A stretch of 64,000 nt of DNA from an uncultured Mycoplasmatota bacterium (lineage in GTDB: Bacteria > Bacillota_I > Bacilli_A > RF39 > UBA660), in the NCBI GenBank assembly GCA_947652325.1, contig CANTCQ010000001.1, forward strand, positions 1-64,000, read 5' to 3'. Below are positions 1-64,000 of the stretch, piece by piece; position 1 is the stretch's first letter; the number at the start of each line of letters is the position of its first letter. The translations under genes and the position numbers were made by a program. A model generated the notes under the pieces. The model saw only the letters and a program-made list of their open reading frames with translations, was not told the origin of the DNA and made no database searches.

Positions 1-148
1 TGATGGTTCAGGGAATCGAATTGGATATTGGTTGAAAGATGTTACGAGTGCGTCTTATTTCGCGTATTCGAGCGGCAGTGGTTTTGCCTACGGCAGCCAT
101 GCGTCCAATTCTGGCTATGGCGTTCGCCCTCGTTTCTTAATCGATTAA
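1..148 (+). CDS. C-terminal end of a surface protein (partial)
   Basis: Only the last 48 codons are in the window, read in frame 2, ending at TAA 146-148. The tail reads IGYWLKDVTSASYFAYSSG and closes with GYGVRPRFLID. The pattern of an aromatic-Trp-Leu motif, a Tyr/Ser/Gly/Asn-rich stretch and a terminal G-x-R-P is typical of C-type-lectin-like folds: DUF6273/FGE-like domains and the variable proteins of diversity-generating retroelements. The stretch is clearly richer in G and C than everything after it, and many of its codons are NNC or NNT. The N-terminal part, signal and exact family cannot be seen. No reverse transcriptase is present in this window. Confidence 0.7.
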   Translation, partial: DGSGNRIGYWLKDVTSASYFAYSSGSGFAYGSHASNSGYGVRPRFLID

Positions 149-355
149 TCTTTCATTTCATCTTCTTTATATTTGTGGTGTTTTTCTAAAATTTTTGATT
201 ATATCATAGATAAAAATTTTATTAACTTTTTACTAAAAATATTTTTATTCTTTTGATATGATTTAATTTTTCTATGAAATTTATGTTTTAATATTATAAA
301 CTTTAAATAAAGTTTATTTTTTTAGTTCTTTTGTTAATTATATCAGATTTTTTCC
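149..355. other. AT-rich intergenic region
   Basis: Extremely AT-rich spacer between the left-edge gene and the next promoter. I see no ORF, no convincing terminator hairpin and no template-like repeat of the preceding C-terminal sequence. Confidence 0.5.
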
Positions 356-384
356 TTGATAAAACGTAGGTTGTTTTATATAAT
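356..384 (+). promoter_or_regulatory. sigma-A promoter for the 403-666 gene
   Basis: TTGATA at 356-361, a 17-bp spacer, then TATAAT at 379-384. The predicted start of transcription is about 391, so the GTG at 394 in the ORF track would have no leader and the ATG at 403 is the better start. Confidence 0.75.
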
Positions 385-402
385 TTAAAATAGGTGAAGT
401 AT

Positions 403-666
403 ATGAAAAAGATTTTTATTACAATTTTAAAAATAGCAGTATTAATTTTTTTGTTTAGTTGGATTGTAATTGTGTTTACTGATTATTTTAGGGTAAAACA
501 AAATAAAGACCCTATGTTTTGCTTAAAGGAAGAAACGCATGAGTATAGCGATGGTTCTAATTATATTTGTCATGGTCTAGGGTATAAAATGATTCGTTAT
601 AATCGGTTATGTTTAGCTGCAACTGAATTTGGTCCTTTTATTATAAAAGAAAGACAATGTGAATAA
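403..666 (+). CDS. small membrane-anchored protein of unknown function
   Basis: A protein of 87 residues when started at ATG 403, which has AGGTGA 5 nt upstream; the GTG at 394 lies inside that site. One hydrophobic segment near the N-terminus (about residues 4-25) is followed by a short extracytoplasmic part with four cysteines, including CLKEE and YICHG, which could form disulfides. It is followed by two more small membrane-anchored proteins and a glycosyltransferase, so an envelope role is likely, but no family is recognised. Confidence 0.6.
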   Translation: MKKIFITILKIAVLIFLFSWIVIVFTDYFRVKQNKDPMFCLKEETHEYSDGSNYICHGLGYKMIRYNRLCLAATEFGPFIIKERQCE

Positions 667-720
667 TATCTTATTTATAATATTAAAAATCATATATACT
701 AAGGGGTCTGGTGATAAAAA

Positions 721-1152
721 ATGATTTTAAATAATCATGGCTTTGGTTTAAATCAACTTTTATTATATGGTATAATTTTATTATTAGCTCTTTTTTTTAT
801 TTCTTTTTCTGTTTCGCAATTATCCAGTGAATTTAAAGATGTTTTCAAAAATAGCATAACAGAAAAAAATTCATACTCTTCGATAGAAGAAAATGTTCGT
901 ACTTCGGCGCTTTTTTATATGAAGAAATACTATAAAAGGGAAATTGGTTTTGGTATGATTACCGTTACTACTGATAATTTAATAGAACGTAGTATCTTAC
1001 ATAAAACAGATTTAGAAATAAGTTCAAAAGATACATGTAAAGGTTATGCATTAGTAAAAAAAGACAAAGATTTTTCTTTAAAAGCAGATGCCTATATAAC
1101 ATGCATGCATTATGAAACAGAAAACTATCAAAGTTGGAGATTAGGAGAATAA
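721..1152 (+). CDS. pseudopilin-like membrane-anchored protein
   Basis: 143 residues with a long hydrophobic segment at about residues 10-32 and an extracytoplasmic tail. The tail carries the pattern TLIERS..., then C-x-GYALV and later YITC-x-HYET. The same layout (LI..., C-x-GYA-x-V, then Y-x-x-C) recurs in the next gene and, more weakly, in the proteins at 24098-24640 and 10975-11346. The prepilin cleavage motif GFTLIEL is absent, so this is a pseudopilin-type anchor at best. The start is ATG 721, preceded by GGTGAT. The 3-nt gap to the next gene indicates one operon. Confidence 0.6.
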   Translation: MILNNHGFGLNQLLLYGIILLLALFFISFSVSQLSSEFKDVFKNSITEKNSYSSIEENVRTSALFYMKKYYKREIGFGMITVTTDNLIERSILHKTDLEISSKDTCKGYALVKKDKDFSLKADAYITCMHYETENYQSWRLGE

Positions 1153-1155
1153 TTT

Positions 1156-1512
1156 ATGAAAAATATACAAAAAATGGGAATACTTTGGGGAATATTATCT
1201 CTTGTTTTGTTTGGAGGTTTAACTGCTTTTGGATTTTTATATAAAAATAAGAGCAAAGAATATAAAGAACTTGAAAAAAAATTAGTAGAAGCAGAGAAAA
1301 AATATGCAGATGCCCATTTTGCTTATCCAAATCCAGGAGATACTGTAAAAACAGATGCGAAAACTTTAATAAAGGAAGGATTTTTAGACCATTTAAAAGT
1401 AAAGGAAGAAGAATGTGATGGTTACGCTATTGTAAGTCATGAATCGACTATTTTTGAATATAAAGGGTATGTAAGTTGTAATACTTACAAAACAAAAGGA
1501 TATGAAAAATAA
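1156..1512 (+). CDS. membrane-anchored protein, paralogue of the preceding gene
   Basis: 118 residues: an N-terminal transmembrane helix at about 8-30, a short charged coiled stretch (LEKKLVEAEKKYADA) and a C-terminal domain with TLIKEGFLDHLK, CDGYAIV and YVSCNTYKTKGY. This C-terminal pattern matches that of the 721-1152 product. Two cysteines, about 30 residues apart, could form a disulfide outside the cell. It begins 3 nt after the previous stop, with GGAGA as ribosome binding site. Confidence 0.6.
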   Translation: MKNIQKMGILWGILSLVLFGGLTAFGFLYKNKSKEYKELEKKLVEAEKKYADAHFAYPNPGDTVKTDAKTLIKEGFLDHLKVKEEECDGYAIVSHESTIFEYKGYVSCNTYKTKGYEK

Positions 1513-1536
1513 TTTGTAAAAAGGAAGGAAATTATT

Positions 1537-3108
1537 ATGTTTTTGAAAAATATAAAAAGCAAAAAAATTTTTTTTTGCTCTTATACCTTTTTCTTTTGTC
1601 TTATCTTATTTGTAGGTATAATAGTGCGTCTTCTTTTTTTATCAAAATTTCCAAGTGCTTTAAATTGTGATGAGGCTTCTTCAGGGTATGAGGCTTTTTC
1701 GATTTTACATTATGGTATAGACCGTAACGGAAACCGTTTACCTGTTTTTTTAGTGGCATGGGGTGGTGGTCAAAATGCCTTATTGTCTTATCTAATAATC
1801 CCTTTTATTTCTTTATTTGGACTTACTTTTTTTTCGATTCGTTTACCAATGGCTATTCTAGGTTGTATTTCTTTACTCGTTTTTTATTTTTTACTTAAAC
1901 GAATAGCAAATAAAAAAATGGCACTATTAGGTTTGTTCTTCTTAGCTATCTGTCCATGGCATATTATGAAAAGTCGATGGGGATTAGAGTCTAATTTGTT
2001 TCCTGATTTGATTTTATTGTTTTCATTTTTATTTATAAAAGGATTGGAAGATAAAAATAAATTTTTATATTATTTTTCATTTGTAATCGCGGGTTTATCT
2101 GCTTATTCTTATGGAACTTCTTATTATTTTTTACCCGTATTTTTATTTCCTCTTCTTTTTTATTCTTATCGAAAAAAATATATAACAATAAAGCAAGGAA
2201 TATTTTCTTTAGGAATTGTAGGAATTGTTTCTATGCCTATTATTTTATATGTTATTATAAACACTTTTGAGCTTTCACAAATTAATTTGCCTTTTATGAC
2301 AATTCCTCGTTTAGAAGTAAATCGCTATCAAGAGATTACTTCCATTTTTTCCAGTGATTTTTTTAAAAATAGTTTTTCTAATTTTTGGAATAGTTTGGTA
2401 ATCCTCTTTACTCAAAAAGATGGACTTCCTTGGAATAGTTTACCCATTTTTGGAACCATTTACCTTTTTTCTCTTCCTTTTACAATTTTTGGTATTTTAA
2501 ATAGCTTTAAGAAAGAAAAAAAGATAGAAGTAAAATATGAGTATCTTTTTACTATTTGGTTTATTGTAGGCTTTGTTTTACTTTTTCTTTGTGAACCCAA
2601 TATCAATCGTTTAAATATTTTAATGATACCTATACTTTATTTTACAGTATTGGGACTTTATATTTCCCTCATAAAAATAAAAAAGTATTCTATATTTCTT
2701 ATTGCTATTTATACCTTTTTCTTTTTCTTTTTTTGTTTTGTATATTTAAAACAAGATTTTAATTCTTATGGAACTTTTGAGAGTGATTTAGAAGAAGTTA
2801 TTACCTATGTTATGCAGTTTGAAGATAAAGAAATTCATATTACAGAAAAAATCCAATCAAGTTATATGCATGTTTTATTTTATACAAAATATAATACACA
2901 GAAATTTGTAGATACTGTTATATATGAAGATAAAAGTGCACCATTTAAACATGTTTTATCTTTTGGTAATTACTTTTTTGATGTGATGGAAAACATAGAA
3001 TTTCAAGAAAATAAAATTTATGTCATAAAAAAAGAAGAACAATCATATATAAATATAGAAAAGTTTAGAAAAGAAGAATTTTCTAAATATATAGTAATTT
3101 TTACTTAA
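1537..3108 (+). CDS. GT-C (ArnT/PMT-like) membrane glycosyltransferase
   Basis: 523 residues with about 10-12 hydrophobic helices. After the first helix comes a periplasm-type loop with the acidic motif LNCDEASSGYEA. Later loops include CPWHIMKSRWGLESN and CEPNINRLN, as in the Dol-P-Man:protein mannosyltransferase/ArnT superfamily. These enzymes move a sugar from a polyprenyl-phosphate donor to protein, lipid or wall polymer on the outer face of the membrane. The C-terminal 110 residues are soluble. It sits just after the small anchored proteins with an AAGGAAGG site before ATG 1537, so these could be its partners; substrate unknown. Confidence 0.75.
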   Translation: MFLKNIKSKKIFFCSYTFFFCLILFVGIIVRLLFLSKFPSALNCDEASSGYEAFSILHYGIDRNGNRLPVFLVAWGGGQNALLSYLIIPFISLFGLTFFSIRLPMAILGCISLLVFYFLLKRIANKKMALLGLFFLAICPWHIMKSRWGLESNLFPDLILLFSFLFIKGLEDKNKFLYYFSFVIAGLSAYSYGTSYYFLPVFLFPLLFYSYRKKYITIKQGIFSLGIVGIVSMPIILYVIINTFELSQINLPFMTIPRLEVNRYQEITSIFSSDFFKNSFSNFWNSLVILFTQKDGLPWNSLPIFGTIYLFSLPFTIFGILNSFKKEKKIEVKYEYLFTIWFIVGFVLLFLCEPNINRLNILMIPILYFTVLGLYISLIKIKKYSIFLIAIYTFFFFFFCFVYLKQDFNSYGTFESDLEEVITYVMQFEDKEIHITEKIQSSYMHVLFYTKYNTQKFVDTVIYEDKSAPFKHVLSFGNYFFDVMENIEFQENKIYVIKKEEQSYINIEKFRKEEFSKYIVIFT

Positions 3109-3121
3109 TGGGTATAAAAAC

Positions 3122-3151
3122 TTGACTTCTTTATATTTTTAGTGCTATATT
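3122..3151 (+). promoter_or_regulatory. promoter of the str operon
   Basis: TTGACT at 3122-3127, a 17-18-bp spacer, and CTATAT/TATATT at 3145-3151. It gives a leader of about 90 nt, unusually long for this window. The leader contains a short ACAC/GTGT hairpin (ATACACCAGGATGTGTGT) just before the rpsL binding site. Confidence 0.6.
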
Positions 3152-3246
3152 ATTTATGATTTTTAAATCTGGTTCTATCTTTGGTAGGACCTAGTTTAAT
3201 AAAATATTTGATACACCAGGATGTGTGTTAATGAAAGGAGAAAAAT

Positions 3247-3660
3247 ATGGCTACAATTAATCAACTTGTTAACAACAAAAGAAAGAAGAAAACAAAAAAG
3301 AGTAAAAGCCCTGTTTTAAATGTTGGATTAAATACATTAGAAAGAAAACAAACAGACCAAAATAGTCCACAAAAAAGAGGAGTATGTACTCGTGTAGGAA
3401 CTAAAACACCTAAAAAACCAAACTCAGCTTTACGTAAGTATGCACGTGTTAGACTTTCAAATGGAAAAGAAATCGATGCGTATATTCCTGGAGAAGGACA
3501 TAATTTACAAGAGCATAGTGTTGTACTTATACGTGGTGGTCGTGTAAAAGATTTAATCGGTGTACGTTACCACATTGTACGAGGAACTCTTGATACACAA
3601 GGCGTTCAAAATAGATGCCAAGGTCGTAGTAAATACGGTACCAAGAAACCAAAAAAATAA
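3247..3660 (+). CDS. rpsL: 30S ribosomal protein S12
   Basis: 137 residues, the normal length. It contains the universally conserved [11 protein letters not shown] and the loop around [10 protein letters not shown] and [10 protein letters not shown] that lines the decoding centre, the classic site of streptomycin resistance. The ribosome binding site is AAAGGAG before ATG 3247. It heads the str operon (S12, S7, EF-G). rpoB/rpoC and an L7Ae-like gene, which often precede rpsL in Bacilli, are not upstream here. Confidence 0.98.
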
Positions 3661-3683
3661 AATAAATAAAGGAGGAAATTTAG

Positions 3684-4151
3684 ATGCGTAAAAGAAGAGC
3701 AATTAAAAGAGATGTATTACCAGATCCAGTGTATAATTCCAAAGTGGTTACAAAATTAATTAATCAAATTATGCTAGATGGAAAAAAAGGTACTGCACAA
3801 ACAATTCTTTATGAAGCATTCAATATTATAAAAGAAAAAACAGGTAAAGAGCCAATGGACGTTTATAATGCTGCACTTGAAAATGTAAAACCTGCACTTG
3901 AAGTTAAGTCTCGTCGTGTTGGAGGTTCAAATTACCAAGTACCATTAGAAGTTAGCGATGATAGAAGTCAAGCATTGGCACTTCGTTGGATTGTTAATTA
4001 TGCAAAATTACGAAATGGTAAGGGAATGGCTGTGAATTTGGCTCAAGAACTTATGGATGCTGCAGAAGGAACTGGTGGCGCAGTAAAAAAACGTGAGGAT
4101 ACTCATAAGATGGCTGAAGCAAATAAAGCATTTGCTCACTATAGATGGTAG
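3684..4151 (+). CDS. rpsG: 30S ribosomal protein S7
   Basis: 155 residues, as expected. It begins [19 protein letters not shown] and has the conserved [11 protein letters not shown] and a basic C-terminal end ([10 protein letters not shown]). S7 nucleates assembly of the 30S head. It lies 23 nt after rpsL, with a strong GGAGG, and 9 nt before fusA. Confidence 0.98.
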
Positions 4152-4160
4152 GAGGACTTT

Positions 4161-6233
4161 ATGGCAAGAGATGTTTCTATTGATAAAATAAGAAATTTTG
4201 GGATTATGGCCCATATTGATGCAGGTAAAACAACTACTACAGAAAGAGTATTGTTTCATACAGGAATAACGCATAAAATTGGAGAAACTCATGATGGAGA
4301 ATCCCAAATGGACTGGATGGACCAAGAAAAAGAAAGAGGTATTACTATTACAAGTGCTGCAACGACTGCACACTGGAAAGGATATCGCTTAAATATTATT
4401 GATACTCCAGGTCACGTAGATTTTACAATTGAAGTGCAACGTTCTTTAAGAGTGTTAGATGGAGCAGTTGCTCTAATTGATGCTCAAGCAGGTGTAGAAC
4501 CGCAAACTGAAACGGTTTGGAGACAAGCAAATGAATATAAAGTACCAAGAATGATTTGTGCTAATAAAATGGATAAATTAGGAGCTGATTTCTATTTTAG
4601 TTTAGGAACTATTAAAGATAGACTTGGTGCAAATGCTGCTGCAATTCAACTTCCTATTGGAGCAGAATCAGAATTCAATGGAATTATTGATTTAGTGACT
4701 CGTAAAGCATATCAATATGATGGAAAAGAGGCAGAAGAACCAATTGAAATTGAAATTCCTGCTGATATGAAAGACAAAGTGGAAGAATATAGAACACTAC
4801 TTATTGAAGCTGTTGCTGACTCTGATGAAGAACTTATGATGGCTTATTTAGATGGTCAAGAAGTTACAGCTGAATTATTAAAACCAGCGATACGCCGTGC
4901 TACATTGTCTGTTTGTTTCTTCCCAGTATTATGTGCTACTGCATTAGGTAATAAAGGTATTAAATTAATGCTTGATGCTGTTATTGACTACTTACCAGCA
5001 CCAACAGATGTGGAAGCAATTGATTGTACAGATAAATCAGGAAGTGATGTTAAACGTCATCCAAGTGATTCTGAACCATTTACAGCATTAGCATTTAAAA
5101 TTATGACAGACCCATTTGTTGGAAGACTTTCATTTTTCCGTGTTTATTCAGGAGTATTAAAAAGTGGTTCATACGTTTTAAACTCTACAAAAGGAGAAAA
5201 AGAAAGAATTGGTCGAATTCTTCAAATGCATGCAAATCAAAGAAAAGAAATTACAGAAGTTTATGCTGGAGAAATTGCTGCTGCTGTAGGACTTAAAAAT
5301 ACTACAACTGCGGATACATTATGTGATGAGAAGAATTTCTGTATCATGAAAGGTATGGAGTTCCCAGAACCAGTTATTGATATTGCGATTGAACCAAAGT
5401 CTAAAAATGACCAAGATAAAATGGCGATTGCTATTGCAAAATTAGTAGAGGAAGACCCAACTCTAAGAGTGAAAACAGATACAGAAACAGGTCAAACTGT
5501 ACTATCCGGAATGGGAGAACTTCACCTAGATATTATTGTAGACCGTATGAAACGTGAATTTAACGTAGAATGTAATAAAGGTAGACCACAAGTGGCTTAT
5601 CGTGAAACAATCACTCAAGTTGGTGAATGTGAAGGAAAATATATTAAACAATCTGGTGGACGTGGACAATATGGACATGTATGGGTTAAATTTGAACCAA
5701 ATCCAGAAAAAGGATACGAATTTGTGGATGCAATTGTTGGTGGAGTGGTTCCTCGTGAATACATTCCAGTAACAGATAAAGGTTTACAAGAAGCAATGGC
5801 TGGAGGAATTCTAGCAGGATACCCACTTGTAGATGTTAAAGCAACATTATTTGATGGAAGTTATCATGATGTTGACTCTAGCGAAATGGCATTCAAAATT
5901 GCTGCTTCTATGGCTTTAAAAGAAGCTAAAAATAAATGTAAACCTGTTTTACTTGAACCAATCATGAAAGTGGTTGTTGATGTTCCAGAAGAATATATGG
6001 GTAATGTTATGGGAGACTTAACAAGTCGTAGAGGACGCCCTATGGGACAAGAATCGATTGGAAATACTTTGCGAATTATTGCAATGGTTCCATTATCTGA
6101 AATGTTCGGTTATGCAACTGATTTACGAAGTAATACCCAAGGACGTGGAAACTTCCAAATGGAAAAAGACCATTATGAAGAAGTTCCAAAATCAATCGCT
6201 GAAGAAATCATAAAGAAAAACAGCGTTAACTAA
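4161..6233 (+). CDS. fusA: elongation factor G
   Basis: 690 residues, full length. Domains run in the usual EF-G order: GTPase domain with [13 protein letters not shown] (G1), DTPGHVDF (G3) and NKMDKLGAD (G4), then domains II-V with the family motif GMGELHLDI and RGRPMGQE near the end. It catalyses ribosomal translocation after peptide transfer and ribosome recycling with RRF. The start ATG 4161 follows AGGAGG 10 nt after rpsG, so it is cotranscribed with the S7 gene. Confidence 0.98.
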
Positions 6234-6242
6234 AAATAATAC

Positions 6243-6271
6243 TTGAAAAACATTCAAGCATTAGATAAAAT
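6243..6271 (+). promoter_or_regulatory. internal promoter for tuf
   Basis: TTGAAA at 6243-6248, a 17-bp spacer and TAAAAT at 6266-6271 in the fusA-tuf gap. It would allow tuf to be expressed above the level of the str operon. The spacer also includes a short inverted repeat (CTTGAAAAACATTCAAG). Confidence 0.6.
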
Positions 6272-6301
6272 AAAATAGTATATTGAAAGGAGAAAAAAAC
6301 G

Positions 6302-7468
6302 ATGGCAAAAGAAAAATATGATCGTTCAAAAGAACACGTTAATATTGGTACTATTGGACACGTTGACCATGGTAAAACAACATTAACTGCTGCAATTACA
6401 AAATTTTTTGGTAAATTTGTTGAATATGCTGATATCGACAAAGCACCAGAAGAAAGAGAAAGAGGTATTACAATTAATACTTCTCATGTTGAGTATGAAA
6501 CGGAAAAACGTCATTATGCTCACGTAGATTGCCCAGGGCATGCCGATTATGTTAAAAACATGATTACAGGTGCTGCTCAAATGGATGGTGCAATATTAGT
6601 TGTATCTGCTGCAGATGGACCAATGCCACAAACTAGAGAACATATTTTGTTATCTCGTCAAGTTGGTGTACCTAAAATAGTTGTTTACATGAACAAATGT
6701 GACCAAGTGGATGACCCAGAATTATTAGATTTAGTAGAAATGGAAATTAGAGAATTATTAGGAGAATACAATTTTGATTCAGAATGTCCTATTATTCGTG
6801 GTAGTGCTTTAAAAGCTCTTGAAGGTGATGAAGCTGCTGGACAATCTATTCGCGATTTAATGGCTGCAGTTGATGATTATATTGATTCACCAGTTCGTGA
6901 TACAGATAAACCATTCCTAATGAGTATTGAAGATGTATTTACTATTTCAGGACGTGGAACTGTTGTTACAGGACGTGTTGAACGTGGACAATTAAATTTA
7001 AATGATGAAGTTGAAATTGTTGGACTTAAGGATACTACTAAAACTGTTTGTACAGGAATTGAAATGTTTAGAAAACAATTAGATTTTGCACAAGCAGGAG
7101 ACAATGCTGGGGTTTTACTTCGTGGTGTTGCTCGTGATGAAGTTGAACGTGGACAAGTGCTTGCTAAACCTGGAAGTGTTACTCCACATCATAAATTTAA
7201 AGCTAGTGTTTATGTTCTAAGTAAAGAAGAAGGCGGACGTCATACTCCATTCTTCTCAAATTACAGACCACAATTCTACTTCCGTACAACTGATGTTACT
7301 GGTGTTATTGAACTTCCAAGTGGAGTTGAAATGGTAATGCCTGGTGATAATGTAGATATGACAGTTGAATTGATTGCTCCAGTTGCTCTTGAAAACGGTA
7401 CAAAGTTCTCTATTCGTGAGGGTGGACGTACTGTTGGAGCAGGTGTAGTTTCTGAGATTATTGAATAA
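6302..7468 (+). CDS. tuf: elongation factor Tu
   Basis: 388 residues, a few short of the usual 394. It has [10 protein letters not shown] (G1), DCPGHADY (G3), NKCDQVDD (G4) and the C-terminal barrel motif GMEVVMPGD-like [11 protein letters not shown]. It carries aminoacyl-tRNA to the ribosomal A site in the GTP state. It has a GAAAGGAG binding site, its own likely promoter and a strong terminator directly downstream. Confidence 0.98.
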
Positions 7469-7482
7469 TCATTAGACAATGT

Positions 7483-7510
7483 AAAAGCGAAGTTTCTTCG
7501 CTTTTTCTTT
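7483..7510 (+). terminator. rho-independent terminator after tuf
   Basis: Stem AAAAGCGAA / TTCGCTTTT with a 5-nt loop, followed by a T-rich run. It ends the str-tuf unit. Confidence 0.85.
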
Positions 7511-7521
7511 TGCTTTAAGTG

Positions 7522-7530
7522 TGGTATATT
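7522..7530 (+). promoter_or_regulatory. extended -10 promoter of the beta-lactamase-like gene
   Basis: TGGTATATT, an extended -10 of form TGn-TATATT. It lies 25 nt before the TTG start at 7555 and no good -35 is visible. Confidence 0.5.
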
Positions 7531-7554
7531 AAATATAAATTGTAGGTGAGATAT

Positions 7555-8562
7555 TTGACCAAAAGAAAAAAGAAAATTAAATATAATGCTCAATTTATTC
7601 ATTTTCTCTTTTTTATATTATTGATTTTTGCTATTGTTAATGTTTATTCTTATAAAAAAAATGGAGAAATACTTTTCTTTATTAACCAAAAAGTTAAAAA
7701 AGAAAAAATAGCAAAACAAAAACAAGAAGAATATAATTTTTGTTTGGAGAAAAAATATACAGAAAATGAAGTAGCAGAAGATTTAGAGTTGAAAATACAA
7801 GAATTAGATGATTTTATTGTATCAAATAAATATAAAGTGAGTGTCTATTATGAAGATATAGCAACCGGTTTTAGTTACAAATACCAACCTTCTACTTCTT
7901 ATTATGGTGCTAGTTTAATAAAACTAGTAGATGCCTTGTATTTAATAAATAAAGCAATAGTGGGTGAAATAGATTTAGATAATGAAACTATGGTTTATAA
8001 AGAAGAATATAAAAGGGCATTTAGTACAGGTATGTCTGCTCATAAATTTGGCGAAGAAGTATCCATACGAGATTTAATCACATATGCAGTTTCAGTAAGT
8101 GATAATTCTGCACATTATATGTTATATGACTATATTGGCCATAGTAATTTAAAAGCATATGGTCAAAGTCTGGGCGGAAAACTAATTTTAACAGGTGGGG
8201 ATATTTTTGGTAATCAATCCGTTGAAGATACAAATTGCTATTTAAAAGAGGCCTATCGAATTATTAAGGAAAATGAAGAATATGGTCCTTATTTAAAATC
8301 CATCATGGATAATAATGTAAGAAATTCTTACAATACGAATGAAATAAAAATATATCATAAATATGGTGCATATGGTATATATTACCATGATATTGGTTTA
8401 AACTTAGAAGATCATCCTTATGCTATATCTATTTTTACTTTACATGAAGATAAAAATTATGAAGAAGTGATTCAAAATATTCATATGAAGGTGCGTGAAC
8501 TGCGAGATGTATTTTTAGAACATAGAAAAAATATATGCTATCAAAAAGTATATAGCGATTAA
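7555..8562 (+). CDS. class A beta-lactamase-fold serine hydrolase
   Basis: 335 residues. I start it at TTG 7555 because the GTG at 7546 lies inside the AGGTGAG ribosome binding site. One N-terminal transmembrane helix anchors it outside the cell. The hydrolase domain has S-x-x-K as SLIK (in YYGASLIKLVDAL), SDN as VSVSDNSAHYML, and a degenerate third motif, HKYGAYG, in place of K-T-G. This suggests a beta-lactamase-related protein acting on a peptidoglycan-like substrate, or a divergent carboxypeptidase; real beta-lactamase activity is uncertain. It stands alone between the tuf terminator and a convergent gene. Confidence 0.75.
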   Translation: MTKRKKKIKYNAQFIHFLFFILLIFAIVNVYSYKKNGEILFFINQKVKKEKIAKQKQEEYNFCLEKKYTENEVAEDLELKIQELDDFIVSNKYKVSVYYEDIATGFSYKYQPSTSYYGASLIKLVDALYLINKAIVGEIDLDNETMVYKEEYKRAFSTGMSAHKFGEEVSIRDLITYAVSVSDNSAHYMLYDYIGHSNLKAYGQSLGGKLILTGGDIFGNQSVEDTNCYLKEAYRIIKENEEYGPYLKSIMDNNVRNSYNTNEIKIYHKYGAYGIYYHDIGLNLEDHPYAISIFTLHEDKNYEEVIQNIHMKVRELRDVFLEHRKNICYQKVYSD

Positions 8563-8573
8563 ATTTACAAAAA

Positions 8574-9821
8574 TTATTTTGTTTTTATATTTTTTTTATT
8601 AAAAACTTTTGCTAAAGTTCCTGATTTTAATAGAATACTATAAATTCTTTTCTTGATTATTAAATCATATTCTCCAATAAATTCATACACTTTTGGATTA
8701 AAACCCAATTTAAAATGATTAAGTCCTTTATAGGGATTTTCTTTTGTAAAATCTCCAGTAATACCGTTTAAATCGGCATAATGATAATAGTTTTTGTAAT
8801 AGTTTAAAATTTCATAATGTAGAAAATAATTTGAATTAAAATGTTTATAGTTTGTATCATAACCACTCATTACAATAGTAATTCTATTTTTATATTTTAC
8901 GACCAAAGCTCCTGCAATATAAATTTTAGAAGAAGTAGTAGATAAGTTTTTTGCTTCGATTAAATCTTTTTTATAAACAGATAATTTTATATCGGAGTTT
9001 CTTTTTAAATGTAAATTTTTTTCTGTATTTTTATTTCTTAATATATTTGCAAATTTACTATTTTCTTTTAGTTCATTTTCATATGTTTTTTTCGCATTTA
9101 TTAAATAAGTATTTGTATCAATACTTATTAAAAATAAATCTACATTATTTGATTTAAAAAATACATTATAATAATCTTTATAATATAAAGAATCTCTATT
9201 TTTTTTTCTTTTTATAAAAGGATAAAGGATATCAATTCCGCTACGATTTGCCACTTCCATACATAGTCCTTTTTCTTTTGCTCGTTTTACTTTGTTTCTT
9301 GTATTTTTTTGTAAAGTGCTTTTCTGAAAGTTTTTTAAATTTATAATAGCATTGTATCTAGGCATCATTGATTCAAAATATAAGTTTTCTTTTAGTTTTT
9401 TATATCCAGTATCGATTAAATTATTTTGAATTTCTATGTTTTGGTTATAAGTTTTTTGAAAATTTTTGTTATTAATTTCTGCAACTGCAATTTCAGGATT
9501 AATTTTAATAAAAACTAGATTCTTTTTTTTATAGTAGCAAATGAGTTTATCAGAGAAATTTTTTAATAATGTTTTATTAAAATAATCTATTAAAAAACCT
9601 TTGGGAGCATAGCCGTATTGAAATATTCTGTTTAGTTTTTTGGTAAGAATAAGTGAAGCTGCATATATTTTATTGTATTCATCAACATAGCCAATAAATT
9701 CATAATCAAAGCCATTTTCAGCCATTAAAAGAGCATAATTTATTGATTGATAATGACTTCCTAAAGGATGATGCTCTGCAAATCGCTCAAATTCTTTGAT
9801 GGTAATTTCTCTAATATACAT
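8574..9821 (-). CDS. FemA/FemB/FemX-like peptidoglycan aminoacyltransferase
   Basis: 415 residues with the FemAB layout: a first GNAT-like domain (IREITIKEFERFAEHHPLGS), a second with NTRNKVKRAKEKG and GALVVKYKNR, and the C-terminal YADLNGITGDF and KLGFNPKVYEFIGEYDL that mark the family. A charged insertion of about 50 residues lies between the domains, where FemA has its coiled-coil arm. Such enzymes add amino acids from aminoacyl-tRNA to the side chain of lipid II. The start has GAGGG before it. The gene is convergent with 7555-8562. Confidence 0.88.
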   Translation of the reverse strand: MYIREITIKEFERFAEHHPLGSHYQSINYALLMAENGFDYEFIGYVDEYNKIYAASLILTKKLNRIFQYGYAPKGFLIDYFNKTLLKNFSDKLICYYKKKNLVFIKINPEIAVAEINNKNFQKTYNQNIEIQNNLIDTGYKKLKENLYFESMMPRYNAIINLKNFQKSTLQKNTRNKVKRAKEKGLCMEVANRSGIDILYPFIKRKKNRDSLYYKDYYNVFFKSNNVDLFLISIDTNTYLINAKKTYENELKENSKFANILRNKNTEKNLHLKRNSDIKLSVYKKDLIEAKNLSTTSSKIYIAGALVVKYKNRITIVMSGYDTNYKHFNSNYFLHYEILNYYKNYYHYADLNGITGDFTKENPYKGLNHFKLGFNPKVYEFIGEYDLIIKKRIYSILLKSGTLAKVFNKKNIKTK

Positions 9822-9845
9822 GATATCCCTCTTTTACGAAAAATT

Positions 9846-9873
9846 ATTATAACATAACTTATAATGTTTGCAA
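9846..9873 (-). promoter_or_regulatory. promoter of the femA-like gene
   Basis: On the minus strand: TTGCAA, a 16-bp spacer, and the extended -10 TGTTATAAT. It lies 25 nt from the ATG. Confidence 0.65.
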
Positions 9874-9903
9874 GAAGTTCTTCTTTATAAATAATAGTGC
9901 TAT

Positions 9904-9932
9904 TTGCAAAAAATATAGCCATACGTTATAAT
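9904..9932 (+). promoter_or_regulatory. promoter of ysxC
   Basis: TTGCAA at 9904-9909, a 17-bp spacer and TATAAT at 9927-9932. An AAGGTGAT binding site follows directly, so the leader is very short. Confidence 0.75.
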
Positions 9933-9952
9933 AAAATATAAGGTGATATCTT

Positions 9953-10534
9953 ATGAAAATTGATTCCGTAGATTTAAAAAATATTGCGGTTAGGCAAAGT
10001 CAATATCCAACTGGTAGTCTTCCCGAATTTTTGTTAGTAGGTAGAAGTAATGTAGGAAAATCAAGTTTTATCAATACTTTAATTGGGCGTAAAAATTTTG
10101 CTCGAACGAGTTCTAAACCGGGAAAAACACAAACATTGAATTTCTATTTTATAAATGAAAAGTTTTATCTTATCGATGTTCCAGGATATGGATATGCTAA
10201 AGTGGATAAAGGCACATCTAAAAAAATGGGTATGATGATTGAAGAATATATAAAAAATAGAGAAGAGTTAAAACACGTTTTTTTACTTGTTGATTATCGG
10301 CATAAACCAACAGAAGATGATATTTTAATGTATAATTTTTTAAAATATTATAATTTAAAAATAACTGTTGTGGCAACAAAATATGATAAGGTAACAAAAA
10401 ACAATCGTATAAAACAAGATAAACTAATTCGAGATACATTAAAAATAAATGAAAATGAAGAATTTATTCCTTTTTCAACGATTACCAAAAAAGGAAGAGA
10501 AGAAATTTATACAATATTAGATAACTATTTATAG
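9953..10534 (+). CDS. ysxC: ribosome biogenesis GTPase YsxC/EngB
   Basis: 193 residues. It contains GRSNVGKSSFIN (G1), SKPGKTQTLNFY (G2), DVPGYGYAK (G3) and TKYDKV (G4), the EngB signature set. This small GTPase is needed for 50S subunit assembly. It often follows clpX/lon in Bacilli; here it has its own promoter and is followed by secG. Confidence 0.95.
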   Translation: MKIDSVDLKNIAVRQSQYPTGSLPEFLLVGRSNVGKSSFINTLIGRKNFARTSSKPGKTQTLNFYFINEKFYLIDVPGYGYAKVDKGTSKKMGMMIEEYIKNREELKHVFLLVDYRHKPTEDDILMYNFLKYYNLKITVVATKYDKVTKNNRIKQDKLIRDTLKINENEEFIPFSTITKKGREEIYTILDNYL

Positions 10535-10591
10535 AATTCTTGCGTTTTATAAGAAATTATGTTACATTAAGTAGCGAATGGATGTGAAAAC

Positions 10592-10810
10592 ATGTTAGAA
10601 AATATTTTACTTGTTGTATCAATTTTATTAATTGCCATTGTTTTATTACAAAGCAATCGTGCGAGTGATTCTGGTCAAATTATTACAGGTGGAAATGAAA
10701 GTTTGTTTCAGAATACAAAAGAACGGGGACTTGAACTTTTAGTAAGTCGAATCACTTTAGTTTTAGGAATTGTTTTTTTTGTAGTATCATTTATACTTTT
10801 TGTAAAGTAA
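10592..10810 (+). CDS. secG: preprotein translocase subunit SecG
   Basis: 72 residues with two hydrophobic helices (about 4-22 and 52-70) and the loop LLQSNRASDSGQIITGG, typical of SecG. It is a small non-essential stimulator of the SecYEG channel. In Bacilli secG commonly precedes rnr and smpB; here the same order is kept with a pseudopilin gene inserted between. Confidence 0.93.
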   Translation: MLENILLVVSILLIAIVLLQSNRASDSGQIITGGNESLFQNTKERGLELLVSRITLVLGIVFFVVSFILFVK

Positions 10811-10909
10811 ATATTTTTTACTTTTTAGTTTATATATATCATTAAATATTTTTTGTAAAAAGAATGTGTTTAGACAATAAAAAATAAAGAAATGTCAATT
10901 TTTTAGCGG

Positions 10910-10933
10910 AGAAAGGGAACTTTCTTTTTTTTT
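10910..10933 (+). terminator. rho-independent terminator before the pseudopilin gene
   Basis: Stem AGAAAG / CTTTCT with loop GGAA followed by a long T run. It separates secG from the next promoter. Confidence 0.75.
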
Positions 10934-10947
10934 GTTTAAGAGTGGGG

Positions 10948-10953
10948 TATAAT
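10948..10953 (+). promoter_or_regulatory. -10 element for the pseudopilin-rnr-smpB unit
   Basis: TATAAT at 10948-10953, about 16 nt upstream of the GGTGAT binding site. No good -35 is seen because the T run of the terminator occupies that position. Confidence 0.5.
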
Positions 10954-10974
10954 AAAAATAAGAATGGTGATTAT

Positions 10975-11346
10975 ATGAATAAAAAAGGATTTACATTAAT
11001 TGAGTTAATTGCAACAATAGGTGTAATGGTCTTAATTGGAGTTATTATTATTAGTAATATGTCTGGTCTTCTAAGTAAACAAAATGATGCCGATTATGAA
11101 GCTTTTAAGAAAAAATTGGAAGATTCAGCCTGTATATATGTAGAAACAAAGTTTTCTTCTACAGAAAGAAACAATTGCAAAGTACGTGGATGCACAATCA
11201 GTGTCGATAATTTAATTGCAAAAGGTTATATTGAGGATAATTTAAAAGACCCATCAACAGGAGAATTAATTACAAATAATAAAAATAAATATAAAGTAAA
11301 TGTTCGTTGGGTCAATAATGTAAAAACTTGTACGATAAATGGTTAG
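10975..11346 (+). CDS. type II/IV pseudopilin with N-terminal methylation motif
   Basis: 123 residues from ATG 10975 (the track's GTG 10942 lies upstream of the -10). It begins MNKKGFTLIELIATIG, the canonical prepilin peptidase site (cut after G, Glu at +5), followed by a hydrophobic helix. The globular part has DSACIYVETKF, a LIAKGYIEDNLKDPSTGE segment and five cysteines. This is a ComGC-like or minor pilin subunit. No pilus assembly ATPase is in the window. It sits 9 nt upstream of rnr, so both are probably cotranscribed. Confidence 0.85.
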   Translation: MNKKGFTLIELIATIGVMVLIGVIIISNMSGLLSKQNDADYEAFKKKLEDSACIYVETKFSSTERNNCKVRGCTISVDNLIAKGYIEDNLKDPSTGELITNNKNKYKVNVRWVNNVKTCTING

Positions 11347-11355
11347 GAGGTAAAA

Positions 11356-13482
11356 ATGAAAGAAAATGTTATAGAAATACTTAATACTATTCATGAAGCA
11401 AAAGAAGCAATAGAAATTAATGATATGCTAGGTCTTAAAAGTGCAGAAGAATATCGTGATTTAATATGTGTTCTAAATGAACTTGTTAATGAATATGTGG
11501 TGTATAGAACTAAAAAAGATAAATATTTATTATTAAAAAATTGTCCTGGAATAAAAATTGGTAAGCTTACGGTTAATAAAAAAGGATTTGGTTTTGTTAT
11601 TCTTGAAAAAGAAGATGATTTGTACATTGCAAGTGACAATTTAAATGGAGCCATTCATGATGATGTGGTTTTAGCAGAAATAATTCGTAATGGTGTAAAA
11701 AAAGAAGGGCGTATTCTAAAAATTTTAAAACGTGAAATTAATGATATGGTGGGAGAAATTGTTGTAAAAGACAATAGAATGTTTGTTGATTTGGATGATG
11801 ATAAAAAAGATATTGATGTGGTTTTAAAAAAGGAAAGTTTAGAAAATTGTGTGCCTGGTCATAAAGTAGTTATAAAATTAATAAAAGAACTTGGTCCTAA
11901 AAGGTATTTAGCAGAAGTTACTCGAATTTTAGGGCATAAAGATGACCCAGGAATTGATATTTTATCGATTGCTTATAAATATGCCATTGAAACAGAATTT
12001 AATGAAACAGTGGAAAAAGAGCTAGTGGATATTCCAACAGAAGTTGAAAAAGTAGATTTGGTTGGCAGAATCGATTTAACAGATAAAGAAATATTTACAA
12101 TTGATGGGTCTCATACCAAGGATATAGATGATGCCATTAGTTTATGCTATGAAAATGGTTTATATGAACTTGGAGTTCACATCGCAGATGTATCACACTA
12201 TGTAAAAGAAAATACTGCTCTTGGAGATACAGCGATGATGCGAGGTACTTCTTGCTATCTCGCTGATACTGTTATTCCAATGATTCCTCATAAATTATCA
12301 AATGGTATTTGTTCTTTAAATGAAGGAGTTATTCGTCTTACGATGAGTTGTGTCATGAAAATTGATAAATGTGGAAAAGTAGTGAACTATGATATTTTTC
12401 CAAGTTATATAAAAAGCTGTAAGAAAATGACTTATGAAGCTGTTAACGATATTATCATGCGCGATATTGTTGCCTCAGGATATGAAGTATTTGTGCCAAC
12501 TTTAAAGAAAATGAATGAACTTGCCCATATCTTACGAAAAGAAAAAGAATCACGTGGTTATATTGACTTTGATTTAGATGAAGCAGAAATTGTGCAAGAT
12601 TGTAATGGTAAAGCTATTGATGTGGTCAAAAGAGAAAGAGAAGATGGAGAAAAATTAATTGAAGACTTTATGATTGCTGCTAATGAAACGGTTGCTAGCC
12701 ATATTTATAATATGGATTTACCATTTATATATCGTGTACATGGTACTCCAAATAATGAAAAAGTAGATGATTTTGTAAATTTAGTAAAACTACTTGGTTA
12801 TGATTTGCAAACAAGAGTAACGAATTTAACACCCATTACGATGCAAAAGTTATTAGAAGAACTTTCGGATAAGGAAGAATTTGCGATTCTTTCCAGTATG
12901 CTTTTACGAAGTATGAAAAAAGCAGAGTATAGTAAAGACAATATTGGGCACTTTGGACTTGCAAGTAAAGCTTATACCCATTTTACAAGCCCTATTAGAA
13001 GATTTCCTGATTTGACTGTGCATCGTCTGTTAAAAAAATATTTAGTAGAAAAAGATTTGTCGATGTCTACCATTAATTATTATGAGAATGCTCTTGTAGA
13101 AATTGCAGAACATTCTAGTGAAAAAGAAGTGGGAAGTGTCAATGCAGAACGTGATGTATTGGATATGAAAATGGCAGAATATATGGAAAGTCATGTGGGA
13201 GAAATATATGATGGAATTATTTCTACAGTAACTAACTTTGGTTTTTTTGTTGAACTATCCAATATGGTAGAAGGGCTTGTCCATGTAAATACCTTAAAAG
13301 GAGATTTTTACAACTATATTCCAGAAAAACTGGCTTTGATTGGAAGTAATACCAAGATACAATATCGTATTGGAGATAAGGTAAGAATAAAAGTAATTGC
13401 ATCTAGTAAAGCAACAGCGATGATTGATTTTGAAATTATTAAAGAAGAAAAAGAGAAGGTACAAGATGGAAATCAAGAATAA
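11356..13482 (+). CDS. rnr: ribonuclease R
   Basis: 708 residues, family-typical. An N-terminal winged-helix domain and cold-shock domains (KKGFGFVIL) precede the RNB catalytic domain with [14 protein letters not shown] and [11 protein letters not shown], whose Asp residues bind the metal. The S1 domain is at the C-terminus ([19 protein letters not shown]). It degrades structured RNA 3' to 5' and works with tmRNA/SmpB in destroying non-stop mRNA. Strong AGGAGG site; it overlaps smpB by 17 nt. Confidence 0.97.
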
Positions 13483-13894
13483 AAAAGCTTATTTTGATTA
13501 CTTTATTGAATCCGAGTTAGAAGCAGGTATTGGTCTTTTAGGAACGGAAATTAAAAGTATTCGTAATGGTTCTGCTCAACTCAAAGATAGTTATGTTTTG
13601 ATACGAAATGATGAGGCATATGTTTTAAATATGTTTGTTGGTCATTATGAAGAAGGAAATCAATTTAATCATGAAGAATCGCGAACCCGAAAGCTTTTGC
13701 TACATAAAAAAGAAATACGAAAACTAAAAGAAGCAAGTAATAAAGATGGTTATAGTATTGTACCTTTAAAATTGTATATTAAGCATGGCTATGCCAAACT
13801 ATTAATTGGTCTTGCTAAAGGAAAGAAAATGTATGATAAACGGGCTGTGATTAAGAAAAAGGATGAAATGCGTGAAGCAAGAAAATATATTTAA
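13466..13894 (+). CDS. smpB: SsrA-binding protein SmpB
   Basis: 142 residues from ATG 13466; the track's start at 13424 would overlap rnr by 59 nt and has no binding site. Motifs are [29 protein letters not shown] and the basic [16 protein letters not shown]. It is a little shorter than the usual 150-160, the C-terminal tail ending at REARKYI. SmpB delivers tmRNA to stalled ribosomes. The tmRNA gene is 11 kb away at 24741. Confidence 0.96.
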
Positions 13895-13916
13895 TTTGTT
13901 CTAAAATAATTTGTGT

Positions 13917-13922
13917 TATAAT
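13917..13922 (+). promoter_or_regulatory. extended -10 promoter of the DUF3048 gene
   Basis: TGTTATAAT (extended -10) with TATAAT at 13917-13922, followed within 10 nt by AGGTGG. A TTGTTC lies 15 bp upstream. Confidence 0.6.
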
Positions 13923-13942
13923 ATTCTCAATAGGTGGTCTGT

Positions 13943-15004
13943 ATGAAAAAAAAGACGCATGTGAATAAAAAGCCAAAAAGTATTTTGTTTTATGGATTAG
14001 TCATCTTACTGATTGCAGTTTCTATTTTTACAGTGCCTAGATTTTTTAAAAATATTGATTTATCTATTTTAGAAAAAGAAAAAGAACCTGAAATAAAAAT
14101 TCCAAAATTACAAATTATGGATATCAACAGCCCAACAAGACCCATTGCTGTGATGATTAATAACCACAATCAAGCAAGAAAATATCATGCTGGTTTACAA
14201 GATGCTTATGCAGTATATGAGTTCATTGTAGAAGGTGGGTTAACACGGATGATGGCTCTTTATAAAGATAAAGAAACCTCCAAAATAGGAAGTATTCGAA
14301 GTGCTAGGCATTATTTCTTGGACTATGCTTTAGAACATGACGCTATTTATGTACATTGGGGATATAGCGATTATGCTATGAATGATATAAAAAGATTAGA
14401 AATTGACCATATTGATGGCTATGTTTACGGAAATAGGTATTTTTGGAGAGATAAAAAACTACCAGTAGCTACTGAGCATACCGCTTTTTCAAGTATTGAA
14501 AAAATAAATAGGGGTATACAAGAATTAGGTTTACGAAATATAACCGATGAAAAAAATGTATTAGAATATAGTATTGACGCTATTGATTTGAGTAGTGTAG
14601 AGGGAGCTGTTCCTGCTAATGATGTGGCAATCAAATATTCTAGTAGTATGACTACTTCTTATGTATACGATAGTCAAGCCTTATATTATAAACGAAGTGT
14701 GAATGGAAATCCACATATGGACCATGAAAAAAATTTTCAATATACGGCTAAAAATATTATTACATACCAAGTAAAAAATACAACGATTAGTGGAGATAGT
14801 AAAGGAAGACAAGACTTAGTAAATGTAGGAAGTGGTAAAGGTTATTATATCTCCAATGGTTATGCAATCCCTATTACTTGGGAGAAAAAAGCACGCGCAG
14901 CAAAAACAATTTATAAGTTAATGGATGGAACAAAATTAAAAGTAAATGATGGAAATACTTATATTCAAATTCAACCCCTTGGACAATCTATTACTATTTC
15001 ATAA
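13943..15004 (+). CDS. DUF3048 (YerB-like) membrane-anchored protein
   Basis: 353 residues from ATG 13943, with AGGTGG upstream (the GTG at 13934 is inside the site). An N-terminal transmembrane helix is followed by the DUF3048 domain: RPIAVMINNHNQARKYHAGL, VEGGLTRMMALY, IGSIRSARHYFLDYA and VHWGYSDYA. The C-terminal part (DGTKLKVNDGNTYIQIQP) is the YerB C-domain. The family is extracytoplasmic and of unknown molecular function in Gram-positives. Followed after 42 nt by a small membrane protein. Confidence 0.9.
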   Translation: MKKKTHVNKKPKSILFYGLVILLIAVSIFTVPRFFKNIDLSILEKEKEPEIKIPKLQIMDINSPTRPIAVMINNHNQARKYHAGLQDAYAVYEFIVEGGLTRMMALYKDKETSKIGSIRSARHYFLDYALEHDAIYVHWGYSDYAMNDIKRLEIDHIDGYVYGNRYFWRDKKLPVATEHTAFSSIEKINRGIQELGLRNITDEKNVLEYSIDAIDLSSVEGAVPANDVAIKYSSSMTTSYVYDSQALYYKRSVNGNPHMDHEKNFQYTAKNIITYQVKNTTISGDSKGRQDLVNVGSGKGYYISNGYAIPITWEKKARAAKTIYKLMDGTKLKVNDGNTYIQIQPLGQSITIS

Positions 15005-15046
15005 CTTATAGAGAGGCAACATAAATTTTAATAAGGAGGAAATGTT

Positions 15047-15322
15047 ATGCAAACTTTTATGGATTTTTTAGTAAATAATTATTTATGGTTTTTAATTATT
15101 TCATTAGTTTTGGTTTTTGCTTTAATTGGCTATTTAGTTGATACAAGTGAAGATTCTAAAAAAGTAATAAAAAAAGAAGTAGAAGAGCCAATAAATACGT
15201 TTGTAGATATAGAGGATGAAAATGAAAAAAATAATTTACAAACAAATTCAAATTTAGAGGCAAATATGAATAATATACAAAATATTTCTACTGAAACAGA
15301 GTTATTAGATGATAGTGAATAA
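15047..15322 (+). CDS. small single-span membrane protein
   Basis: 91 residues with a helix at about 10-30 and an acidic, Asn-rich tail (VDIEDENEKNNLQTNSN). A strong AAGGAGG site precedes ATG 15047. No family is recognised. It is probably the last gene of the DUF3048 unit because a terminator follows at once. Confidence 0.65.
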   Translation: MQTFMDFLVNNYLWFLIISLVLVFALIGYLVDTSEDSKKVIKKEVEEPINTFVDIEDENEKNNLQTNSNLEANMNNIQNISTETELLDDSE

Positions 15323-15348
15323 AATAGATAGAGAATCTATTTTTTATT
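15321..15348 (+). terminator. rho-independent terminator
   Basis: Nine-bp stem AAAATAGAT / ATCTATTTT with loop AGAGA, then a T run. It overlaps the stop codon of the preceding gene. Confidence 0.8.
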
Positions 15349-15359
15349 TATTTAGTTTA

Positions 15360-15810
15360 ATTGTCTCTGTCTTGAAATTTAATTAAGTGATTGTGTTTTT
15401 TCTTTCCTTTTATAATAGGTATTTTTTATATTTATGTAATACTAGATTTTCTACAATAGAGTCATAATCTAACTCAATTTTATTTATATAAAATATTAGT
15501 TCTTTTTAAATTACTGTATTTATGTATTTTTCTAAATCTTTTCAAACTTAAATCAGTAATATTTATTATTTTTTCAAATGTTAAAATGTGTGTTGGGCAT
15601 TTATCTGTATTGTAATGAACTAAAAAATGGTTTTAATATTGCAATTATTCCCTTTCAAAATATCTTTCAAGTTTTACTTGATTTTAACATACTTCCATTT
15701 TATTTTTAGGAGATTTTAATATATAATTATGAATATGTTTTATCAGTTAAAATGTTTCTTTTATTATATTTATCAATCCAACCATACTCAATATTGTTCA
15801 TTAAATCCAT
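15360..15810 (-). pseudogene. decayed transglutaminase-like gene
   Basis: No ORF survives, but minus-strand reading frames give a coherent protein broken by stops and frameshifts: MDLMNNIEYGWIDKYNKRN, then MEVC*NQVKLERYFERE, NHFLVHYNTDKCPTHILTFEK, and in a shifted frame FEKNNKYYWFEHSWKRF-like and KLSYDSIVENLVLHKYKKYLL segments. This resembles a transglutaminase-like superfamily protein common in low-GC gut bacteria, with its Cys in VC-x-x-Q and His in PTH. At least three in-frame stops and a frameshift make it a pseudogene. An intact transglutaminase-like gene follows upstream on the same strand. Boundaries are approximate. Confidence 0.6.
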
Positions 15811-16192
15811 TATTAAAATTTATTATAAATTTAATTGACTTTTAGTTTGATAGGTCATTTTAAATAAATTTTTTATCCTCTTTCCACGTTTTAGGAATAG
15901 CAGTTCTACTAACAAGGATATATAATTTACTGCGATAATTTTCTAGCTTCTTGTTTCAATCAACTTCTTTTTTTCTTTTATTAGAGTGGCACTTAATACT
16001 TTCTTTTTTCTCACTTATGATATATTATTTATAAATCTTTAAATTTAGTAAATTTTTAATCACCATGAATTTTATTTTTTCTTATTACTGTTGTAATAAT
16101 TTTTAAGTTTTCATTATCAACTTTTCATTTTATGTAGATTTTAACTTTATATTATTTGGATAGCAATCTTAAAGCAAAATTAATAAAATCAT
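15811..16192. other. non-coding AT-rich gap
   Basis: AT-rich sequence without an ORF. It may hold the decayed 5' part of the preceding pseudogene, but I cannot align it with anything. Confidence 0.4.
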
Positions 16193-16936
16193 TTATTTTG
16201 TAATCCCTTTAGATTCCAAATAAGTATTAACATTTTTTAATCCAAAAATATATGTTAAATTATTTTTACTATTTATAGTAAGAGGTTTACCAGATATAAA
16301 TTGCTCATATTCATTTTTTTCTAATGTATAATCAAAAAAGTTTGTTGAATCAATCAAAATCGTAGGTTCACTATCATATCCATTAGGATAAATAAAATTG
16401 TATGCATGATATTCATCATTTAAGGAACCACAGACAAATTCAGAATCAATTCCTAAAAACTTAAACATATTATGAGCTAAACCTGATATTTCTGAGCAAA
16501 CGGCTATTCCATTTTTTTTGATAATTTTTATTGATAAACTTTTATCTTTATTAGATAAATAAGTTGTATATCTTGCTATTATTAAATCTTTTTTTGATTT
16601 AATAGAATTAGGATTAAAGTATTCATAAATTGTAATGTTTATAAGCAAAAGCAAATGTGTAATATCATGGCAATTATTTTGTTTAATTAATTTTATTAAA
16701 TTAAAATATGGTTCTAAATCATCATATATTAAATCTGGACATTTACCTTCTTCAAAATCTGGAGATGGCTTAAAATGTATTTTTTTTGAAATGTAATCTC
16801 TAAAACTATCAGTATAATTTTGTCCAACTGTTTTTTCCTCACTACTTAATTCTAACAGAAACGTCTTATTTATAATAAAATATTCTATTTGCTCGTCAGT
16901 TTTTAATTCTATTATTTGTTTGAGTATATCATTCAT
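16193..16936 (-). CDS. transglutaminase-like cysteine protease-fold protein
   Basis: 247 residues from ATG 16936, which has AAAGG 9 nt upstream; the ATG at 16945 abuts the site. The C-terminal half has a Cys-His-Asp triad in transglutaminase order: GIAVCSEISGLAHNMFKFLG (Cys about 147), EYHAYNFIYPNG (His about 177) and ILIDSTNF (Asp about 196). The N-terminal 130 residues are helical and unrecognised. There is no signal peptide, so the enzyme is probably cytoplasmic. Substrate unknown. It is in a decaying neighbourhood but is itself intact. Confidence 0.7.
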   Translation of the reverse strand: MNDILKQIIELKTDEQIEYFIINKTFLLELSSEEKTVGQNYTDSFRDYISKKIHFKPSPDFEEGKCPDLIYDDLEPYFNLIKLIKQNNCHDITHLLLLINITIYEYFNPNSIKSKKDLIIARYTTYLSNKDKSLSIKIIKKNGIAVCSEISGLAHNMFKFLGIDSEFVCGSLNDEYHAYNFIYPNGYDSEPTILIDSTNFFDYTLEKNEYEQFISGKPLTINSKNNLTYIFGLKNVNTYLESKGITK

Positions 16937-17080
16937 ATTTTTCATCCTTTAAAAAAATTATTTAGTGTTATTTTTTATAACAATATGTAAGTGTGTTTTC
17001 TAAATGAGCAAAACTAATTTAACCTTCTATAAATATTTTATTCTATTTATATTTATAAGTATATTAAAACTTTGAACTTA

Positions 17081-17108
17081 AAAGTTTGAGGTTCCTATCA
17101 ATCTGGTG
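17081..17108 (+). repeat. att-like direct repeat, left copy
   Basis: AAAGTTTGAGGTTCCTATCAATCTGGTG matches 23965-23992 at 26 of 28 positions, with the last 17 identical (quoted here in part: TTCCTATCAATCTGGTG). The right copy ends in the CCA end of tRNA-Arg. Both copies are preceded by a similar small palindrome. This is the pattern left by site-specific integration into the 3' end of a tRNA gene. Confidence 0.65.
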
Positions 17109-17193
17109 CGATAGTGATAGTTAAACTAACTTTTCGTCTAGTACATATAGTATGACTTCATATCTAAATTATAAACTATTCTTGAAAATAATT

Positions 17194-17415
17194 TTATATT
17201 TTTTTTGATTTTTCTAAGCATTTTTGAAATGCTTGATTCATTTCTTCATAAATTTGCTTTTCATCATACTGAATTAATTTCAAATAATCATCAAGTTCAT
17301 TTTTAAAATCTACATAAGTTTCCATCTCAGCAATTCCTTGAACCAAAGGAATCACAACACATAAATCAGTTCTTTTTCTACCATTAGGTTGAAAATCACT
17401 TAATTTAGTATATTC
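17194..17415 (-). pseudogene. frameshifted C-terminal part of the 17400-17876 gene
   Basis: Just past the stop of the next ORF, another frame reads KLSDFQPNGRKRTDLCVVI and continues PLVQGIAEMETYVDFKNELDDYL to a stop at 17194. It reads like the natural continuation of that protein, so a small indel near 17400-17415 seems to have split one gene of about 227 codons. Confidence 0.6.
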
Positions 17416-17876
17416 ACTATATCTTCATAAACTTGTTTATTATAATCACAACAATTTTTATATTCTTCTGTGGTAGTTTTAGAAACATTATAAGGTTTAT
17501 ATATTTCATAAAACGTTTCTTTTTTAAATCTAAGTAATAATGTTGGGTCATAGCAATAACCATCCATTTCAATCCACCCATGACCAGCTTTTTCTTTCCC
17601 ATATTTTAATTCTAAATCTTTATTATCACCATGAACTAAAACTGCATTAGGAAAGCAAAAAAATATATATAAACTTCTATCATAACATTTACCTGGTCTA
17701 AGTATATGTTTTAAATATTTCATGTGTATAGATACAGGTAAACACTTAATATAAGTATAACTCAATTTTTCATAAAATTCATCATCAAAAGGTACAATAT
17801 TACCATCTTCTACACCTTTTTTTAATAAAAGTTGCATTTTGCTAAAATATAATCCTTTTTTAATATTATCAAACAT
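17400..17876 (-). CDS. conserved hypothetical protein, C-terminally frameshifted
   Basis: 158 residues: MFDNIKKGLYFSKMQLLLKK, then LRPGKCYDRSLYIFFCF, then KEKAGHGWIEMDGYCYDPTLL. The Cys (KCYDRS), His (GHGWIE) and Asp (YDPTLL) in this order look like a papain/transglutaminase-type triad, though I do not recognise a named family. The ORF stops at DIVNILN where another frame continues for about 70 residues, so the gene is probably inactivated or shortened. A related, more decayed copy lies directly upstream (17881-18157). It is inside the tRNA-flanked island. Confidence 0.55.
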   Translation of the reverse strand: MFDNIKKGLYFSKMQLLLKKGVEDGNIVPFDDEFYEKLSYTYIKCLPVSIHMKYLKHILRPGKCYDRSLYIFFCFPNAVLVHGDNKDLELKYGKEKAGHGWIEMDGYCYDPTLLLRFKKETFYEIYKPYNVSKTTTEEYKNCCDYNKQVYEDIVNILN

Positions 17877-17880
17877 ATTA

Positions 17881-18157
17881 TTTTTTCAACCCCATTTTTT
17901 TCATATCTTCATCTATTTCTTGACATATACAAGTTGAATATCATCATTTTCATTTGAAAATGCTCTAGACATTAATATTGCTCTATCATAACAATACCCA
18001 TTAGACATACTGTTAGATAATAATATTATTGATGCTGGAATTCCACCATAATAAATATTTCTTAACTTAAATTATCATTATAAGGTTTGATATAACCATT
18101 TTTTATTCCCCATATTAATAATTGTTTTGATTTATAATTATGTAACTTCCATTTCAT
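17881..18157 (-). pseudogene. decayed paralogue of the 17400-17876 gene
   Basis: Minus-strand frames give MKWKLHNYKSKQLLIWGIKN and GYIKPYNDNLS, a stop, then in another frame RNIYYGGIPASIILLSNSMS and GYCYDRAILMSRAF, ending at a stop, and a third short piece IDEDMKKMGLKK. The CYDRA segment corresponds to CYDRS in the neighbouring gene. Two frame changes make it a pseudogene. Confidence 0.55.
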
Positions 18158-18350
18158 ATTTTGCAATTTTGTTGTCATCCAAAACACCCTTTTTTGAATT
18201 GCTGTGTATGTTACCATAAAAAGTAGATTTATGCAACTTTTTTCCTATATTATCTTTTGAAATTATCTCTTTTATCAATAATTTTTTTATTTTGAATAAT
18301 ATATGTTTGATAAAGAATATGTTAAAGTTAAGTAAGAAACTTTTGATATT

Positions 18351-18610
18351 ATGAATCATGTTTTTAAAGAAACAAAAAAGATTATGGAATACAAAAAACT
18401 CAACAAATTATTAATTTATAGAAGAAAAATAGGTTTATTATGAAAAAAATAAGAGAACAAGATTATGTACTAGATGAGGGCATTATTGTTATTCACCATA
18501 CACTTGATGCCTTATATTCCAAAAGAAATTGAGCAAAAAGTTTTAAATTTAGTTGTAGAAACGGCAGATTTATTTAGATTATCCTAAAGAAGGTGAAATT
18601 AAAGATATGG
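18351..18610 (+). pseudogene. remnants of two short coupled genes
   Basis: A 30-codon ORF (MNHVFKETKKIMEYKKLNK...) ends at 18443 with an ATGA overlap to a second frame, MKKIREQDYVLDEGIIVIHH, TLDALYSKRN, that stops at once and continues shifted as YIPKEIEQKVLNLVVETADLF. The ATGA junction and sensible protein text suggest two former coupled genes. No family recognised. The rest of 18158-18766 shows nothing else. Confidence 0.4.
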
Positions 18611-18766
18611 ATATAAAAAAAGAAGATTATGTAAGAAGAGTAAAAATATATAAAGCGAAAATCCTCAAAACATAAATGATATCTAAATAGTTATTTTAAA
18701 TATGCTGCTCTAAGCAAAATGATTATAGAAAAACATTTAAAAAAAGCTTTTAAAAATTTTTAATTT

Positions 18767-18775
18767 TGTTATAAT
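18767..18775 (+). promoter_or_regulatory. extended -10 promoter of the giant sigma-like gene
   Basis: TGTTATAAT (TATAAT at 18770-18775) lies 17 nt before the ATG at 18793, with GGGGTGA as ribosome binding site. Confidence 0.6.
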
Positions 18776-18792
18776 AAGTCGGGGTGAATTAT

Positions 18793-21700
18793 ATGGATGA
18801 TGAAATAATAATACTAACTGATGATAAACTAGAAAATGCATTTGTGGACGATGCTTTTAAAATGTATATGCGTGAAATTCGTCGTTATCCAAATTTATCC
18901 GTAGAACAGCAACAAAAATTAGGACATCGTTACAAAGAAAATGGTGATTTGAAGGCTAGGGAGCTTTTAATAAATTGTAATTTAAGATTAGTTGTAAGTG
19001 TTGCATATCATTATAGATTAATAATTAAACATCTTCAAATATTAGATGTAATACAAGAAGGTAATTTTGGACTTATTCGAGCTGTAGAAACTTATGATCC
19101 AGAACAAGGAGCTTTTACTACTTATGCATTTTTTTGGATAAGTCAGAAAATAATACGTGGACTAGCGAATAAAGATGATGTTATTAGAAAGCCAGTTCAT
19201 ATTGTTCAAACCACTTATAAATATCTTGGTCTTGTTGAAAATTATAACCAAAAAGGATTACCATTACCATCTGATAAAGACATTTGTGATACTTTAAATA
19301 TAACAATAGGAACTTTAAAAAAAATAAGAGATTCTTTAAAACAGAATCCAGTTAGTTTGAATCAAACTATAGATGATGAAGATAAAAGTGAATTAGAAAA
19401 ATTCGTTACTGTTGAAAATCATGATTACGATAATATATTAAATCAAATAGTAAATGATAATTTATTGTCAGTTTTAAAAGAAGTGTTGAGTCCATTATAT
19501 TATTTTGTTATTTATTATCGTATATTGAGTGATGAACAAAAAACTTTAAAAGTAGTGGCTTCTTATTTAAATATTACAGGAGAGCGTGTAAGAAAAATTG
19601 AAGCATATGCTTTGAAAAAAATAAAACCATATATGGTAGAAGATAGTAGTGTCTTTACAAGCGTATTAAATAAAATTAAACAAAGAGAAGGATATAAATT
19701 TTATTCTTTAAGAAAGACACCATTATCTCCAACTCAAATTAATAGATATATGTATTTAAAAGATGATTTAACTGATTTAGAGAGAAAGTTATATCAATTA
19801 AATTTATTAGGAAAATATAAGTATCGAAATGCTGATTATGCTTCTATTTTAAAAATAACATTACCAGAATTGAATCAAGTTATGACTTCTTTGAAAGCAA
19901 AATATAATAAGAAATTTAGTGATGCCAGGTCATTTAAGTACTTTCAAGAACAAATGATAAAAAATTATGGCACTGGTATATTTGATATAGATATTAATAA
20001 AAAAGAAAAAATAATAGATTATCGTGCTTTAGAAGAACGATATTCTTCACTTAGCTTAGAAGAAATTGTAAGTTACTTTAATGATGTTAATTATAATCTA
20101 ACTCACGATGAAGAAACTTTACTTAATAGGTATTTTGGTGTGTGTAATTGGGGAATACTACACCCAAGAGTTATTGAAAGAGAAGTTAATGTATTAATTT
20201 TTGGCTTTAGGAAAAAAAGTAAACAAGTTCCATTAAAAAAATTGTATAAAGAATATATAAGAATAATGCCTAAATTTACTGAAGAACAACAATTATATTT
20301 AGAATCATATTTTTTTGGCAAAAAAAATCGTAAGTTTTTTGATATAAATTATCCTAATTCCATTTTATATAGGCATGATTATTTTTTAATAGAAAAATTA
20401 GAAAGAAGTTATTATCATATTTACGAATATTTTGAAAATAATTTTACTAAGGAAAACTGGTTAGAAATAAAAAATAAATATTGGGAACAATTCTCTGATG
20501 AAAAAATTGAATATTTAGATTTGTATTATGGTGTTAAAGGAAAAATATATTCTATACCTGAAATAGCTGAAATGTTTCAAATGGAGTATATTAAAATGCA
20601 CGATATAATACGAGATGCTAGAGATTTGGCTATTCATTTATTTAGCGGAATAAAAAGAAAAATTGAAATTGATAAAGAGTTATATATACCATATATTGAA
20701 GATTTACATTATGATTTCACTAAAGAAACAAGAGATATTTTAAAATTATTTATAATTGAAGGTAAATCTTACGATGAAATTAGTAAAATTACCAGTTTAA
20801 ATAAAACGAGAATTTCTAATATTATTACAGATGGAATAAGAAAAATTGATAATTTTAGATTTGAAATCAGTCAATGTTTTATTATTGATGATGAAGAATT
20901 AAATAATTTTTTTGAATATTACAATAACAAAATAACACCTGTAGAGAAAAAAATATTAAGATTAAAGCATATAAATCATATGGAAAATAAAGATATTGCA
21001 CCTATAGTTGGTAAAACTTTGCAAGAGGTTAATAGTTATGTAAGGCGTTTTAATGTTTTATATAAAAATTATATGATACGAGATGTTGTTTTAACTGACA
21101 ATGATATTGCTGATGAAATAGCAAGACATAAAAGTGAGTCTATTTGGTCAGAAGAAGATAAAGAATTTGCTAGTTTCTATTTTGGAATTCAAAGTGTATA
21201 TAATCCAACTGGTTTGAAATTAAAAATGGAAGAACTTATGAAAAAAATGGGCTATAGTAAGCATACTTACTATCATATTTATATAAATATGATAAAACTA
21301 TTAAAAGCTCGTAAAATAGACTTTGTAAAACCAGATAATAATTATATATCTAGAGAAAAACTGGATAAATTGTTAGATGATGTTCATTTGCCTATAAGTG
21401 ATAAAGAAAGAGAAATAATTTGTTATCTCTTTGAGTTAAAAGGATATCCATATAAAAATATAGAAGAACTAACTTCAATATTCGGTGATAATAAAGGCAG
21501 TATAAAAAGAAGGTATCAAAGAGCTATTGTAAGTATTTATAAATATCTTAACAATGAAATAGAGGGTACTATTCACTATGAAGCTGATATTGTTCCTATA
21601 CTTAAATATTTTGGCATAAGTGATAGAATGAAAATAGAAGACTTTTATAAAAATGGTTTAACATATGAAAAAATGGCAACAAAACATAAAATAACATTTG

Positions 21701-22422
21701 AAAAAATTGTAATTATTATGAATAGAATTAGAACTACTATTTATGATTTAATGAATAATCCTAATGCTAAAAAATTTGATTTTGATTATTATTTAAAAGC
21801 TATAAATAATCCAGATTTACCATTTTCAGGTGATTTGCCTTTGGCAATTCAAATTTTTAACTTATCATTTGGAATGGATGGAGAAGAAAGAATGAGTATT
21901 CCTACAATTATGGAAAAATTACAATTAGATTTTGGATCAACAACGATAAACAAAACAATTAATTCTTTAATGTTAAGTGTTTGTAAGTTAAAAGATGGTA
22001 TAAAAATAGATAAAACTTTTTCTTTTGAACAGGTTTATTCTTACTTTACTAATAATTATATTAATATTCCAATTTATCGTAGAAAGATTTATCAAAAATA
22101 TTTTAATAGAGTTAAAAGTCAGAAGAATATAAATGGTTTAGGTTTTAAATTATCTAATGATATTATTTATGACCTAATTAAGGCTAATTATTCAAATGCT
22201 TTTGAATTAGGAAATACGAATAAAGAAGAGGTTTTAGAATTAATTAATAAACATGGCAAAGAATTAAATAAAAGAATTAGAAATGAATTAATGGGGAGAT
22301 TTGATATCAGAGAAAGAGATTACATGAATGGAAAAGACATTAATCATATATTTAAGATGTTATATACTTTAGATACAAGAAGAAAAAAATTAGATTCTCA
22401 AACTTTAGTGTTAAAAAATTAA
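18793..22422 (+). CDS. giant sigma-70-family protein with tandem HTH repeats
   Basis: 1,209 residues from ATG 18793 (the track's GTG lies in the binding site). The first 285 residues are a recognisable primary-type sigma factor: region 1.2 (YMREIRRYPNLS), region 2 (NLRLVVSVAYHY, DVIQEGNFGLIRAVETYDP, FTTYAFFWISQKI), region 3 (KPVHI, PSDKDICDTLNIT) and region 4 (VASYLNITGERVRKIEAYAL). The remaining 920 residues hold about ten further segments that look like sigma region 4: a short 'T-x-x-E/D-x-x-x-L' helix then a helix-turn-helix, for example FTKETRDILKLFIIEGKSYD, KITSLNKTRISNIITDGIRK, ISDKEREIICYLFELKGYPY and MENKDIAPIVGKTLQEV. Ordinary sigma factors have 250-600 residues. It is intact within an otherwise decaying tRNA-flanked island. 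It may direct RNA polymerase to element or host promoters; this is inference. Confidence 0.8.
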   Translation: MDDEIIILTDDKLENAFVDDAFKMYMREIRRYPNLSVEQQQKLGHRYKENGDLKARELLINCNLRLVVSVAYHYRLIIKHLQILDVIQEGNFGLIRAVETYDPEQGAFTTYAFFWISQKIIRGLANKDDVIRKPVHIVQTTYKYLGLVENYNQKGLPLPSDKDICDTLNITIGTLKKIRDSLKQNPVSLNQTIDDEDKSELEKFVTVENHDYDNILNQIVNDNLLSVLKEVLSPLYYFVIYYRILSDEQKTLKVVASYLNITGERVRKIEAYALKKIKPYMVEDSSVFTSVLNKIKQREGYKFYSLRKTPLSPTQINRYMYLKDDLTDLERKLYQLNLLGKYKYRNADYASILKITLPELNQVMTSLKAKYNKKFSDARSFKYFQEQMIKNYGTGIFDIDINKKEKIIDYRALEERYSSLSLEEIVSYFNDVNYNLTHDEETLLNRYFGVCNWGILHPRVIEREVNVLIFGFRKKSKQVPLKKLYKEYIRIMPKFTEEQQLYLESYFFGKKNRKFFDINYPNSILYRHDYFLIEKLERSYYHIYEYFENNFTKENWLEIKNKYWEQFSDEKIEYLDLYYGVKGKIYSIPEIAEMFQMEYIKMHDIIRDARDLAIHLFSGIKRKIEIDKELYIPYIEDLHYDFTKETRDILKLFIIEGKSYDEISKITSLNKTRISNIITDGIRKIDNFRFEISQCFIIDDEELNNFFEYYNNKITPVEKKILRLKHINHMENKDIAPIVGKTLQEVNSYVRRFNVLYKNYMIRDVVLTDNDIADEIARHKSESIWSEEDKEFASFYFGIQSVYNPTGLKLKMEELMKKMGYSKHTYYHIYINMIKLLKARKIDFVKPDNNYISREKLDKLLDDVHLPISDKEREIICYLFELKGYPYKNIEELTSIFGDNKGSIKRRYQRAIVSIYKYLNNEIEGTIHYEADIVPILKYFGISDRMKIEDFYKNGLTYEKMATKHKITFEKIVIIMNRIRTTIYDLMNNPNAKKFDFDYYLKAINNPDLPFSGDLPLAIQIFNLSFGMDGEERMSIPTIMEKLQLDFGSTTINKTINSLMLSVCKLKDGIKIDKTFSFEQVYSYFTNNYINIPIYRRKIYQKYFNRVKSQKNINGLGFKLSNDIIYDLIKANYSNAFELGNTNKEEVLELINKHGKELNKRIRNELMGRFDIRERDYMNGKDINHIFKMLYTLDTRRKKLDSQTLVLKN

Positions 22423-22461
22423 AATAATATTGGATGAACAATGATTTAGAAAATAGAAACT

Positions 22462-22504
22462 AACAGAAATCCAAAAGAAACTTCGTAACTAATGGATTTC
22501 TGTT
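22462..22504. repeat. dispersed hairpin repeat, copy 1 (terminator-like)
   Basis: A 12-bp perfect stem AACAGAAATCCA / TGGATTTCTGTT with a 19-nt loop, 40 nt after the sigma-like gene. A closely similar sequence (AAATCCAAAAGAAA, AACTAATG, TTTTGTTTTT) follows the ABC exporter operon at 63480. It may terminate transcription, but the conserved loop suggests a dispersed element. The rest of 22505-22730 shows no gene. Confidence 0.5.
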
Positions 22505-22740
22505 TAAAATTTAGTTCTTTACGACTAGGTAACACATTACCAAGTTGAACATTGATAGAATAAGGTGATACTATTTGTTCCAAGGAAGCTGTCTACCATC
22601 TACATAATAATACCAACTAAAAAATATATAGTGGATTTAATACATTATAAAGATATAATGAATAATAAGATTAAATCCAAATATTGACTTAAAATATCAT
22701 ATATATATAATATATTTCAAATTATGAAGTGGTGAGTGCG

Positions 22741-23619
22741 ATGTTTAATAATGTTTTTGATTTATATAATCATAATATTTTGGCATATCGTAAGATTTTA
22801 TTGGGATTAGAAAAAACAAAAGACATTGTTTCAATTATTCATGGAACAGGTACAGGAAAATCTTATATTGGTTTACAATTAGCTTATGATTTTAGTAAAA
22901 AAATAGATATTGATGATGATTCTAGGATTTTATATATTGTTCCATCCCATGGAATAATTGAACATTTGCATGAAATAATTGATTCAATTCCTAGTTTGAA
23001 CTTTGATAGAGATTTCTCAAAAGTTGATTTTATTACATATCAAAGCTTAGTTTATCTATCAAATGATGAAATAGGAAAATTGAAAATAAAATTATTAATA
23101 TTGGATGAGTTTCATCATATTGGGGCACCTATATGGGGCGAAAAAATTAATACTTTAGTTGAAACACATGATGGAATGAAAGTATTTGGTATGACAGCTT
23201 ATACTGTTAGAGATAGAGGTACTATATACGAACGAGATATGGTTAATTCTGATGGTAGTGAATTATTTTCGAATAGTGTTGTAAGCAAATATGATATTTG
23301 TGATGCAATGATTGATGGAGTTCTTCCCAAACCTATTTATAAAACAACTTATATAGATTTACTTGATAAAGAAATAAAGCTAGAAGAATTAGTAAATTCA
23401 AGAGATTTTTCTCAAAAAGAAAAAGAAGAATATTTAAAAATTTTAAAAGATGCTAGAAAGAAAATACTCAGTGCTCCTAGTATAAAGCAATTATTTAAAA
23501 ATAATATTAAAAAAGATGGAAAGTATTTATACTTTTGTCCATCGACTTCTGAAATGGGTATAAATGATATAGATTCAATAATTGAAGAAACAAAAGGTTG
23601 GCTTTACGAATTCCTGTAA
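22741..23619 (+). pseudogene. SF2 DEAD/DEAH-type helicase, N-terminal part only
   Basis: Starts at ATG 22741 after GGTGAG. It encodes the first helicase domain: IIHGTGTGKSYIGLQLAYDF (Walker A), ILYIVPSHGIIEH (motif Ia region), LLILDEFHHIGAPIWG (Walker B, DEFH form) and KVFGMTAYTVRDRGTIY (motif III). It then enters the linker and ends at FCPSTSEMGINDIDS plus a short tail. Motifs IV-VI of the second helicase domain are missing, and a small frameshifted piece follows, so an internal deletion seems to have removed about half of the gene. Such helicases, often with C-terminal helicase-associated domains, are common on mobile and defence islands. Confidence 0.7.
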
Positions 23620-23861
23620 ATCAAATAGAATTATTAGAAGTAATTGGAATACAATGGATGAGTGAGAAAACAGACAAAAAACTTCAATTTGAATGTATAG
23701 ATGAAAGTAATTATCATAGAAAAAAGATTGAATTATTAAACAGAGCAAATAGTTTTTTAAATCAATTAATTTTATTAGGGATAAATGAAATAACATCAAA
23801 AGATGATATTGATTATATAAATAATGAGTTTGAAAAACAATTGACTTTAACAAAAAAATAA
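23598..23861 (+). pseudogene. C-terminal remnant of the helicase gene
   Basis: In a shifted frame after the truncated helicase: VNQIELLEVIGIQWMSEKTD, NYHRKKIELLNRANSFLNQL and a stop. It overlaps the end of the first part and has no ribosome binding site. Most simply it is the far C-terminus of the same protein joined by a deletion. Confidence 0.5.
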
Positions 23862-23964
23862 TATATTTTAGAAATCCAGTCCTTTATGATATAAACCCCA
23901 TTTCTATGTCCAAGAAACGGGGTTCATATAGTACTTCTAGTTAATATTTATTACTCTCGAATAA

Positions 23965-23992
23965 AAAGTTCGAGTTTCCTATCAATCTGGTG
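23965..23992 (+). repeat. att-like direct repeat, right copy (at tRNA-Arg)
   Basis: AAAGTTCGAGTTTCCTATCA followed by ATCTGGTG; 26 of 28 positions equal 17081-17108. Its last 5 bases are the complement of the 3' end of tRNA-Arg (discriminator and CCA plus first base pair). The adjoining CTCGAA/TTCGAG palindrome could act as the tRNA terminator on the minus strand. Confidence 0.65.
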
Positions 23993-24064
23993 TTCATGAT
24001 GAGATTCGAACTCATGACCTCTTCCTTCGGAGGGAAGCACTCTATCCAGCTGAGCTACATGAAC
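23988..24064 (-). tRNA. tRNA-Arg(CCG)
   Basis: The minus strand folds as a cloverleaf: acceptor GTTCATG / CATGAAC, D arm GCTCAGCTGGATAGAGT, anticodon stem CTTCC/GGAAG with loop CTCCGAA (anticodon CCG, reads CGG), T arm ATGAG-TTCGAAT-CTCAT, discriminator A and an encoded CCA. Its 3' end is the probable integration site of the 17.1-24.0 kb island. Confidence 0.93.
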
Positions 24065-24085
24065 GAAATAAAATTATATTAGTTT

Positions 24086-24091
24086 ATTATA
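24086..24091 (-). promoter_or_regulatory. -10 of tRNA-Arg promoter
   Basis: TATAAT on the minus strand, about 20 nt upstream of the mature 5' end; an ATGAAA lies 17 bp further up as a weak -35. The site sits just before the stop codon of the upstream gene. Confidence 0.5.
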
Positions 24092-24097
24092 CAACAA

Positions 24098-24640
24098 TTA
24101 TGACTCATTTTCATTTATTTTACACTGACCTTTGCATGAAAATTTCTTTTCTATTATTTTTTCTTTTTCTGGACATTTTAAATATATTTTTATACGATAT
24201 TCTAATTGTGCTATTTTCGTAACGATTACATAGCTGCTAAAATAATTACACACTTTATTTTTTTCTTTTATTTCTTCTAATTTTTTTAATTGAATCATTT
24301 CTTCTAATATAATAGAAGAAGAATCTCCAATGTGGATAGGTAACTTATTTTCTCCATAATAAGCCAGTGTGGCATCTGTAATTTTCTTTATATTTTGATT
24401 AAATTCTTCTTTTTCTTTTTTGTGATATTGGTTAAGTCTAGAAATAATTATCATAATAAATATGATTACTAAAAAAAGAATTCCTAATTTTGTAATAACC
24501 AATTTCCAATTAATTTTTTTTAAAAAAGAATTTTGTTGCAGTCTTTTTATTTGAGGAAAAGAAAATTTTAATTTCTTTTTTAAAATGAATTTATTTTTAA
24601 CTTTTTTTTTCTTTCTGTTTCTTCCTTTTTCTTCATACAT
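24098..24640 (-). CDS. membrane-anchored protein with pseudopilin-like Cys domain
   Basis: 180 residues. A very basic cytoplasmic N-terminus of about 45 residues (RNRKKKKVKNKFILKKKLKF) precedes a transmembrane helix (LGILFLVIIFIMIIISRL). The extracytoplasmic part has ATLAYYGENKLPIHIGDSSS, IILEEMIQLKKL and CNYFSSYVIVTK with IKIYLKC, then a C-terminal CKGQC. The C-x(n)-SYVIVTK...Y-x-x-C layout is the same as in the proteins at 721 and 1156. Function unknown; probably envelope. Confidence 0.6.
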   Translation of the reverse strand: MYEEKGRNRKKKKVKNKFILKKKLKFSFPQIKRLQQNSFLKKINWKLVITKLGILFLVIIFIMIIISRLNQYHKKEKEEFNQNIKKITDATLAYYGENKLPIHIGDSSSIILEEMIQLKKLEEIKEKNKVCNYFSSYVIVTKIAQLEYRIKIYLKCPEKEKIIEKKFSCKGQCKINENES

Positions 24641-24663
24641 ACTATCCCTCTTTTTGAATTTTT

Positions 24664-24692
24664 ATTATACAATATCTTACAATTATTGTCAG
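24664..24692 (-). promoter_or_regulatory. promoter of the 24098-24640 gene
   Basis: Minus strand: CTGACA, 17-bp spacer, TATAAT, one of the best matches to consensus here. Confidence 0.7.
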
Positions 24693-24722
24693 CACAATTA
24701 TATGGTTTTTTTTAGTCTTTTA

Positions 24723-24731
24723 TGCTAGAAT
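24723..24731 (+). promoter_or_regulatory. extended -10 promoter of tmRNA
   Basis: TGCTAGAAT (extended -10) ending 9 nt before the mature 5' end at 24741. The -35 is weak. Confidence 0.5.
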
Positions 24732-24740
24732 ACGATTTAT

Positions 24741-25109
24741 GGGGCAGTATAATGGTTTTCGACAATTATTACTAGATATGATGGCAAGTGGTAGGCATAC
24801 CCTAAATGCAAACAAAAATAAATAACAAAACTAAAAACGAAACCTTTGGTGGTTTCACTCCTGTTTTTGCCTAATTAAAGGTTTAAGGAGACTTCTTTTT
24901 ACTTCTCTTATAGGGTAAACAAGAAGTATTTACACATATAAGATATATTATAAAAATTGTTTAAGTTTTTGTAACGAAAATTTATTAAACTAGTTATATA
25001 ATCGGTACGCTATAGCCAGTTATATAATGAATTTAAAATCTAGCTAAACTTGTAGAAATTGTATCATAGGATATTTTGGACAGGGGTTCGACTCCCCTCT
25101 GCTCCACCA
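24741..25109 (+). ncRNA. ssrA: transfer-messenger RNA
   Basis: 369 nt. The 5' end GGGGCAGTATAATGGTTTTCGACA and 3' end CAGGGGTTCGACTCCCCTCTGCTCCACCA form the tRNA-Ala-like acceptor and T arms, with a G-U pair as usual. A stem CTCCT/AGGAG encloses a stop codon, as helix 5 does. The long frame ending there reads ...KTKNETFGGFTPVFA-stop, a plausible degradation tag with hydrophobic end. The GCA frame that looks like a resume codon (GCAAACAAAAATAAATAA) stops after five codons. With SmpB it rescues stalled ribosomes. Confidence 0.95.
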
Positions 25110-25320
25110 TGTGGTCATAAAACAAACACAAATGTTTGTCTGAAATAAATTTTTAGATATACTGATATTTTTTTAGGAGACTTTTTAGGGTAGTTTATAG
25201 ATGCGTTAGTGAATATGAACTTGCGTGTATGATTGGTATTGAAAGCCCCTCATGTAGAAAATACCTTTGACTATGAAAAAGATATTCAAAATTTGTTAAC
25301 TCTGGATAATGAAGAAGAAT
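25110..25320 (+). other. short gap with a possible coding remnant
   Basis: An ACAAACA/TGTTTGT hairpin follows tmRNA. Further on, a frame reads LKAPHVENTFDYEKDIQNLL to a stop at 25320, with no start or binding site; it may be the tail of a lost gene. Confidence 0.35.
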
Positions 25321-25322
25321 AA

Positions 25323-25358
25323 AAAAGTAAGAAATTTTTTGATTTCTTACTTTTCTTT
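25323..25358. terminator. bidirectional terminator
   Basis: Stem AAAAGTAAGAAAT / ATTTCTTACTTTT with a 6-nt loop, T runs on the + side and A runs on the other. It overlaps the stop codon of the permease gene. Confidence 0.75.
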
Positions 25359-26135
25359 TAATAATTTTTTTTCTAATTTATCAATTAATTCATATAACAA
25401 GAATGATATAAGAATAAGAATAATTATGCCACTCATTACAATATGTAAATTAAAAACTTGTGTTCCATAAATGATTAGGTATCCTATACCTTTTTTACTA
25501 ACTAAAAATTCACCCATAATGACCCCAATTAAACTCATAGAAATATTGATTTTTAATGAAGAAATAATTGTACTATAGGAAGCGGGTATAACCACTTTTG
25601 TTAATATTTGTAGTTTACTCGCCCCAAAAGATTTTAAAAGTTTTATCTTATAAGCATCTGTATTTAAGAATCCATTATATATTGTAATGATACTTAATAT
25701 AAGATTAATAAGCAAAGCCATTACAATAATCGATTTCATATTAGCTCCTGCCCAAATAATAATAATGGGACCTAACGCTACTTTAGGAAGACTATTTAAC
25801 ATCGTTAAGAATGGGTCAATAATTTTAGCAATGGTTTTACATTCATAAAGAATAATAGCAATGGTAAAACCTAGCGTAATTCCTAAACCAAAAGCAATAA
25901 TTGTTTCATATAATGTAGTCCAAATATGTGAAAATAAATTGTAATTTTGGTATAAGGAAAAAATAGTTTCCATTATTTTTTTAGGGCTTGAAAAGATAAA
26001 TGGATTAATAATTTTTTTGTCAGCTAATATTTGCCATAATAGAAAGAAAATAATCGTAATTAAAATTTGAGCAAAAATAATATTGATTTTATTTCTTTTT
26101 ATTTTTTTTAAATAAAAACTTTGCTCTTTAGACAT
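25347..26135 (-). CDS. ABC importer permease (SsuC/TauC/ThiX type)
   Basis: 262 residues with about six transmembrane helices. It has the permease pattern of this family: SHIWTTLYETIIAFGLGITLGF near the start and the EAA-like loop KSFGASKLQILTKVVIPASY. It overlaps the ATPase gene by 8 nt and is the last gene of a three-gene minus-strand operon. It forms the membrane channel for an imported small molecule of the sulfonate/nitrate/pyrimidine class; the substrate cannot be told from sequence. Confidence 0.88.
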   Translation of the reverse strand: MSKEQSFYLKKIKRNKINIIFAQILITIIFFLLWQILADKKIINPFIFSSPKKIMETIFSLYQNYNLFSHIWTTLYETIIAFGLGITLGFTIAIILYECKTIAKIIDPFLTMLNSLPKVALGPIIIIWAGANMKSIIVMALLINLILSIITIYNGFLNTDAYKIKLLKSFGASKLQILTKVVIPASYSTIISSLKINISMSLIGVIMGEFLVSKKGIGYLIIYGTQVFNLHIVMSGIIILILISFLLYELIDKLEKKLLKEK

Positions 26136-26877
26136 TTACATCCAGTTCCTTCCATAATACATCATAATATTCCATAAATTTTTTATCTTTTCGATTATTA
26201 ATGGGATTTGTTGAATTTTCGAGTTCAATTTTATATACCTTTTTTACAGTAGAAGGTCTTTTAGATAAAACATATACTTTATTAGCCATCGCAACAGCTT
26301 CTGAAATATCGTGTGTTACCATAATCGCTGTTTGTTCCTCTTTTTTTATGATTTCATAAACATCATTACTTATTGCTAACCTACTTTGATAATCCAGTGC
26401 ATTAAAGGGTTCATCAAGGAGTAAAATATCTGGTTTTAAAGCAAGTGTACGAATAAGTGCAATTCTTTGTTTCATTCCCCCGGACAAACAAGTGGGGTAT
26501 TTATCTTTAAATTCATCTAAATTGTATTTTTTAAGTAATGATAGAACATATTCTTGGTTTTCTTTTGTATTTTTTTTACTTATTTTTAAACCTAGAATAC
26601 AATTTTCATAAATAGTTAGCCAAGGAAATAAGCAGTCACTTTGAAACATGTATCCGATTTTAGGATTTTCATTACCGAATAAAATATTTCCTGCGCTTTT
26701 ATTATCTAGTCCTGCTATAATATTCAAAAGTGTTGATTTCCCACATCCAGAAGAACCTACTAATGCTACAAAATCTCCTTTATTTATTTCCATATTGATA
26801 TTTTCAATAGCAAGTATTTCCCCTTCTTGGGCGTGATATTTTTTGGATAAATTTTTAATTTCTAAAATTTTAGTCAT
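26128..26877 (-). CDS. ABC importer ATP-binding protein (SsuB/TauB/ThiZ type)
   Basis: 249 residues. Walker A GSSGCGKSTL, Q-loop YMFQSDCLFPW, signature CLSGGMKQR (first Ser-Gly-Gly intact), Walker B DILLLDEPFNALD and switch His MVTHDISEAV are all present. It powers import through the permease encoded next. Starts ATG 26877, overlapping the binding-protein gene by 8 nt. Confidence 0.93.
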   Translation of the reverse strand: MTKILEIKNLSKKYHAQEGEILAIENINMEINKGDFVALVGSSGCGKSTLLNIIAGLDNKSAGNILFGNENPKIGYMFQSDCLFPWLTIYENCILGLKISKKNTKENQEYVLSLLKKYNLDEFKDKYPTCLSGGMKQRIALIRTLALKPDILLLDEPFNALDYQSRLAISNDVYEIIKKEEQTAIMVTHDISEAVAMANKVYVLSKRPSTVKKVYKIELENSTNPINNRKDKKFMEYYDVLWKELDVNV

Positions 26878-27865
26878 GATAAATATTTTTAATTAATTTA
26901 TCGTATGGAACATAATCTTTTAACAATTCAGCATCTATCATTATATTTTGTAAATTTTTATAACTTTCCTCAGTTATAAAGGGTGTAGAAAGCCAAGAGT
27001 CATATTTTTTATAGTTATCAACGATGATTGTTAAGTCTTTTAATGAAATATCTGGAAATTGAGGCAATATTACTTTGGCAATTTCTTCTGCACTATGGGA
27101 ATTTACATATTTTAGTCCTTCATTAATAGCATCTGTATATTTTTTTATAACTTCTTCATTGTTTTCCACATAACTTTTTCGAGCATAAAACGCTGTGTAA
27201 GGTACTTCTCCTGAGTAGGCTCCAATATTTCCAACAATATATCCATATCCTTCACTGACAAGTTTTGTAGCATTCGGTTCAAATAAATTTACAAAGTCTC
27301 CCATTCCTGAAATAAATGAGCCAGCTAAAGAAGCAAATTCTACATTAGTATTCATATTAATATCGTTTTCAGAAATTTCTTCATTTTTTAAAGCATTTTG
27401 AAAGTTTAGAACAGGCATCCCACCACGTCGACCTGCAAGTATTTCTTTTCCTTTTAAATCATTTAGAGTAAAATCATTGATTTCTTTTCTTGAAACAATA
27501 AATTGTCCATCTCTTTTTGTAAGACCTGCAAAGGTTATAATATAATCTTCTTCTCCTCCATTATAAACATAAATAGCACTTTCTGGTCCGGCAAAACCTA
27601 TTTCTACATCATTTGAAAGTACTGCTGCCGCTACTTTATCAGCCCCTGGAGTTAGTAAAAGTTCAATTTGTATTCCGTTGTTTTTAAAATATCCATTTTC
27701 AATAGCCACATAAAGTGGAGCGTAAAAAGCACTATGGGTAACTTCGGCAAGTTTAATTGGCACCAAGTCATTTTCTTTATTTTTTCTTGTCCATTTTGTA
27801 ATGGTTACTACTAAAATTAAGAGAATAATTAGTCCTAGAATAACCCCCAAAATTTTTCTTTTCAA
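26870..27865 (-). CDS. ABC importer substrate-binding protein (NMT1/SsuA-like)
   Basis: 331 residues from TTG 27865, which follows AAGGAGGA by 7 nt; the track's longer start runs into the promoter. An N-terminal membrane helix anchors it (no lipobox Cys seen). The NMT1-like fold is shown by KLAEVTHSAFYAPLYVAIEN, LLLTPGADKVAAAVLSNDVE, IGFAGPESAIYV and GMPVLNFQNAL. No TPP or other riboswitch lies upstream, so there is no support for thiamine-precursor transport specifically; sulfonate, nitrate or pyrimidine remain possible. Confidence 0.87.
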   Translation of the reverse strand: MKRKILGVILGLIILLILVVTITKWTRKNKENDLVPIKLAEVTHSAFYAPLYVAIENGYFKNNGIQIELLLTPGADKVAAAVLSNDVEIGFAGPESAIYVYNGGEEDYIITFAGLTKRDGQFIVSRKEINDFTLNDLKGKEILAGRRGGMPVLNFQNALKNEEISENDINMNTNVEFASLAGSFISGMGDFVNLFEPNATKLVSEGYGYIVGNIGAYSGEVPYTAFYARKSYVENNEEVIKKYTDAINEGLKYVNSHSAEEIAKVILPQFPDISLKDLTIIVDNYKKYDSWLSTPFITEESYKNLQNIMIDAELLKDYVPYDKLIKNIYHD

Positions 27866-27893
27866 TTCAAATTCCTCCTTTTTGATACAATGT

Positions 27894-27922
27894 ATTATAT
27901 TCGTACCATTTAAAAGTGTTAA
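27894..27922 (-). promoter_or_regulatory. promoter of the ABC importer operon
   Basis: Minus strand: TTAACA, 17-bp spacer, TATAAT. Its -35 region overlaps the upstream part of the divergent promoter of the radical SAM gene. Confidence 0.65.
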
Positions 27923-27935
27923 AATAAAAAATACA

Positions 27936-27944
27936 TGGTATAAT
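27936..27944 (+). promoter_or_regulatory. extended -10 promoter of the radical SAM gene
   Basis: TGGTATAAT, TATAAT at 27939-27944, divergent from the ABC importer promoter with about 16 bp between it and the shared TGTTAA/TTAACA. Confidence 0.6.
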
Positions 27945-27966
27945 AAATCCAAGCAAGGGTGGTTTT

Positions 27967-28854
27967 ATGGAATATGTAAAAACACGCACTATCATGACTA
28001 AAAGCGATAAAGGTTCTCATTGGTTTGGAATAGATTACCATATGAATCTTTATAAAGGATGTTCCTATGGATGTATTTATTGTGATAGTAGAAGTGATGC
28101 TTATCATATTGAAAATTTTGATGTGGTGCGAAGTAAAGAAAATGCTTTAAAAATATTAGAAGAAGAACTATCTAGTAAACAATATAAAGGTGTTGTTAGT
28201 TTTGGTACACTTTCTGATCCTTATAATAAAGAGGAAGAGATGTATGAAATTACTAGAGGTGCTTTAGAACTAATTAAAAAGTATGAATTTGGTGTATCGA
28301 TAGATACCAAAAGCGACCTGATTTTACGTGATGTGGATTTATTAAAAGAAATCCAAGAGAAAAACAATGTCATTATAAAAATTAGTGTTACAACGTATGA
28401 GGATGAATTATCTCGTGTTTTAGAACCTCATGTTATTTCTTCCACAAGAAGATTTGAAGTCCTAAATATCTTAAGAAAAAATGGAATTTATGCTGGTATT
28501 TTAATGACTCCTGTTCTTCCATTTATTACAGATAGTGAAGATAATATCAAGACAATTGTTTCTAAAGCTTGCGAAAATAAGGCAAAATTTGTTTATACAA
28601 AAATGGGTATGACTTTAAGAAGGAGAGCACGTGAATATTATTATGAACAAATAGATAAATTATATCCAGGACTATCCTTCGATTACAAATCTGTATACGA
28701 AAAAAATGTAGTAGTAAATCCTTTAAAATACAAAGATTTATTGGAAATTTTTGTAAATGAATGTAATAAATATCATGTACTTTGCGATATGAGTGAAATT
28801 ATTCAGGATTATAAAAGAAAAATACCGACCAGAGAACAAATTAGTTTATTCTAG
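27967..28854 (+). CDS. SPL-family radical SAM protein
   Basis: 295 residues. The iron-sulfur cluster motif C-x3-C-x2-C is in YKGCSYGCIYCDSRSD (residues about 32-40). Further family segments are VSFGTLSDPYNKEEE and TRGALELIKKYEFGVSIDTKS, as in the spore photoproduct lyase-like/Rv2578c group. The C-terminal tail RKIPTREQISLF is also typical. Members are poorly characterised; a DNA-repair or modification role is inferred by relation only. GGGTGG precedes ATG. Confidence 0.88.
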   Translation: MEYVKTRTIMTKSDKGSHWFGIDYHMNLYKGCSYGCIYCDSRSDAYHIENFDVVRSKENALKILEEELSSKQYKGVVSFGTLSDPYNKEEEMYEITRGALELIKKYEFGVSIDTKSDLILRDVDLLKEIQEKNNVIIKISVTTYEDELSRVLEPHVISSTRRFEVLNILRKNGIYAGILMTPVLPFITDSEDNIKTIVSKACENKAKFVYTKMGMTLRRRAREYYYEQIDKLYPGLSFDYKSVYEKNVVVNPLKYKDLLEIFVNECNKYHVLCDMSEIIQDYKRKIPTREQISLF

Positions 28855-28931
28855 TTTGTTTTTTATTTGCCAATTTCTAGCATAGTAAAATACTTATAAA
28901 GTTTCCATACTAATTACTGGAGGTGGAAAAT

Positions 28932-29120
28932 ATGACAGAAAAAGAACTGTTATATGTAGAAGATGCAATTAATCATGAAATATATATGATTACAACATGC
29001 AAAGAAGTAGAAGATTGTTTAACAGATGAAAATTTAGTGAAATTAGTAAAAAAGATAGGTCGCAAACACGAAGGCATTCTTTCCATGTTTATGGATTTGT
29101 TAAGTGAGGAGGGAAAATAA
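28932..29120 (+). CDS. small CotF-type spore coat-like protein
   Basis: 62 residues from ATG 28932 with GGAGGTGG upstream (the GTG in the track is within the site). All-helical, acidic: TEKELLYVEDAINHEIYMIT and KIGRKHEGILSMFMDLL. It overlaps the next, clearer CotF-like gene by one base (TAATG), and the pair resembles the two-gene coat F arrangement with ferritin-like helices. Confidence 0.6.
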   Translation: MTEKELLYVEDAINHEIYMITTCKEVEDCLTDENLVKLVKKIGRKHEGILSMFMDLLSEEGK

Positions 29121-29395
29121 TGGATGATAAATATTTAATGGAAAATGTTATGTTTGGTAGTAAAGTAATAAATGATTTATATATGCATGGAATTATAGAA
29201 GCAGCAAATGAAAGAGTGTTTGTTACTTTTTGTAAAGCTATGCAAGATACTTCAAAAATACATTATGAAATATTTAAAGCAATGGAAACAGCAGGATTTT
29301 ATACCATACAAAATGTAGAACAAAACAAAATCAATCAAGTGAAGGAAAAACTAGAATGTACTTGTAGTGAATGCGAATGTGAAGAGAAGGAATAA
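29120..29395 (+). CDS. spore coat protein CotF-like
   Basis: 91 residues. The segment DDKYLMENVMFGSKVINDLY and HGIIEAANERVF, ending in AGFYTIQ, matches the Coat F domain (usual ending AGWY). A Cys-rich acidic tail CTCSECECEEKE could bind metal or cross-link. Presence of such a protein suggests that the lineage sporulates or derives from spore formers, but CotF relatives occur in non-sporulating species too. Confidence 0.75.
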   Translation: MDDKYLMENVMFGSKVINDLYMHGIIEAANERVFVTFCKAMQDTSKIHYEIFKAMETAGFYTIQNVEQNKINQVKEKLECTCSECECEEKE

Positions 29396-29413
29396 AAAAT
29401 CTTTCTCTTTTTT
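29382..29413 (+). terminator. terminator after the cotF pair
   Basis: AAGAGAAGGA / TCTTTCTCTT stem with one mismatch, then a T run. It includes the stop codon of the preceding gene. Confidence 0.65.
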
Positions 29414-29420
29414 GATAATT

Positions 29421-29429
29421 TGTTATAAT
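29421..29429 (+). promoter_or_regulatory. extended -10 promoter
   Basis: TGTTATAAT, TATAAT at 29424-29429, followed within 10 nt by AGGTGAT and the ATG at 29449. Confidence 0.6.
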
Positions 29430-29448
29430 ACATTCTAGGTGATTTTTT

Positions 29449-30168
29449 ATGTTTACTAAATTACAACAATTAAAAATAAATTTACAAATGTTTATGGATA
29501 ATTTTGATGAATATAAAGAACCATTTTTTACTTCATTAGAAATAAGTGAAAATGAAAGTTTTTATGATATTTCTCAAAATGATTATTCTCTTTTGCTTTT
29601 ATTTTCTTCTTTGTTTTATAAAGATGCCATCTCTTGTTTTTTCTTAGAACTATTAAATTTTTACCAAAAACTTGAAAGTAAAAATCTTTTTACTACAATT
29701 CCATATTTAAGCTATAGCCAAGCAATAACTACTTATGGATTAAAACGTTTGGCAAAACACCATTTGATTGAAATCTTGTTTTGTTACCAAGATAATTCTT
29801 ATAACTTAGAAAGCTTTGAAAGTTTGTTTGGAGTTTATCATGAAAAAAAAGTTGCCATGTACACTGTTTCTTTTTATAAATTAAGAAATATTATGGAAAA
29901 AGATTTACCTTTAATTGCATCACTTGCCAAAGGGTTACAAGTTGATTTTTCGCAATTTGAAACATATAGTATAAATGAAGTTTTATTTTTTCGTTTGAAA
30001 AAAGAAGCCATACTAAAAAATATTTTTTCATCTTTCTTTTTTGAAAAGTTGAGTGTTAGAAAAGAGCCACTTTTTTCTATCCTAGATAGTATTAAAGATG
30101 AGATATTTCATAATGTTTTAGATAAAAATTTTATGGTAAAAAGGCGGAATTTTAAAAAGAATAACTAG
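29449..30168 (+). CDS. hypothetical protein, soluble and helical
   Basis: 239 residues, rich in Phe, Leu and Tyr (SLLLLFSSLFYKDAISCFFL). There is no clear signal peptide and no recognised motif. The helical character and the segment TYGLKRLAKHHLIEILFCYQ are all I can describe. It has its own promoter and is followed by a thioredoxin-like gene. Confidence 0.6.
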   Translation: MFTKLQQLKINLQMFMDNFDEYKEPFFTSLEISENESFYDISQNDYSLLLLFSSLFYKDAISCFFLELLNFYQKLESKNLFTTIPYLSYSQAITTYGLKRLAKHHLIEILFCYQDNSYNLESFESLFGVYHEKKVAMYTVSFYKLRNIMEKDLPLIASLAKGLQVDFSQFETYSINEVLFFRLKKEAILKNIFSSFFFEKLSVRKEPLFSILDSIKDEIFHNVLDKNFMVKRRNFKKNN

Positions 30169-30212
30169 AAAAAAAAAAGAAGTCTAGATATAATGAATTT
30201 GAGGTGAAAGAA

Positions 30213-30983
30213 ATGAATAAAATAAAAAATACTTTATTTGTTTTTCTTTTTCTTATGATTTTACCCGTTGGAGTTTTTGCAAGTTCTTATTCTACTTTAA
30301 ATTTAGAAGAAACTTTTTTACGAGAAAAACTAGAATATGATGTAACCAATTATCAGGAATCAGATGAGCAAATAACTATTTATATGTTTCGAGGACAAGG
30401 TTGTAGTTATTGTAGACAATTTTTAACTTTTTTAAATAGCATTCTTCCTGAATACGGAAAATACTTTAAGTTGGTTTCTTTTGAAGTTTGGCAAAATAAA
30501 AATAATGCGGCATTAATGAATGATGTTGCAGACAGTTTAAAACAAAATATAAGTGGTGTTCCTTTTATTGTAATTGGAGATAAAACTTTTCAAGGATATC
30601 ATGCTCATTATGATGAAAGCATAAAAGAAGCTATTAAAAAGAGTTATGAAAATAAAAATGATTATCCAGATATAATAGCATCTATTATAGAGAAAGAAAG
30701 CAAAAAGGGAAATGATACAGCTATCACCTTAATTGTATTATTTTTAATAGTTTCTGTTATAGGATTTTTAATTTATATGGGAAAAGAACCACGTGAAAAT
30801 GAAACAAATGTAAATAATAAAAAGAAAGAAGAAAGCATTTCTATAACGGATGGAAAAGCAAAAAAGAAGACAAACATAGAAAAAAAGTCAAATGATACTT
30901 TGAAGAAAAATACAAATCAAATGACCAAAAATTCAGTCAGGAAAGCTAATATCTCCTCTACAAAAACAAAAAATAAAAAATAA
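30213..30983 (+). CDS. exported thioredoxin-like membrane protein
   Basis: 256 residues from ATG 30213 (AGGTGA upstream). A signal-like helix (FLFLMILPVGVFAS) precedes a thioredoxin-fold domain with the active-site motif GCSYC and the cis-Pro segment ISGVPFIVIGDKTFQGY. A second hydrophobic helix (ITLIVLFLIVSVIGFLIYM) anchors it, followed by a Lys-rich cytoplasmic tail. It probably handles disulfides of exported proteins, several of which in this window are Cys-rich. Confidence 0.82.
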   Translation: MNKIKNTLFVFLFLMILPVGVFASSYSTLNLEETFLREKLEYDVTNYQESDEQITIYMFRGQGCSYCRQFLTFLNSILPEYGKYFKLVSFEVWQNKNNAALMNDVADSLKQNISGVPFIVIGDKTFQGYHAHYDESIKEAIKKSYENKNDYPDIIASIIEKESKKGNDTAITLIVLFLIVSVIGFLIYMGKEPRENETNVNNKKKEESISITDGKAKKKTNIEKKSNDTLKKNTNQMTKNSVRKANISSTKTKNKK

Positions 30984-31007
30984 AGCATTTGTTATGCTTT
31001 ATTTTTT
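30977..31007. terminator. bidirectional terminator between convergent genes
   Basis: AAAATAAAGCAT / ATGCTTTATTTT with loop TTGTT, shared by the thioredoxin-like gene and the DUF308 gene. It overlaps the stop codon of both. Confidence 0.85.
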
Positions 31008-31534
31008 ATTTTAAAACTTTTAATAAAATCAAAGATACTTGCAGTAATCAAGAGTAAACCAACAATTTGAAAAATAATGTTTTCAGCTAATATGGTATAT
31101 AGACCAATTCCAATGAATAAAATACCCTCTATTAAATTTAGCTTTTCATGAGAATGTAAGGCAATTGCCCCTTTCTTAACTCCATTTACTAACAAAGTAA
31201 ATCCAAGAACAAATCGCAAAAAAGTTTCAATCGCACCTGAAAGTATTATAACAATAACTCCGATAAATATAATACAAACACCTGTTATTAACTTTGTATT
31301 ATCTTCTATGTTTAATTCTTGTTTTAAACGATAATAAGAAATAAGATGATAAATTCCAAAAACGATAGCTATAGCTCCAATCGTGTAACAAACGACAATT
31401 ACAGCTTTACTTGAATCGGTAAATAAAATGATTCCAATTAAAAGCATAAGAATTGGAACTAAAAATTCTGTTTTTTGTTTTTCTTTTTGTTTCTTTTTTT
31501 TGGGTTTTATTAAAGTTGTTTTTTGTGTTTTCAT
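30992..31534 (-). CDS. DUF308 (HdeD-like) membrane protein
   Basis: 180 residues with a strongly basic N-terminus (KPKKKKQKEKQK) and five to six transmembrane helices with repeated short Gly-containing helices (LIGIILFTDSSKAVIVVCYT, GVCIIFIGVIVIILSG), as in DUF308/HdeD proteins. The role in Gram-positives is unknown. Convergent with the preceding gene. Confidence 0.75.
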   Translation of the reverse strand: MKTQKTTLIKPKKKKQKEKQKTEFLVPILMLLIGIILFTDSSKAVIVVCYTIGAIAIVFGIYHLISYYRLKQELNIEDNTKLITGVCIIFIGVIVIILSGAIETFLRFVLGFTLLVNGVKKGAIALHSHEKLNLIEGILFIGIGLYTILAENIIFQIVGLLLITASIFDFIKSFKIKNKA

Positions 31535-31642
31535 TTATTACTTCCTCTCTTTTCATCATACTTAAAAAAATATAAATTATCAAGTGGAAAAAATAAAACC
31601 TCTATGTTATAATCTATATTAAGAATAAAGGGGAATAAAAAA

Positions 31643-33412
31643 ATGTTAAAGGCAGAACAAATTTTAAAAATACTTAAAAAATATGGATTTTATTCTTTAA
31701 ATCGTGCACCTTATTTATATCAAAATGGAAATGAACTAGGTGTTTATTTTCTGTTGCCTACTAAACATTATGGGACTTTAGAGCGAATACTTTACTTTCA
31801 AGAGGCAAGTATTGTGGAGGAAGAGATTTATAAATATTGGTGGTATACAACCAATAAAGACAAACTTCCTGTATCACTTGAACTAGATAATTTCGAAACC
31901 ATAAATCCTAAAATTATTTACAAATATAAAGATACTATATTAACACGTGAATTAATGCAACATTTTTATGAAAATAAAGATTTTCTAATAACACCGAATG
32001 AAGTAATAAAAAAGAATCAGCTTTTAAGAACAGCACAACTTATGATACAAATAGTAAAGGAAAAATTTAAATTACAAACAGAAACTTATTTTAAAGTATT
32101 AGAAAAAGCAGAAGAATTACGTAATGTAACAAATGAATATCATAAGAGATTAAATGTACTAAAAAATGAAAAAGTGCAAATTTTAGAAAATTGTGAGGTA
32201 TTAATGGCCGACCAAGATGAAAGTGAAGCCTTAGTAGACACATTACAACAAGAGTTAAATGGATTAGATACAACTCCAAAAATACGTGAATTTATAAATA
32301 CTCTATTTGCTTATTTATTACAATTAGAAATAAGCGATGCACATCTTCAAAATATGTATTTATTAAATCGTTATCCCTATGAAATTGCAGATATAAAAAA
32401 GAAAATTGTAGTACTTGATGAAGCATTGAAAAATAAAAAGAAATTATTTAAAATAAAAGCAGATGTCTTATTAAATTTAGAAAAAATTGATACCAGCAGT
32501 GAATGCAATAAAATGATAAGTATAGAATCTTATATGGAAAAAGAAAAATCTCAAATTATTCAAAAATATCAAAATCGACATACAATTGATGAAAATGTGT
32601 TAGGGGATTATTTAATTAATTTTGAAAACCTTACAATTGAAATTCCGCCTATGATACAAAATACAATGATAGAAGAATTTGCAAGAGAGGATTTTTATAA
32701 AGATATAAGAGATTCTTATGCGAAGCTAAGTAATAAAGAAAAAAGTGCTTGTTTTGTTGCTTCCTCTTATTTAAAAGATTGTCTTAATATTTTAATTCTT
32801 AAAAATGCGCAATATGATGTCAATTTAAATGACGTGATTAGCAAATTAATTTTAAGTAATCAAATTGATTTATTTAATGATGCATTTGTTACACTTGACC
32901 ACTATTTTAATACGAAGATTAGAGTAAAATATTTTTCCATTTTAAATACCAATTCTTTTGAATTGTTTTTAGAGTCATTAATAGAGGTTATTCGAATTTT
33001 AGAAAAAATAAATATAGGATTAGATAAAAGTTTTTCCGGTTATTATAATAGCAAGGAAAAAGGAATTATTCCTCTACATCTTAAAAATATTTATAATACA
33101 AATAAGTTTGCTTATGTAGCTAATTTACTTCCTAAAGTTCCTCTTTATTATTCACCCACAAGTATTGTAAAGGTTGTAGATGTTTTGGAAAATACAGAAT
33201 TAGTAGAAAGAAAAAATGAAACGATATTTTTATTAAAAAATAAGATAAATATCAAAACGCAGCCAGAAAAAGTTATGGTTGTAAAATATGAAATAGAAAA
33301 TGTAATTAAGAGAAAAGATTATAATTTGGTTTCGAAAATTCAAGAAAAAAATAGATGCATTTATTATGAAGATGTGATATATAATAAAGAAATCGGAGGT
33401 TCTTATGAGTAG
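31643..33412 (+). CDS. large cytoplasmic protein with central coiled coil, unknown function
   Basis: 589 residues without signal or membrane segments. Residues about 120-210 and 265-330 are charged and helical (KVLEKAEELRNVTNEYHKRL, ENCEVLMADQDESEALVD) and look like coiled coils. No catalytic motif found. It overlaps the next gene, a HAAS/DUF1700-like membrane protein, by 8 nt, so the two are translationally coupled and probably act together. GGGG precedes ATG 31643, and TGTTATAAT lies at about 31604. Confidence 0.65.
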   Translation: MLKAEQILKILKKYGFYSLNRAPYLYQNGNELGVYFLLPTKHYGTLERILYFQEASIVEEEIYKYWWYTTNKDKLPVSLELDNFETINPKIIYKYKDTILTRELMQHFYENKDFLITPNEVIKKNQLLRTAQLMIQIVKEKFKLQTETYFKVLEKAEELRNVTNEYHKRLNVLKNEKVQILENCEVLMADQDESEALVDTLQQELNGLDTTPKIREFINTLFAYLLQLEISDAHLQNMYLLNRYPYEIADIKKKIVVLDEALKNKKKLFKIKADVLLNLEKIDTSSECNKMISIESYMEKEKSQIIQKYQNRHTIDENVLGDYLINFENLTIEIPPMIQNTMIEEFAREDFYKDIRDSYAKLSNKEKSACFVASSYLKDCLNILILKNAQYDVNLNDVISKLILSNQIDLFNDAFVTLDHYFNTKIRVKYFSILNTNSFELFLESLIEVIRILEKINIGLDKSFSGYYNSKEKGIIPLHLKNIYNTNKFAYVANLLPKVPLYYSPTSIVKVVDVLENTELVERKNETIFLLKNKINIKTQPEKVMVVKYEIENVIKRKDYNLVSKIQEKNRCIYYEDVIYNKEIGGSYE

Positions 33413-33929
33413 AAAGGAATTTTTAAGACTTTTACGTAAGCATTTATCATTTTTAACAAAAGAAGAATTAGAAAAGGAAGTTCTTTATTATATTAATAAA
33501 ATTGACAGTACAAAACTTGCAGACACGGAAGTGATAGCAAGTTTTGGAACAATGGAAGATATTTTAGAGGAAGTATGCAAAAGACATGGACTAAATTCTA
33601 AAGAAATACAAAAAAAAGACCAAAATTGGTTGCAATCGTTTTATGAAAATTTAATTTCTTTAAGTACCCTCTTAAAAAATAGTGATTCAAAAAAAAGAAC
33701 AAGATTGATGCTTGACATAGTAATGCTTCTATTTATTACATGTATTTTAAAAATTCCTTTTCTTTTTATACGGGATATGGGAGATAAAGTAATAGAAGTT
33801 TTTTTAAGTAGTAATATTACTATTTTAGCAATATGGGGATTAGGGCTTGAAATTGTTTATGTAATTGTTGCTTTGGCATATTTTATACGTACTTTTGATA
33901 AATGGTTTAATACTTTAAAAATAAAGTAG
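33405..33929 (+). CDS. HAAS/DUF1700-like membrane protein
   Basis: 174 residues. The N-terminal 60 residues (RKEFLRLLRKHLSFLTKEEL, EVLYYINKI, VIASFGTMEDI) are the HAAS-type helical domain that often partners PadR or sigma/anti-sigma-like regulators. Two transmembrane helices follow. No PadR regulator is adjacent; instead it is coupled to the coiled-coil protein upstream. Confidence 0.7.
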   Translation: MSRKEFLRLLRKHLSFLTKEELEKEVLYYINKIDSTKLADTEVIASFGTMEDILEEVCKRHGLNSKEIQKKDQNWLQSFYENLISLSTLLKNSDSKKRTRLMLDIVMLLFITCILKIPFLFIRDMGDKVIEVFLSSNITILAIWGLGLEIVYVIVALAYFIRTFDKWFNTLKIK

Positions 33930-33970
33930 CATATTTTTTTGCTTTAAGTTTGTTCTATGCTATGAAGTTG

Positions 33971-33999
33971 TTGCAAACTTTTTTTTTTTGGTGTATAAT
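33971..33999 (+). promoter_or_regulatory. promoter of typA
   Basis: TTGCAA at 33971-33976, 17-bp spacer, TATAAT at 33994-33999. Confidence 0.75.
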
Positions 34000-34028
34000 T
34001 TCAAACGTGTTTAAAGAAGGCGAGAATT

Positions 34029-35828
34029 ATGGATAAAATTATAAATATTGCTGTGGTTGCTCATGTTGATGCTGGGAAAAGTACGTTAGTGGATGCGTTG
34101 TTATCTCAAAACGGTGTATTTTCTGAACACGAACAACAAGTAGAATGTGTGATGGATAGCAATGATATTGAAAGAGAAAGAGGAATCACAATTTATTCTA
34201 AGAATTGTGCAATTCATTATAAAGATATTAAAATTAATATAGTAGATACTCCAGGTCATGCTGATTTTTCTAGTGAAGTTGAACGAGTAATTAAGACAGT
34301 GGATACGGTTGTTTTGTTAGTAGATTCTGCTGAAGGACCAATGCCTCAAACTAGATTTGTTCTTAAAAAAGCTCTAGAGCAAAATTTACGGCCTATTTTG
34401 TTTATTAACAAGATTGATAAAAAAGATGCAAGACCTTTAGAGGTCGTGGATATGACTTTTAATTTGTTTATGGATTTAAATGCGAGTGATGAACAACTTG
34501 ATTTTCCTATCATTTATGGTATTGCCAGAGATGGAATAGCTAAGAAGTCTTTGGAGGAAGAATCGAATTCTATTGCTCCTCTTTTAGATACGATTTTAGA
34601 AGTTGTAAAACCATTTGAAGGTGATGGTAATGACCCTTTGCAATTACAAATATCTAATCTGGGGTATGATGAGTACATTGGACGACTTGGAATTGGTAGA
34701 GTGACTAAAGGCTCTATTAAACAAGGGCAAACTGTAGCATTATCTAAAAATGATGGTCGTGTCGAAACGTTTAAAATTACGAAATTATTTGTTAATGAAG
34801 GATTAAATAAAGTAGAAAAAAATATTGCTTACTATGGTGATATCGTAACAATTGCAGGCTATAGTGATATCTCTATTGGAGATACAGTTTGTGATAAGGA
34901 TCATGTTGACCCTCTTCCTTCTATTGAAATTGAAAAGCCAACTTTGTCTATGAATTTCTTGGTTAATAATTCACCATTTGTTGGAAGAAGTGGTAAATTT
35001 TTAACCACTCGCCATATTAAAGAAAGACTAGAACGTGAGTTACAAACCAATGTAGGACTTGTTGTAGAATCTTTAGAAAATGCGGATGGTTACAAAGTAA
35101 GTGGTCGAGGTGAATTACATTTATCTATTTTACTTGAAAATATGCGTCGTGAAGGGTATGAATTGTCTGTTTCTAAACCACAAGTTTTAATGGAAGAAAG
35201 AGATGGCAAAAAGTACGAACCATTTGAACGTGTCATTATTAATTGTCCAGAAGAATATTCTGGAACGGTAATTAGTGATATCCAAGAAAGAAAAGGTCAA
35301 CTTTTAGTTGTATCAAATGAAAACAACCAGGCACATTTGGAATTTAGTGCTCCAACACGTGGTTTAATTGGTTATAGAAGTGCTTTTATAACAAATACTC
35401 GTGGAGAAGGTATTATGGTTCGTAGTTTTGAAGATTACAAGCCATATGTAGGAGAAATTACGAGACGTAAAAATGGTGTTTTGGTTTCTATGGAAAATGG
35501 AAAAGCACTAGGGTATTCTTTATGGAATTTACAAGAACGTGGTACTTTAATTATTGAACCAGCAACGGAAGTATATATTGGTATGATAGTTGGTATTCAC
35601 AATCGTGATAATGATTTAGATGTTAATCCTTGCAAGAATAAGAACCTAACTAATACACGTAGTAGTGGGGCAGATGAAGCGATTAATTTAGTAACCCCTA
35701 AAAAGTTTACATTAGAAGAAGCATTAGAATTTATTGAAGATGATGAATATGTAGAGGTCACTCCAACAGACATCCGTTTAAGAAAAGAATATTTAGACCC
35801 AAAAGATAGATATCGAAATCGAAAATAA
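34029..35828 (+). CDS. typA: translational GTPase TypA/BipA
   Basis: 599 residues. GTPase motifs AHVDAGKSTLVDALL, DTPGHADF and NKIDKKDARP, then EF-G-like domains and the TypA-specific C-terminal domain ending in TPTDIRLRKEYLDPKDRYR. It binds the ribosome and aids 50S assembly and stress growth. Single gene with own promoter. Confidence 0.96.
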   Translation: MDKIINIAVVAHVDAGKSTLVDALLSQNGVFSEHEQQVECVMDSNDIERERGITIYSKNCAIHYKDIKINIVDTPGHADFSSEVERVIKTVDTVVLLVDSAEGPMPQTRFVLKKALEQNLRPILFINKIDKKDARPLEVVDMTFNLFMDLNASDEQLDFPIIYGIARDGIAKKSLEEESNSIAPLLDTILEVVKPFEGDGNDPLQLQISNLGYDEYIGRLGIGRVTKGSIKQGQTVALSKNDGRVETFKITKLFVNEGLNKVEKNIAYYGDIVTIAGYSDISIGDTVCDKDHVDPLPSIEIEKPTLSMNFLVNNSPFVGRSGKFLTTRHIKERLERELQTNVGLVVESLENADGYKVSGRGELHLSILLENMRREGYELSVSKPQVLMEERDGKKYEPFERVIINCPEEYSGTVISDIQERKGQLLVVSNENNQAHLEFSAPTRGLIGYRSAFITNTRGEGIMVRSFEDYKPYVGEITRRKNGVLVSMENGKALGYSLWNLQERGTLIIEPATEVYIGMIVGIHNRDNDLDVNPCKNKNLTNTRSSGADEAINLVTPKKFTLEEALEFIEDDEYVEVTPTDIRLRKEYLDPKDRYRNRK

Positions 35829-35896
35829 CAGAAATGTTATTTTTTTCTTTTATTAGGAAAATTGTGTTATACTTTTTTAGATGGTGGAGCTTATAT

Positions 35897-36565
35897 ATGA
35901 AATTAAAGAAAAAAGTAAATGTTGTTTTGGTATTGGTATTGCTTATTATTATTGGAGGTTCTTTTTATACGTTTAATCGCTGGTTTTTTACAAAATATAA
36001 AGATGTAGGAAAAAAAGTGGAAAATCAAAATGTTGAGAATAATAAAGAGAGTGTAGAAAATATGTTAGATGACTCTACTAATAAAAAAGAAGAGATAGAA
36101 AATAAAAAACAAGAAGAAAATAATACCACTTTAAAAGAAGATAGTATAAAACAAAATAAGAAAAAGATAAGACCTTCCGAGATTTATTATTGTTCTGATG
36201 GTGATGTTTTAGATGAAAAAGAATGTATTATGAAAGTAGAGACTTCTGCAACTAAGATTGTGATGAATACTAATGATGAAAGAAAATACTTTCAAGTTAT
36301 TATAGATATTAATGAAGATATTGTACCAATTATGAAAGAAGCTTGTGAAGAAGAAAATGGTATTTTTGAATTAATGGGGAGTAAAGGAGCTTGTAATTTT
36401 CTAATAGATGAGGATGATTCCGAAAAGATTATAGGATATTCTTGTATGGATGGTTATACAAAAGATGGAGACAAGTGTATTAAAGAAGTAAGAATCCCTG
36501 CTAAAGTTCGTTATGATTGTCAAGAAGGATATATATTAGAGGGAGCTTATTGTATTTTAAAATAG
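35897..36565 (+). CDS. membrane-anchored Cys-repeat surface protein
   Basis: 222 residues from ATG 35897, with GGTGGAG and TGTTATACT upstream (the track's 35834 start precedes the promoter). A transmembrane helix is followed by an acidic/Asn/Lys linker and a C-terminal region with short repeats of the form Y-x-C-x-D/E-G-Y-x-x-x-G-x-x-C: IIGYSCMDGYTKDGDKCIK and VRYDCQEGYILEGAYCILK. These look like small EGF/sushi-like disulfide modules. Function unknown. Confidence 0.7.
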   Translation: MKLKKKVNVVLVLVLLIIIGGSFYTFNRWFFTKYKDVGKKVENQNVENNKESVENMLDDSTNKKEEIENKKQEENNTTLKEDSIKQNKKKIRPSEIYYCSDGDVLDEKECIMKVETSATKIVMNTNDERKYFQVIIDINEDIVPIMKEACEEENGIFELMGSKGACNFLIDEDDSEKIIGYSCMDGYTKDGDKCIKEVRIPAKVRYDCQEGYILEGAYCILK

Positions 36566-36694
36566 TTTGATTATTTTTGGCTTAAAATAGATATAAAAGT
36601 GGTGGCAGTAAAATAGATAGATAAAGAATATTTAAAGTTTATAAAACCAAAAATATAGGTTAGAATACAATTCATAAAGAAGGAAGGTATATTT

Positions 36695-37276
36695 ATGGAA
36701 AAAAGTTTAGAAATAGGAGATATTATTTGTATTTATTTAAAAGATTTATATTTTTTTGATATATTTTCAGAAGAATTTAATATAGAAAAATTTCAATTCT
36801 TATATTACATAAGACCCTTTTTTAATAATTCGGAATTATCAGGGTCACAAAAAATAAGTGAAAAATGGGTCACTTTATTACGTTATGATGGAAATGATAG
36901 ATTTATATAATATTATACTGGAATGCCAATTTTTTTATTGCCAACGGAACTAATATCTTTCAATGAAGTTTTAGATTATTTCCATTTATATAATTTTTTA
37001 GTGGATCGTCCTTTATTTTTTGATAAAGAAAATACTGTTTCTTTTAATAATGTGATAAAAAATAAAATTTTAATGCAACAAGAAAATGCAGATAATATTT
37101 TTAGCGCAATAGATAGAGCCCAAATTTATGCTATAGAAAATTTTAAGGCAATGACCGATAAATTAGTTCGTTTTGATGCTCCATATGCCTATGAAGAAAA
37201 TGCTGTTTATAATTTTACGCATGGTTTAAGTTTAGCAAGAGAATTGCCAATTAATAAAGAAGAGACTTCAGAATAA
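36695..37276 (+). pseudogene. hypothetical gene interrupted by one in-frame stop
   Basis: ATG 36695 has AAGGAAGG upstream. The frame stops at TAA 36908-36910 (NDRFI*) but the same frame reads on as YYTGMPIFLLPTELISFNEV to 37276. The whole would be about 193 residues. The second part has no ribosome binding site before its ATG 36923. A nonsense change (or sequencing error) in a single gene is the simplest reading. No family recognised; segments include FFDIFSEEFNIEKFQFLYYI and VRFDAPYAYEENAVYNF. Confidence 0.6.
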
Positions 37277-37279
37277 AAT

Positions 37280-37308
37280 TTGCATTTTTTTATATTTGTT
37301 TGTATACT
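37280..37308 (+). promoter_or_regulatory. promoter of lysS
   Basis: TTGCAT, 17-bp spacer, TATACT at 37303-37308. It follows directly on the preceding stop codon. Confidence 0.7.
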
Positions 37309-37333
37309 AGATACAATTAAAGGAAGTGGGAAA

Positions 37334-38797
37334 ATGGAAAGAACATTTACAGAACAAGAATTGGTTAGAAGAGAGAAATTAAGAAATATTAAAAATCCAT
37401 ATCCTGAGAAATACGAAATTAATTATGAATTGAAAGATGCAAGCAAATTACCCGATGAAACAACAGGTGTACGTGTAGCTGGAAGAATTGTTTTAATGCG
37501 TAAAATGGGGAAGATGTCTTTCTTAACAATTGGAGACTTAGAAGGAAAAATTCAAATCTCTATCAAAGTTGATGTGGTTGGGGAAGAAGCGTACACTGAA
37601 TTTAAAAATAATTTTGATTTAGGAGATTTTATTGGAGTAGAAGGAGAAGTTTTTACTACCCATACTGGGGAAAAAACGGTTCGGGCAAATTCTTTTACCT
37701 TTTTAGGAAAAGCTTTAAAACCGTTACCTGAGAAATTTCATGGTTTAGAAGATATTGAAACTATTTATCGTAATCGTTATGTAGATTTAATTATGAACGA
37801 TGAGTCAAAAAATAAATTTTTACTTCGCAGTCGTTTAATTTGGGAGATTCGAAGCTATTTACATAGTCTTGGGTATATTGAGATTGAAACACCGATTTTA
37901 AATAATAAAGCAAGTGGAGCTACTGCAAAGCCTTTCGTTACGCATCATAATGCTTTAGATATTGATTTATTTTTGCGTATTGCTCCTGAAACGTATTTAA
38001 AAAGGGCTGTTGTTGGAGGATTTACGAAGGTTTTTGAAATTGCTCGATGTTTCCGTAATGAAGGAATGGATGCAACCCACCTACAAGATTTTACTATGAT
38101 TGAAGGATATGGTGCGTATTTAAATTATGAAGATAATATGAAGCTATTGCGTGAAATGTTGCAAACGATTGTAAAAAATTTATTTGGTACTCTACATATT
38201 CAAATTGGAGATAAAATGGTGGATTTAAGTGGAGAATGGGAACAGGCTACTTTTCGCGATTTAATATTGCGTTATTCTTCTATTGATATCGATATTTACA
38301 ATACAAAAGAAGCTCTTTTAGCTAAAATAAAAGAAGATAAAATTGAAATTGATAGTGATGTACCACTAGAAAATTTAGGATATGGAAATTTAGTAGACCA
38401 ACTTTATAAAAAGGTAGCAAGACCGAATATAGTGGAACCACTTTATATGATAAGCCATCCGATTAGTTTATCTCCACTTGCACGTGCAAATGATGAAAAT
38501 CCTATGATTACGGACCGTTTCCAACTTATTATTAATGGAGCAGAAATTATTAATGCCTATTCCGAATTAGTGGACCCTAGGGAACAAGAAAAAAGATTGC
38601 TAAATCAAGCTGAATTAAAAGCACAAGGAGATGAAGAGGCAATGCCAATGGATTATGATTATATTGAGGCTATGGAATATGGAATGCCTCCAATTTCTGG
38701 GTGGGGAATGGGAATTGATAGACTCATGCAACTTTTAACAAATTCTGATAATATTAAAGATTGTATTTTATTTCCGCTTATGAAACCAAAAGATTGA
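37334..38797 (+). CDS. lysS: lysyl-tRNA synthetase, class II
   Basis: 487 residues from ATG 37334 after GGAAGTGGG; the track's earlier start lies upstream of the promoter. The OB-fold anticodon domain (GVRVAGRIVLMRKMGKMSFL) is followed by class II motifs: motif 2 FRNEGMDATHLQDFTMIEGY and motif 3 GWGMGIDRLMQLL. It charges tRNA-Lys. Single gene with terminator downstream. Confidence 0.97.
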   Translation: MERTFTEQELVRREKLRNIKNPYPEKYEINYELKDASKLPDETTGVRVAGRIVLMRKMGKMSFLTIGDLEGKIQISIKVDVVGEEAYTEFKNNFDLGDFIGVEGEVFTTHTGEKTVRANSFTFLGKALKPLPEKFHGLEDIETIYRNRYVDLIMNDESKNKFLLRSRLIWEIRSYLHSLGYIEIETPILNNKASGATAKPFVTHHNALDIDLFLRIAPETYLKRAVVGGFTKVFEIARCFRNEGMDATHLQDFTMIEGYGAYLNYEDNMKLLREMLQTIVKNLFGTLHIQIGDKMVDLSGEWEQATFRDLILRYSSIDIDIYNTKEALLAKIKEDKIEIDSDVPLENLGYGNLVDQLYKKVARPNIVEPLYMISHPISLSPLARANDENPMITDRFQLIINGAEIINAYSELVDPREQEKRLLNQAELKAQGDEEAMPMDYDYIEAMEYGMPPISGWGMGIDRLMQLLTNSDNIKDCILFPLMKPKD

Positions 38798-38821
38798 TAA
38801 AAATTCATTTAAATTTCACAG

Positions 38822-38848
38822 AAAAGAGACATAAATCTCTTTTTTTTG
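38822..38848 (+). terminator. terminator after lysS
   Basis: AAAAGAGA / TCTCTTTT stem with loop CATAAA and T run. Confidence 0.75.
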
Positions 38849-38858
38849 TATTATTTTG

Positions 38859-38867
38859 TGTTATAAT
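38859..38867 (+). promoter_or_regulatory. extended -10 promoter
   Basis: TGTTATAAT with TATAAT at 38862-38867, before AGGAGG and a TTG start. Confidence 0.6.
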
Positions 38868-38888
38868 TTTGGCTAGGAGGTAAGTAAT

Positions 38889-40316
38889 TTGAAAAAAATG
38901 AAAAATATGTTTGAAAGACATGATTTACTAAAAATTGTACTTTTGGGAATTTTTTTGACACTTGTACTTACATGGATTATTCCTTATGGGTATTTTTCTG
39001 GAAGTACATTTACAAGTAACGGTTTAGGAAGAATAGGACTATCTGATATTTTTTTGTCTAGTATTTTTAGTACGAATTTTTTTATGCAGCAACTTTTGTT
39101 TATTATTAGTGTTGGTATATTTTATGCCATTTTAACAAAAGTAAGTGGTTATAAAGCTTTAGTTTCTAAAATAGCTACATTTTTTAAAGGAAAGGAAAAA
39201 GTATTTGCTATTATTGCTTCATTATGTGTTACACTTTTAACTACATTTTTAGCCCAAACTTATGTAGTTGTATTGTTTATTCCTTTTATTATTAATATAG
39301 CACATGAATTAAAATTTGATAAAATTACAGCTTTTATGTGTTCTTTCGGCTCTATGCTTGTTGGTATTTTAGGTGCTACTTATGGAACAGAAGGTTTTGT
39401 TTATTTTGTTAATTATTTAAATAATTATCAAACAGTTTCCTTAACGACTAAGATTGGTGTTCGTTTTGGAATTTTAATCTTCACTTTTGGTCTTTATAAT
39501 TTCTTTATGATTCGATATATACGTAAAGTTGAAAATGAAAAGAAAAAAGAAGAAATTGAAGATTTGTTTTTAATGGAAGAGGAAAAAAAGGCAAAAATTT
39601 GGCCAATGGCACTTTTTTTTGGAATCTTATTTGTTTTTGCCATTTTGGGATATGTAAATTGGACAGAAAATTTTGATATTACTATTTTTGAAGATTTTCA
39701 TACATGGTTAACTGAATTAAAAATAGGAGATTATACTGTAATTGGATATATTCTTGGTAATAATGCTAAAGCACTTGGAACTTGGGATTTATATGGTATT
39801 ACGGTTATAATGGCTGTATTGTTATTATTGTCTATCATCATTTATCGTGTCAAGTTAGATACAGTATTTGATGGAATTACAGAGGGTATTCAAAAAATAA
39901 TGAAACCAGTTCTTATTTTATTATTTGTTTATATCATATTTGTCTTTATTTATTGGGCACCTTTTACCATTACTATTTCCAATTGGATTTTAGAATTATC
40001 TGAAAGTTTTAATCCATTTCTTACTACGATTTCTGCTGCTATTTCTTCTTTATTTCACATTGATTTTGGTTATACCGGATTTGCGTTAGGAAGTTATATG
40101 GCAAGTCAATTTGGAAGTTCATTTGATATTGGTTTTCTTATCTATGTAGTTATTAATGGACTTATTGGTTTTATTGCTCCAACAGGTGCGATTTTATTAC
40201 TTGGTCTTTCTTATATGAATATTCCATATAAAACTTGGATTAAAAATATTTGGAAATTTGTGCTTATTTTATTAACTATACTTTTATTTCTATTTGTTTT
40301 ATTATCCTATGTTTAA
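38889..40316 (+). CDS. YfcC-like (ion transporter superfamily) membrane transporter
   Basis: 475 residues and about 11-12 transmembrane helices. TTG 38889 is 8 nt from GGAGG and preferred over ATG 38898. The first part has WIIPYGYFSGSTF and the internal loop FKGKEKVFAIIASLCVTLL. A loop of about 40 charged residues lies in the middle, and the last part has GFIAPTGAILLLGLSYMNIPY. This fits the YfcC/C4-dicarboxylate/arginine-type anaerobic carriers. The substrate is unknown. Confidence 0.7.
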   Translation: MKKMKNMFERHDLLKIVLLGIFLTLVLTWIIPYGYFSGSTFTSNGLGRIGLSDIFLSSIFSTNFFMQQLLFIISVGIFYAILTKVSGYKALVSKIATFFKGKEKVFAIIASLCVTLLTTFLAQTYVVVLFIPFIINIAHELKFDKITAFMCSFGSMLVGILGATYGTEGFVYFVNYLNNYQTVSLTTKIGVRFGILIFTFGLYNFFMIRYIRKVENEKKKEEIEDLFLMEEEKKAKIWPMALFFGILFVFAILGYVNWTENFDITIFEDFHTWLTELKIGDYTVIGYILGNNAKALGTWDLYGITVIMAVLLLLSIIIYRVKLDTVFDGITEGIQKIMKPVLILLFVYIIFVFIYWAPFTITISNWILELSESFNPFLTTISAAISSLFHIDFGYTGFALGSYMASQFGSSFDIGFLIYVVINGLIGFIAPTGAILLLGLSYMNIPYKTWIKNIWKFVLILLTILLFLFVLLSYV

Positions 40317-40432
40317 GAGAAAAAGCTATCTTTATATGATGGCTTTTTTTATTTTTTTCTATTGAGTTTTTTAGTTTCATAAATTATAATGAAGATAATA
40401 ATAAGTTAGAAGTCTAGGGGGGACTTGGTATT

Positions 40433-41110
40433 ATGGAACTAAAAGAGATGAAAAATTTTTCTTTACTTCAAGAATACATTGTAACGAAAAAACGAAATTT
40501 AAATTATTTTGAAGATACTATAATTAGTGAAATTTATCCATATTATCAAGAAAAACAATTGTTTTTTTTAGTAAAAGCAGGAGAGACAGATTTATCTTAT
40601 TTATGTCAAAAATATGCTAAAGTTTTTTCTTGTTATTCCATTGCCAAAACTTTTGTGTCAATAGCGAATGAAAATGGAAGATTTTATGTAAAATGCCATC
40701 AAATACAAGGATGGAAATCAGTAAAATATCCTTTTTTGAGTGAAAGTATTTATCAACCCATTTATTATGATGTATGGTATCCATATCCTGTCGGTCTAAC
40801 AGAAGGATACGATTATATTCCTCTTTTTCAAGATGAGTTTGTAGCAGTTGTTCTTTTTCCTATTCGAATTATGGAGTGTCCTTTTATTAATCCTTTGTAT
40901 AATCGAAATTTATTTCAATATTCTTTTTCTGTAAGTCAAGAAAAATCTTGTGATATTATAAGAAATAATGGAATGGATTTATCATACCAATATTTGTCTT
41001 ATGATGAAACATTCAATAGTTTAGGGGTGAATGGCTATTACGAAATGTATCCGTATTATCTAGAACAAAAAACAGAATTAAAAAGAATTTTACAAAACAA
41101 TAAAATGTAG
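40433..41110 (+). CDS. hypothetical protein
   Basis: 225 residues, rich in Tyr and Phe, with no membrane segment. Descriptive segments are KAGETDLSYLCQKYAKVFSC and PIYYDVWYPYPVGLTEGYDY. GGGGGGA lies upstream of ATG 40433. No motif is recognised. Confidence 0.6.
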   Translation: MELKEMKNFSLLQEYIVTKKRNLNYFEDTIISEIYPYYQEKQLFFLVKAGETDLSYLCQKYAKVFSCYSIAKTFVSIANENGRFYVKCHQIQGWKSVKYPFLSESIYQPIYYDVWYPYPVGLTEGYDYIPLFQDEFVAVVLFPIRIMECPFINPLYNRNLFQYSFSVSQEKSCDIIRNNGMDLSYQYLSYDETFNSLGVNGYYEMYPYYLEQKTELKRILQNNKM

Positions 41111-41143
41111 TTGTTTATCCTTTTTTATTTTTTTGTTTTTGCA

Positions 41144-41149
41144 TATAAT
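41144..41149 (+). promoter_or_regulatory. -10 element before the cysE-like gene
   Basis: TATAAT at 41144-41149. If used, transcription begins near 41157 and the ATG at 41158 would have no leader, which favours ATG 41167. Confidence 0.5.
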
Positions 41150-41166
41150 AAAATGAGATGGTATAT

Positions 41167-41667
41167 ATGCATTTTATAAAAGAACAAATTCTTTTGATTC
41201 AAAAAAAAGACCCCGCTATTAAAAGCGTTTGGGAAGTATTTTTATATCCTAGTTTTCGAGCGCAATTTTACTATAAAATTTCTCATTTTTTTTATCAAAG
41301 AAAACATTATTTTTGGGCACGTTATTTTTCTGAAAAAGGAAAAAGAAAAACAGGAATTGAAATTCATCCAGGAGCAACAATTGGGAAAAATTTATTTATT
41401 GACCATGGAATGGGTGTTGTAATTGGAGAAACAGCTATTTTACATGATAATATTACTTTATATCATGGTGTAACATTAGGTGGTGTTTGTAGCAATCGAG
41501 GTAAAAGACATCCTACTATTTTAAGTAACGTTTTGATTGGTGCTCATGCTCAAGTGTTAGGGAATATTACAATAGGAGAAAATTCTAAAATAGGAGCGGG
41601 AGCGGTAGTGTTAAAAGATGTAAAGTCAAATTCTATTGTTGTTGGAATTCCTGCAAAATACAAATAA
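41167..41667 (+). CDS. cysE: serine O-acetyltransferase (CysE/EpsC type)
   Basis: 166 residues from ATG 41167. The left-handed parallel beta-helix hexapeptide repeats are clear: [47 protein letters not shown] and [16 protein letters not shown]. The motif [13 protein letters not shown] is that of serine acetyltransferases. It makes O-acetylserine from serine and acetyl-CoA, the first step to cysteine. It is the short form lacking most of the N-terminal domain of the E. coli enzyme. No cysK nearby. Confidence 0.9.
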
Positions 41668-41766
41668 ATTTATTATTTTAAAAATATAATAATAATATAA
41701 AAATAATATATTGTATTATTTATTTGGCTTTTAAAAAAATGTAAAAAAAGTGTCTTTCTTCTTCAT

Positions 41767-41795
41767 TTGCCTATTTGATAAAAAAACGTTACAAT
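41767..41795 (+). promoter_or_regulatory. promoter of the 41820 gene
   Basis: TTGCCT, 17-bp spacer, TACAAT at 41790-41795. GAAGGTA is the ribosome binding site. Confidence 0.65.
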
Positions 41796-41819
41796 AATTT
41801 ATAAAGAAGGTAATGTAGT

Positions 41820-42932
41820 ATGCATCTTATAAAAAAAGCTAAAAAAAGAAGAATTTTCTTTTTGTTATTGATGATTATTTTTCTTTTCTATATTGGGTTA
41901 CGAAGTAAGAATTATGAAAAAAAATATACGGTGAACAATGTATCTATTACAGAGCGCTATTTAAAAAAAGAGAGGGAATATCAATTTGTGTTTGAAGTTG
42001 AAGGACATACTTTTTTTGTTCCAATAGCACGTAAATATATGCATAAAAAAAGTTTTGTAAAAAATATAGAGGTTCGCAAAAATGATGATACGATTTGTAT
42101 TTTTCCAGAAAGTGTACAATTTTCTTTTATGCCTCTTTGTAAAAAGAACAATGAGTATATTAGTTATCATTTAATTGAAGAAGAAGATATAGTTTCCAAA
42201 GACTATAAAAAAGAATATCTAGAAGACGAAAAAAATTTTGGAAATTTAAAATTGTATCATTTAAATCATCATAAATACTATATCTGGAATTATAAAGGGT
42301 TTTGGGTTATGGATGAAGACAATCAAAAAGAAATTTCATTATTTACAAATGATGTTTATACCATTCCACTAGCTACTCAAGTAGGAGATTTTCTTTTACT
42401 TGCTGATTACAATAGTCGCTTTGTTTTTCAAAAATTTTATGTCATTTCAAGTAAAAATGATAAAGTACGGGAATTGCTTTTGCCAAGTGAGTTGCCTTAT
42501 GAATCGTATTTTTTAGGTTCTACTTCTAAAAAGGTTTATTTAGTTGATAAAAAAAATAAAAAGGAATATGAAATTTATCCTAAACGACTTTCTATTACTA
42601 ATGTTACGCAAAATAATAAAGGCAAAATTTTAGTAAATGGGGCTTGGGAATCGATTGGGATGCAATCTTTAATTGCCAAGGAAGAAAAATTTAGTTTTAA
42701 AAAATCCATTTCCTATGTTTTAGAAGATGAAGTCTTGTATGCAATAACAATGCAAAATAAAACAAAAGTTTCGAATCAAAAAGTGAAAGAAATTGTGTAT
42801 CAAAATACAGATGAAGTTTATTATATAGTAGATGATAAGTTATATTATTATAATGTTTTTGAAGGTGAAGTATTGGTAATGTCTTATTTTGAATGGAATT
42901 TTAATTATAAAAATATGATATATGTTTTTTAA
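41820..42932 (+). CDS. membrane-anchored extracellular protein, unknown
   Basis: 370 residues. A basic N-terminus and one transmembrane helix (IFFLLLMIIFLFYIGLRS) are followed by about 335 residues of beta-rich sequence with repeated Y-x-x-x-W/Y patterns (YYIWNYKGFWVMDEDNQKEI, EVYYIVDDKLYYYNVFEGEV). These resemble propeller or WD-like blades, but I cannot assign a family. Secreted side by topology. Confidence 0.6.
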   Translation: MHLIKKAKKRRIFFLLLMIIFLFYIGLRSKNYEKKYTVNNVSITERYLKKEREYQFVFEVEGHTFFVPIARKYMHKKSFVKNIEVRKNDDTICIFPESVQFSFMPLCKKNNEYISYHLIEEEDIVSKDYKKEYLEDEKNFGNLKLYHLNHHKYYIWNYKGFWVMDEDNQKEISLFTNDVYTIPLATQVGDFLLLADYNSRFVFQKFYVISSKNDKVRELLLPSELPYESYFLGSTSKKVYLVDKKNKKEYEIYPKRLSITNVTQNNKGKILVNGAWESIGMQSLIAKEEKFSFKKSISYVLEDEVLYAITMQNKTKVSNQKVKEIVYQNTDEVYYIVDDKLYYYNVFEGEVLVMSYFEWNFNYKNMIYVF

Positions 42933-42983
42933 AATCTATCTTTATCTATCTTTTTTTAACCAAAATTTTATGTGGGCATATTG

Positions 42984-42989
42984 TATAAT
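42984..42989 (+). promoter_or_regulatory. -10 element before the LysM gene
   Basis: TATAAT at 42984-42989, then GGAGTGGTGAT and ATG 43002. The ORF track's start at 42972 lies upstream of it. Confidence 0.55.
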
Positions 42990-43001
42990 AGGAGTGGTGA
43001 T

Positions 43002-43451
43002 ATGTTCGATAAGTATTCGTTAAAAAAGGGAGAAACTTTGGAAAATGTGGCACGTAGGTTTCATACCAATGTCGGAGTTTTAAAAGATATTAATAATATT
43101 TATTATGATGAACAAATTAGAGCAGGAATGGATGTTATTGTTCCTAAAAACAAAGAGAATTATTTTAATTATTATGTCATTGAAAAAGGAGATACTTTGT
43201 ATGAAATTGCTAGAAAGTATAATATAAATCCAGAACTTTTAGCTAGTATGAATGGACTTGATATAGATGATTATATTTATCCAAACCAAGAAATTTTAAT
43301 TCCTAAAAGTGGGTATAGTTATTATATTACCAAAGAAGGGGATACAATAGAAACGGTATCTAATGTTTTTTCTATAAGTGATAAAGATTTGCTTACGCAC
43401 AATCCGATTATTTATCTATTAGCTGGGCAAATTTTAGTTAAGAAAAAATAA
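43002..43451 (+). CDS. triple LysM-domain protein
   Basis: 149 residues from ATG 43002, almost wholly made of three LysM modules: YSLKKGETLENVARRFHTNV, YYVIEKGDTLYEIARKYNIN and a weaker YYITKEGDTIETVSNVFSIS. LysM binds GlcNAc-containing glycans such as peptidoglycan. There is no signal peptide, as in SafA- or SpoVID-associated coat proteins, so a spore-coat or cytosolic-release role is possible. No catalytic domain. Confidence 0.85.
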   Translation: MFDKYSLKKGETLENVARRFHTNVGVLKDINNIYYDEQIRAGMDVIVPKNKENYFNYYVIEKGDTLYEIARKYNINPELLASMNGLDIDDYIYPNQEILIPKSGYSYYITKEGDTIETVSNVFSISDKDLLTHNPIIYLLAGQILVKKK

Positions 43452-43513
43452 AAATTTTGTTTAAATAAAGGATGGAAATATCACTTTTCTAACCTTTTTT
43501 TTTATGCTATGAT

Positions 43514-43519
43514 TATAAT
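43514..43519 (+). promoter_or_regulatory. -10 element
   Basis: TATAAT at 43514-43519, about 20 nt before the likely start codon at 43540. Confidence 0.45.
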
Positions 43520-43539
43520 AAGAAAAAGAGTTGATACTA

Positions 43540-45144
43540 ATGATACTAAGAAAACCTTATGCTTTTTTAATTAAGCATTTTCGTATAATTCATTTATTAT
43601 TGCTTTTGCCTATGGCTTATTTAATTCATCGTACTTTTTTAATTGTTTCATTTTTTAGAACATATGTCAAAAATAATTATACTACGACAATTATTCAAAT
43701 AGCTGCAGAACATATTAGCTTTTTTATGTATTTGGCAGTACTCATGATTGTTTTGGTGATATTACCCATTTATTATTTGATGCGCCAGAAAAGAAAGTCG
43801 ATAAAGCTTTATTTTTTTACTTTGCTATATTATTTATTATTATTTGTTTTAATTGGGGTTACATACAGTATTTTGAGTAATATGGAACACAATTTAATTA
43901 CTGCACAGACAGCAAGAGCTTACCGGGATATTTCGATTGTTTTGTGTTTGCCTCAATATTTTTTCTTTGGTTATATTTTTATGCGAGGTATTGGCTTTGA
44001 TTTAAAAAGATTTAATTTTGCTAATGATTTAAAGGATTTAGAGATTACTGCTATTGATTCTGAAGAATTTGAGTTTAATGTAAATATCGAAGGATATAAA
44101 GTAGAAAGAACTCTTCGAAGATTTTTGCGAGAAATGAAATATTATATTAGAGAAAATACATTTGTATTTGGTTGTATATTTGTATCCTTTGTAATTTTTG
44201 TGGGGACAAGTTTGTACTTCCATTTTGGGGTTTATAATAAAACATATCATATATCTGATAAAATGACACATAATTATTTTAATATTCAAATTATAGACAG
44301 TATGGTTACAAATTTAGGTTATGATGGGAATATTATTACGAAAGGAAAATACTATTTGGTTTTAAAATTATGGATTGAAAATCGTACTGCAATGGATTAT
44401 GAACTTGATTATACCAATTTCCGTTTGGTTTTAAATGGAAAAAATATTTATCCAACTTTAGATAGAGGAGAATATTTTGTTGATTTTGCTAAACCTTATC
44501 GAAGTGAGAAAATAAAACGTCAGTCAAAAGATTATTATGTTCTTGCTTATGAATTTGATGAATCGTATTTAACTAATATGTATACCATTAAAATTTTAGA
44601 GAGTATATCCTATAAAGTGGGAGATATTGCAGCAAAGTATAAAAATATACAATTAAATCCTACCAAAATAAACAATGTAAAAGAGGTACAAAAAGAGAAT
44701 ATGGGAGCATCTATCACTTTGAACGAATCCAATCTTTTGAATACTACATTTCAACTAGAACAATATGAATTCGCAAGTAGTTTTATGTATGAATATGATT
44801 ATTGTATAAATAGTTCTTGCCGAAAATTAAAAAATCGTATTACGCCAAATATAAGTGGCTCTATCGAAAAGACTACATTATTAATTTTAGATATGAATTA
44901 TCATTTGGATTCTGAAGCAATTTATACAAATTTTATTAAAAATAAGTTGCAATTTCTTGACCAATTTTTTTCGCTACGCATTGTTAAAAATGGTGAAACT
45001 CTCATTTTACCTTTAAAAAATAGAACCAATGAGCATATTCAAAATAAAGTAATATTCGAAACTAGAAGTGAAGCGAGGGAAGCGGATACTGTAGAATTGT
45101 TACTTACTGTGCGTGATAAAAGATATGTTTATTTATTAAGATAA
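43540..45144 (+). CDS. polytopic membrane protein with extracellular C-terminal domain
   Basis: 534 residues from ATG 43540; TTG 43531 is an alternative. Four transmembrane helices lie in the first 160 residues, then an amphipathic stretch and another helix at about 205-230. The last 300 residues are extracytoplasmic and beta-rich: KGKYYLVLKLWIENRTAMDY and NFRLVLNGKNIYPTLDRGEY resemble a DUF4352-type immunoglobulin-like domain. Function unknown. Confidence 0.6.
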   Translation: MILRKPYAFLIKHFRIIHLLLLLPMAYLIHRTFLIVSFFRTYVKNNYTTTIIQIAAEHISFFMYLAVLMIVLVILPIYYLMRQKRKSIKLYFFTLLYYLLLFVLIGVTYSILSNMEHNLITAQTARAYRDISIVLCLPQYFFFGYIFMRGIGFDLKRFNFANDLKDLEITAIDSEEFEFNVNIEGYKVERTLRRFLREMKYYIRENTFVFGCIFVSFVIFVGTSLYFHFGVYNKTYHISDKMTHNYFNIQIIDSMVTNLGYDGNIITKGKYYLVLKLWIENRTAMDYELDYTNFRLVLNGKNIYPTLDRGEYFVDFAKPYRSEKIKRQSKDYYVLAYEFDESYLTNMYTIKILESISYKVGDIAAKYKNIQLNPTKINNVKEVQKENMGASITLNESNLLNTTFQLEQYEFASSFMYEYDYCINSSCRKLKNRITPNISGSIEKTTLLILDMNYHLDSEAIYTNFIKNKLQFLDQFFSLRIVKNGETLILPLKNRTNEHIQNKVIFETRSEAREADTVELLLTVRDKRYVYLLR

Positions 45145-45213
45145 TATTTATATTGTAGCATAAAATTTTTGACAAATAAAAATATATGTTATTCCATAGT
45201 TAAGCGGTGATAA

Positions 45214-45242
45214 TAAAGCCTTTATTTATAGGGCTTTTTTTG
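45214..45242 (+). terminator. rho-independent terminator
   Basis: AAAGCC / GGCTTT stem with an 11-nt loop and a run of seven or more Ts, 75 nt after the preceding stop. The rest of 45145-45480 shows no gene. Confidence 0.7.
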
Positions 45243-45486
45243 TTTAAAAATGTGAATTTTATGTAGTTGTGACGGATTTGTAACGATTTGATTCAAAAAA
45301 ATTAATAAAAAAACTATTCCATAGATTATTATTAAAACATATTTTAAACCAATTTTTAAATACTAAAAATATAGTTGTATTATGAAATATTAAATCTTAT
45401 AAAGTTATTAAAAAAGTAGCTGTAAAGTTATGTGTATTAATAAAAATAAAATGTATACTAAATATCAAATTATTACTATTTTGATG

Positions 45487-45492
45487 TATAAT
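45487..45492 (+). promoter_or_regulatory. -10 element before the 45518 gene
   Basis: TATAAT at 45487-45492, followed by AAAGGAAG and ATG 45518. Confidence 0.5.
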
Positions 45493-45517
45493 AAGTTATA
45501 GTAAAGGAAGATTAAAG

Positions 45518-47026
45518 ATGTCTATTTTTAATAATTTTTTAAAACATAAAATTTCTAACACAGATACTGCAGTTGATTTAGCTAACAAAGAAGTAATGTC
45601 TAATCATTATGTTTCAAATAATGGTGTAGTTGACGATTTTATATTTGATGAAAATGAACTTGTTGATATTGCTATCGATGGGGTGATTGATACTACATCG
45701 GTACTTGCTATAAAAAAATTTAAGCATAATTTGGAAGTTTTAGTAAAAAGAGCAAAGGAAAAAGGAACTCTTGATAAGTTTATGATTATAAGAAATGATG
45801 ATTTTTTTCCAAATGATTATAAATGGCGTGTTGCATCACAATTTACTTGTATTGAGAGAAATTATTTGGCTTTATTGAGGAATGCAAGAGATATTTATGC
45901 TTTAGAAAAAGCCAATTTAATTCGTAAATTTAATGGAATGATGTTGCCAGTTACTTTAGATGATTTAGATTTAGCACTATCAAATATAGATAAAGAAATT
46001 GGTTCAATTTTAAGTCCAGTTCATTTTCGTTCGACAAAACATTTTACCGTAAATACCCCATTAGCTGTTACAGGAAATTATAATTTATTATCTTCTAATA
46101 GGAATTTTACAGTTTTAGATACTATTGATACATTTTTAAGTTCTGGATATGGATATTCTATTAGTTATCATGATGCTTATTTAGATGTTACTCATGAAGG
46201 TTTATCTATTTCTGATGAAGCAGTGGTGTTAATTAATAAAGATAAATATAATGATATTGTTAAAAATGAACTTATTAAGTCACAATTAAAACAAAGAAGG
46301 GTAGTTCTTTATGTAGAAGACGAAAAAAAGAAATATGGGGAAAGTCTAGCAATTAATATGCTTCTTACCGAGCTTGGAGTTTTGCCTTCACAAATTGGAG
46401 AAAAATATAGTTTTTATGATAATGAAATTAGAGAAATTATTAATAATAGTATAAAAAAATTAGCTAAAGATAATGGATTATTGTTTGATAAAATTCATGG
46501 AGGAAGAAATGGTCATTTTACTGATTATTATGATGAAAAGAATACAGACTATGTTAAAAGTATTGAAAATTTTGTAAAATTTTTAAAAATAAAATTTCCA
46601 GATAAGGCATCTTATTTTACAATAAAAAGTGTAACGGATGATAATCTTTCTACAAATATAGTGGAAAAGGTAGGAGCAAAAACTATACTGGAGGCAAGTA
46701 AAGAATATAATTTATTAGTTCAAAAAGAATTTGAAGAACGTTTTAATGAATATAAAAAAGATAGACAGAGTATTACTCCAGAGATAAGTAATTATTTTAA
46801 ATTGACTGTAAAACGTATAGTTGATTTTTATAATAATTTTGAAGCAGTTAATTGCTCTTTAGAAAATCAAAAACAAATTGAAGAGTGTATACAACATTTT
46901 TATCAAGACAGTACAGTAAAAGAACAAATTATAGCAGCTCAAAAATTGTGGGAATCTTTAGTTAGTGCTTTAGATGCAAGTCAAGAAATCACTTTAGCTG
47001 ATGAAACAGGTTCTTTAAAATTTTAA
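45518..47026 (+). CDS. 502-residue protein of unknown function
   Basis: No signal peptide or membrane helix. The middle has HFRSTKHFTVNTPLAVTGNY and TFLSSGYGYSISYHDAYLDV, then VVLYVEDEKKKYGESLAINM, which look like a compact enzymatic or binding domain. The conserved-looking HGGRNGHFTDYYDEK follows. The C-terminal 130 residues are helical (EEFEERFNEYKKDRQSITPE). I cannot assign a family. It stands alone, followed by 870 nt of decayed DNA, in an accessory region. Confidence 0.6.
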   Translation: MSIFNNFLKHKISNTDTAVDLANKEVMSNHYVSNNGVVDDFIFDENELVDIAIDGVIDTTSVLAIKKFKHNLEVLVKRAKEKGTLDKFMIIRNDDFFPNDYKWRVASQFTCIERNYLALLRNARDIYALEKANLIRKFNGMMLPVTLDDLDLALSNIDKEIGSILSPVHFRSTKHFTVNTPLAVTGNYNLLSSNRNFTVLDTIDTFLSSGYGYSISYHDAYLDVTHEGLSISDEAVVLINKDKYNDIVKNELIKSQLKQRRVVLYVEDEKKKYGESLAINMLLTELGVLPSQIGEKYSFYDNEIREIINNSIKKLAKDNGLLFDKIHGGRNGHFTDYYDEKNTDYVKSIENFVKFLKIKFPDKASYFTIKSVTDDNLSTNIVEKVGAKTILEASKEYNLLVQKEFEERFNEYKKDRQSITPEISNYFKLTVKRIVDFYNNFEAVNCSLENQKQIEECIQHFYQDSTVKEQIIAAQKLWESLVSALDASQEITLADETGSLKF

Positions 47027-47816
47027 AGAATGTATAGTATGGTAAATTTTTATGTATACTTAAAAGATAATTTAGATAATTTAGGTTTAAAAAAATATAA
47101 ATAGTTTTAATGATATAACTAATTAGAAAGTAAAATAGCTTTTTGGTGATGAAGAAATAAATGTTGATTTAAAAATTGCTATTATAGAGTCAGGTTAAAG
47201 AATTAATAATTTGCCTTTTAATCTTTTTATAGAAATTATTGCTTGTATGTATAATGACTATTTATTTTAAAGTAGGGATTGAATTATAAATTTTATTAAG
47301 TTATTTTTTTCTTTTTACTAGTGGATATTCCTTATTTTTGGATAAAATATCATAAGGATTAGTTTCTTCTCATGTCTTTTCTGTTCTATCTGAAAGCTAA
47401 ATTTATGTGTAAAATTCTATTTAATTGGTTAAACTTATGACTAAAAAACATTTAGTATGTTTCAAATTATCTACTGTATAGTATGATATTTCAACTTAAT
47501 ATGAGCGATTTACTATGTAAGACAATTTGCACCTTTTTCAAGGATTATAGTGTGACCTTTTGATTTATAAATATCAGTAGTTGTATTTCGTATGTAGATT
47601 ATTCTTTTTAGAATGCATATTTGTACAGGAACTAAAAAATAAACTGCATTTTTATAACAATATGTTTTCAACGTATTAATATATTCCAATCATTATCTTT
47701 ATTTTTTCATATGTCCTTTATAAACTAACGAAATGTTCTATGTTGTTTAATTCAGTCTCAAATTTCTTTGCAGTATTATTCATCATTTAAAACCTGTCCT
47801 ATCTAAACTTAAACAC
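47027..47816. other. decayed, gene-free region
   Basis: Both strands hold short protein-like pieces broken by stops. The clearest are on the minus strand from about 47785: MMNNTAKKFETELNNIEHFV and, in another frame, TTDIYKSKGHTIILEKGANC. They suggest one or two former minus-strand genes. Nothing is assignable. Confidence 0.4.
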
Positions 47817-47852
47817 TAAAAAAGTATCAGTTTCTTATAGAAATTGATACTC
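47817..47852 (-). terminator. terminator of tRNA-Cys
   Basis: On the minus strand AGTATCAATTTCT / AGAAACTGATACT with loop ATA, followed by a T run, 48 nt past the CCA end of tRNA-Cys. Confidence 0.75.
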
Positions 47853-47898
47853 ATGTATTTTAAGTCTAAACTTATAAAAGTTCGGACAGATTTCCTAA

Positions 47899-47973
47899 TG
47901 GAGGGCCTAGTCGGATTTGAACCAACGCATGAGTGAGTTGCAGTCACTTGCCTTACCACTTGGCTATAGACCC
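47899..47973 (-). tRNA. tRNA-Cys(GCA)
   Basis: Minus-strand cloverleaf: acceptor GGGTCTA / TAGGCCC (one G-U), D arm AGCCAAGTGGTAAGGCA, anticodon stem GTGA/TCAC with loop CTGCAAC (anticodon GCA), T arm with GGTTCAAATCC, discriminator U and encoded CCA. Confidence 0.93.
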
Positions 47974-48305
47974 ATTTACAATTTTATTGAAATTTGGGGT
48001 AATGAATGCCCTGTTAACATTAAATAATTTTACTCTATAAAGAAAATTTTGTCAATCGTTGTTTAAATCTTATTCACTACTATTTTATGTTAAAGAAGAA
48101 AAAAAGTGATAAGAGTGCCAAAAAGTTTAAAACAAAGTAATGAAATTATAAAATTATTTCATAGATATTTTAAATGAAAAATGAATTCCAACTTCACATT
48201 AATAAATTTACACATAATCAATAAGAAATATCAAAAATATGGTTTAGATTATATAAAAAAACAAAGAGTAAAAGATAAGGTACAATTATTAATTTCTTTT
48301 ATTTG
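47974..48305. other. intergenic region with minor remnants
   Basis: Apart from the tRNA promoter, the + strand holds a fragment KYQKYGLDYIKKQRVKDKVQ (about 48225-48290) without a start, which may be the end of a lost gene. Nothing else is seen. Confidence 0.35.
48027..48055 (-). promoter_or_regulatory. promoter of tRNA-Cys
   Basis: Minus strand: perfect TTGACA, 17-bp spacer, TAAAAT. It is the only full -35 consensus in the window and would give a 5' leader of about 45 nt. Confidence 0.7.
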
Positions 48306-48314
48306 TGATATAAT
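48306..48314 (+). promoter_or_regulatory. extended -10 promoter of the AraC-type gene
   Basis: TGATATAAT with TATAAT at 48309-48314, then GGTGATG and a TTG start. Confidence 0.55.
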
Positions 48315-48331
48315 ATACATGGTGATGTACT

Positions 48332-49114
48332 TTGAATATCTATAAAAGTTTAAATGAAATAACTGAATATATTGATGAAAATTTGGAAGAAGATATTAGT
48401 TATAACATTTTGGCAAAAATGCTAGGGGTAAATGTTTATACTATGCAAAGATTGTTTGCTGTGCTTGTAGGTATTTCATTGTCAGAATATATTAGAAAAA
48501 GAAGATTATCTTGTGCAGGATTTGATTTATATAATGGTAATGTAAAAGTAATAGATATTGCTATTAAATATCAATATAATAATGCTACATCGTTTTCAAG
48601 AGCATTTGAAAAGTTTCATAATATTAAGCCTAGTTTAGTAAAAAAAGAAACAAAATTAAAAAATTTTCCTAAAATACTTTTTAAAGAAGAAATTAATTTA
48701 CCTGTTGTACTAGATTATGAAATAATTACTCTTGATGAAATGAATTTATATGGTGTAGGGATTATTACTAACAATGATAATATTGGTAAAGATGCACCGA
48801 TTTTTTTTGAGCAAATTAAAAATAAATATGGTGAAGTTAAATATGGCATGATTACTTATGATATAGAGCGAGAAGAAAGTCAAAAATATTATTGTTTATA
48901 TGATAAAAAAATTAAGGGATTTGAAAACATTAAAATTCCTAAAAGCAAATGGCTTAAATTTAAAGTTAATTCACAAAAGGCTAGTGATATACAAAATATA
49001 TCTCATAATTTTTATGGAGAATTTTTACCATCAGTTAAGTATAATTTAAAAGAATTACCAGAATTAGAGTATTATCATGATGATATAACTGACTTTTTAG
49101 TTGCAATTTATTGA
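48332..49114 (+). CDS. AraC-family regulator with GyrI-like effector domain
   Basis: 260 residues from TTG 48332. The first 105 residues form the double HTH of AraC/XylS: DISYNILAKMLGVNVYTMQR and VIDIAIKYQYNNATSFSRAF with EKFHNIKPS. The rest (YEIITLDEMNLYGVGIITNN, KYYCLYDKKIKGFENIKIPK, PELEYYHDDITDFLVAIY) is a GyrI/Rob-type small-molecule binding domain. Such proteins sense drugs or other ligands. It precedes the HerA-like operon by 65 nt on the same strand and may control it. Confidence 0.85.
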   Translation: MNIYKSLNEITEYIDENLEEDISYNILAKMLGVNVYTMQRLFAVLVGISLSEYIRKRRLSCAGFDLYNGNVKVIDIAIKYQYNNATSFSRAFEKFHNIKPSLVKKETKLKNFPKILFKEEINLPVVLDYEIITLDEMNLYGVGIITNNDNIGKDAPIFFEQIKNKYGEVKYGMITYDIEREESQKYYCLYDKKIKGFENIKIPKSKWLKFKVNSQKASDIQNISHNFYGEFLPSVKYNLKELPELEYYHDDITDFLVAIY

Positions 49115-49160
49115 ATTGACAAAACAGATTATTAAAAAGTCAGTTTTTTATTATTTATTT

Positions 49161-49169
49161 TGATATATT
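49161..49169 (+). promoter_or_regulatory. possible extended -10 before the HerA-like gene
   Basis: TGATATATT approximates TGn-TATAAT at 49164-49169 (quoted with its upstream TGA). It would start transcription at about 49176, directly at the GTG at 49180, so either translation is leaderless or the true start is elsewhere. Confidence 0.35.
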
Positions 49170-49179
49170 ATTTATTGAG

Positions 49180-51045
49180 GTGACGGATTGTGGGGTAACG
49201 TCAGAAATATATCTAACTAAGAAATTTGTTTCAAAAGAAGAATGGATAAAATTTATTAATACAGTATCAGATTATAATGGTATTTTAAGAAAATGGAAGA
49301 TAATCATTACTAACAATCAAAATCAAGTAAGATATTTTATTAAGACCAAATGTACTTTGCCTACTACGATAAATAATTTGAATTCATTTTTAATAAAACA
49401 ATCATCGGAAATAAAAGTTCCTAAATTTAATTACGCATTACTTTCTTTTCCTAAAATTGGTAGCAGTATTATAGATTTATTAAACTATAGTGAAATTAAA
49501 AATAAAGGTAAACTTGAATATTTAGAAATCAATTTTTTTAAATTTTATGACGATAAACAAAAATCAAAAATAAAATTTTATTTAAATAAAAATGGTGTAA
49601 TTAAAAAATATAAGGTTCTTTTTGCTAATCCAACAAGTATATTATCGGTAGACTTTGAAGGAAATAAAAGATATTTTTATAAGAGCTCTCCTAAATATTT
49701 AGAAATAAATAAAATTTTGCATTTATTAAATAATGATTCTAATAATGCTTTGTTATCTGTTGAAACATTTCCTTATTTACAAGGGGATTTCTATTTAAAT
49801 CAAAATCATTTTAGCTTTGATAAACATTCTATTATTATGGGTTCATCTGGATGCGGTAAATCTAAATTTATAAGTTTGTTAATTAATAACATTAATAAAA
49901 ATAGCAGTATAAAGCAAAAATATAAAGTTGTAGTGATAGACCCTCATGCTTCTCTTGAAAATGATATAGGCGGTATAGGTAAAGTAATAGACTTTAAAAA
50001 CAATTTAGATAGTATTGATTTATTTATTAATAACGATGATGATATAGTAGCCTCAACAGAATTATTATTAGATTTATTAAAAGCTTTAATTACAGTTCAA
50101 TATAATTCAAAATTAGAAAGAATTTTAAGACATTCTATACATTTATTATTAACTGATGAATCATTTAATTTTAGAAATTTAAGAATGCTTATTTTGGATT
50201 TAGAATATAGAAATGGATTAATTAGAAAATTAAAATATAACTTACCTGTTAGTGTAATTGATTTCTTTTTATCAGATTTTAATGATTTGAAAACCAAATC
50301 TTATGGCGAAGCTATATCTCCAATAATAAGTTTTATAGATGAAATGGAAATGATACCCGTTTTTAATTCAGAGCAAAATAATGAAAATTTAAAAAATACC
50401 ATACATAATAATTTTTTAACTTTATTCTCATTAGATAGAACAAAACTTGGAGACAAGGTGACTAAAACTATATCTGGATTAATAATGCAACAACTATTAA
50501 CAATTATTCAGCGTCATGAAATAGATGAACATATTATATTTATTATTGATGAAGTTGCAGTAGTTGAAAATCCTATTTTATCTAGATATTTATCAGAGGC
50601 AAGAAAGTATAATTTATCATTAATATTGGCGGGGCAATATTTTAATCAAATATCCAATGAATTAAAGAATTCGATATTTGCAAACGTAGTAAATTACTTT
50701 ATATTTAGAGTATCTAAGTTAGATGCTAATGTAATAGTTGATAACTTTAACATGAAAATACCTTTGGATGATACTCGAGATAGAAAAATTAAAATATTAA
50801 CTGAATTAAATAATAGAGAGTGTATTGCTAGAATAGATTCTAATGGTATATTATTACCAGCATTTAAAGGTATTACATTAGATTATGTAAGTATTCCTAG
50901 AATAAGAAAAATAATTATAAATGGTAACAATAATAAAAAAAATAATGATTATAAATCAAAAACTAACTTTAGCTTAAATAGTAATGTCAATTTAAAAGAT
51001 ATTTTAATATCTACTTCTTCAAGCAGAAAGGATGTGAAAGAATGA
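49180..51045 (+). CDS. HerA/VirD4-like ATPase
   Basis: 621 residues. The first 210 residues are an unrecognised beta-rich domain. The ATPase core follows: SIIMGSSGCGKSKFISLLIN (Walker A), YKVVVIDPHASLENDIGGIG (a conserved piece of HerA/TraD-type pumps), IIFIIDEVAVVENPILSRYL (Walker B) and SEARKYNLSLILAGQYFNQI (sensor region). The Asn/Lys/Ser-rich tail (about 60 residues) looks disordered. Such ATPases form hexamers that pump DNA or act in repair and defence. GTG 49180 is the only in-frame start and lies in its own GAGGTGA, so the N-terminus is uncertain. It is coupled by ATGA to the next gene. Confidence 0.78.
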   Translation: MTDCGVTSEIYLTKKFVSKEEWIKFINTVSDYNGILRKWKIIITNNQNQVRYFIKTKCTLPTTINNLNSFLIKQSSEIKVPKFNYALLSFPKIGSSIIDLLNYSEIKNKGKLEYLEINFFKFYDDKQKSKIKFYLNKNGVIKKYKVLFANPTSILSVDFEGNKRYFYKSSPKYLEINKILHLLNNDSNNALLSVETFPYLQGDFYLNQNHFSFDKHSIIMGSSGCGKSKFISLLINNINKNSSIKQKYKVVVIDPHASLENDIGGIGKVIDFKNNLDSIDLFINNDDDIVASTELLLDLLKALITVQYNSKLERILRHSIHLLLTDESFNFRNLRMLILDLEYRNGLIRKLKYNLPVSVIDFFLSDFNDLKTKSYGEAISPIISFIDEMEMIPVFNSEQNNENLKNTIHNNFLTLFSLDRTKLGDKVTKTISGLIMQQLLTIIQRHEIDEHIIFIIDEVAVVENPILSRYLSEARKYNLSLILAGQYFNQISNELKNSIFANVVNYFIFRVSKLDANVIVDNFNMKIPLDDTRDRKIKILTELNNRECIARIDSNGILLPAFKGITLDYVSIPRIRKIIINGNNNKKNNDYKSKTNFSLNSNVNLKDILISTSSSRKDVKE

Positions 51046-51740
51046 ATGATATAAAAGCTTTAGAAATTGCTAATAAAATATTTATATGTATATTTGATAG
51101 CAATAATATTTATTCTTTAGATGAATTGTTAGAAAAGTTTGCATTTGATATTAAATTACCCAAACAAGTAAATGACTCGACTACAAATGAAATAACTTGG
51201 GCTGACTCTATTAATAGTGGTAGATTCATAACAAATAAAAATATGGAAAAAAGAGATAAAGAAACAAGCTGGATGCTTCCTAAAAAAGAAATAAATAATT
51301 TGCAAGAACTAATTGATGTATGGAATACTATTAATTTGACTACAACAGAAAGAGTTTATGATTCTATTAATGTAGTAAAAAGTGATACTATTTATAGATG
51401 TGAAAATATTTATAGAAGTACCGATTGTAGTGATTCTAAAAATATGATTTATTGTGATTCTTGTGGGAATAGTGAATTTTTACTTGCATCTCAAAGGTCT
51501 GGTAATTGTAATTTTTGTATAAGATGCGATGATTCTAAAGACTGTAGCAACAGTTATAATGTTATATGTTCAAATAAGGTAAATAATTCTTTATTTATTC
51601 AGGATTGCTTTGATTTATATGAGTGTATGTTCTGTTCTCATATAGCTTCAAAAAGATTTTGCATAGCAAATATGCAATTTGAAGAAGAAGAATATTATGA
51701 AATTAAGCAATTAATAATAGAATGGATATTTAATTCATAA
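51042..51740 (+). CDS. 13-cysteine repeat protein coupled to the HerA-like ATPase
   Basis: 232 residues starting in the ATGA overlap with the ATPase gene (AAGGATG upstream). An N-terminal half of about 105 residues has no clear motif. In the C-terminal half, 13 cysteines recur every 5-12 residues with Ser/Asn/Asp between: YRCENIYRSTDCSDSKNMIY, CDSCGNSEFLL, NCNFCIRCDDSKDCSNSYNV. This looks like a Cys-laddered beta-helix or a multi-zinc fold. The end is FCIANMQFEEEEYYEIKQLI. I recall similar proteins with a Y-C-x-x-N-K-Q-Y end in candidate-phylum bacteria. The pairing suggests that it is a partner of the ATPase. Confidence 0.65.
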   Translation: MNDIKALEIANKIFICIFDSNNIYSLDELLEKFAFDIKLPKQVNDSTTNEITWADSINSGRFITNKNMEKRDKETSWMLPKKEINNLQELIDVWNTINLTTTERVYDSINVVKSDTIYRCENIYRSTDCSDSKNMIYCDSCGNSEFLLASQRSGNCNFCIRCDDSKDCSNSYNVICSNKVNNSLFIQDCFDLYECMFCSHIASKRFCIANMQFEEEEYYEIKQLIIEWIFNS

Positions 51741-51846
51741 AAAAATTAAAAATTATATTGAATAAATTTTAAACTAATTTAGTTACTAATTCAAAAAAAT
51801 ATTATTTTATATATTTTTTATTTTTGTAAATTTCTTAAAAAAAGTA

Positions 51847-51875
51847 TTGCATTAATGTCCTATTTTTGATAACAT
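51847..51875 (+). promoter_or_regulatory. promoter of the SipW-locus first gene
   Basis: TTGCAT, 17-bp spacer, TAACAT at 51870-51875. The gene follows after AAGGAGG. Confidence 0.55.
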
Positions 51876-51900
51876 TTTTATTGTAAGGAGGATATGAAGT

Positions 51901-52707
51901 ATGGAAAAGAAAAACACAATATTGTTAACAATTATTGCAATTGCAACTTTATTAGTTGCTGTAGTAGGGGCAACATTTGCATATTTTACTGCACAAGTAA
52001 CTACAGATAATCAAAATAATAATCAAACTACTGTAGAAACTGCTGCTTTAGTAAATGCAAGCATGAATATGGGTGATAAGATTGAAGTTGCTAATGCTCT
52101 TCCAGGTTTTCAGACTTTTAAAACAATTGATATAAAAGGAAGTTGTAAGTTTGATGATGCAACAAAATGTACAGATGTTAATACGGTAATTACTTTAACG
52201 GCTGGCGAAGATATTACATCTTTTGTACCTACTGGAGTAACAGATGGTACTTCTCACGTTAAGTATACTTTATATAAAAAAGATAATAATTCTACTAGTG
52301 CTAATAAAGATGCTAAAATTAATTGTACAAATATTAACGATGACGGAAGTCATAAAAATACCAATATGTCAGAAAATATTACGCAAACAGGTGAAGATGG
52401 GACTACACAAGTACCATCCAATATTACTAAATATTGGGATGCTGGAGTTTGTACACCAGAGGTAGGTTTAACTGAAGTTAAGACAGGGTATTTTGTTGAT
52501 AATACTCCAATAACTGAATTAGTTACAGTTAAAGCTAGTACTAATGATACTTATTATTTGTTAATTGAATATATCAATGATGAAACTGCTGCGCAAGATG
52601 AAGAACAAGGTAAAAAGTTTACAATAAATATTGATTTTAGTATTGGAACTGATTCAAAACCTAATACAACAGTGACTAAAACACCAGGAGTTGTTACACA
52701 ACCATAA
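51901..52707 (+). CDS. camelysin/TasA-like SipW-dependent exported protein
   Basis: 268 residues. The N-terminus MEKKNTILLTIIAIATLLVA then VVGATFAYFT is the SipW-type signal, cut after GATFA. The mature part is Asn/Thr-rich with beta-strand patterns (KFTINIDFSIGT, ITLTAGEDI) and has 5 cysteines in the central part. TasA/camelysin proteins form fibres or surface layers. The Thr-rich end is TTVTKTPGVVTQP. The next genes include the matching peptidase SipW. Confidence 0.8.
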   Translation: MEKKNTILLTIIAIATLLVAVVGATFAYFTAQVTTDNQNNNQTTVETAALVNASMNMGDKIEVANALPGFQTFKTIDIKGSCKFDDATKCTDVNTVITLTAGEDITSFVPTGVTDGTSHVKYTLYKKDNNSTSANKDAKINCTNINDDGSHKNTNMSENITQTGEDGTTQVPSNITKYWDAGVCTPEVGLTEVKTGYFVDNTPITELVTVKASTNDTYYLLIEYINDETAAQDEEQGKKFTINIDFSIGTDSKPNTTVTKTPGVVTQP

Positions 52708-52725
52708 TTGTATATATTTTAAAAA

Positions 52726-52756
52726 TGAAAAGTCTATTTTAGAATAGATTTTTTTA
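52726..52756 (+). terminator. weak terminator
   Basis: TCTATT / AATAGA short stem with 4-nt loop and T run, between the first and second gene of the SipW locus. Confidence 0.5.
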
Positions 52757-52785
52757 TTGCTCCTAAATAAGCAATATGTTATACT
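52757..52785 (+). promoter_or_regulatory. promoter of the calcium-repeat gene
   Basis: TTGCTC, 17-bp spacer, extended -10 TGTTATACT (TATACT at 52780-52785). Confidence 0.7.
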
Positions 52786-52812
52786 GAAAATAATAAGGAG
52801 GCTCGTATTTGA

Positions 52813-54123
52813 ATGAGAAGATTAGAAAATGATAGTGATGATTATCAAGAACAATATGACATTTTAATAGCTGAAGAACAAGAAAAACAAAGAAAAAAAA
52901 TGTTTTGGGTTATTTTCTTTTGTTTAGTCATTATTTTATTTTCTGTATTAGGAGCTACTTATTCTTATTATAAGATTTATATTGAAGTTAATAAAATAGA
53001 ACTTAATGTAGATACAGATGGAGATGGAATACCAGATTTAAATATTGATATTAGTGGTAATGGAATTTGTGATGTTAATTGTGATACAAATGGAGATATG
53101 AAACCTGATTTGAATGTTAGCTATAATAAGAAACAAAATTCAGCTATTTTTAATATAGATACAGATGGAGATGGAAAGCCAGATACTAACTTAATAAATC
53201 AAGATTTGAATGGTGATGGAATTTGTGATTTAAATTGTGATACAAATGATGATGGATTCCCAGATGTAAACATTGATATAAACGGAGATGGAAAGCCAGA
53301 ACTTAATATAGATGTAGATAAAGATGGAAAACCGAATGTAAATATTGATATTAATGGTGATATGAAGCCAGATGTAAATATCGACTATGATGGAGATGGA
53401 ATACCGGATTTTAATATCGATACAGATGGAGATGGAATACCAGATAAGTCTTTTACAAATCAAGATACAGATAAAGATGGAGTTTGTAATTTGAATTGTG
53501 ATATAAACGAAGATGGAATACCAGATATTAATCTTGACTTTGATGATGATGGAATACCTGAGTTGAATATTGATACTGATAAAAACTTTACATGCGATTT
53601 AAATTGTGATACAAATTATGATAAAATTTGTGATTTTAAGTGTGATATAAATGGTGACATAATTTGTGATGTTAATTGTGAAGAGCCTATTAAACCAGAT
53701 AATAACGAAAAGTGTGAAATTAACTGTGATCCTATTTTAGATGTGCAAGCAAATTTACATGTTTCTTATAAAAAAAGTGTACTTGCTTCTGGTATAAATT
53801 TGGGGTGGACAGATTCTATTAAATTTACAGTAGAAAACCATTCTAATGTATCTGTTGTTTATAATTTAAATTGGATAAATGTTGTTAATCAGTTTACACT
53901 TTCTAATTCTCTTACTTATGATGTTTTAGTAAATGGAAAAGAACAATATAGTTATGTTCCTGTTCCAAAAAATGATTCGAATCTTTTAAGTCATCTTGTT
54001 ATACCTGCTCATACAACTTATTTGTATGAGATTCAGTATATGTTTAATAATTTAGATGAAAATCAAGATATGGAGCAAGGAAAAATATTTAGTGCCCAAA
54101 TAGAAGCAGAAATCGTACAATAA
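52813..54123 (+). CDS. surface protein with about 20 calcium-binding-like Asp/Asn repeats and camelysin-like C-domain
   Basis: 436 residues. A short cytoplasmic acidic part is followed by a transmembrane helix (FWVIFFCLVIILFSVLGATY). Residues about 55-300 are tandem 10-14-residue repeats of two kinds: DTDGDGIPDLNID-type and the Cys form NGDGICDLNCDTN. The D-x-D/N-G-D-G-x-P-D loops fit thrombospondin type 3/dockerin-like calcium sites. The last 125 residues (LHVSYKKSVLASGINLGWTD, KFTVENHSNVSVVYNLNW, QYMFNNLDENQDMEQGK) match the camelysin-type fold, so it is probably a SipW cargo or stays anchored. The Cys repeats may form disulfide ladders. Confidence 0.8.
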   Translation: MRRLENDSDDYQEQYDILIAEEQEKQRKKMFWVIFFCLVIILFSVLGATYSYYKIYIEVNKIELNVDTDGDGIPDLNIDISGNGICDVNCDTNGDMKPDLNVSYNKKQNSAIFNIDTDGDGKPDTNLINQDLNGDGICDLNCDTNDDGFPDVNIDINGDGKPELNIDVDKDGKPNVNIDINGDMKPDVNIDYDGDGIPDFNIDTDGDGIPDKSFTNQDTDKDGVCNLNCDINEDGIPDINLDFDDDGIPELNIDTDKNFTCDLNCDTNYDKICDFKCDINGDIICDVNCEEPIKPDNNEKCEINCDPILDVQANLHVSYKKSVLASGINLGWTDSIKFTVENHSNVSVVYNLNWINVVNQFTLSNSLTYDVLVNGKEQYSYVPVPKNDSNLLSHLVIPAHTTYLYEIQYMFNNLDENQDMEQGKIFSAQIEAEIVQ

Positions 54124-54127
54124 TGTT

Positions 54128-54160
54128 ACTCATAGCAAGTTTTACTTATGAGTTTTTTTC
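54128..54160 (+). terminator. rho-independent terminator
   Basis: ACTCATA / TATGAGT stem with 12-nt loop and a long T run. Confidence 0.7.
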
Positions 54161-54189
54161 TTGTTTTTTTTTGTATTGTAGATTATAAT
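54161..54189 (+). promoter_or_regulatory. promoter of sipW
   Basis: TTGTTT, 17-bp spacer, TATAAT at 54184-54189. Confidence 0.65.
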
Positions 54190-54215
54190 AATAAAGAATA
54201 GAAAGGGTTAACAGT

Positions 54216-55073
54216 ATGAAAACAAAAGAAAATTATACTGGTTTTAAAGGTATTGTAAAATTTATTACCAATGTAGTTTCTTGGACTGCTTTGGTGATTT
54301 TAATATTGTTGGCCATTTTTTTAGCTTATTATACGATTAATACTAAATTATATGAAAAAAAAGGAGAGAAGTTTGAGCCCTTTATTTCTTTATATACTAT
54401 TGTGAGTGGAAGTATGGAACCTAACATAAAAATAGGTGATGTAGTTGTTTCTAAAAAAGTAAAATCTCCAACTGAAATAAAAATAGGTGATGTTATTACG
54501 TTTACTTCTACTAGTTCTATATCTCGTGGTATGATTGTAACTCACCGTGTAATAGATATAATGAAAACAGAAAATGGATATGCCTATAAGACAAAAGGTG
54601 ATTATAATGTTAGTCCCGATACGGCTCTGGCAGAATATCATAATATTATTGGAAAAGTCATCGTTCGTATTCCGCAATTGGGTCAAGTACAAAGATTTTT
54701 GGGTACTCAAGGGGGATGGTTAATTGTCATAGTTATTCCTGCTTTATTTATTATTATTTCCGATATATTGAAAATTTTTAAGCTTACTGGAGTTAAAAAT
54801 AGAATAGAGAAAATAAATGAAGAACAAGTTTATTTTAAACAAGAACAAGACAAAAAAGAAAAGGCCCGAAAAGAGATATTAAAAAAACAATTAGGTTTGT
54901 TAGAGAAAAATCCAAATGAACCAGAACCAATTATAATAAAAAAAACAGTTCGAAGTGTAGTTGGAGAAAAATCAAAGTTCAAAAATGTGAGGTTTGAAAA
55001 AGTTAATAAACCATTTCCTAGGCATTTTAGAAATAGACGAAATCGTAATGATTCAACACAATATAAACGTTAA
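54216..55073 (+). CDS. sipW: signal peptidase I, SipW type (S26B)
   Basis: 285 residues. An N-terminal helix (TALVILILLAIFLAYYTINT) precedes the catalytic Ser motif YTIVSGSMEPNIKIGDVVV. The second conserved block is GDVITFTSTSSISRGMIVTH with RVIDI, where ER-type S26B enzymes have His in place of the Lys base. A second helix near residue 175 and a basic Lys/Arg-rich tail of about 90 residues follow; the tail is longer than usual. It cuts the SipW-type signals of the neighbouring products. It ends one base into the 55073 ATG of the track, which is not the real start of the next gene. Confidence 0.88.
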   Translation: MKTKENYTGFKGIVKFITNVVSWTALVILILLAIFLAYYTINTKLYEKKGEKFEPFISLYTIVSGSMEPNIKIGDVVVSKKVKSPTEIKIGDVITFTSTSSISRGMIVTHRVIDIMKTENGYAYKTKGDYNVSPDTALAEYHNIIGKVIVRIPQLGQVQRFLGTQGGWLIVIVIPALFIIISDILKIFKLTGVKNRIEKINEEQVYFKQEQDKKEKARKEILKKQLGLLEKNPNEPEPIIIKKTVRSVVGEKSKFKNVRFEKVNKPFPRHFRNRRNRNDSTQYKR

Positions 55074-55096
55074 TGATTGCATTGTATTTTTTTCAT

Positions 55097-55105
55097 TGGT
55101 ATAAT
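55097..55105 (+). promoter_or_regulatory. extended -10 promoter
   Basis: TGGTATAAT with TATAAT at 55100-55105, upstream of GGGGAAG and ATG 55133. Confidence 0.55.
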
Positions 55106-55132
55106 AGCAGTCAATGTGGGGAAGTTATTGGT

Positions 55133-55681
55133 ATGAAAACGATTAAGGATATTAATTATTTAATTTTAAAAAAGGTTATTGAGATTATTTTAGTATTTTA
55201 TATTATGTTTTATTCGACTTCTATATGGAGTTTTAATTCTACTCAAAATGATTTGTCTACTTCTATGACTCTTTCTAGTTTAAAACACACTAGACTTCAA
55301 GTTAAAGAGCCACAGAAGTACTCTATTTATCCCATGCAAAATTCTATTGCTTTACAGGAACAGAATGTTTGGTCTTTATATGTTAATAATAAAACAATGA
55401 TTGAAGAATCTTATTTATTGGTTTTGAATTTATCTAAAGATTCAACAATTGATTATCAACTTTTAAACATATCACTTGGAAAAGATATTTTTTCTTTAAG
55501 TGACCTACCAATGGAAGAAATAAGTAATAGTTATTATTTCATTTTAGATGAAAATACAATAAAAAATATGACAAAGTTTTATGAAATCCGTATATGGTTA
55601 AAAGCGGAAATTGGTAACGAGATGCAAGCAAAAAAAATGAATATATCTTTTGAATTAGTAAATGGAGTTGCTTCTGTTTAA
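55133..55681 (+). CDS. SipW-locus exported protein
   Basis: 182 residues from ATG 55133; the longer ORF start at 55073 lies upstream of the promoter. An N-terminal hydrophobic segment (IEIILVFYIMFYSTSIWSF) is followed by a beta-rich part (YSIYPMQNSIALQEQNVWSL, YYFILDENTIKNMTKFYEIR, IWLKAEIGNEMQAKKMNISF). The last motif resembles the C-terminal strand of camelysin-type proteins. Probably a membrane-anchored or secreted part of the surface structure. Confidence 0.6.
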   Translation: MKTIKDINYLILKKVIEIILVFYIMFYSTSIWSFNSTQNDLSTSMTLSSLKHTRLQVKEPQKYSIYPMQNSIALQEQNVWSLYVNNKTMIEESYLLVLNLSKDSTIDYQLLNISLGKDIFSLSDLPMEEISNSYYFILDENTIKNMTKFYEIRIWLKAEIGNEMQAKKMNISFELVNGVASV

Positions 55682-55738
55682 CGTTTTTCAACTTGTAAAA
55701 TGTTATTATTTTTGCTATTATGAAAATATGGTGATACT

Positions 55739-57106
55739 ATGGACTATAAGAAGATTTTCAAAAGAGAAACTAAAGTTATTGCTTATATGGTTATCTGTTT
55801 GACTTTGTTAGTTATGGGCGTTAGTTATGCTTTATTTTTACAAGTAAATAGTAATACCAAAAATCAAGTTGTTACAACTGGAAGTTTGCAAATTGAGTAT
55901 TCAGCTCAAAATGATATAATTGTTGGCGAAAATGATTGCTTAATGCCTCAAAGTAATGATGAAGCTCTTCACGGAAATGCTTGTTCCTATACTTTAAGTA
56001 TAACAAATAAAGGTTCTTTGCCTATGCAATATAACTTGTTGATTTATGATGATGATGTACAATTACCAACGGGTGGAAAAAAAGTAAGCCATTCTTTGAT
56101 TCATCATTCTCTTACTAAATCTTTTGGAGAAGCGAGTAGTACTGTTTCTTCTGGTACTGCTCTAGGGGATTTACCTCTCAAAGAAAATAAAAGATTATTA
56201 GAAACAAATACAATTGCAGTTGGTGAAACTATTGTTTTTCATTTGAAAATATGGATTGATGAAAATGCTCCAAGTGAAGGAGAAAATGGAATAATAGGTC
56301 ACTATGTGTATTTAAAGTTAGATGTAACTGGAACAGTTTATGAAAATGAAACGGCAACAGAAGTATTAACAGCTACATTAGATACTAGTGGTTTATCTGA
56401 AATTATATTATCAACACTTGATGAAGCAAATCAAAATATAATCAAAGAATATCGCTATAGTGGTAAAAATCCAAATAATTATGTTTTTTATAATTGTAGT
56501 AATGATGAAGATGTAAGCACTTGTGAAACATGGAGAATTCTGGGAATTTATAATATCAATAATGAAAGTCATATAAAACTTATAAAAGATACACATGAAG
56601 AAGAAAAACCTTGGGATGAATCAAAAGGAGTCTCTTATTCTACATCTTCTTTAAATACTTATTTAAATGCTTATTACAGTAATTTAAGTGAAACTGCAAA
56701 AGGACAAATTGGTGCTGTTACTTACAAATTAGGTGGAGCTGAGAATTTAGAATTTGATAGTAAAACAATGTATGATTATGAATTAAAGTCTGCAAACGAT
56801 ATATCTTTGTATGTAGGTTTAATGAATGTAAGTGATTATGCTTTTGCAAGTAGTTTAAAAGAGGAAGATTTTGTAAGTACAATTATTTCTCGAAACGAAA
56901 ATAACTGGTTGTTTACTGGTAAGGAAGAATGGCTTATTAATAAAAACACAAGTAATCAAGTGTACAAAATTTCTACTAATGGAAGTATTGAAGTTGCTGC
57001 AACTAATGAAGCTAAGTTAATACGACCAGTTGTTGCTTTACAAAGTAGTGTTAAAATTATTGGTGGAGATGGAACAAAAGAAAATCCGTATATGTTATCA
57101 AAATAG
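55739..57106 (+). CDS. SipW-type surface protein with DUF6273-like C-terminal domain
   Basis: 455 residues. The N-terminus VIAYMVICLTLLVMGVSYAL is a SipW-type signal with a camelysin-like domain to about residue 205 (TGSLQIEYSAQNDIIVGEND, ACSYTLSITNKGSLPMQYNL, IGHYVYLKLDVTG). The second half has NYVFYNCSNDEDVSTCETWR, HIKLIKDTHEEEKPWDESK and ends with LIRPVVALQSSVKIIGGDGT and NPYMLSK. This matches DUF6273-like modules of surface proteins, related in layout to the left-edge protein ending GVRPRF. GGTGAT precedes ATG 55739. Confidence 0.8.
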   Translation: MDYKKIFKRETKVIAYMVICLTLLVMGVSYALFLQVNSNTKNQVVTTGSLQIEYSAQNDIIVGENDCLMPQSNDEALHGNACSYTLSITNKGSLPMQYNLLIYDDDVQLPTGGKKVSHSLIHHSLTKSFGEASSTVSSGTALGDLPLKENKRLLETNTIAVGETIVFHLKIWIDENAPSEGENGIIGHYVYLKLDVTGTVYENETATEVLTATLDTSGLSEIILSTLDEANQNIIKEYRYSGKNPNNYVFYNCSNDEDVSTCETWRILGIYNINNESHIKLIKDTHEEEKPWDESKGVSYSTSSLNTYLNAYYSNLSETAKGQIGAVTYKLGGAENLEFDSKTMYDYELKSANDISLYVGLMNVSDYAFASSLKEEDFVSTIISRNENNWLFTGKEEWLINKNTSNQVYKISTNGSIEVAATNEAKLIRPVVALQSSVKIIGGDGTKENPYMLSK

Positions 57107-57128
57107 CCTTTTGGCTATTTTTTTTTTG
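57101..57128 (+). terminator. terminator closing the SipW locus
   Basis: Perfect AAATAGCC / GGCTATTT stem with loop TTTT and nine Ts. Confidence 0.9.
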
Positions 57129-57854
57129 AAAAAATGATTGTCTTTATTTTCAAAATTTAGTCGATTTAAGAGAATATTAAAAATGCCATTTCGTTTACAG
57201 ATATGTATAAGGTTCATACTGTTTTTTCAACCGAAATATGTTGGTGCTACTAAAGTAAATATTATAAAGTTTATTAACACTATTTCAATTGTTGATGCTA
57301 GTCTAGAGTTTACTGAAGTGGTATTTTATATTGATTTTAGTGTTCATTATTTTTATAGATTAATGGTAAAATAGTTTTGTTAGTAAAGTTTTATATGTTA
57401 GAACAGAATTATAAACAAATTAGATAAATTAGTTATATCCAAATTTTGAAATCGATTTTATTTGAGAAAAAGAAAATGAAAGTTGATAAAGGAATAGTTA
57501 ATGTTTTTGCTCTTGAGATACTTGCTCTTTTTCATATTCTAAATTAATGAAAAATAAATGTCGATGAGAGGGAACCTGGTTTTTATTGTTTGTATAAGTT
57601 GTTTATTTAAATGGTATTGTATTCCTAAAATATATAATTAACTTAAACCAATAAAATTATATTGGATTTGGATAAGCAGAGAGTTATTAAAATTTACATT
57701 CTTCTATTTTTATTATATACTAGAAAAAGGAGACAGTTACTTACGATAAGTTTGAAATATAAGTACTATAGATGGAAAATTGTTTGAAGAAGAATTTACA
57801 GAGGATAGTTTGCTTATTTATTTCAAAGTAAAAGTTTTAGAAAGGTTTTAAAAT
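57129..57854 (+). other. decayed region
   Basis: Plus-strand frames give pieces such as NAISFTDMYKVHTVFSTEIC, KKKMKVDKGIVNVFALEILA and DGKLFEEEFTEDSLLIYFKV broken by stops and shifts. The ORF at 57138-57374 in the track has no binding site and is probably chance. One or two former genes are likely, identity unknown. Confidence 0.4.
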
Positions 57855-58781
57855 ATGGAAAAAATTTGTTTAATTACCCATGTTGCAGATGCAGATGGAG
57901 CTTTTCCTATTATTTTATCAAAATTGATTTTTCAAGATGTTGCTATTTTTTCTTGTGAAACTTCTGAAGTTGATATGGTTTTAAAAGATGTATTGTCTCA
58001 TCATGCAAATTATACAAAAATTTATATTGTAGATATCAACATGAGCGAAGAAATGGCAAATACTATTGATGAGGATATTTCGTTAAGAGAAAAAATCATG
58101 GTTTTTGACCATCATGCAAGTAATATGCATTTAAACAAGTATTCTTTTATAAAAGTTGTTGATTCTGAGAATGGAAGAAAAGAATGTGGAACAACTCTTT
58201 TTTATGACCATTTAAAAAAATCTTTTTGTAATCCTATTCTTACTAAAGAAAATTTAGTGACTATGATAGAACTGATTCGTGAAGGTGATACGTATGATTT
58301 TACAGATGAATTGAAACAAACTGTTTTTCAGTTCGGAAGTTTATATGCTATTTTTGGAAGAGAACGATATATTGAGCATTTTTATCGGTCTATTCTTGAT
58401 AATGAAGTGTTTTCTTTTTCAGAAATGGAGAAATTATTAATTGAATTGGAAGAAGAAAAAAAACATCAGTATATAGAAGAGAAATTAAAAAGAGTAAAAA
58501 TAGCGAAAATATTGGGTGTAGTAGTAGGAATTGTTTTTGCAGAACAAAGAAGGTCAATACTTGGCCATGCGATGGTAGAGAAGTTGGATATTGATATTGC
58601 CATTGTTGTTAATGTAGATAGAAGCGTTAGTTATAGAGCGAATAAAGAAAATGTTGATATTAATGTTTTGGCAAAACATTTTGGTGGTGGAGGACATAAA
58701 CACGCTGGAGGAAGTCCATTACCAGAAGATTTACAAGAAAAAATATGCGAATATATTTTTAATGATATTGAATGGAAATAA
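57855..58781 (+). CDS. DHH/DHHA1-family phosphoesterase
   Basis: 308 residues. The DHH part has LITHVADADGAFPI (motif I), YIVDINMSEE and IMVFDHHASNMHL (DHH motif); the DHHA1 part ends in HFGGGGHKHAGGSPLP. This fits NrnA/NrnB-type nanoRNases or related cyclic-dinucleotide phosphodiesterases. In motif I the usual D-H-D triplet is ADADG, as in NrnB-like members. It lies 47 nt before sodA on the same strand. The exact substrate is not told by the sequence. Confidence 0.85.
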   Translation: MEKICLITHVADADGAFPIILSKLIFQDVAIFSCETSEVDMVLKDVLSHHANYTKIYIVDINMSEEMANTIDEDISLREKIMVFDHHASNMHLNKYSFIKVVDSENGRKECGTTLFYDHLKKSFCNPILTKENLVTMIELIREGDTYDFTDELKQTVFQFGSLYAIFGRERYIEHFYRSILDNEVFSFSEMEKLLIELEEEKKHQYIEEKLKRVKIAKILGVVVGIVFAEQRRSILGHAMVEKLDIDIAIVVNVDRSVSYRANKENVDINVLAKHFGGGGHKHAGGSPLPEDLQEKICEYIFNDIEWK

Positions 58782-58828
58782 AGTAATAGATTTTAATATA
58801 ACTTCTATAATTTAATGGAGGTTATGTT

Positions 58829-59443
58829 ATGTATAAATTAGACAATTTAGAGTATTTGTATCAAGATTTAGAACCTTATATTGATACTCATACTATGGGA
58901 CTTCATTATAATAAACATGCGAAAAAGTATTTGGATACGTTAAATAAGTTATTGGCAGAAAATCATTTTGATTTTTCTATTTCTATATCAGAACTTGCCC
59001 AAAAAATGAATTTGTATCCTTGGGAGAAAAAAGAAGATATTCTTTTTAATTTAGGAGGTGTCATAAATCATAATTTGTATTTTCATTCTATGAATAAACA
59101 AAAAGTGGAAAGTACAGGTGCTCTTCGAACTGACCTAATAAAAAAGTATGGTTCTTTGGAAGCATTTATCAAAGAATTTATAGTTGTTGCTATGAAGATG
59201 AAGGGGAGTGGCTACACGTTTTTGGAATTGAATCCAAATGGTTTGGAAATTAAAAACTATACAAATCAAAATAATCCCTTGTTTTTTTCTTGTATTCCTT
59301 TGTTTACTATTGATTTGTGGGAACATGCTTATTATATAAATTATAATCATGATAAGAAAAAGTATTTAGAAAATTTTTTTGAAATTGCAGATTTTAATGT
59401 AGCTAGTCATATTTATGATAGAATACGAAGAAATGAGATTTAG
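58829..59443 (+). CDS. sodA: superoxide dismutase, Mn/Fe family
   Basis: 204 residues. Metal ligands are in place: HTMGLHYNKHAKKY (first His), GGVINHNLYFHSM (second His) and TIDLWEHAYYINY (Asp and His). A Gly sits at the FeSOD-specific Gln position before NH, while YTNQNNPLF supplies the Gln of the Mn type, so Mn is favoured. It detoxifies superoxide, of interest in a presumed anaerobe. AATGGAGG precedes ATG. Confidence 0.93.
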   Translation: MYKLDNLEYLYQDLEPYIDTHTMGLHYNKHAKKYLDTLNKLLAENHFDFSISISELAQKMNLYPWEKKEDILFNLGGVINHNLYFHSMNKQKVESTGALRTDLIKKYGSLEAFIKEFIVVAMKMKGSGYTFLELNPNGLEIKNYTNQNNPLFFSCIPLFTIDLWEHAYYINYNHDKKKYLENFFEIADFNVASHIYDRIRRNEI

Positions 59444-59450
59444 AATAGTT

Positions 59451-59478
59451 AAAAAAACAAGACAACTCTTGTTTTTTT
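59451..59478 (+). terminator. terminator after sodA
   Basis: AAAAAAACAAGA / TCTTGTTTTTTT with loop CAAC. Confidence 0.9.
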
Positions 59479-59660
59479 AAATGATAGTGTAAGCGTGAAA
59501 ATATTTTGTTATGCAATTAATAGTATTATTAAAAATTATTTAAATGAAGAGAAATATGGACAAATTGAAAGATTTAATTTCTTAAATAGTTTTAATCTTG
59601 ACTAAATGATTTCATTACAAGATAATAATTGCTAGAGGTGAGAGAAGGCAAAAATTATCT

Positions 59661-59909
59661 TTGTTCTACAATGCATATGTAGCGTCTTATTTTGATTTTG
59701 AAGATGATCCAAATTTTTCTTGTTATGACTTTGATAATGGAATATACGATGGCATAAAAATAGACTATCAAACTGACTATGATGAAGTTTTATTTTATAT
59801 TAAAGAGTTAAGAGCTATTTTAAAAGAAGATTTTTTAAATATTTTAGAAACGAGAATTAAATATTTAAATAATAGTGAAAGTTTGGTTAAAGAATTTAAG
59901 ATATTTTGA
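59661..59909 (+). CDS. small ORF, probably an N-terminally broken gene
   Basis: 82 residues, acidic: YFDFEDDPNFSCYDFDNGIY, DGIKIDYQTDYDEVLFYIKE. The TTG start has no good binding site. A good AGGTGAG lies further up in another frame that reads VREGKNYLCSTMHM and stops, so a frameshift near 59685 probably split the gene. No family recognised. Confidence 0.4.
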   Translation: MFYNAYVASYFDFEDDPNFSCYDFDNGIYDGIKIDYQTDYDEVLFYIKELRAILKEDFLNILETRIKYLNNSESLVKEFKIF

Positions 59910-59995
59910 TATGAGTTTATAGCATTATCTAATGAAAATTAAGAAAATTTATTATAATATATTATAAAATTAATACGCTTAAGGAAGTGATTGTT

Positions 59996-61759
59996 GTGAA
60001 GTCGTTTAAATTAATAATAAAAAGTTTTAAAAATTCAAAATTTAGAATAGTATTATATATTATATTTAGTTTACTTGTTGCATATCTAACAATATTTATA
60101 CCTGTTATAATACAATATTTTTTGGATGTATTATTAAAAGAATCCGTTAGCAATATGTTAATTGAAAATTTTATTAGTATATTTGATAATAAACTATCAT
60201 TTATACATACTATGTGTATGTTACTTTTTTTAGTAGAATTAATCCTTACCATTATAGTATATTTAAGAACTATAATAAAAAATAAAATAATACAAGAGTT
60301 TCAATTTAATATTAAACAAACGTTGTTTTATCACATACAAAATTTAACTTATCAAGATTTTTATAAAAAGTCATTAGCTGATTTAGTTCAAAATATGGTA
60401 GATGACGTAGGAGATATTGTAACTTTTATTGATAAACAATTAACTTATATTTTAGATATTTTTTTAATATTGATTTTTGCTATTGTGCAATTATCTGAAT
60501 TAGATATTAGATTATCATTTATTATGATAATTTCTACTATTATAATGCTTTTGTTATCTATATGGTTATTTACAAAATCAAAATCTATTGTTAGAGAAAG
60601 AATAGATGCAAAAAGAAAACTATATGATAAGATAGATGACAATTATTCAAATATTAAATTTATTAAAGTTAATAATCTTCAACAACAAGAAATACAAAGA
60701 TTTGAGAAAGTTAATCAAAATAATTTTATTGCAAATAAAAAGAAAGTTGTTACAGATTCAATATACAATATGACTGCAGCGAATATAACTAAAGTACAAA
60801 ATCCTTTTATATTTATTTTAGGTACATATCTTTATATAAAAGGTTTAGTATCAGTAGGTAGCATTTATGTAACAGTTAGTTATTCCAATAAGATAGGTAG
60901 AGGTTTTCAATCATTTGGAGAAATGTTCGAATCTCTTAATATTTTTGCAGTCGCTTATACAAGAATAAATGAATTGTTAAATTTAACTTTAGAAGATAAG
61001 GAAAATAATATTGAAATAAGGGATTCAAAAATAATTTTTAATAATGCAAGTATTATTGTTAATGGAAAAAAAATACTTACGGATTTAAATTTTAGTATTG
61101 ATCCGAATGATAAAGTTTTGGTTGTTGGTGCAACAGGAAGTGGTAAATCAGTTTTAGTAAAAACGCTTGTAGGATTTTATGATTATGAAGGTAGCATTAA
61201 AATTGGTGGCTATGAAGTCAGAGATTTAAATAAAAAAAATATAAGGGATAATATTTGTTTATTGCTTCAAGATTCTTATTTGTTTTCAAAAACTATAGCT
61301 GAAAATATAAAAATATTGATGCCTTATATGTCAAATGAAGAAATGATTAATTTATCTAAAGAATTTGCTTTACATGATGATGTAGAAAAATTCAACAAAA
61401 AATATGAAAGTATGCTTGGTATAAACGGACTTACATTATCTAAAGGTCAAAGACAAAGATTAATTTTAATTAGAGCATTTACTAAAATAAAACCCATAAT
61501 GATATTTGATGATTCATTCAGTGCTATTGATAAAATAAATAAGAAAACTATTATTGAAAATTTATTAAATAGCAATCATCATAACAGTACTAAAATTTTT
61601 ATTACACACAACATAGGTTTAGCAACACAATTTGAAAAAATATTATTTTTAGATAATCAGAAAACGTATTTCTCTAATCATAAAGAGTTATTAAAAAATG
61701 AAAATTATAAAAAATTATATGATTTAAGTTTAAATAATGTAGGTGATGATTATGCTTAA
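59996..61759 (+). CDS. ABC exporter, half-transporter A (degenerate NBD)
   Basis: 587 residues from GTG 59996 (AAGGAAGTG upstream). Six transmembrane helices in the first 320 residues, then the ATPase: VLVVGATGSGKSVLVKTL (Walker A), NICLLLQDSYLFSKT (Q-loop), LTLSKGQRQRLILIRAF (signature LSKGQ), KPIMIFDDSFSAIDK (Walker B). The residue after the Walker B Asp is Asp, not the catalytic Glu, as in the inactive site of heterodimeric exporters. It overlaps the next gene by 8 nt. Confidence 0.88.
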   Translation: MKSFKLIIKSFKNSKFRIVLYIIFSLLVAYLTIFIPVIIQYFLDVLLKESVSNMLIENFISIFDNKLSFIHTMCMLLFLVELILTIIVYLRTIIKNKIIQEFQFNIKQTLFYHIQNLTYQDFYKKSLADLVQNMVDDVGDIVTFIDKQLTYILDIFLILIFAIVQLSELDIRLSFIMIISTIIMLLLSIWLFTKSKSIVRERIDAKRKLYDKIDDNYSNIKFIKVNNLQQQEIQRFEKVNQNNFIANKKKVVTDSIYNMTAANITKVQNPFIFILGTYLYIKGLVSVGSIYVTVSYSNKIGRGFQSFGEMFESLNIFAVAYTRINELLNLTLEDKENNIEIRDSKIIFNNASIIVNGKKILTDLNFSIDPNDKVLVVGATGSGKSVLVKTLVGFYDYEGSIKIGGYEVRDLNKKNIRDNICLLLQDSYLFSKTIAENIKILMPYMSNEEMINLSKEFALHDDVEKFNKKYESMLGINGLTLSKGQRQRLILIRAFTKIKPIMIFDDSFSAIDKINKKTIIENLLNSNHHNSTKIFITHNIGLATQFEKILFLDNQKTYFSNHKELLKNENYKKLYDLSLNNVGDDYA

Positions 61760-63467
61760 TAAACACTATTTAAAAGAAATGATTAATTTTACTACTAATA
61801 AAAAGAAAACTATTAAAATAGCAAGTATTTTATTTGTTAGTTCTCTACCTTATTTATTATTTTATCAAGTTATATTATCTTTAGTAGTAGACAAATATAT
61901 GCCAAATCAAGATTTAAAAATGGTATGTATCTTATCTGTTTTTTTGTTAATTATAATTGCAATCAGATTTGCATTTGATTATTATACAGAAACTAGAAGA
62001 AAAACTTGTTATTATGATAATGATAAACAAATTAAAAATAAAATATTTAGTGCTATACAATACGCTAATATTGATGAATTAGATAAAATTCAAACAGGAA
62101 ATTTGTTTGAATTAACTACAAATCAAAGTTTTAATGCCAGTCAATTATTTGTATGGAATTTCACAGGTATATTTTTTGTAAGATTTAGAAGTATCTTAAT
62201 GATTTCAATAATAATGTTATTTTTAAACTTTAAAATATCCTTAATTATTATAGGTATATTTATATTATCATACATAATACTTTTACCATTTTATAATACC
62301 AACATGAAAAATTATCAGCAGTCATTAAAAACTTTACTACATCTTCAAGATAAAATAAACGAGTATATAGAAAGTTATTCTACGACAAAAACATTAAGAC
62401 TTGAAGAAATTAATATGGATGAAATAAATGTTATTTTAACAAAAAGCAAAGAAAAATATTTAAAAATAAATAAAGTTCTAGCATTACATACATCATTATT
62501 TGCCATATTAACATTTTTTGCAGTAATTTTTACCTTAATTATAGGTGGAAATGAAATAGTGCTTGGTATAGGTGTTGCTTCCACAATAATGCTTTTAGTT
62601 GATTATATAAATGATATAAATAACCATATGCAAGGTTTGTTTCAACATGCTCATGGTGTAATGAACAAATATAATGCCTTTTTAAGAATATTTAAAGTAA
62701 TAGAACTATTACAAGAAACAGATGATGGAACTGAAAATCTGGATAAAGTCAAAAGTATAGAGTTTGATAATGTAAAAATGAGTTATGATGGAGTAAATAT
62801 AGTTCTTGAAAATATTAATTTAAAAATAGATAAAGCGATGACAGTTGCTATAGTTGGAAAAAGCGGTTCAGGAAAAACAACTTTAGTTAATTTAATTCCA
62901 AGATTTTATGAACTACTAGATGGAAAAATTTTAATAAATAATGTTGATTATAAAAATTATAAGCTAAGCGAATTAAGAAAAAATATATCTTATGTTTTTC
63001 AAGAGCCTGTTATATTAAATATGTCTATAAAAGATAATTTAATTTATGGACTTGAAAATATTTCATTTGAAGAAATAAAAAATATCTGTAAAAAACTTGG
63101 ATTAGATAATAAAATACTATCATTACCAAATGGATATGATACGATTATAAATGCAAAAACTGATTTATTATCTTTTGGTGAAAAACAATTATTAAATTAT
63201 GCAAGAGCGATATTAAAAAATGGAGATATAGTAATTTTAGATGAGGTAACGTCTAACCTTGATTTAAAATTTGAACAAAATATTATTGACGCAAACAAAA
63301 CATTGCTTAAAGGTAAAATTGCATTTATTATTGCCCATAGATTAAATACAATTAAGGAAGCGGATTTAATTATATTTATTGAAGATAAACATATTGAAGA
63401 AATGGGGACACATGAAGAATTACTAAAATTAAATGAGAAGTATTCTAAATTATTTATGACTAAATAA
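61752..63467 (+). CDS. ABC exporter, half-transporter B
   Basis: 571 residues from ATG 61752 (AGGTGA upstream, inside the end of the previous gene). Six helices, then VAIVGKSGSGKTTLVNLIPR (Walker A), YVFQEPVILNMSIKDNLIYG (Q-loop), LLSFGEKQLLNYARAI (signature in the altered form SFGEKQ), IVILDEVTSNLD (Walker B with Glu) and IIAHRLNT (switch His). With half A it forms a heterodimeric type IV exporter for a peptide, lipid or drug. No cargo gene or peptidase domain is adjacent. Confidence 0.9.
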   Translation: MLNKHYLKEMINFTTNKKKTIKIASILFVSSLPYLLFYQVILSLVVDKYMPNQDLKMVCILSVFLLIIIAIRFAFDYYTETRRKTCYYDNDKQIKNKIFSAIQYANIDELDKIQTGNLFELTTNQSFNASQLFVWNFTGIFFVRFRSILMISIIMLFLNFKISLIIIGIFILSYIILLPFYNTNMKNYQQSLKTLLHLQDKINEYIESYSTTKTLRLEEINMDEINVILTKSKEKYLKINKVLALHTSLFAILTFFAVIFTLIIGGNEIVLGIGVASTIMLLVDYINDINNHMQGLFQHAHGVMNKYNAFLRIFKVIELLQETDDGTENLDKVKSIEFDNVKMSYDGVNIVLENINLKIDKAMTVAIVGKSGSGKTTLVNLIPRFYELLDGKILINNVDYKNYKLSELRKNISYVFQEPVILNMSIKDNLIYGLENISFEEIKNICKKLGLDNKILSLPNGYDTIINAKTDLLSFGEKQLLNYARAILKNGDIVILDEVTSNLDLKFEQNIIDANKTLLKGKIAFIIAHRLNTIKEADLIIFIEDKHIEEMGTHEELLKLNEKYSKLFMTK

Positions 63468-63477
63468 ATATTGTTGT

Positions 63478-63520
63478 ATAAATCCAAAAGAAATTTATAA
63501 CTAATGAATTTTGTTTTTAA
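63478..63520. repeat. dispersed hairpin repeat, copy 2
   Basis: AAATCCAAAAGAAA, then AACTAATGAATTTTGTTTTT, closely similar to 22467-22505 over about 38 nt, directly after the ABC exporter operon. Stem pairing is weaker than in copy 1 but a T-rich end follows. Confidence 0.45.
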
Positions 63521-63878
63521 CTTTTTAATTAGCAGAACCAATATAAGATATTAAAAAATTAGAAAAAGAAATTAAAAATAAATAAAGAAAATTTATTGTT
63601 ATTAAGTGATTTACAAAATAATATGCATATGACTCAACAAAATAGATATCATAATAAGGAATTCTTTTGAAAGATACCAAAGTAAAAAAATAGGTATATA
63701 TTTAGCTAATAATATGCTAAATAGTGCAAATAAGAATGTTTATAGTGGAATTATTGAATGTCTATGAGTGGCACTATAAATATTAAATTATAATAATTTG
63801 GATAATTGGATTTTTATTGTAATGAATGAAACGGAAGAAGATTAATTTTAAATAAAATATATTAACCTATTTTAGAGG
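63521..63878 (+). pseudogene. decayed gene remnant
   Basis: Plus-strand pieces in two frames: KENLLLLSDLQNNMHMTQQN, RYHNKEF and then ERYQSKKIGIYLANNMLNSA, NKNVYSGIIECL. They read as one broken protein; no start or family is seen. Confidence 0.4.
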
Positions 63879-63914
63879 CTGTAATGAAATGAAATAGATT
63901 CATTACAGTTTCTT
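63879..63914 (+). terminator. terminator-like hairpin
   Basis: Perfect CTGTAATGAA / TTCATTACAG stem with 10-nt loop, followed by TTTCTTTT. A partial second copy (GAAACTGTAAT) follows. Confidence 0.65.
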
Positions 63915-63989
63915 TTAATGTTACGAAACTGTAATATTTAAATAGGCTTATTCGTGGTAGAATATAGGATAAAGAAATGCGGTGATTAT

Positions 63990-64000
63990 ATGCAAAAAAT
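63990..64000 (+). CDS. start of a gene cut by the window edge
   Basis: ATG 63990 follows GCGGTGAT with standard spacing, and TAGAAT lies about 30 nt upstream. The first codons read MQK; nothing more can be said. Confidence 0.5.

Follow-up and report, generated by a model that had tools for sequence, protein, structure and literature searches.

HerA/VirD4-type motors recur at the core of bacterial immunity and of DNA transfer, and it is the partner protein that gives such a motor its specificity. In the HerA-nuclease, HerA-SIR2 and HerA-DUF4297 complexes, a two-gene architecture joins a DUF87 ATPase to a nuclease or NADase, while conjugative coupling proteins (VirD4/TrwB/TraG) are marked by nearby relaxase and T4SS genes and by an N-terminal membrane anchor. 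Bacillus phages encode VirD4-like ATPases of 800-900 aa whose partner is Replic_Relax. For example, the gene for gp27.4 of phage SPO1 overlaps that for gp27.3 (L140 3770-7307), and the two families lie within 10 kb of each other in phage G as a coupling-protein/relaxase-like pair. A conserved, mobile pair in which the partner is neither nuclease nor relaxase would, if true, represent a different way to couple such a motor.

A candidate for such a pair is encoded in the window, the whole 64,000-nucleotide stretch analysed here (GC 26%), on contig 1 of the 16-contig, 1.27-Mb genome of an uncultured Mycoplasmatota bacterium. No description of such a cassette was found in the literature searched.

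Make-up and linkage of the cassette

The cassette consists of an AraC-type regulator, an ATPase and a cysteine-rich (Cys) protein (Table 1), and nucleotide similarity to the copy in genome G011 sets its limits about 30 nt 5' of araC and 3 nt 3' of the Cys stop codon. The original prediction, made from sequence alone, placed the ATPase and Cys genes in an accessory region behind an AraC/GyrI-like regulator and near tRNA-Cys, and suggested a two-gene module different from HerA-nuclease pairs. The location and the distinction hold, but the number of genes does not. The regulator stands beside the pair in 61 of 85 loci, directly before the ATPase in 51 of these 61, and no homologue of it at or above 50% identity was found in a genome lacking the pair; the unit therefore comprises three genes. 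Many of the loci without a regulator are cut by a contig edge.

Table 1. Positions of the cassette, its parts and the neighbouring tRNA gene in the window.
Feature	Position	Strand	Evidence
Whole cassette	48301..51743	+	nucleotide-level alignment to the G011 copy (blastn, 85% over 3474 columns)
AraC-type HTH + GyrI/Cass2-like ligand-binding regulator, TTG start	48332..49114	+	Pfam, above cut-offs
Terminator-like palindrome with conserved loop, putative operator/attenuator	49115..49150	+	locus alignment, cassette-specific occurrence
Conserved extended -10 (TGnTATAmT type), no good -35	49161..49169	+	alignment of 53 araC-ATPase intergenic regions
HerA/VirD4-superfamily ATPase, 621 aa, start codon uncertain	49180..51045	+	Pfam, PADLOC, fold matches
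Acidic Cys/Ser/Asn-repeat protein, 232 aa	51042..51740	+	ORF; repeat and periodicity analysis; weak phrog_15341 match
tRNA-Cys	47899-47973		beside the accessory region

The expected co-occurrence of the two families was borne out at two scales. The ATPase is present in 13 of 147 relatives, and the same 13 carry the Cys gene directly downstream. A Cys-profile scan of 84,980 species genomes returned 156 loci; among the best 80 of these, which were kept, the ATPase lies directly upstream on the same strand in 79, so Cys homologues do not occur mostly without it. The sole exception (L123) is a truncated remnant that is missing residues 1-67, with neither ATPase nor regulator within 10.8 kb. The ATGA overlap that had been noted between the two genes is present in the window and in exactly that form in 15 of about 80 loci; nearly all the rest have spacings from -11 to +7 nt. 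Between the window and G011, codon positions 1, 2 and 3 of the Cys gene differ by 6, 4 and 23%, which indicates purifying selection. With 13 of 13 relatives and 79 of 80 database loci, the pairing is not due to chance. The two genes are nearly inseparable, move horizontally and are under purifying selection, and the pair is probably self-regulated.

Apart from the three genes, no neighbour family occurs in more than 9 of the 85 loci, and no relaxase, integrase, nuclease or T4SS gene recurs beside the cassette. Likewise, among 145 neighbour proteins, neither a relaxase nor a T4SS family ranks within the 25 most frequent Pfam families. A gene of the uracil-DNA-glycosylase superfamily, in some cases fused to a YunG domain, lies close to the cassette in five loci (L079 8848-9768, L112 3511-4413, L081 9494-10069, L089 4290-4865 and L116 1-690) and was not taken as part of the module.

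The ATPase and its cysteine-repeat partner

The ATPase is a soluble member of the HerA/VirD4 superfamily with intact Walker motifs. Both DUF87 (the HerA central domain; 31.2 bits against a cut-off of 23.2) and TrwB_AAD_bind score above their Pfam cut-offs, and TraG-D_C matches too. The N-domain (residues 1-205) matches no family, which agrees with the original description of a DNA-pump core behind an unrecognised N-terminal domain. The motor core (206-565) carries Walker A (221-228), DPH (254-256), Walker B (457-458), Q486 and R510, all invariant in 75 homologues. A variable linker (40% mean identity, against 56% for the N-domain) leads to the C-tail, where the motif LKDILxxxSxSRK (about 602-618) is conserved; its retention beyond the linker suggests a tethered binding peptide. 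The protein is basic (pI 9.2) and lacks a trans-membrane segment or N-terminal anchor, the maximum 19-residue Kyte-Doolittle mean being 1.43, within the core.

The AlphaFold2 model of the ATPase (pLDDT 80.6) finds its closest solved folds in SIR2-HerA, HerA-DUF4297 and other antiphage HerA ATPases, DndH-C, TrwB and VirB4. The closest viral models, phage G gp156 and phage JL S5MSQ0 (TMq 0.53-0.58), give higher TM-scores and cover more of the chain, and phrog_5156 matches with an E-value of 4.5e-15.

The start of the ATPase is uncertain in the window. The GTG at 49180 falls within the ribosome-binding site GAGGTGAC that is conserved in homologues, whose ATG aligns with a GTG at 49190. A base is absent at about 49194-49197, where close homologues have GGGGTTAACG and the window has GGGGTAACG, and this puts the GTG at 49190 out of frame; the absence may reflect either a fault in the assembly or a true difference of this strain. 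The N-terminus of the close homologues is M-G-L-T-S-E-I-[YF]. Given this uncertainty, our conclusions rest on the ATPase family rather than on the window copy.

The Cys protein is acidic (pI 4.6), opposite in charge to the ATPase, and is organised as an N-terminal half (1-100), a repeat region (101-212) and a C-terminal helix. It matches no family in Pfam, NCBIfam or PADLOC. No nuclease recurs among its neighbours, and the earlier statement that no nuclease motif is present stands. The count of 13 cysteines given earlier applies to the repeat part; the whole protein has 14. At 83% mean identity, the repeat region is the best-conserved part of the cassette. Profile autocorrelation is highest at lag 12 (z 6.3), and lags 39, 18, 6 (z 3.6), 24, 30 and 36 are also raised; of these, 18 and 6 are prominent together with 12. 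In the window protein 12 of the 13 repeat cysteines share one phase modulo 3, as do 941 of the 1022 cysteines beyond residue 100 in 83 homologues, and none of these 83 has an indel in the region. Only about five of the 13 are near-invariant: Cys/Ser swaps are seen at C120 (62/21), C156 (63/18) and C159 (61/20), C162 swaps with Thr and Val, and other positions also with Tyr or Trp.

Between the two folds put forward in the original prediction, a laddered beta-helix and a multi-zinc array, this pattern favours the ladder. The repeat register and the swaps fit a cysteine-laddered beta-solenoid, whereas a multi-zinc (zinc-ribbon) array is disfavoured because most cysteines exchange with Ser, Thr or Val and keep the 3n register free of indels; a single zinc site around C195, C198, H200 and C207 is possible. 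The AlphaFold2 model, built from 13 sequences, is of low confidence (pLDDT 41) and was set aside.

Similar Cys-repeat proteins may be common in Patescibacteria. Eleven of 13 members match phrog_15341 weakly, and in the window protein this match is co-linear. Viral contigs, when searched with a degenerate signature, returned one weak homologous fragment (L205), which shares the C-terminal signature K-x-[FY]-C-I-x-N-x-Q-[FY], ends in KKQYCILNKQYTKEEYEEI and lies on a contig resembling tailed-phage structural genes; tblastn of the fragment against phages gave no match. Several other candidate relatives were set aside: pieces of cyanophage P-SSM7 did not match, SPO1 gp27.3 was rejected as a counterpart since it is Replic_Relax, and weak matches at G000:C4 and G055 were taken as chance, the ORFs there looking unrelated.

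Putative control element and horizontal spread

The regulator combines an AraC-type helix-turn-helix with a GyrI-like ligand domain, as in Rob/SbmC-like regulators (HTH_18 55.8, Cass2 39.8 and GyrI-like 34.3 bits, all above cut-off), and NCBIfam RobA matches its residues 9-249 below the cut-off of that model. Between araC and the ATPase lies a 33-nt element, ACTGACAAAAyTGATTnnnnAAAAGTCAGTTTT, which with its flanks (AAACTGACAAAAyTGATTnnnAAAAAGTCAGTTTTTT) is common to 53 loci and is followed in these by the extended -10 and then GAGGTGA. In places a change in one arm is matched by one in the other (GACTGAC with GTCAGTC in L058; ACTGACAATT with AATTGTCAGT in L093), which indicates that a hairpin or palindrome is kept, and the loop is conserved as well, which is more than a plain terminator would need. 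With up to three mismatches allowed, the element occurs exclusively at the cassette in 10 of the 13 cassette genomes and in none of eight same-genus genomes without it. We infer that it is the operator of the regulator, overlapping the araC terminator. Upstream of araC, little is conserved except an extended -10 and a ribosome-binding site, and no conserved sequence was found downstream of the Cys gene.

The slot between araC and the ATPase also accepts other genes. In G024, a transglutaminase-like gene (L034 3257-4297) is flanked by identical copies of the element, and in G030 and G033 a nitroreductase gene is found at this position. The element of G030 precedes the inserted gene and not directly the ATPase, which counts against the reading favoured below.

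The cassette is absent from the matching position of same-genus genome G015, an empty site where the tRNA-Cys-side flank and the gene at 51901 are 130 nt apart, against 3.85 kb in the window. Pairwise identities of the ATPase and the Cys protein correlate closely with each other (r=0.97) but hardly with those of RpoB (0.22 and 0.24, respectively), which indicates that the cassette has been transferred horizontally as a block. For example, RpoB of G063 and G000 is 72% identical, yet the ATPases are 80% and the Cys proteins 87% identical. The cassette occurs in uncultured gut Bacilli. Its distribution is patchy, as the 13 of 147 relatives illustrate, and in class and phylum samples matches were confined to the same bacterial family. 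Searches of 2.9 million viral contigs and of 50,697 phage records returned, at the sensitivity used, no relative of either protein; plasmids gave no relative at useful coverage, their matches being 21-25% identical and spanning no more than 49% of the query. RpoB was chosen as the vertical marker after lysyl-tRNA synthetase was dropped, as two LysS types, 76-89% (G000, G024, G061, G071) and about 45% (G028, G033, G045, G063, G075) identical to that of the window, are scattered within one bacterial family.

The region from 45144 to 51900, between the gene at 43531-45144 and the operon starting at 51901, is a hotspot for varied content. In the window it holds the cassette and a 502-aa orphan gene (45518-47026) with no Pfam family above cut-off; in G007 its genes are different ones, and in G015 the region is nearly empty. 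The operon at 51901-57106 encodes short camelysin/TasA-like proteins with a signal anchor and a protein built of DxNGDGxPDxNxD repeats, which look calcium-binding. It also encodes a signal-peptidase-like protein, with a Peptidase_S26 match just under the cut-off, that is present in 16 of the 22 genomes of this genus.

Possible functions and relation to known systems

The reading we favour, tentatively and with somewhat less than even confidence, is that of a horizontally moving, ligand-inducible three-gene cassette in which a ring and a solenoid act on incoming DNA. The AraC/GyrI protein would sense a small amphipathic molecule or stress signal and, acting through the element, activate the extended -10 promoter. 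The ATPase, which is basic and soluble, would assemble into a ring moving on DNA, and the acidic Cys protein would fold as a rigid beta-solenoid that binds this ring, perhaps via the tethered LKDIL tail, as a cargo selector or clamp. In mechanical terms, the simplest interpretation is a DNA-moving ring guided by an acidic solenoid. Acting together on incoming DNA, the two would most likely provide non-nucleolytic defence against phages or plasmids. Defence against foreign DNA appears the likeliest role in view of the patchy distribution and of the nearest structural relatives of the ATPase, but the case is weakened by the lack of an effector enzyme (no nuclease or NADase was found in the cassette) and by ordinary neighbours. 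The 145 neighbour proteins, which had no matched random set for comparison, showed no clear enrichment of defence genes and do not support a defence-island context.

Defence systems are not usually under the control of an AraC/GyrI protein, which would suit a response to drug or peptide stress as well. Inducible protection, triggered when the regulator detects an antimicrobial peptide or a toxic amphipathic compound and exerted by the ATPase and solenoid, which would shield or remodel the chromosome or enzymes bound to its DNA and not act on invaders, is an unlikely but coherent account of the ligand-binding domain and RobA similarity, the cassette-specific element, the acidic repeat partner and the nitroreductase genes inserted in a few cassettes. 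Against it, the module includes no efflux or modification enzyme, and HerA/VirD4-type motors are not known to take part in drug responses. We regard it as improbable that the cassette is a relict or minimal DNA-transfer or mobilisation device, with its ATPase as the coupling protein that assists the movement of a mobile element or of the cassette itself: the TrwB_AAD_bind and TraG-D_C matches, the TrwB and VirB4 folds, the horizontal spread and the overlap with Replic_Relax in phage relatives such as SPO1 gp27.4 would agree with this, but the absence of recurring relaxase, integrase or T4SS genes, the short and divergent plasmid matches and the missing trans-membrane anchor do not. Least probable of all is that a packaging-like pair from a phage or satellite has been retained in domesticated form. 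The phage G and JL structures, phrog_5156 and the C-terminal signature in a phage-contig fragment point that way, yet the viral searches above found no relative of either protein, and the cassette contains no other phage gene.

A wider claim, which goes beyond the favoured defence reading and which we consider rather doubtful, is that the pair represents a new two-component class of DNA motor: a VirD4/HerA-type ring steered by a disulfide- or thiol-laddered acidic beta-solenoid in place of a relaxase or nuclease, turned on by a sensor of small molecules and passed between gut Bacilli as a self-contained cassette for defence or DNA handling. With sharp borders, a built-in switch and about 150 natural homologues, the cassette is directly testable in a laboratory Bacillus.

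Finally, we compare the cassette with the described systems. It shares with the HerA-nuclease, HerA-SIR2 and HerA-DUF4297 complexes a two-gene motor-partner architecture, a DUF87 ATPase and a fold (PDB matches at E about 1e-10), but its N-domain differs. The HerA profile of PADLOC matches all 12 members; the best HerA profiles otherwise cover short stretches of the ATPase far below cut-off (NF042943, 16.5 against 800 bits). As the Cys protein belongs to no nuclease, SIR2 or DUF4297 effector family and is neither nuclease nor NADase, this is not a HerA-nuclease system. Nor is it MADS: all 12 members match the mad8 profile over the ATPase core (residues 212-512; best E 4.9e-18), but the other mad genes are not in the cassette, a single neighbour in one locus matching mad3, and the resemblance is only mad8-like. 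With no relaxase among the recurring neighbours and no anchor, the ATPase is not a conjugation coupling protein; grouping with such proteins beside a relaxase was a pattern that the original prediction had named as contrary evidence. The Bacillus-phage ATPases have the same motor core (gp156, hhalign E 1.6e-7) and, in the gp156 type, a similar whole fold, and SPO1 gp27.4 likewise overlaps a downstream partner, but that partner is unrelated to the Cys protein. The closest sequence match to the motor core is a TrwB/HerA-like ATPase of an archaeal plasmid (Thermococcus nautili, WP_285519946.1; hhalign E 5e-19, tblastn E 3e-6), which is 1370 aa long and whose annotated neighbours within 4 kb include neither a Cys partner nor an AraC regulator. 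Proteins of phrog_15341, or with the K-x-[FY]-C-I-x-N-x-Q-[FY] signature, align with the C-terminal part of the Cys protein only, have no described function and were seen with no ATPase partner. No known system has this make-up, and the cassette is thus a good candidate for a new module that may act against invaders, one that works like a HerA/VirD4 motor module whose partner is of a new type.
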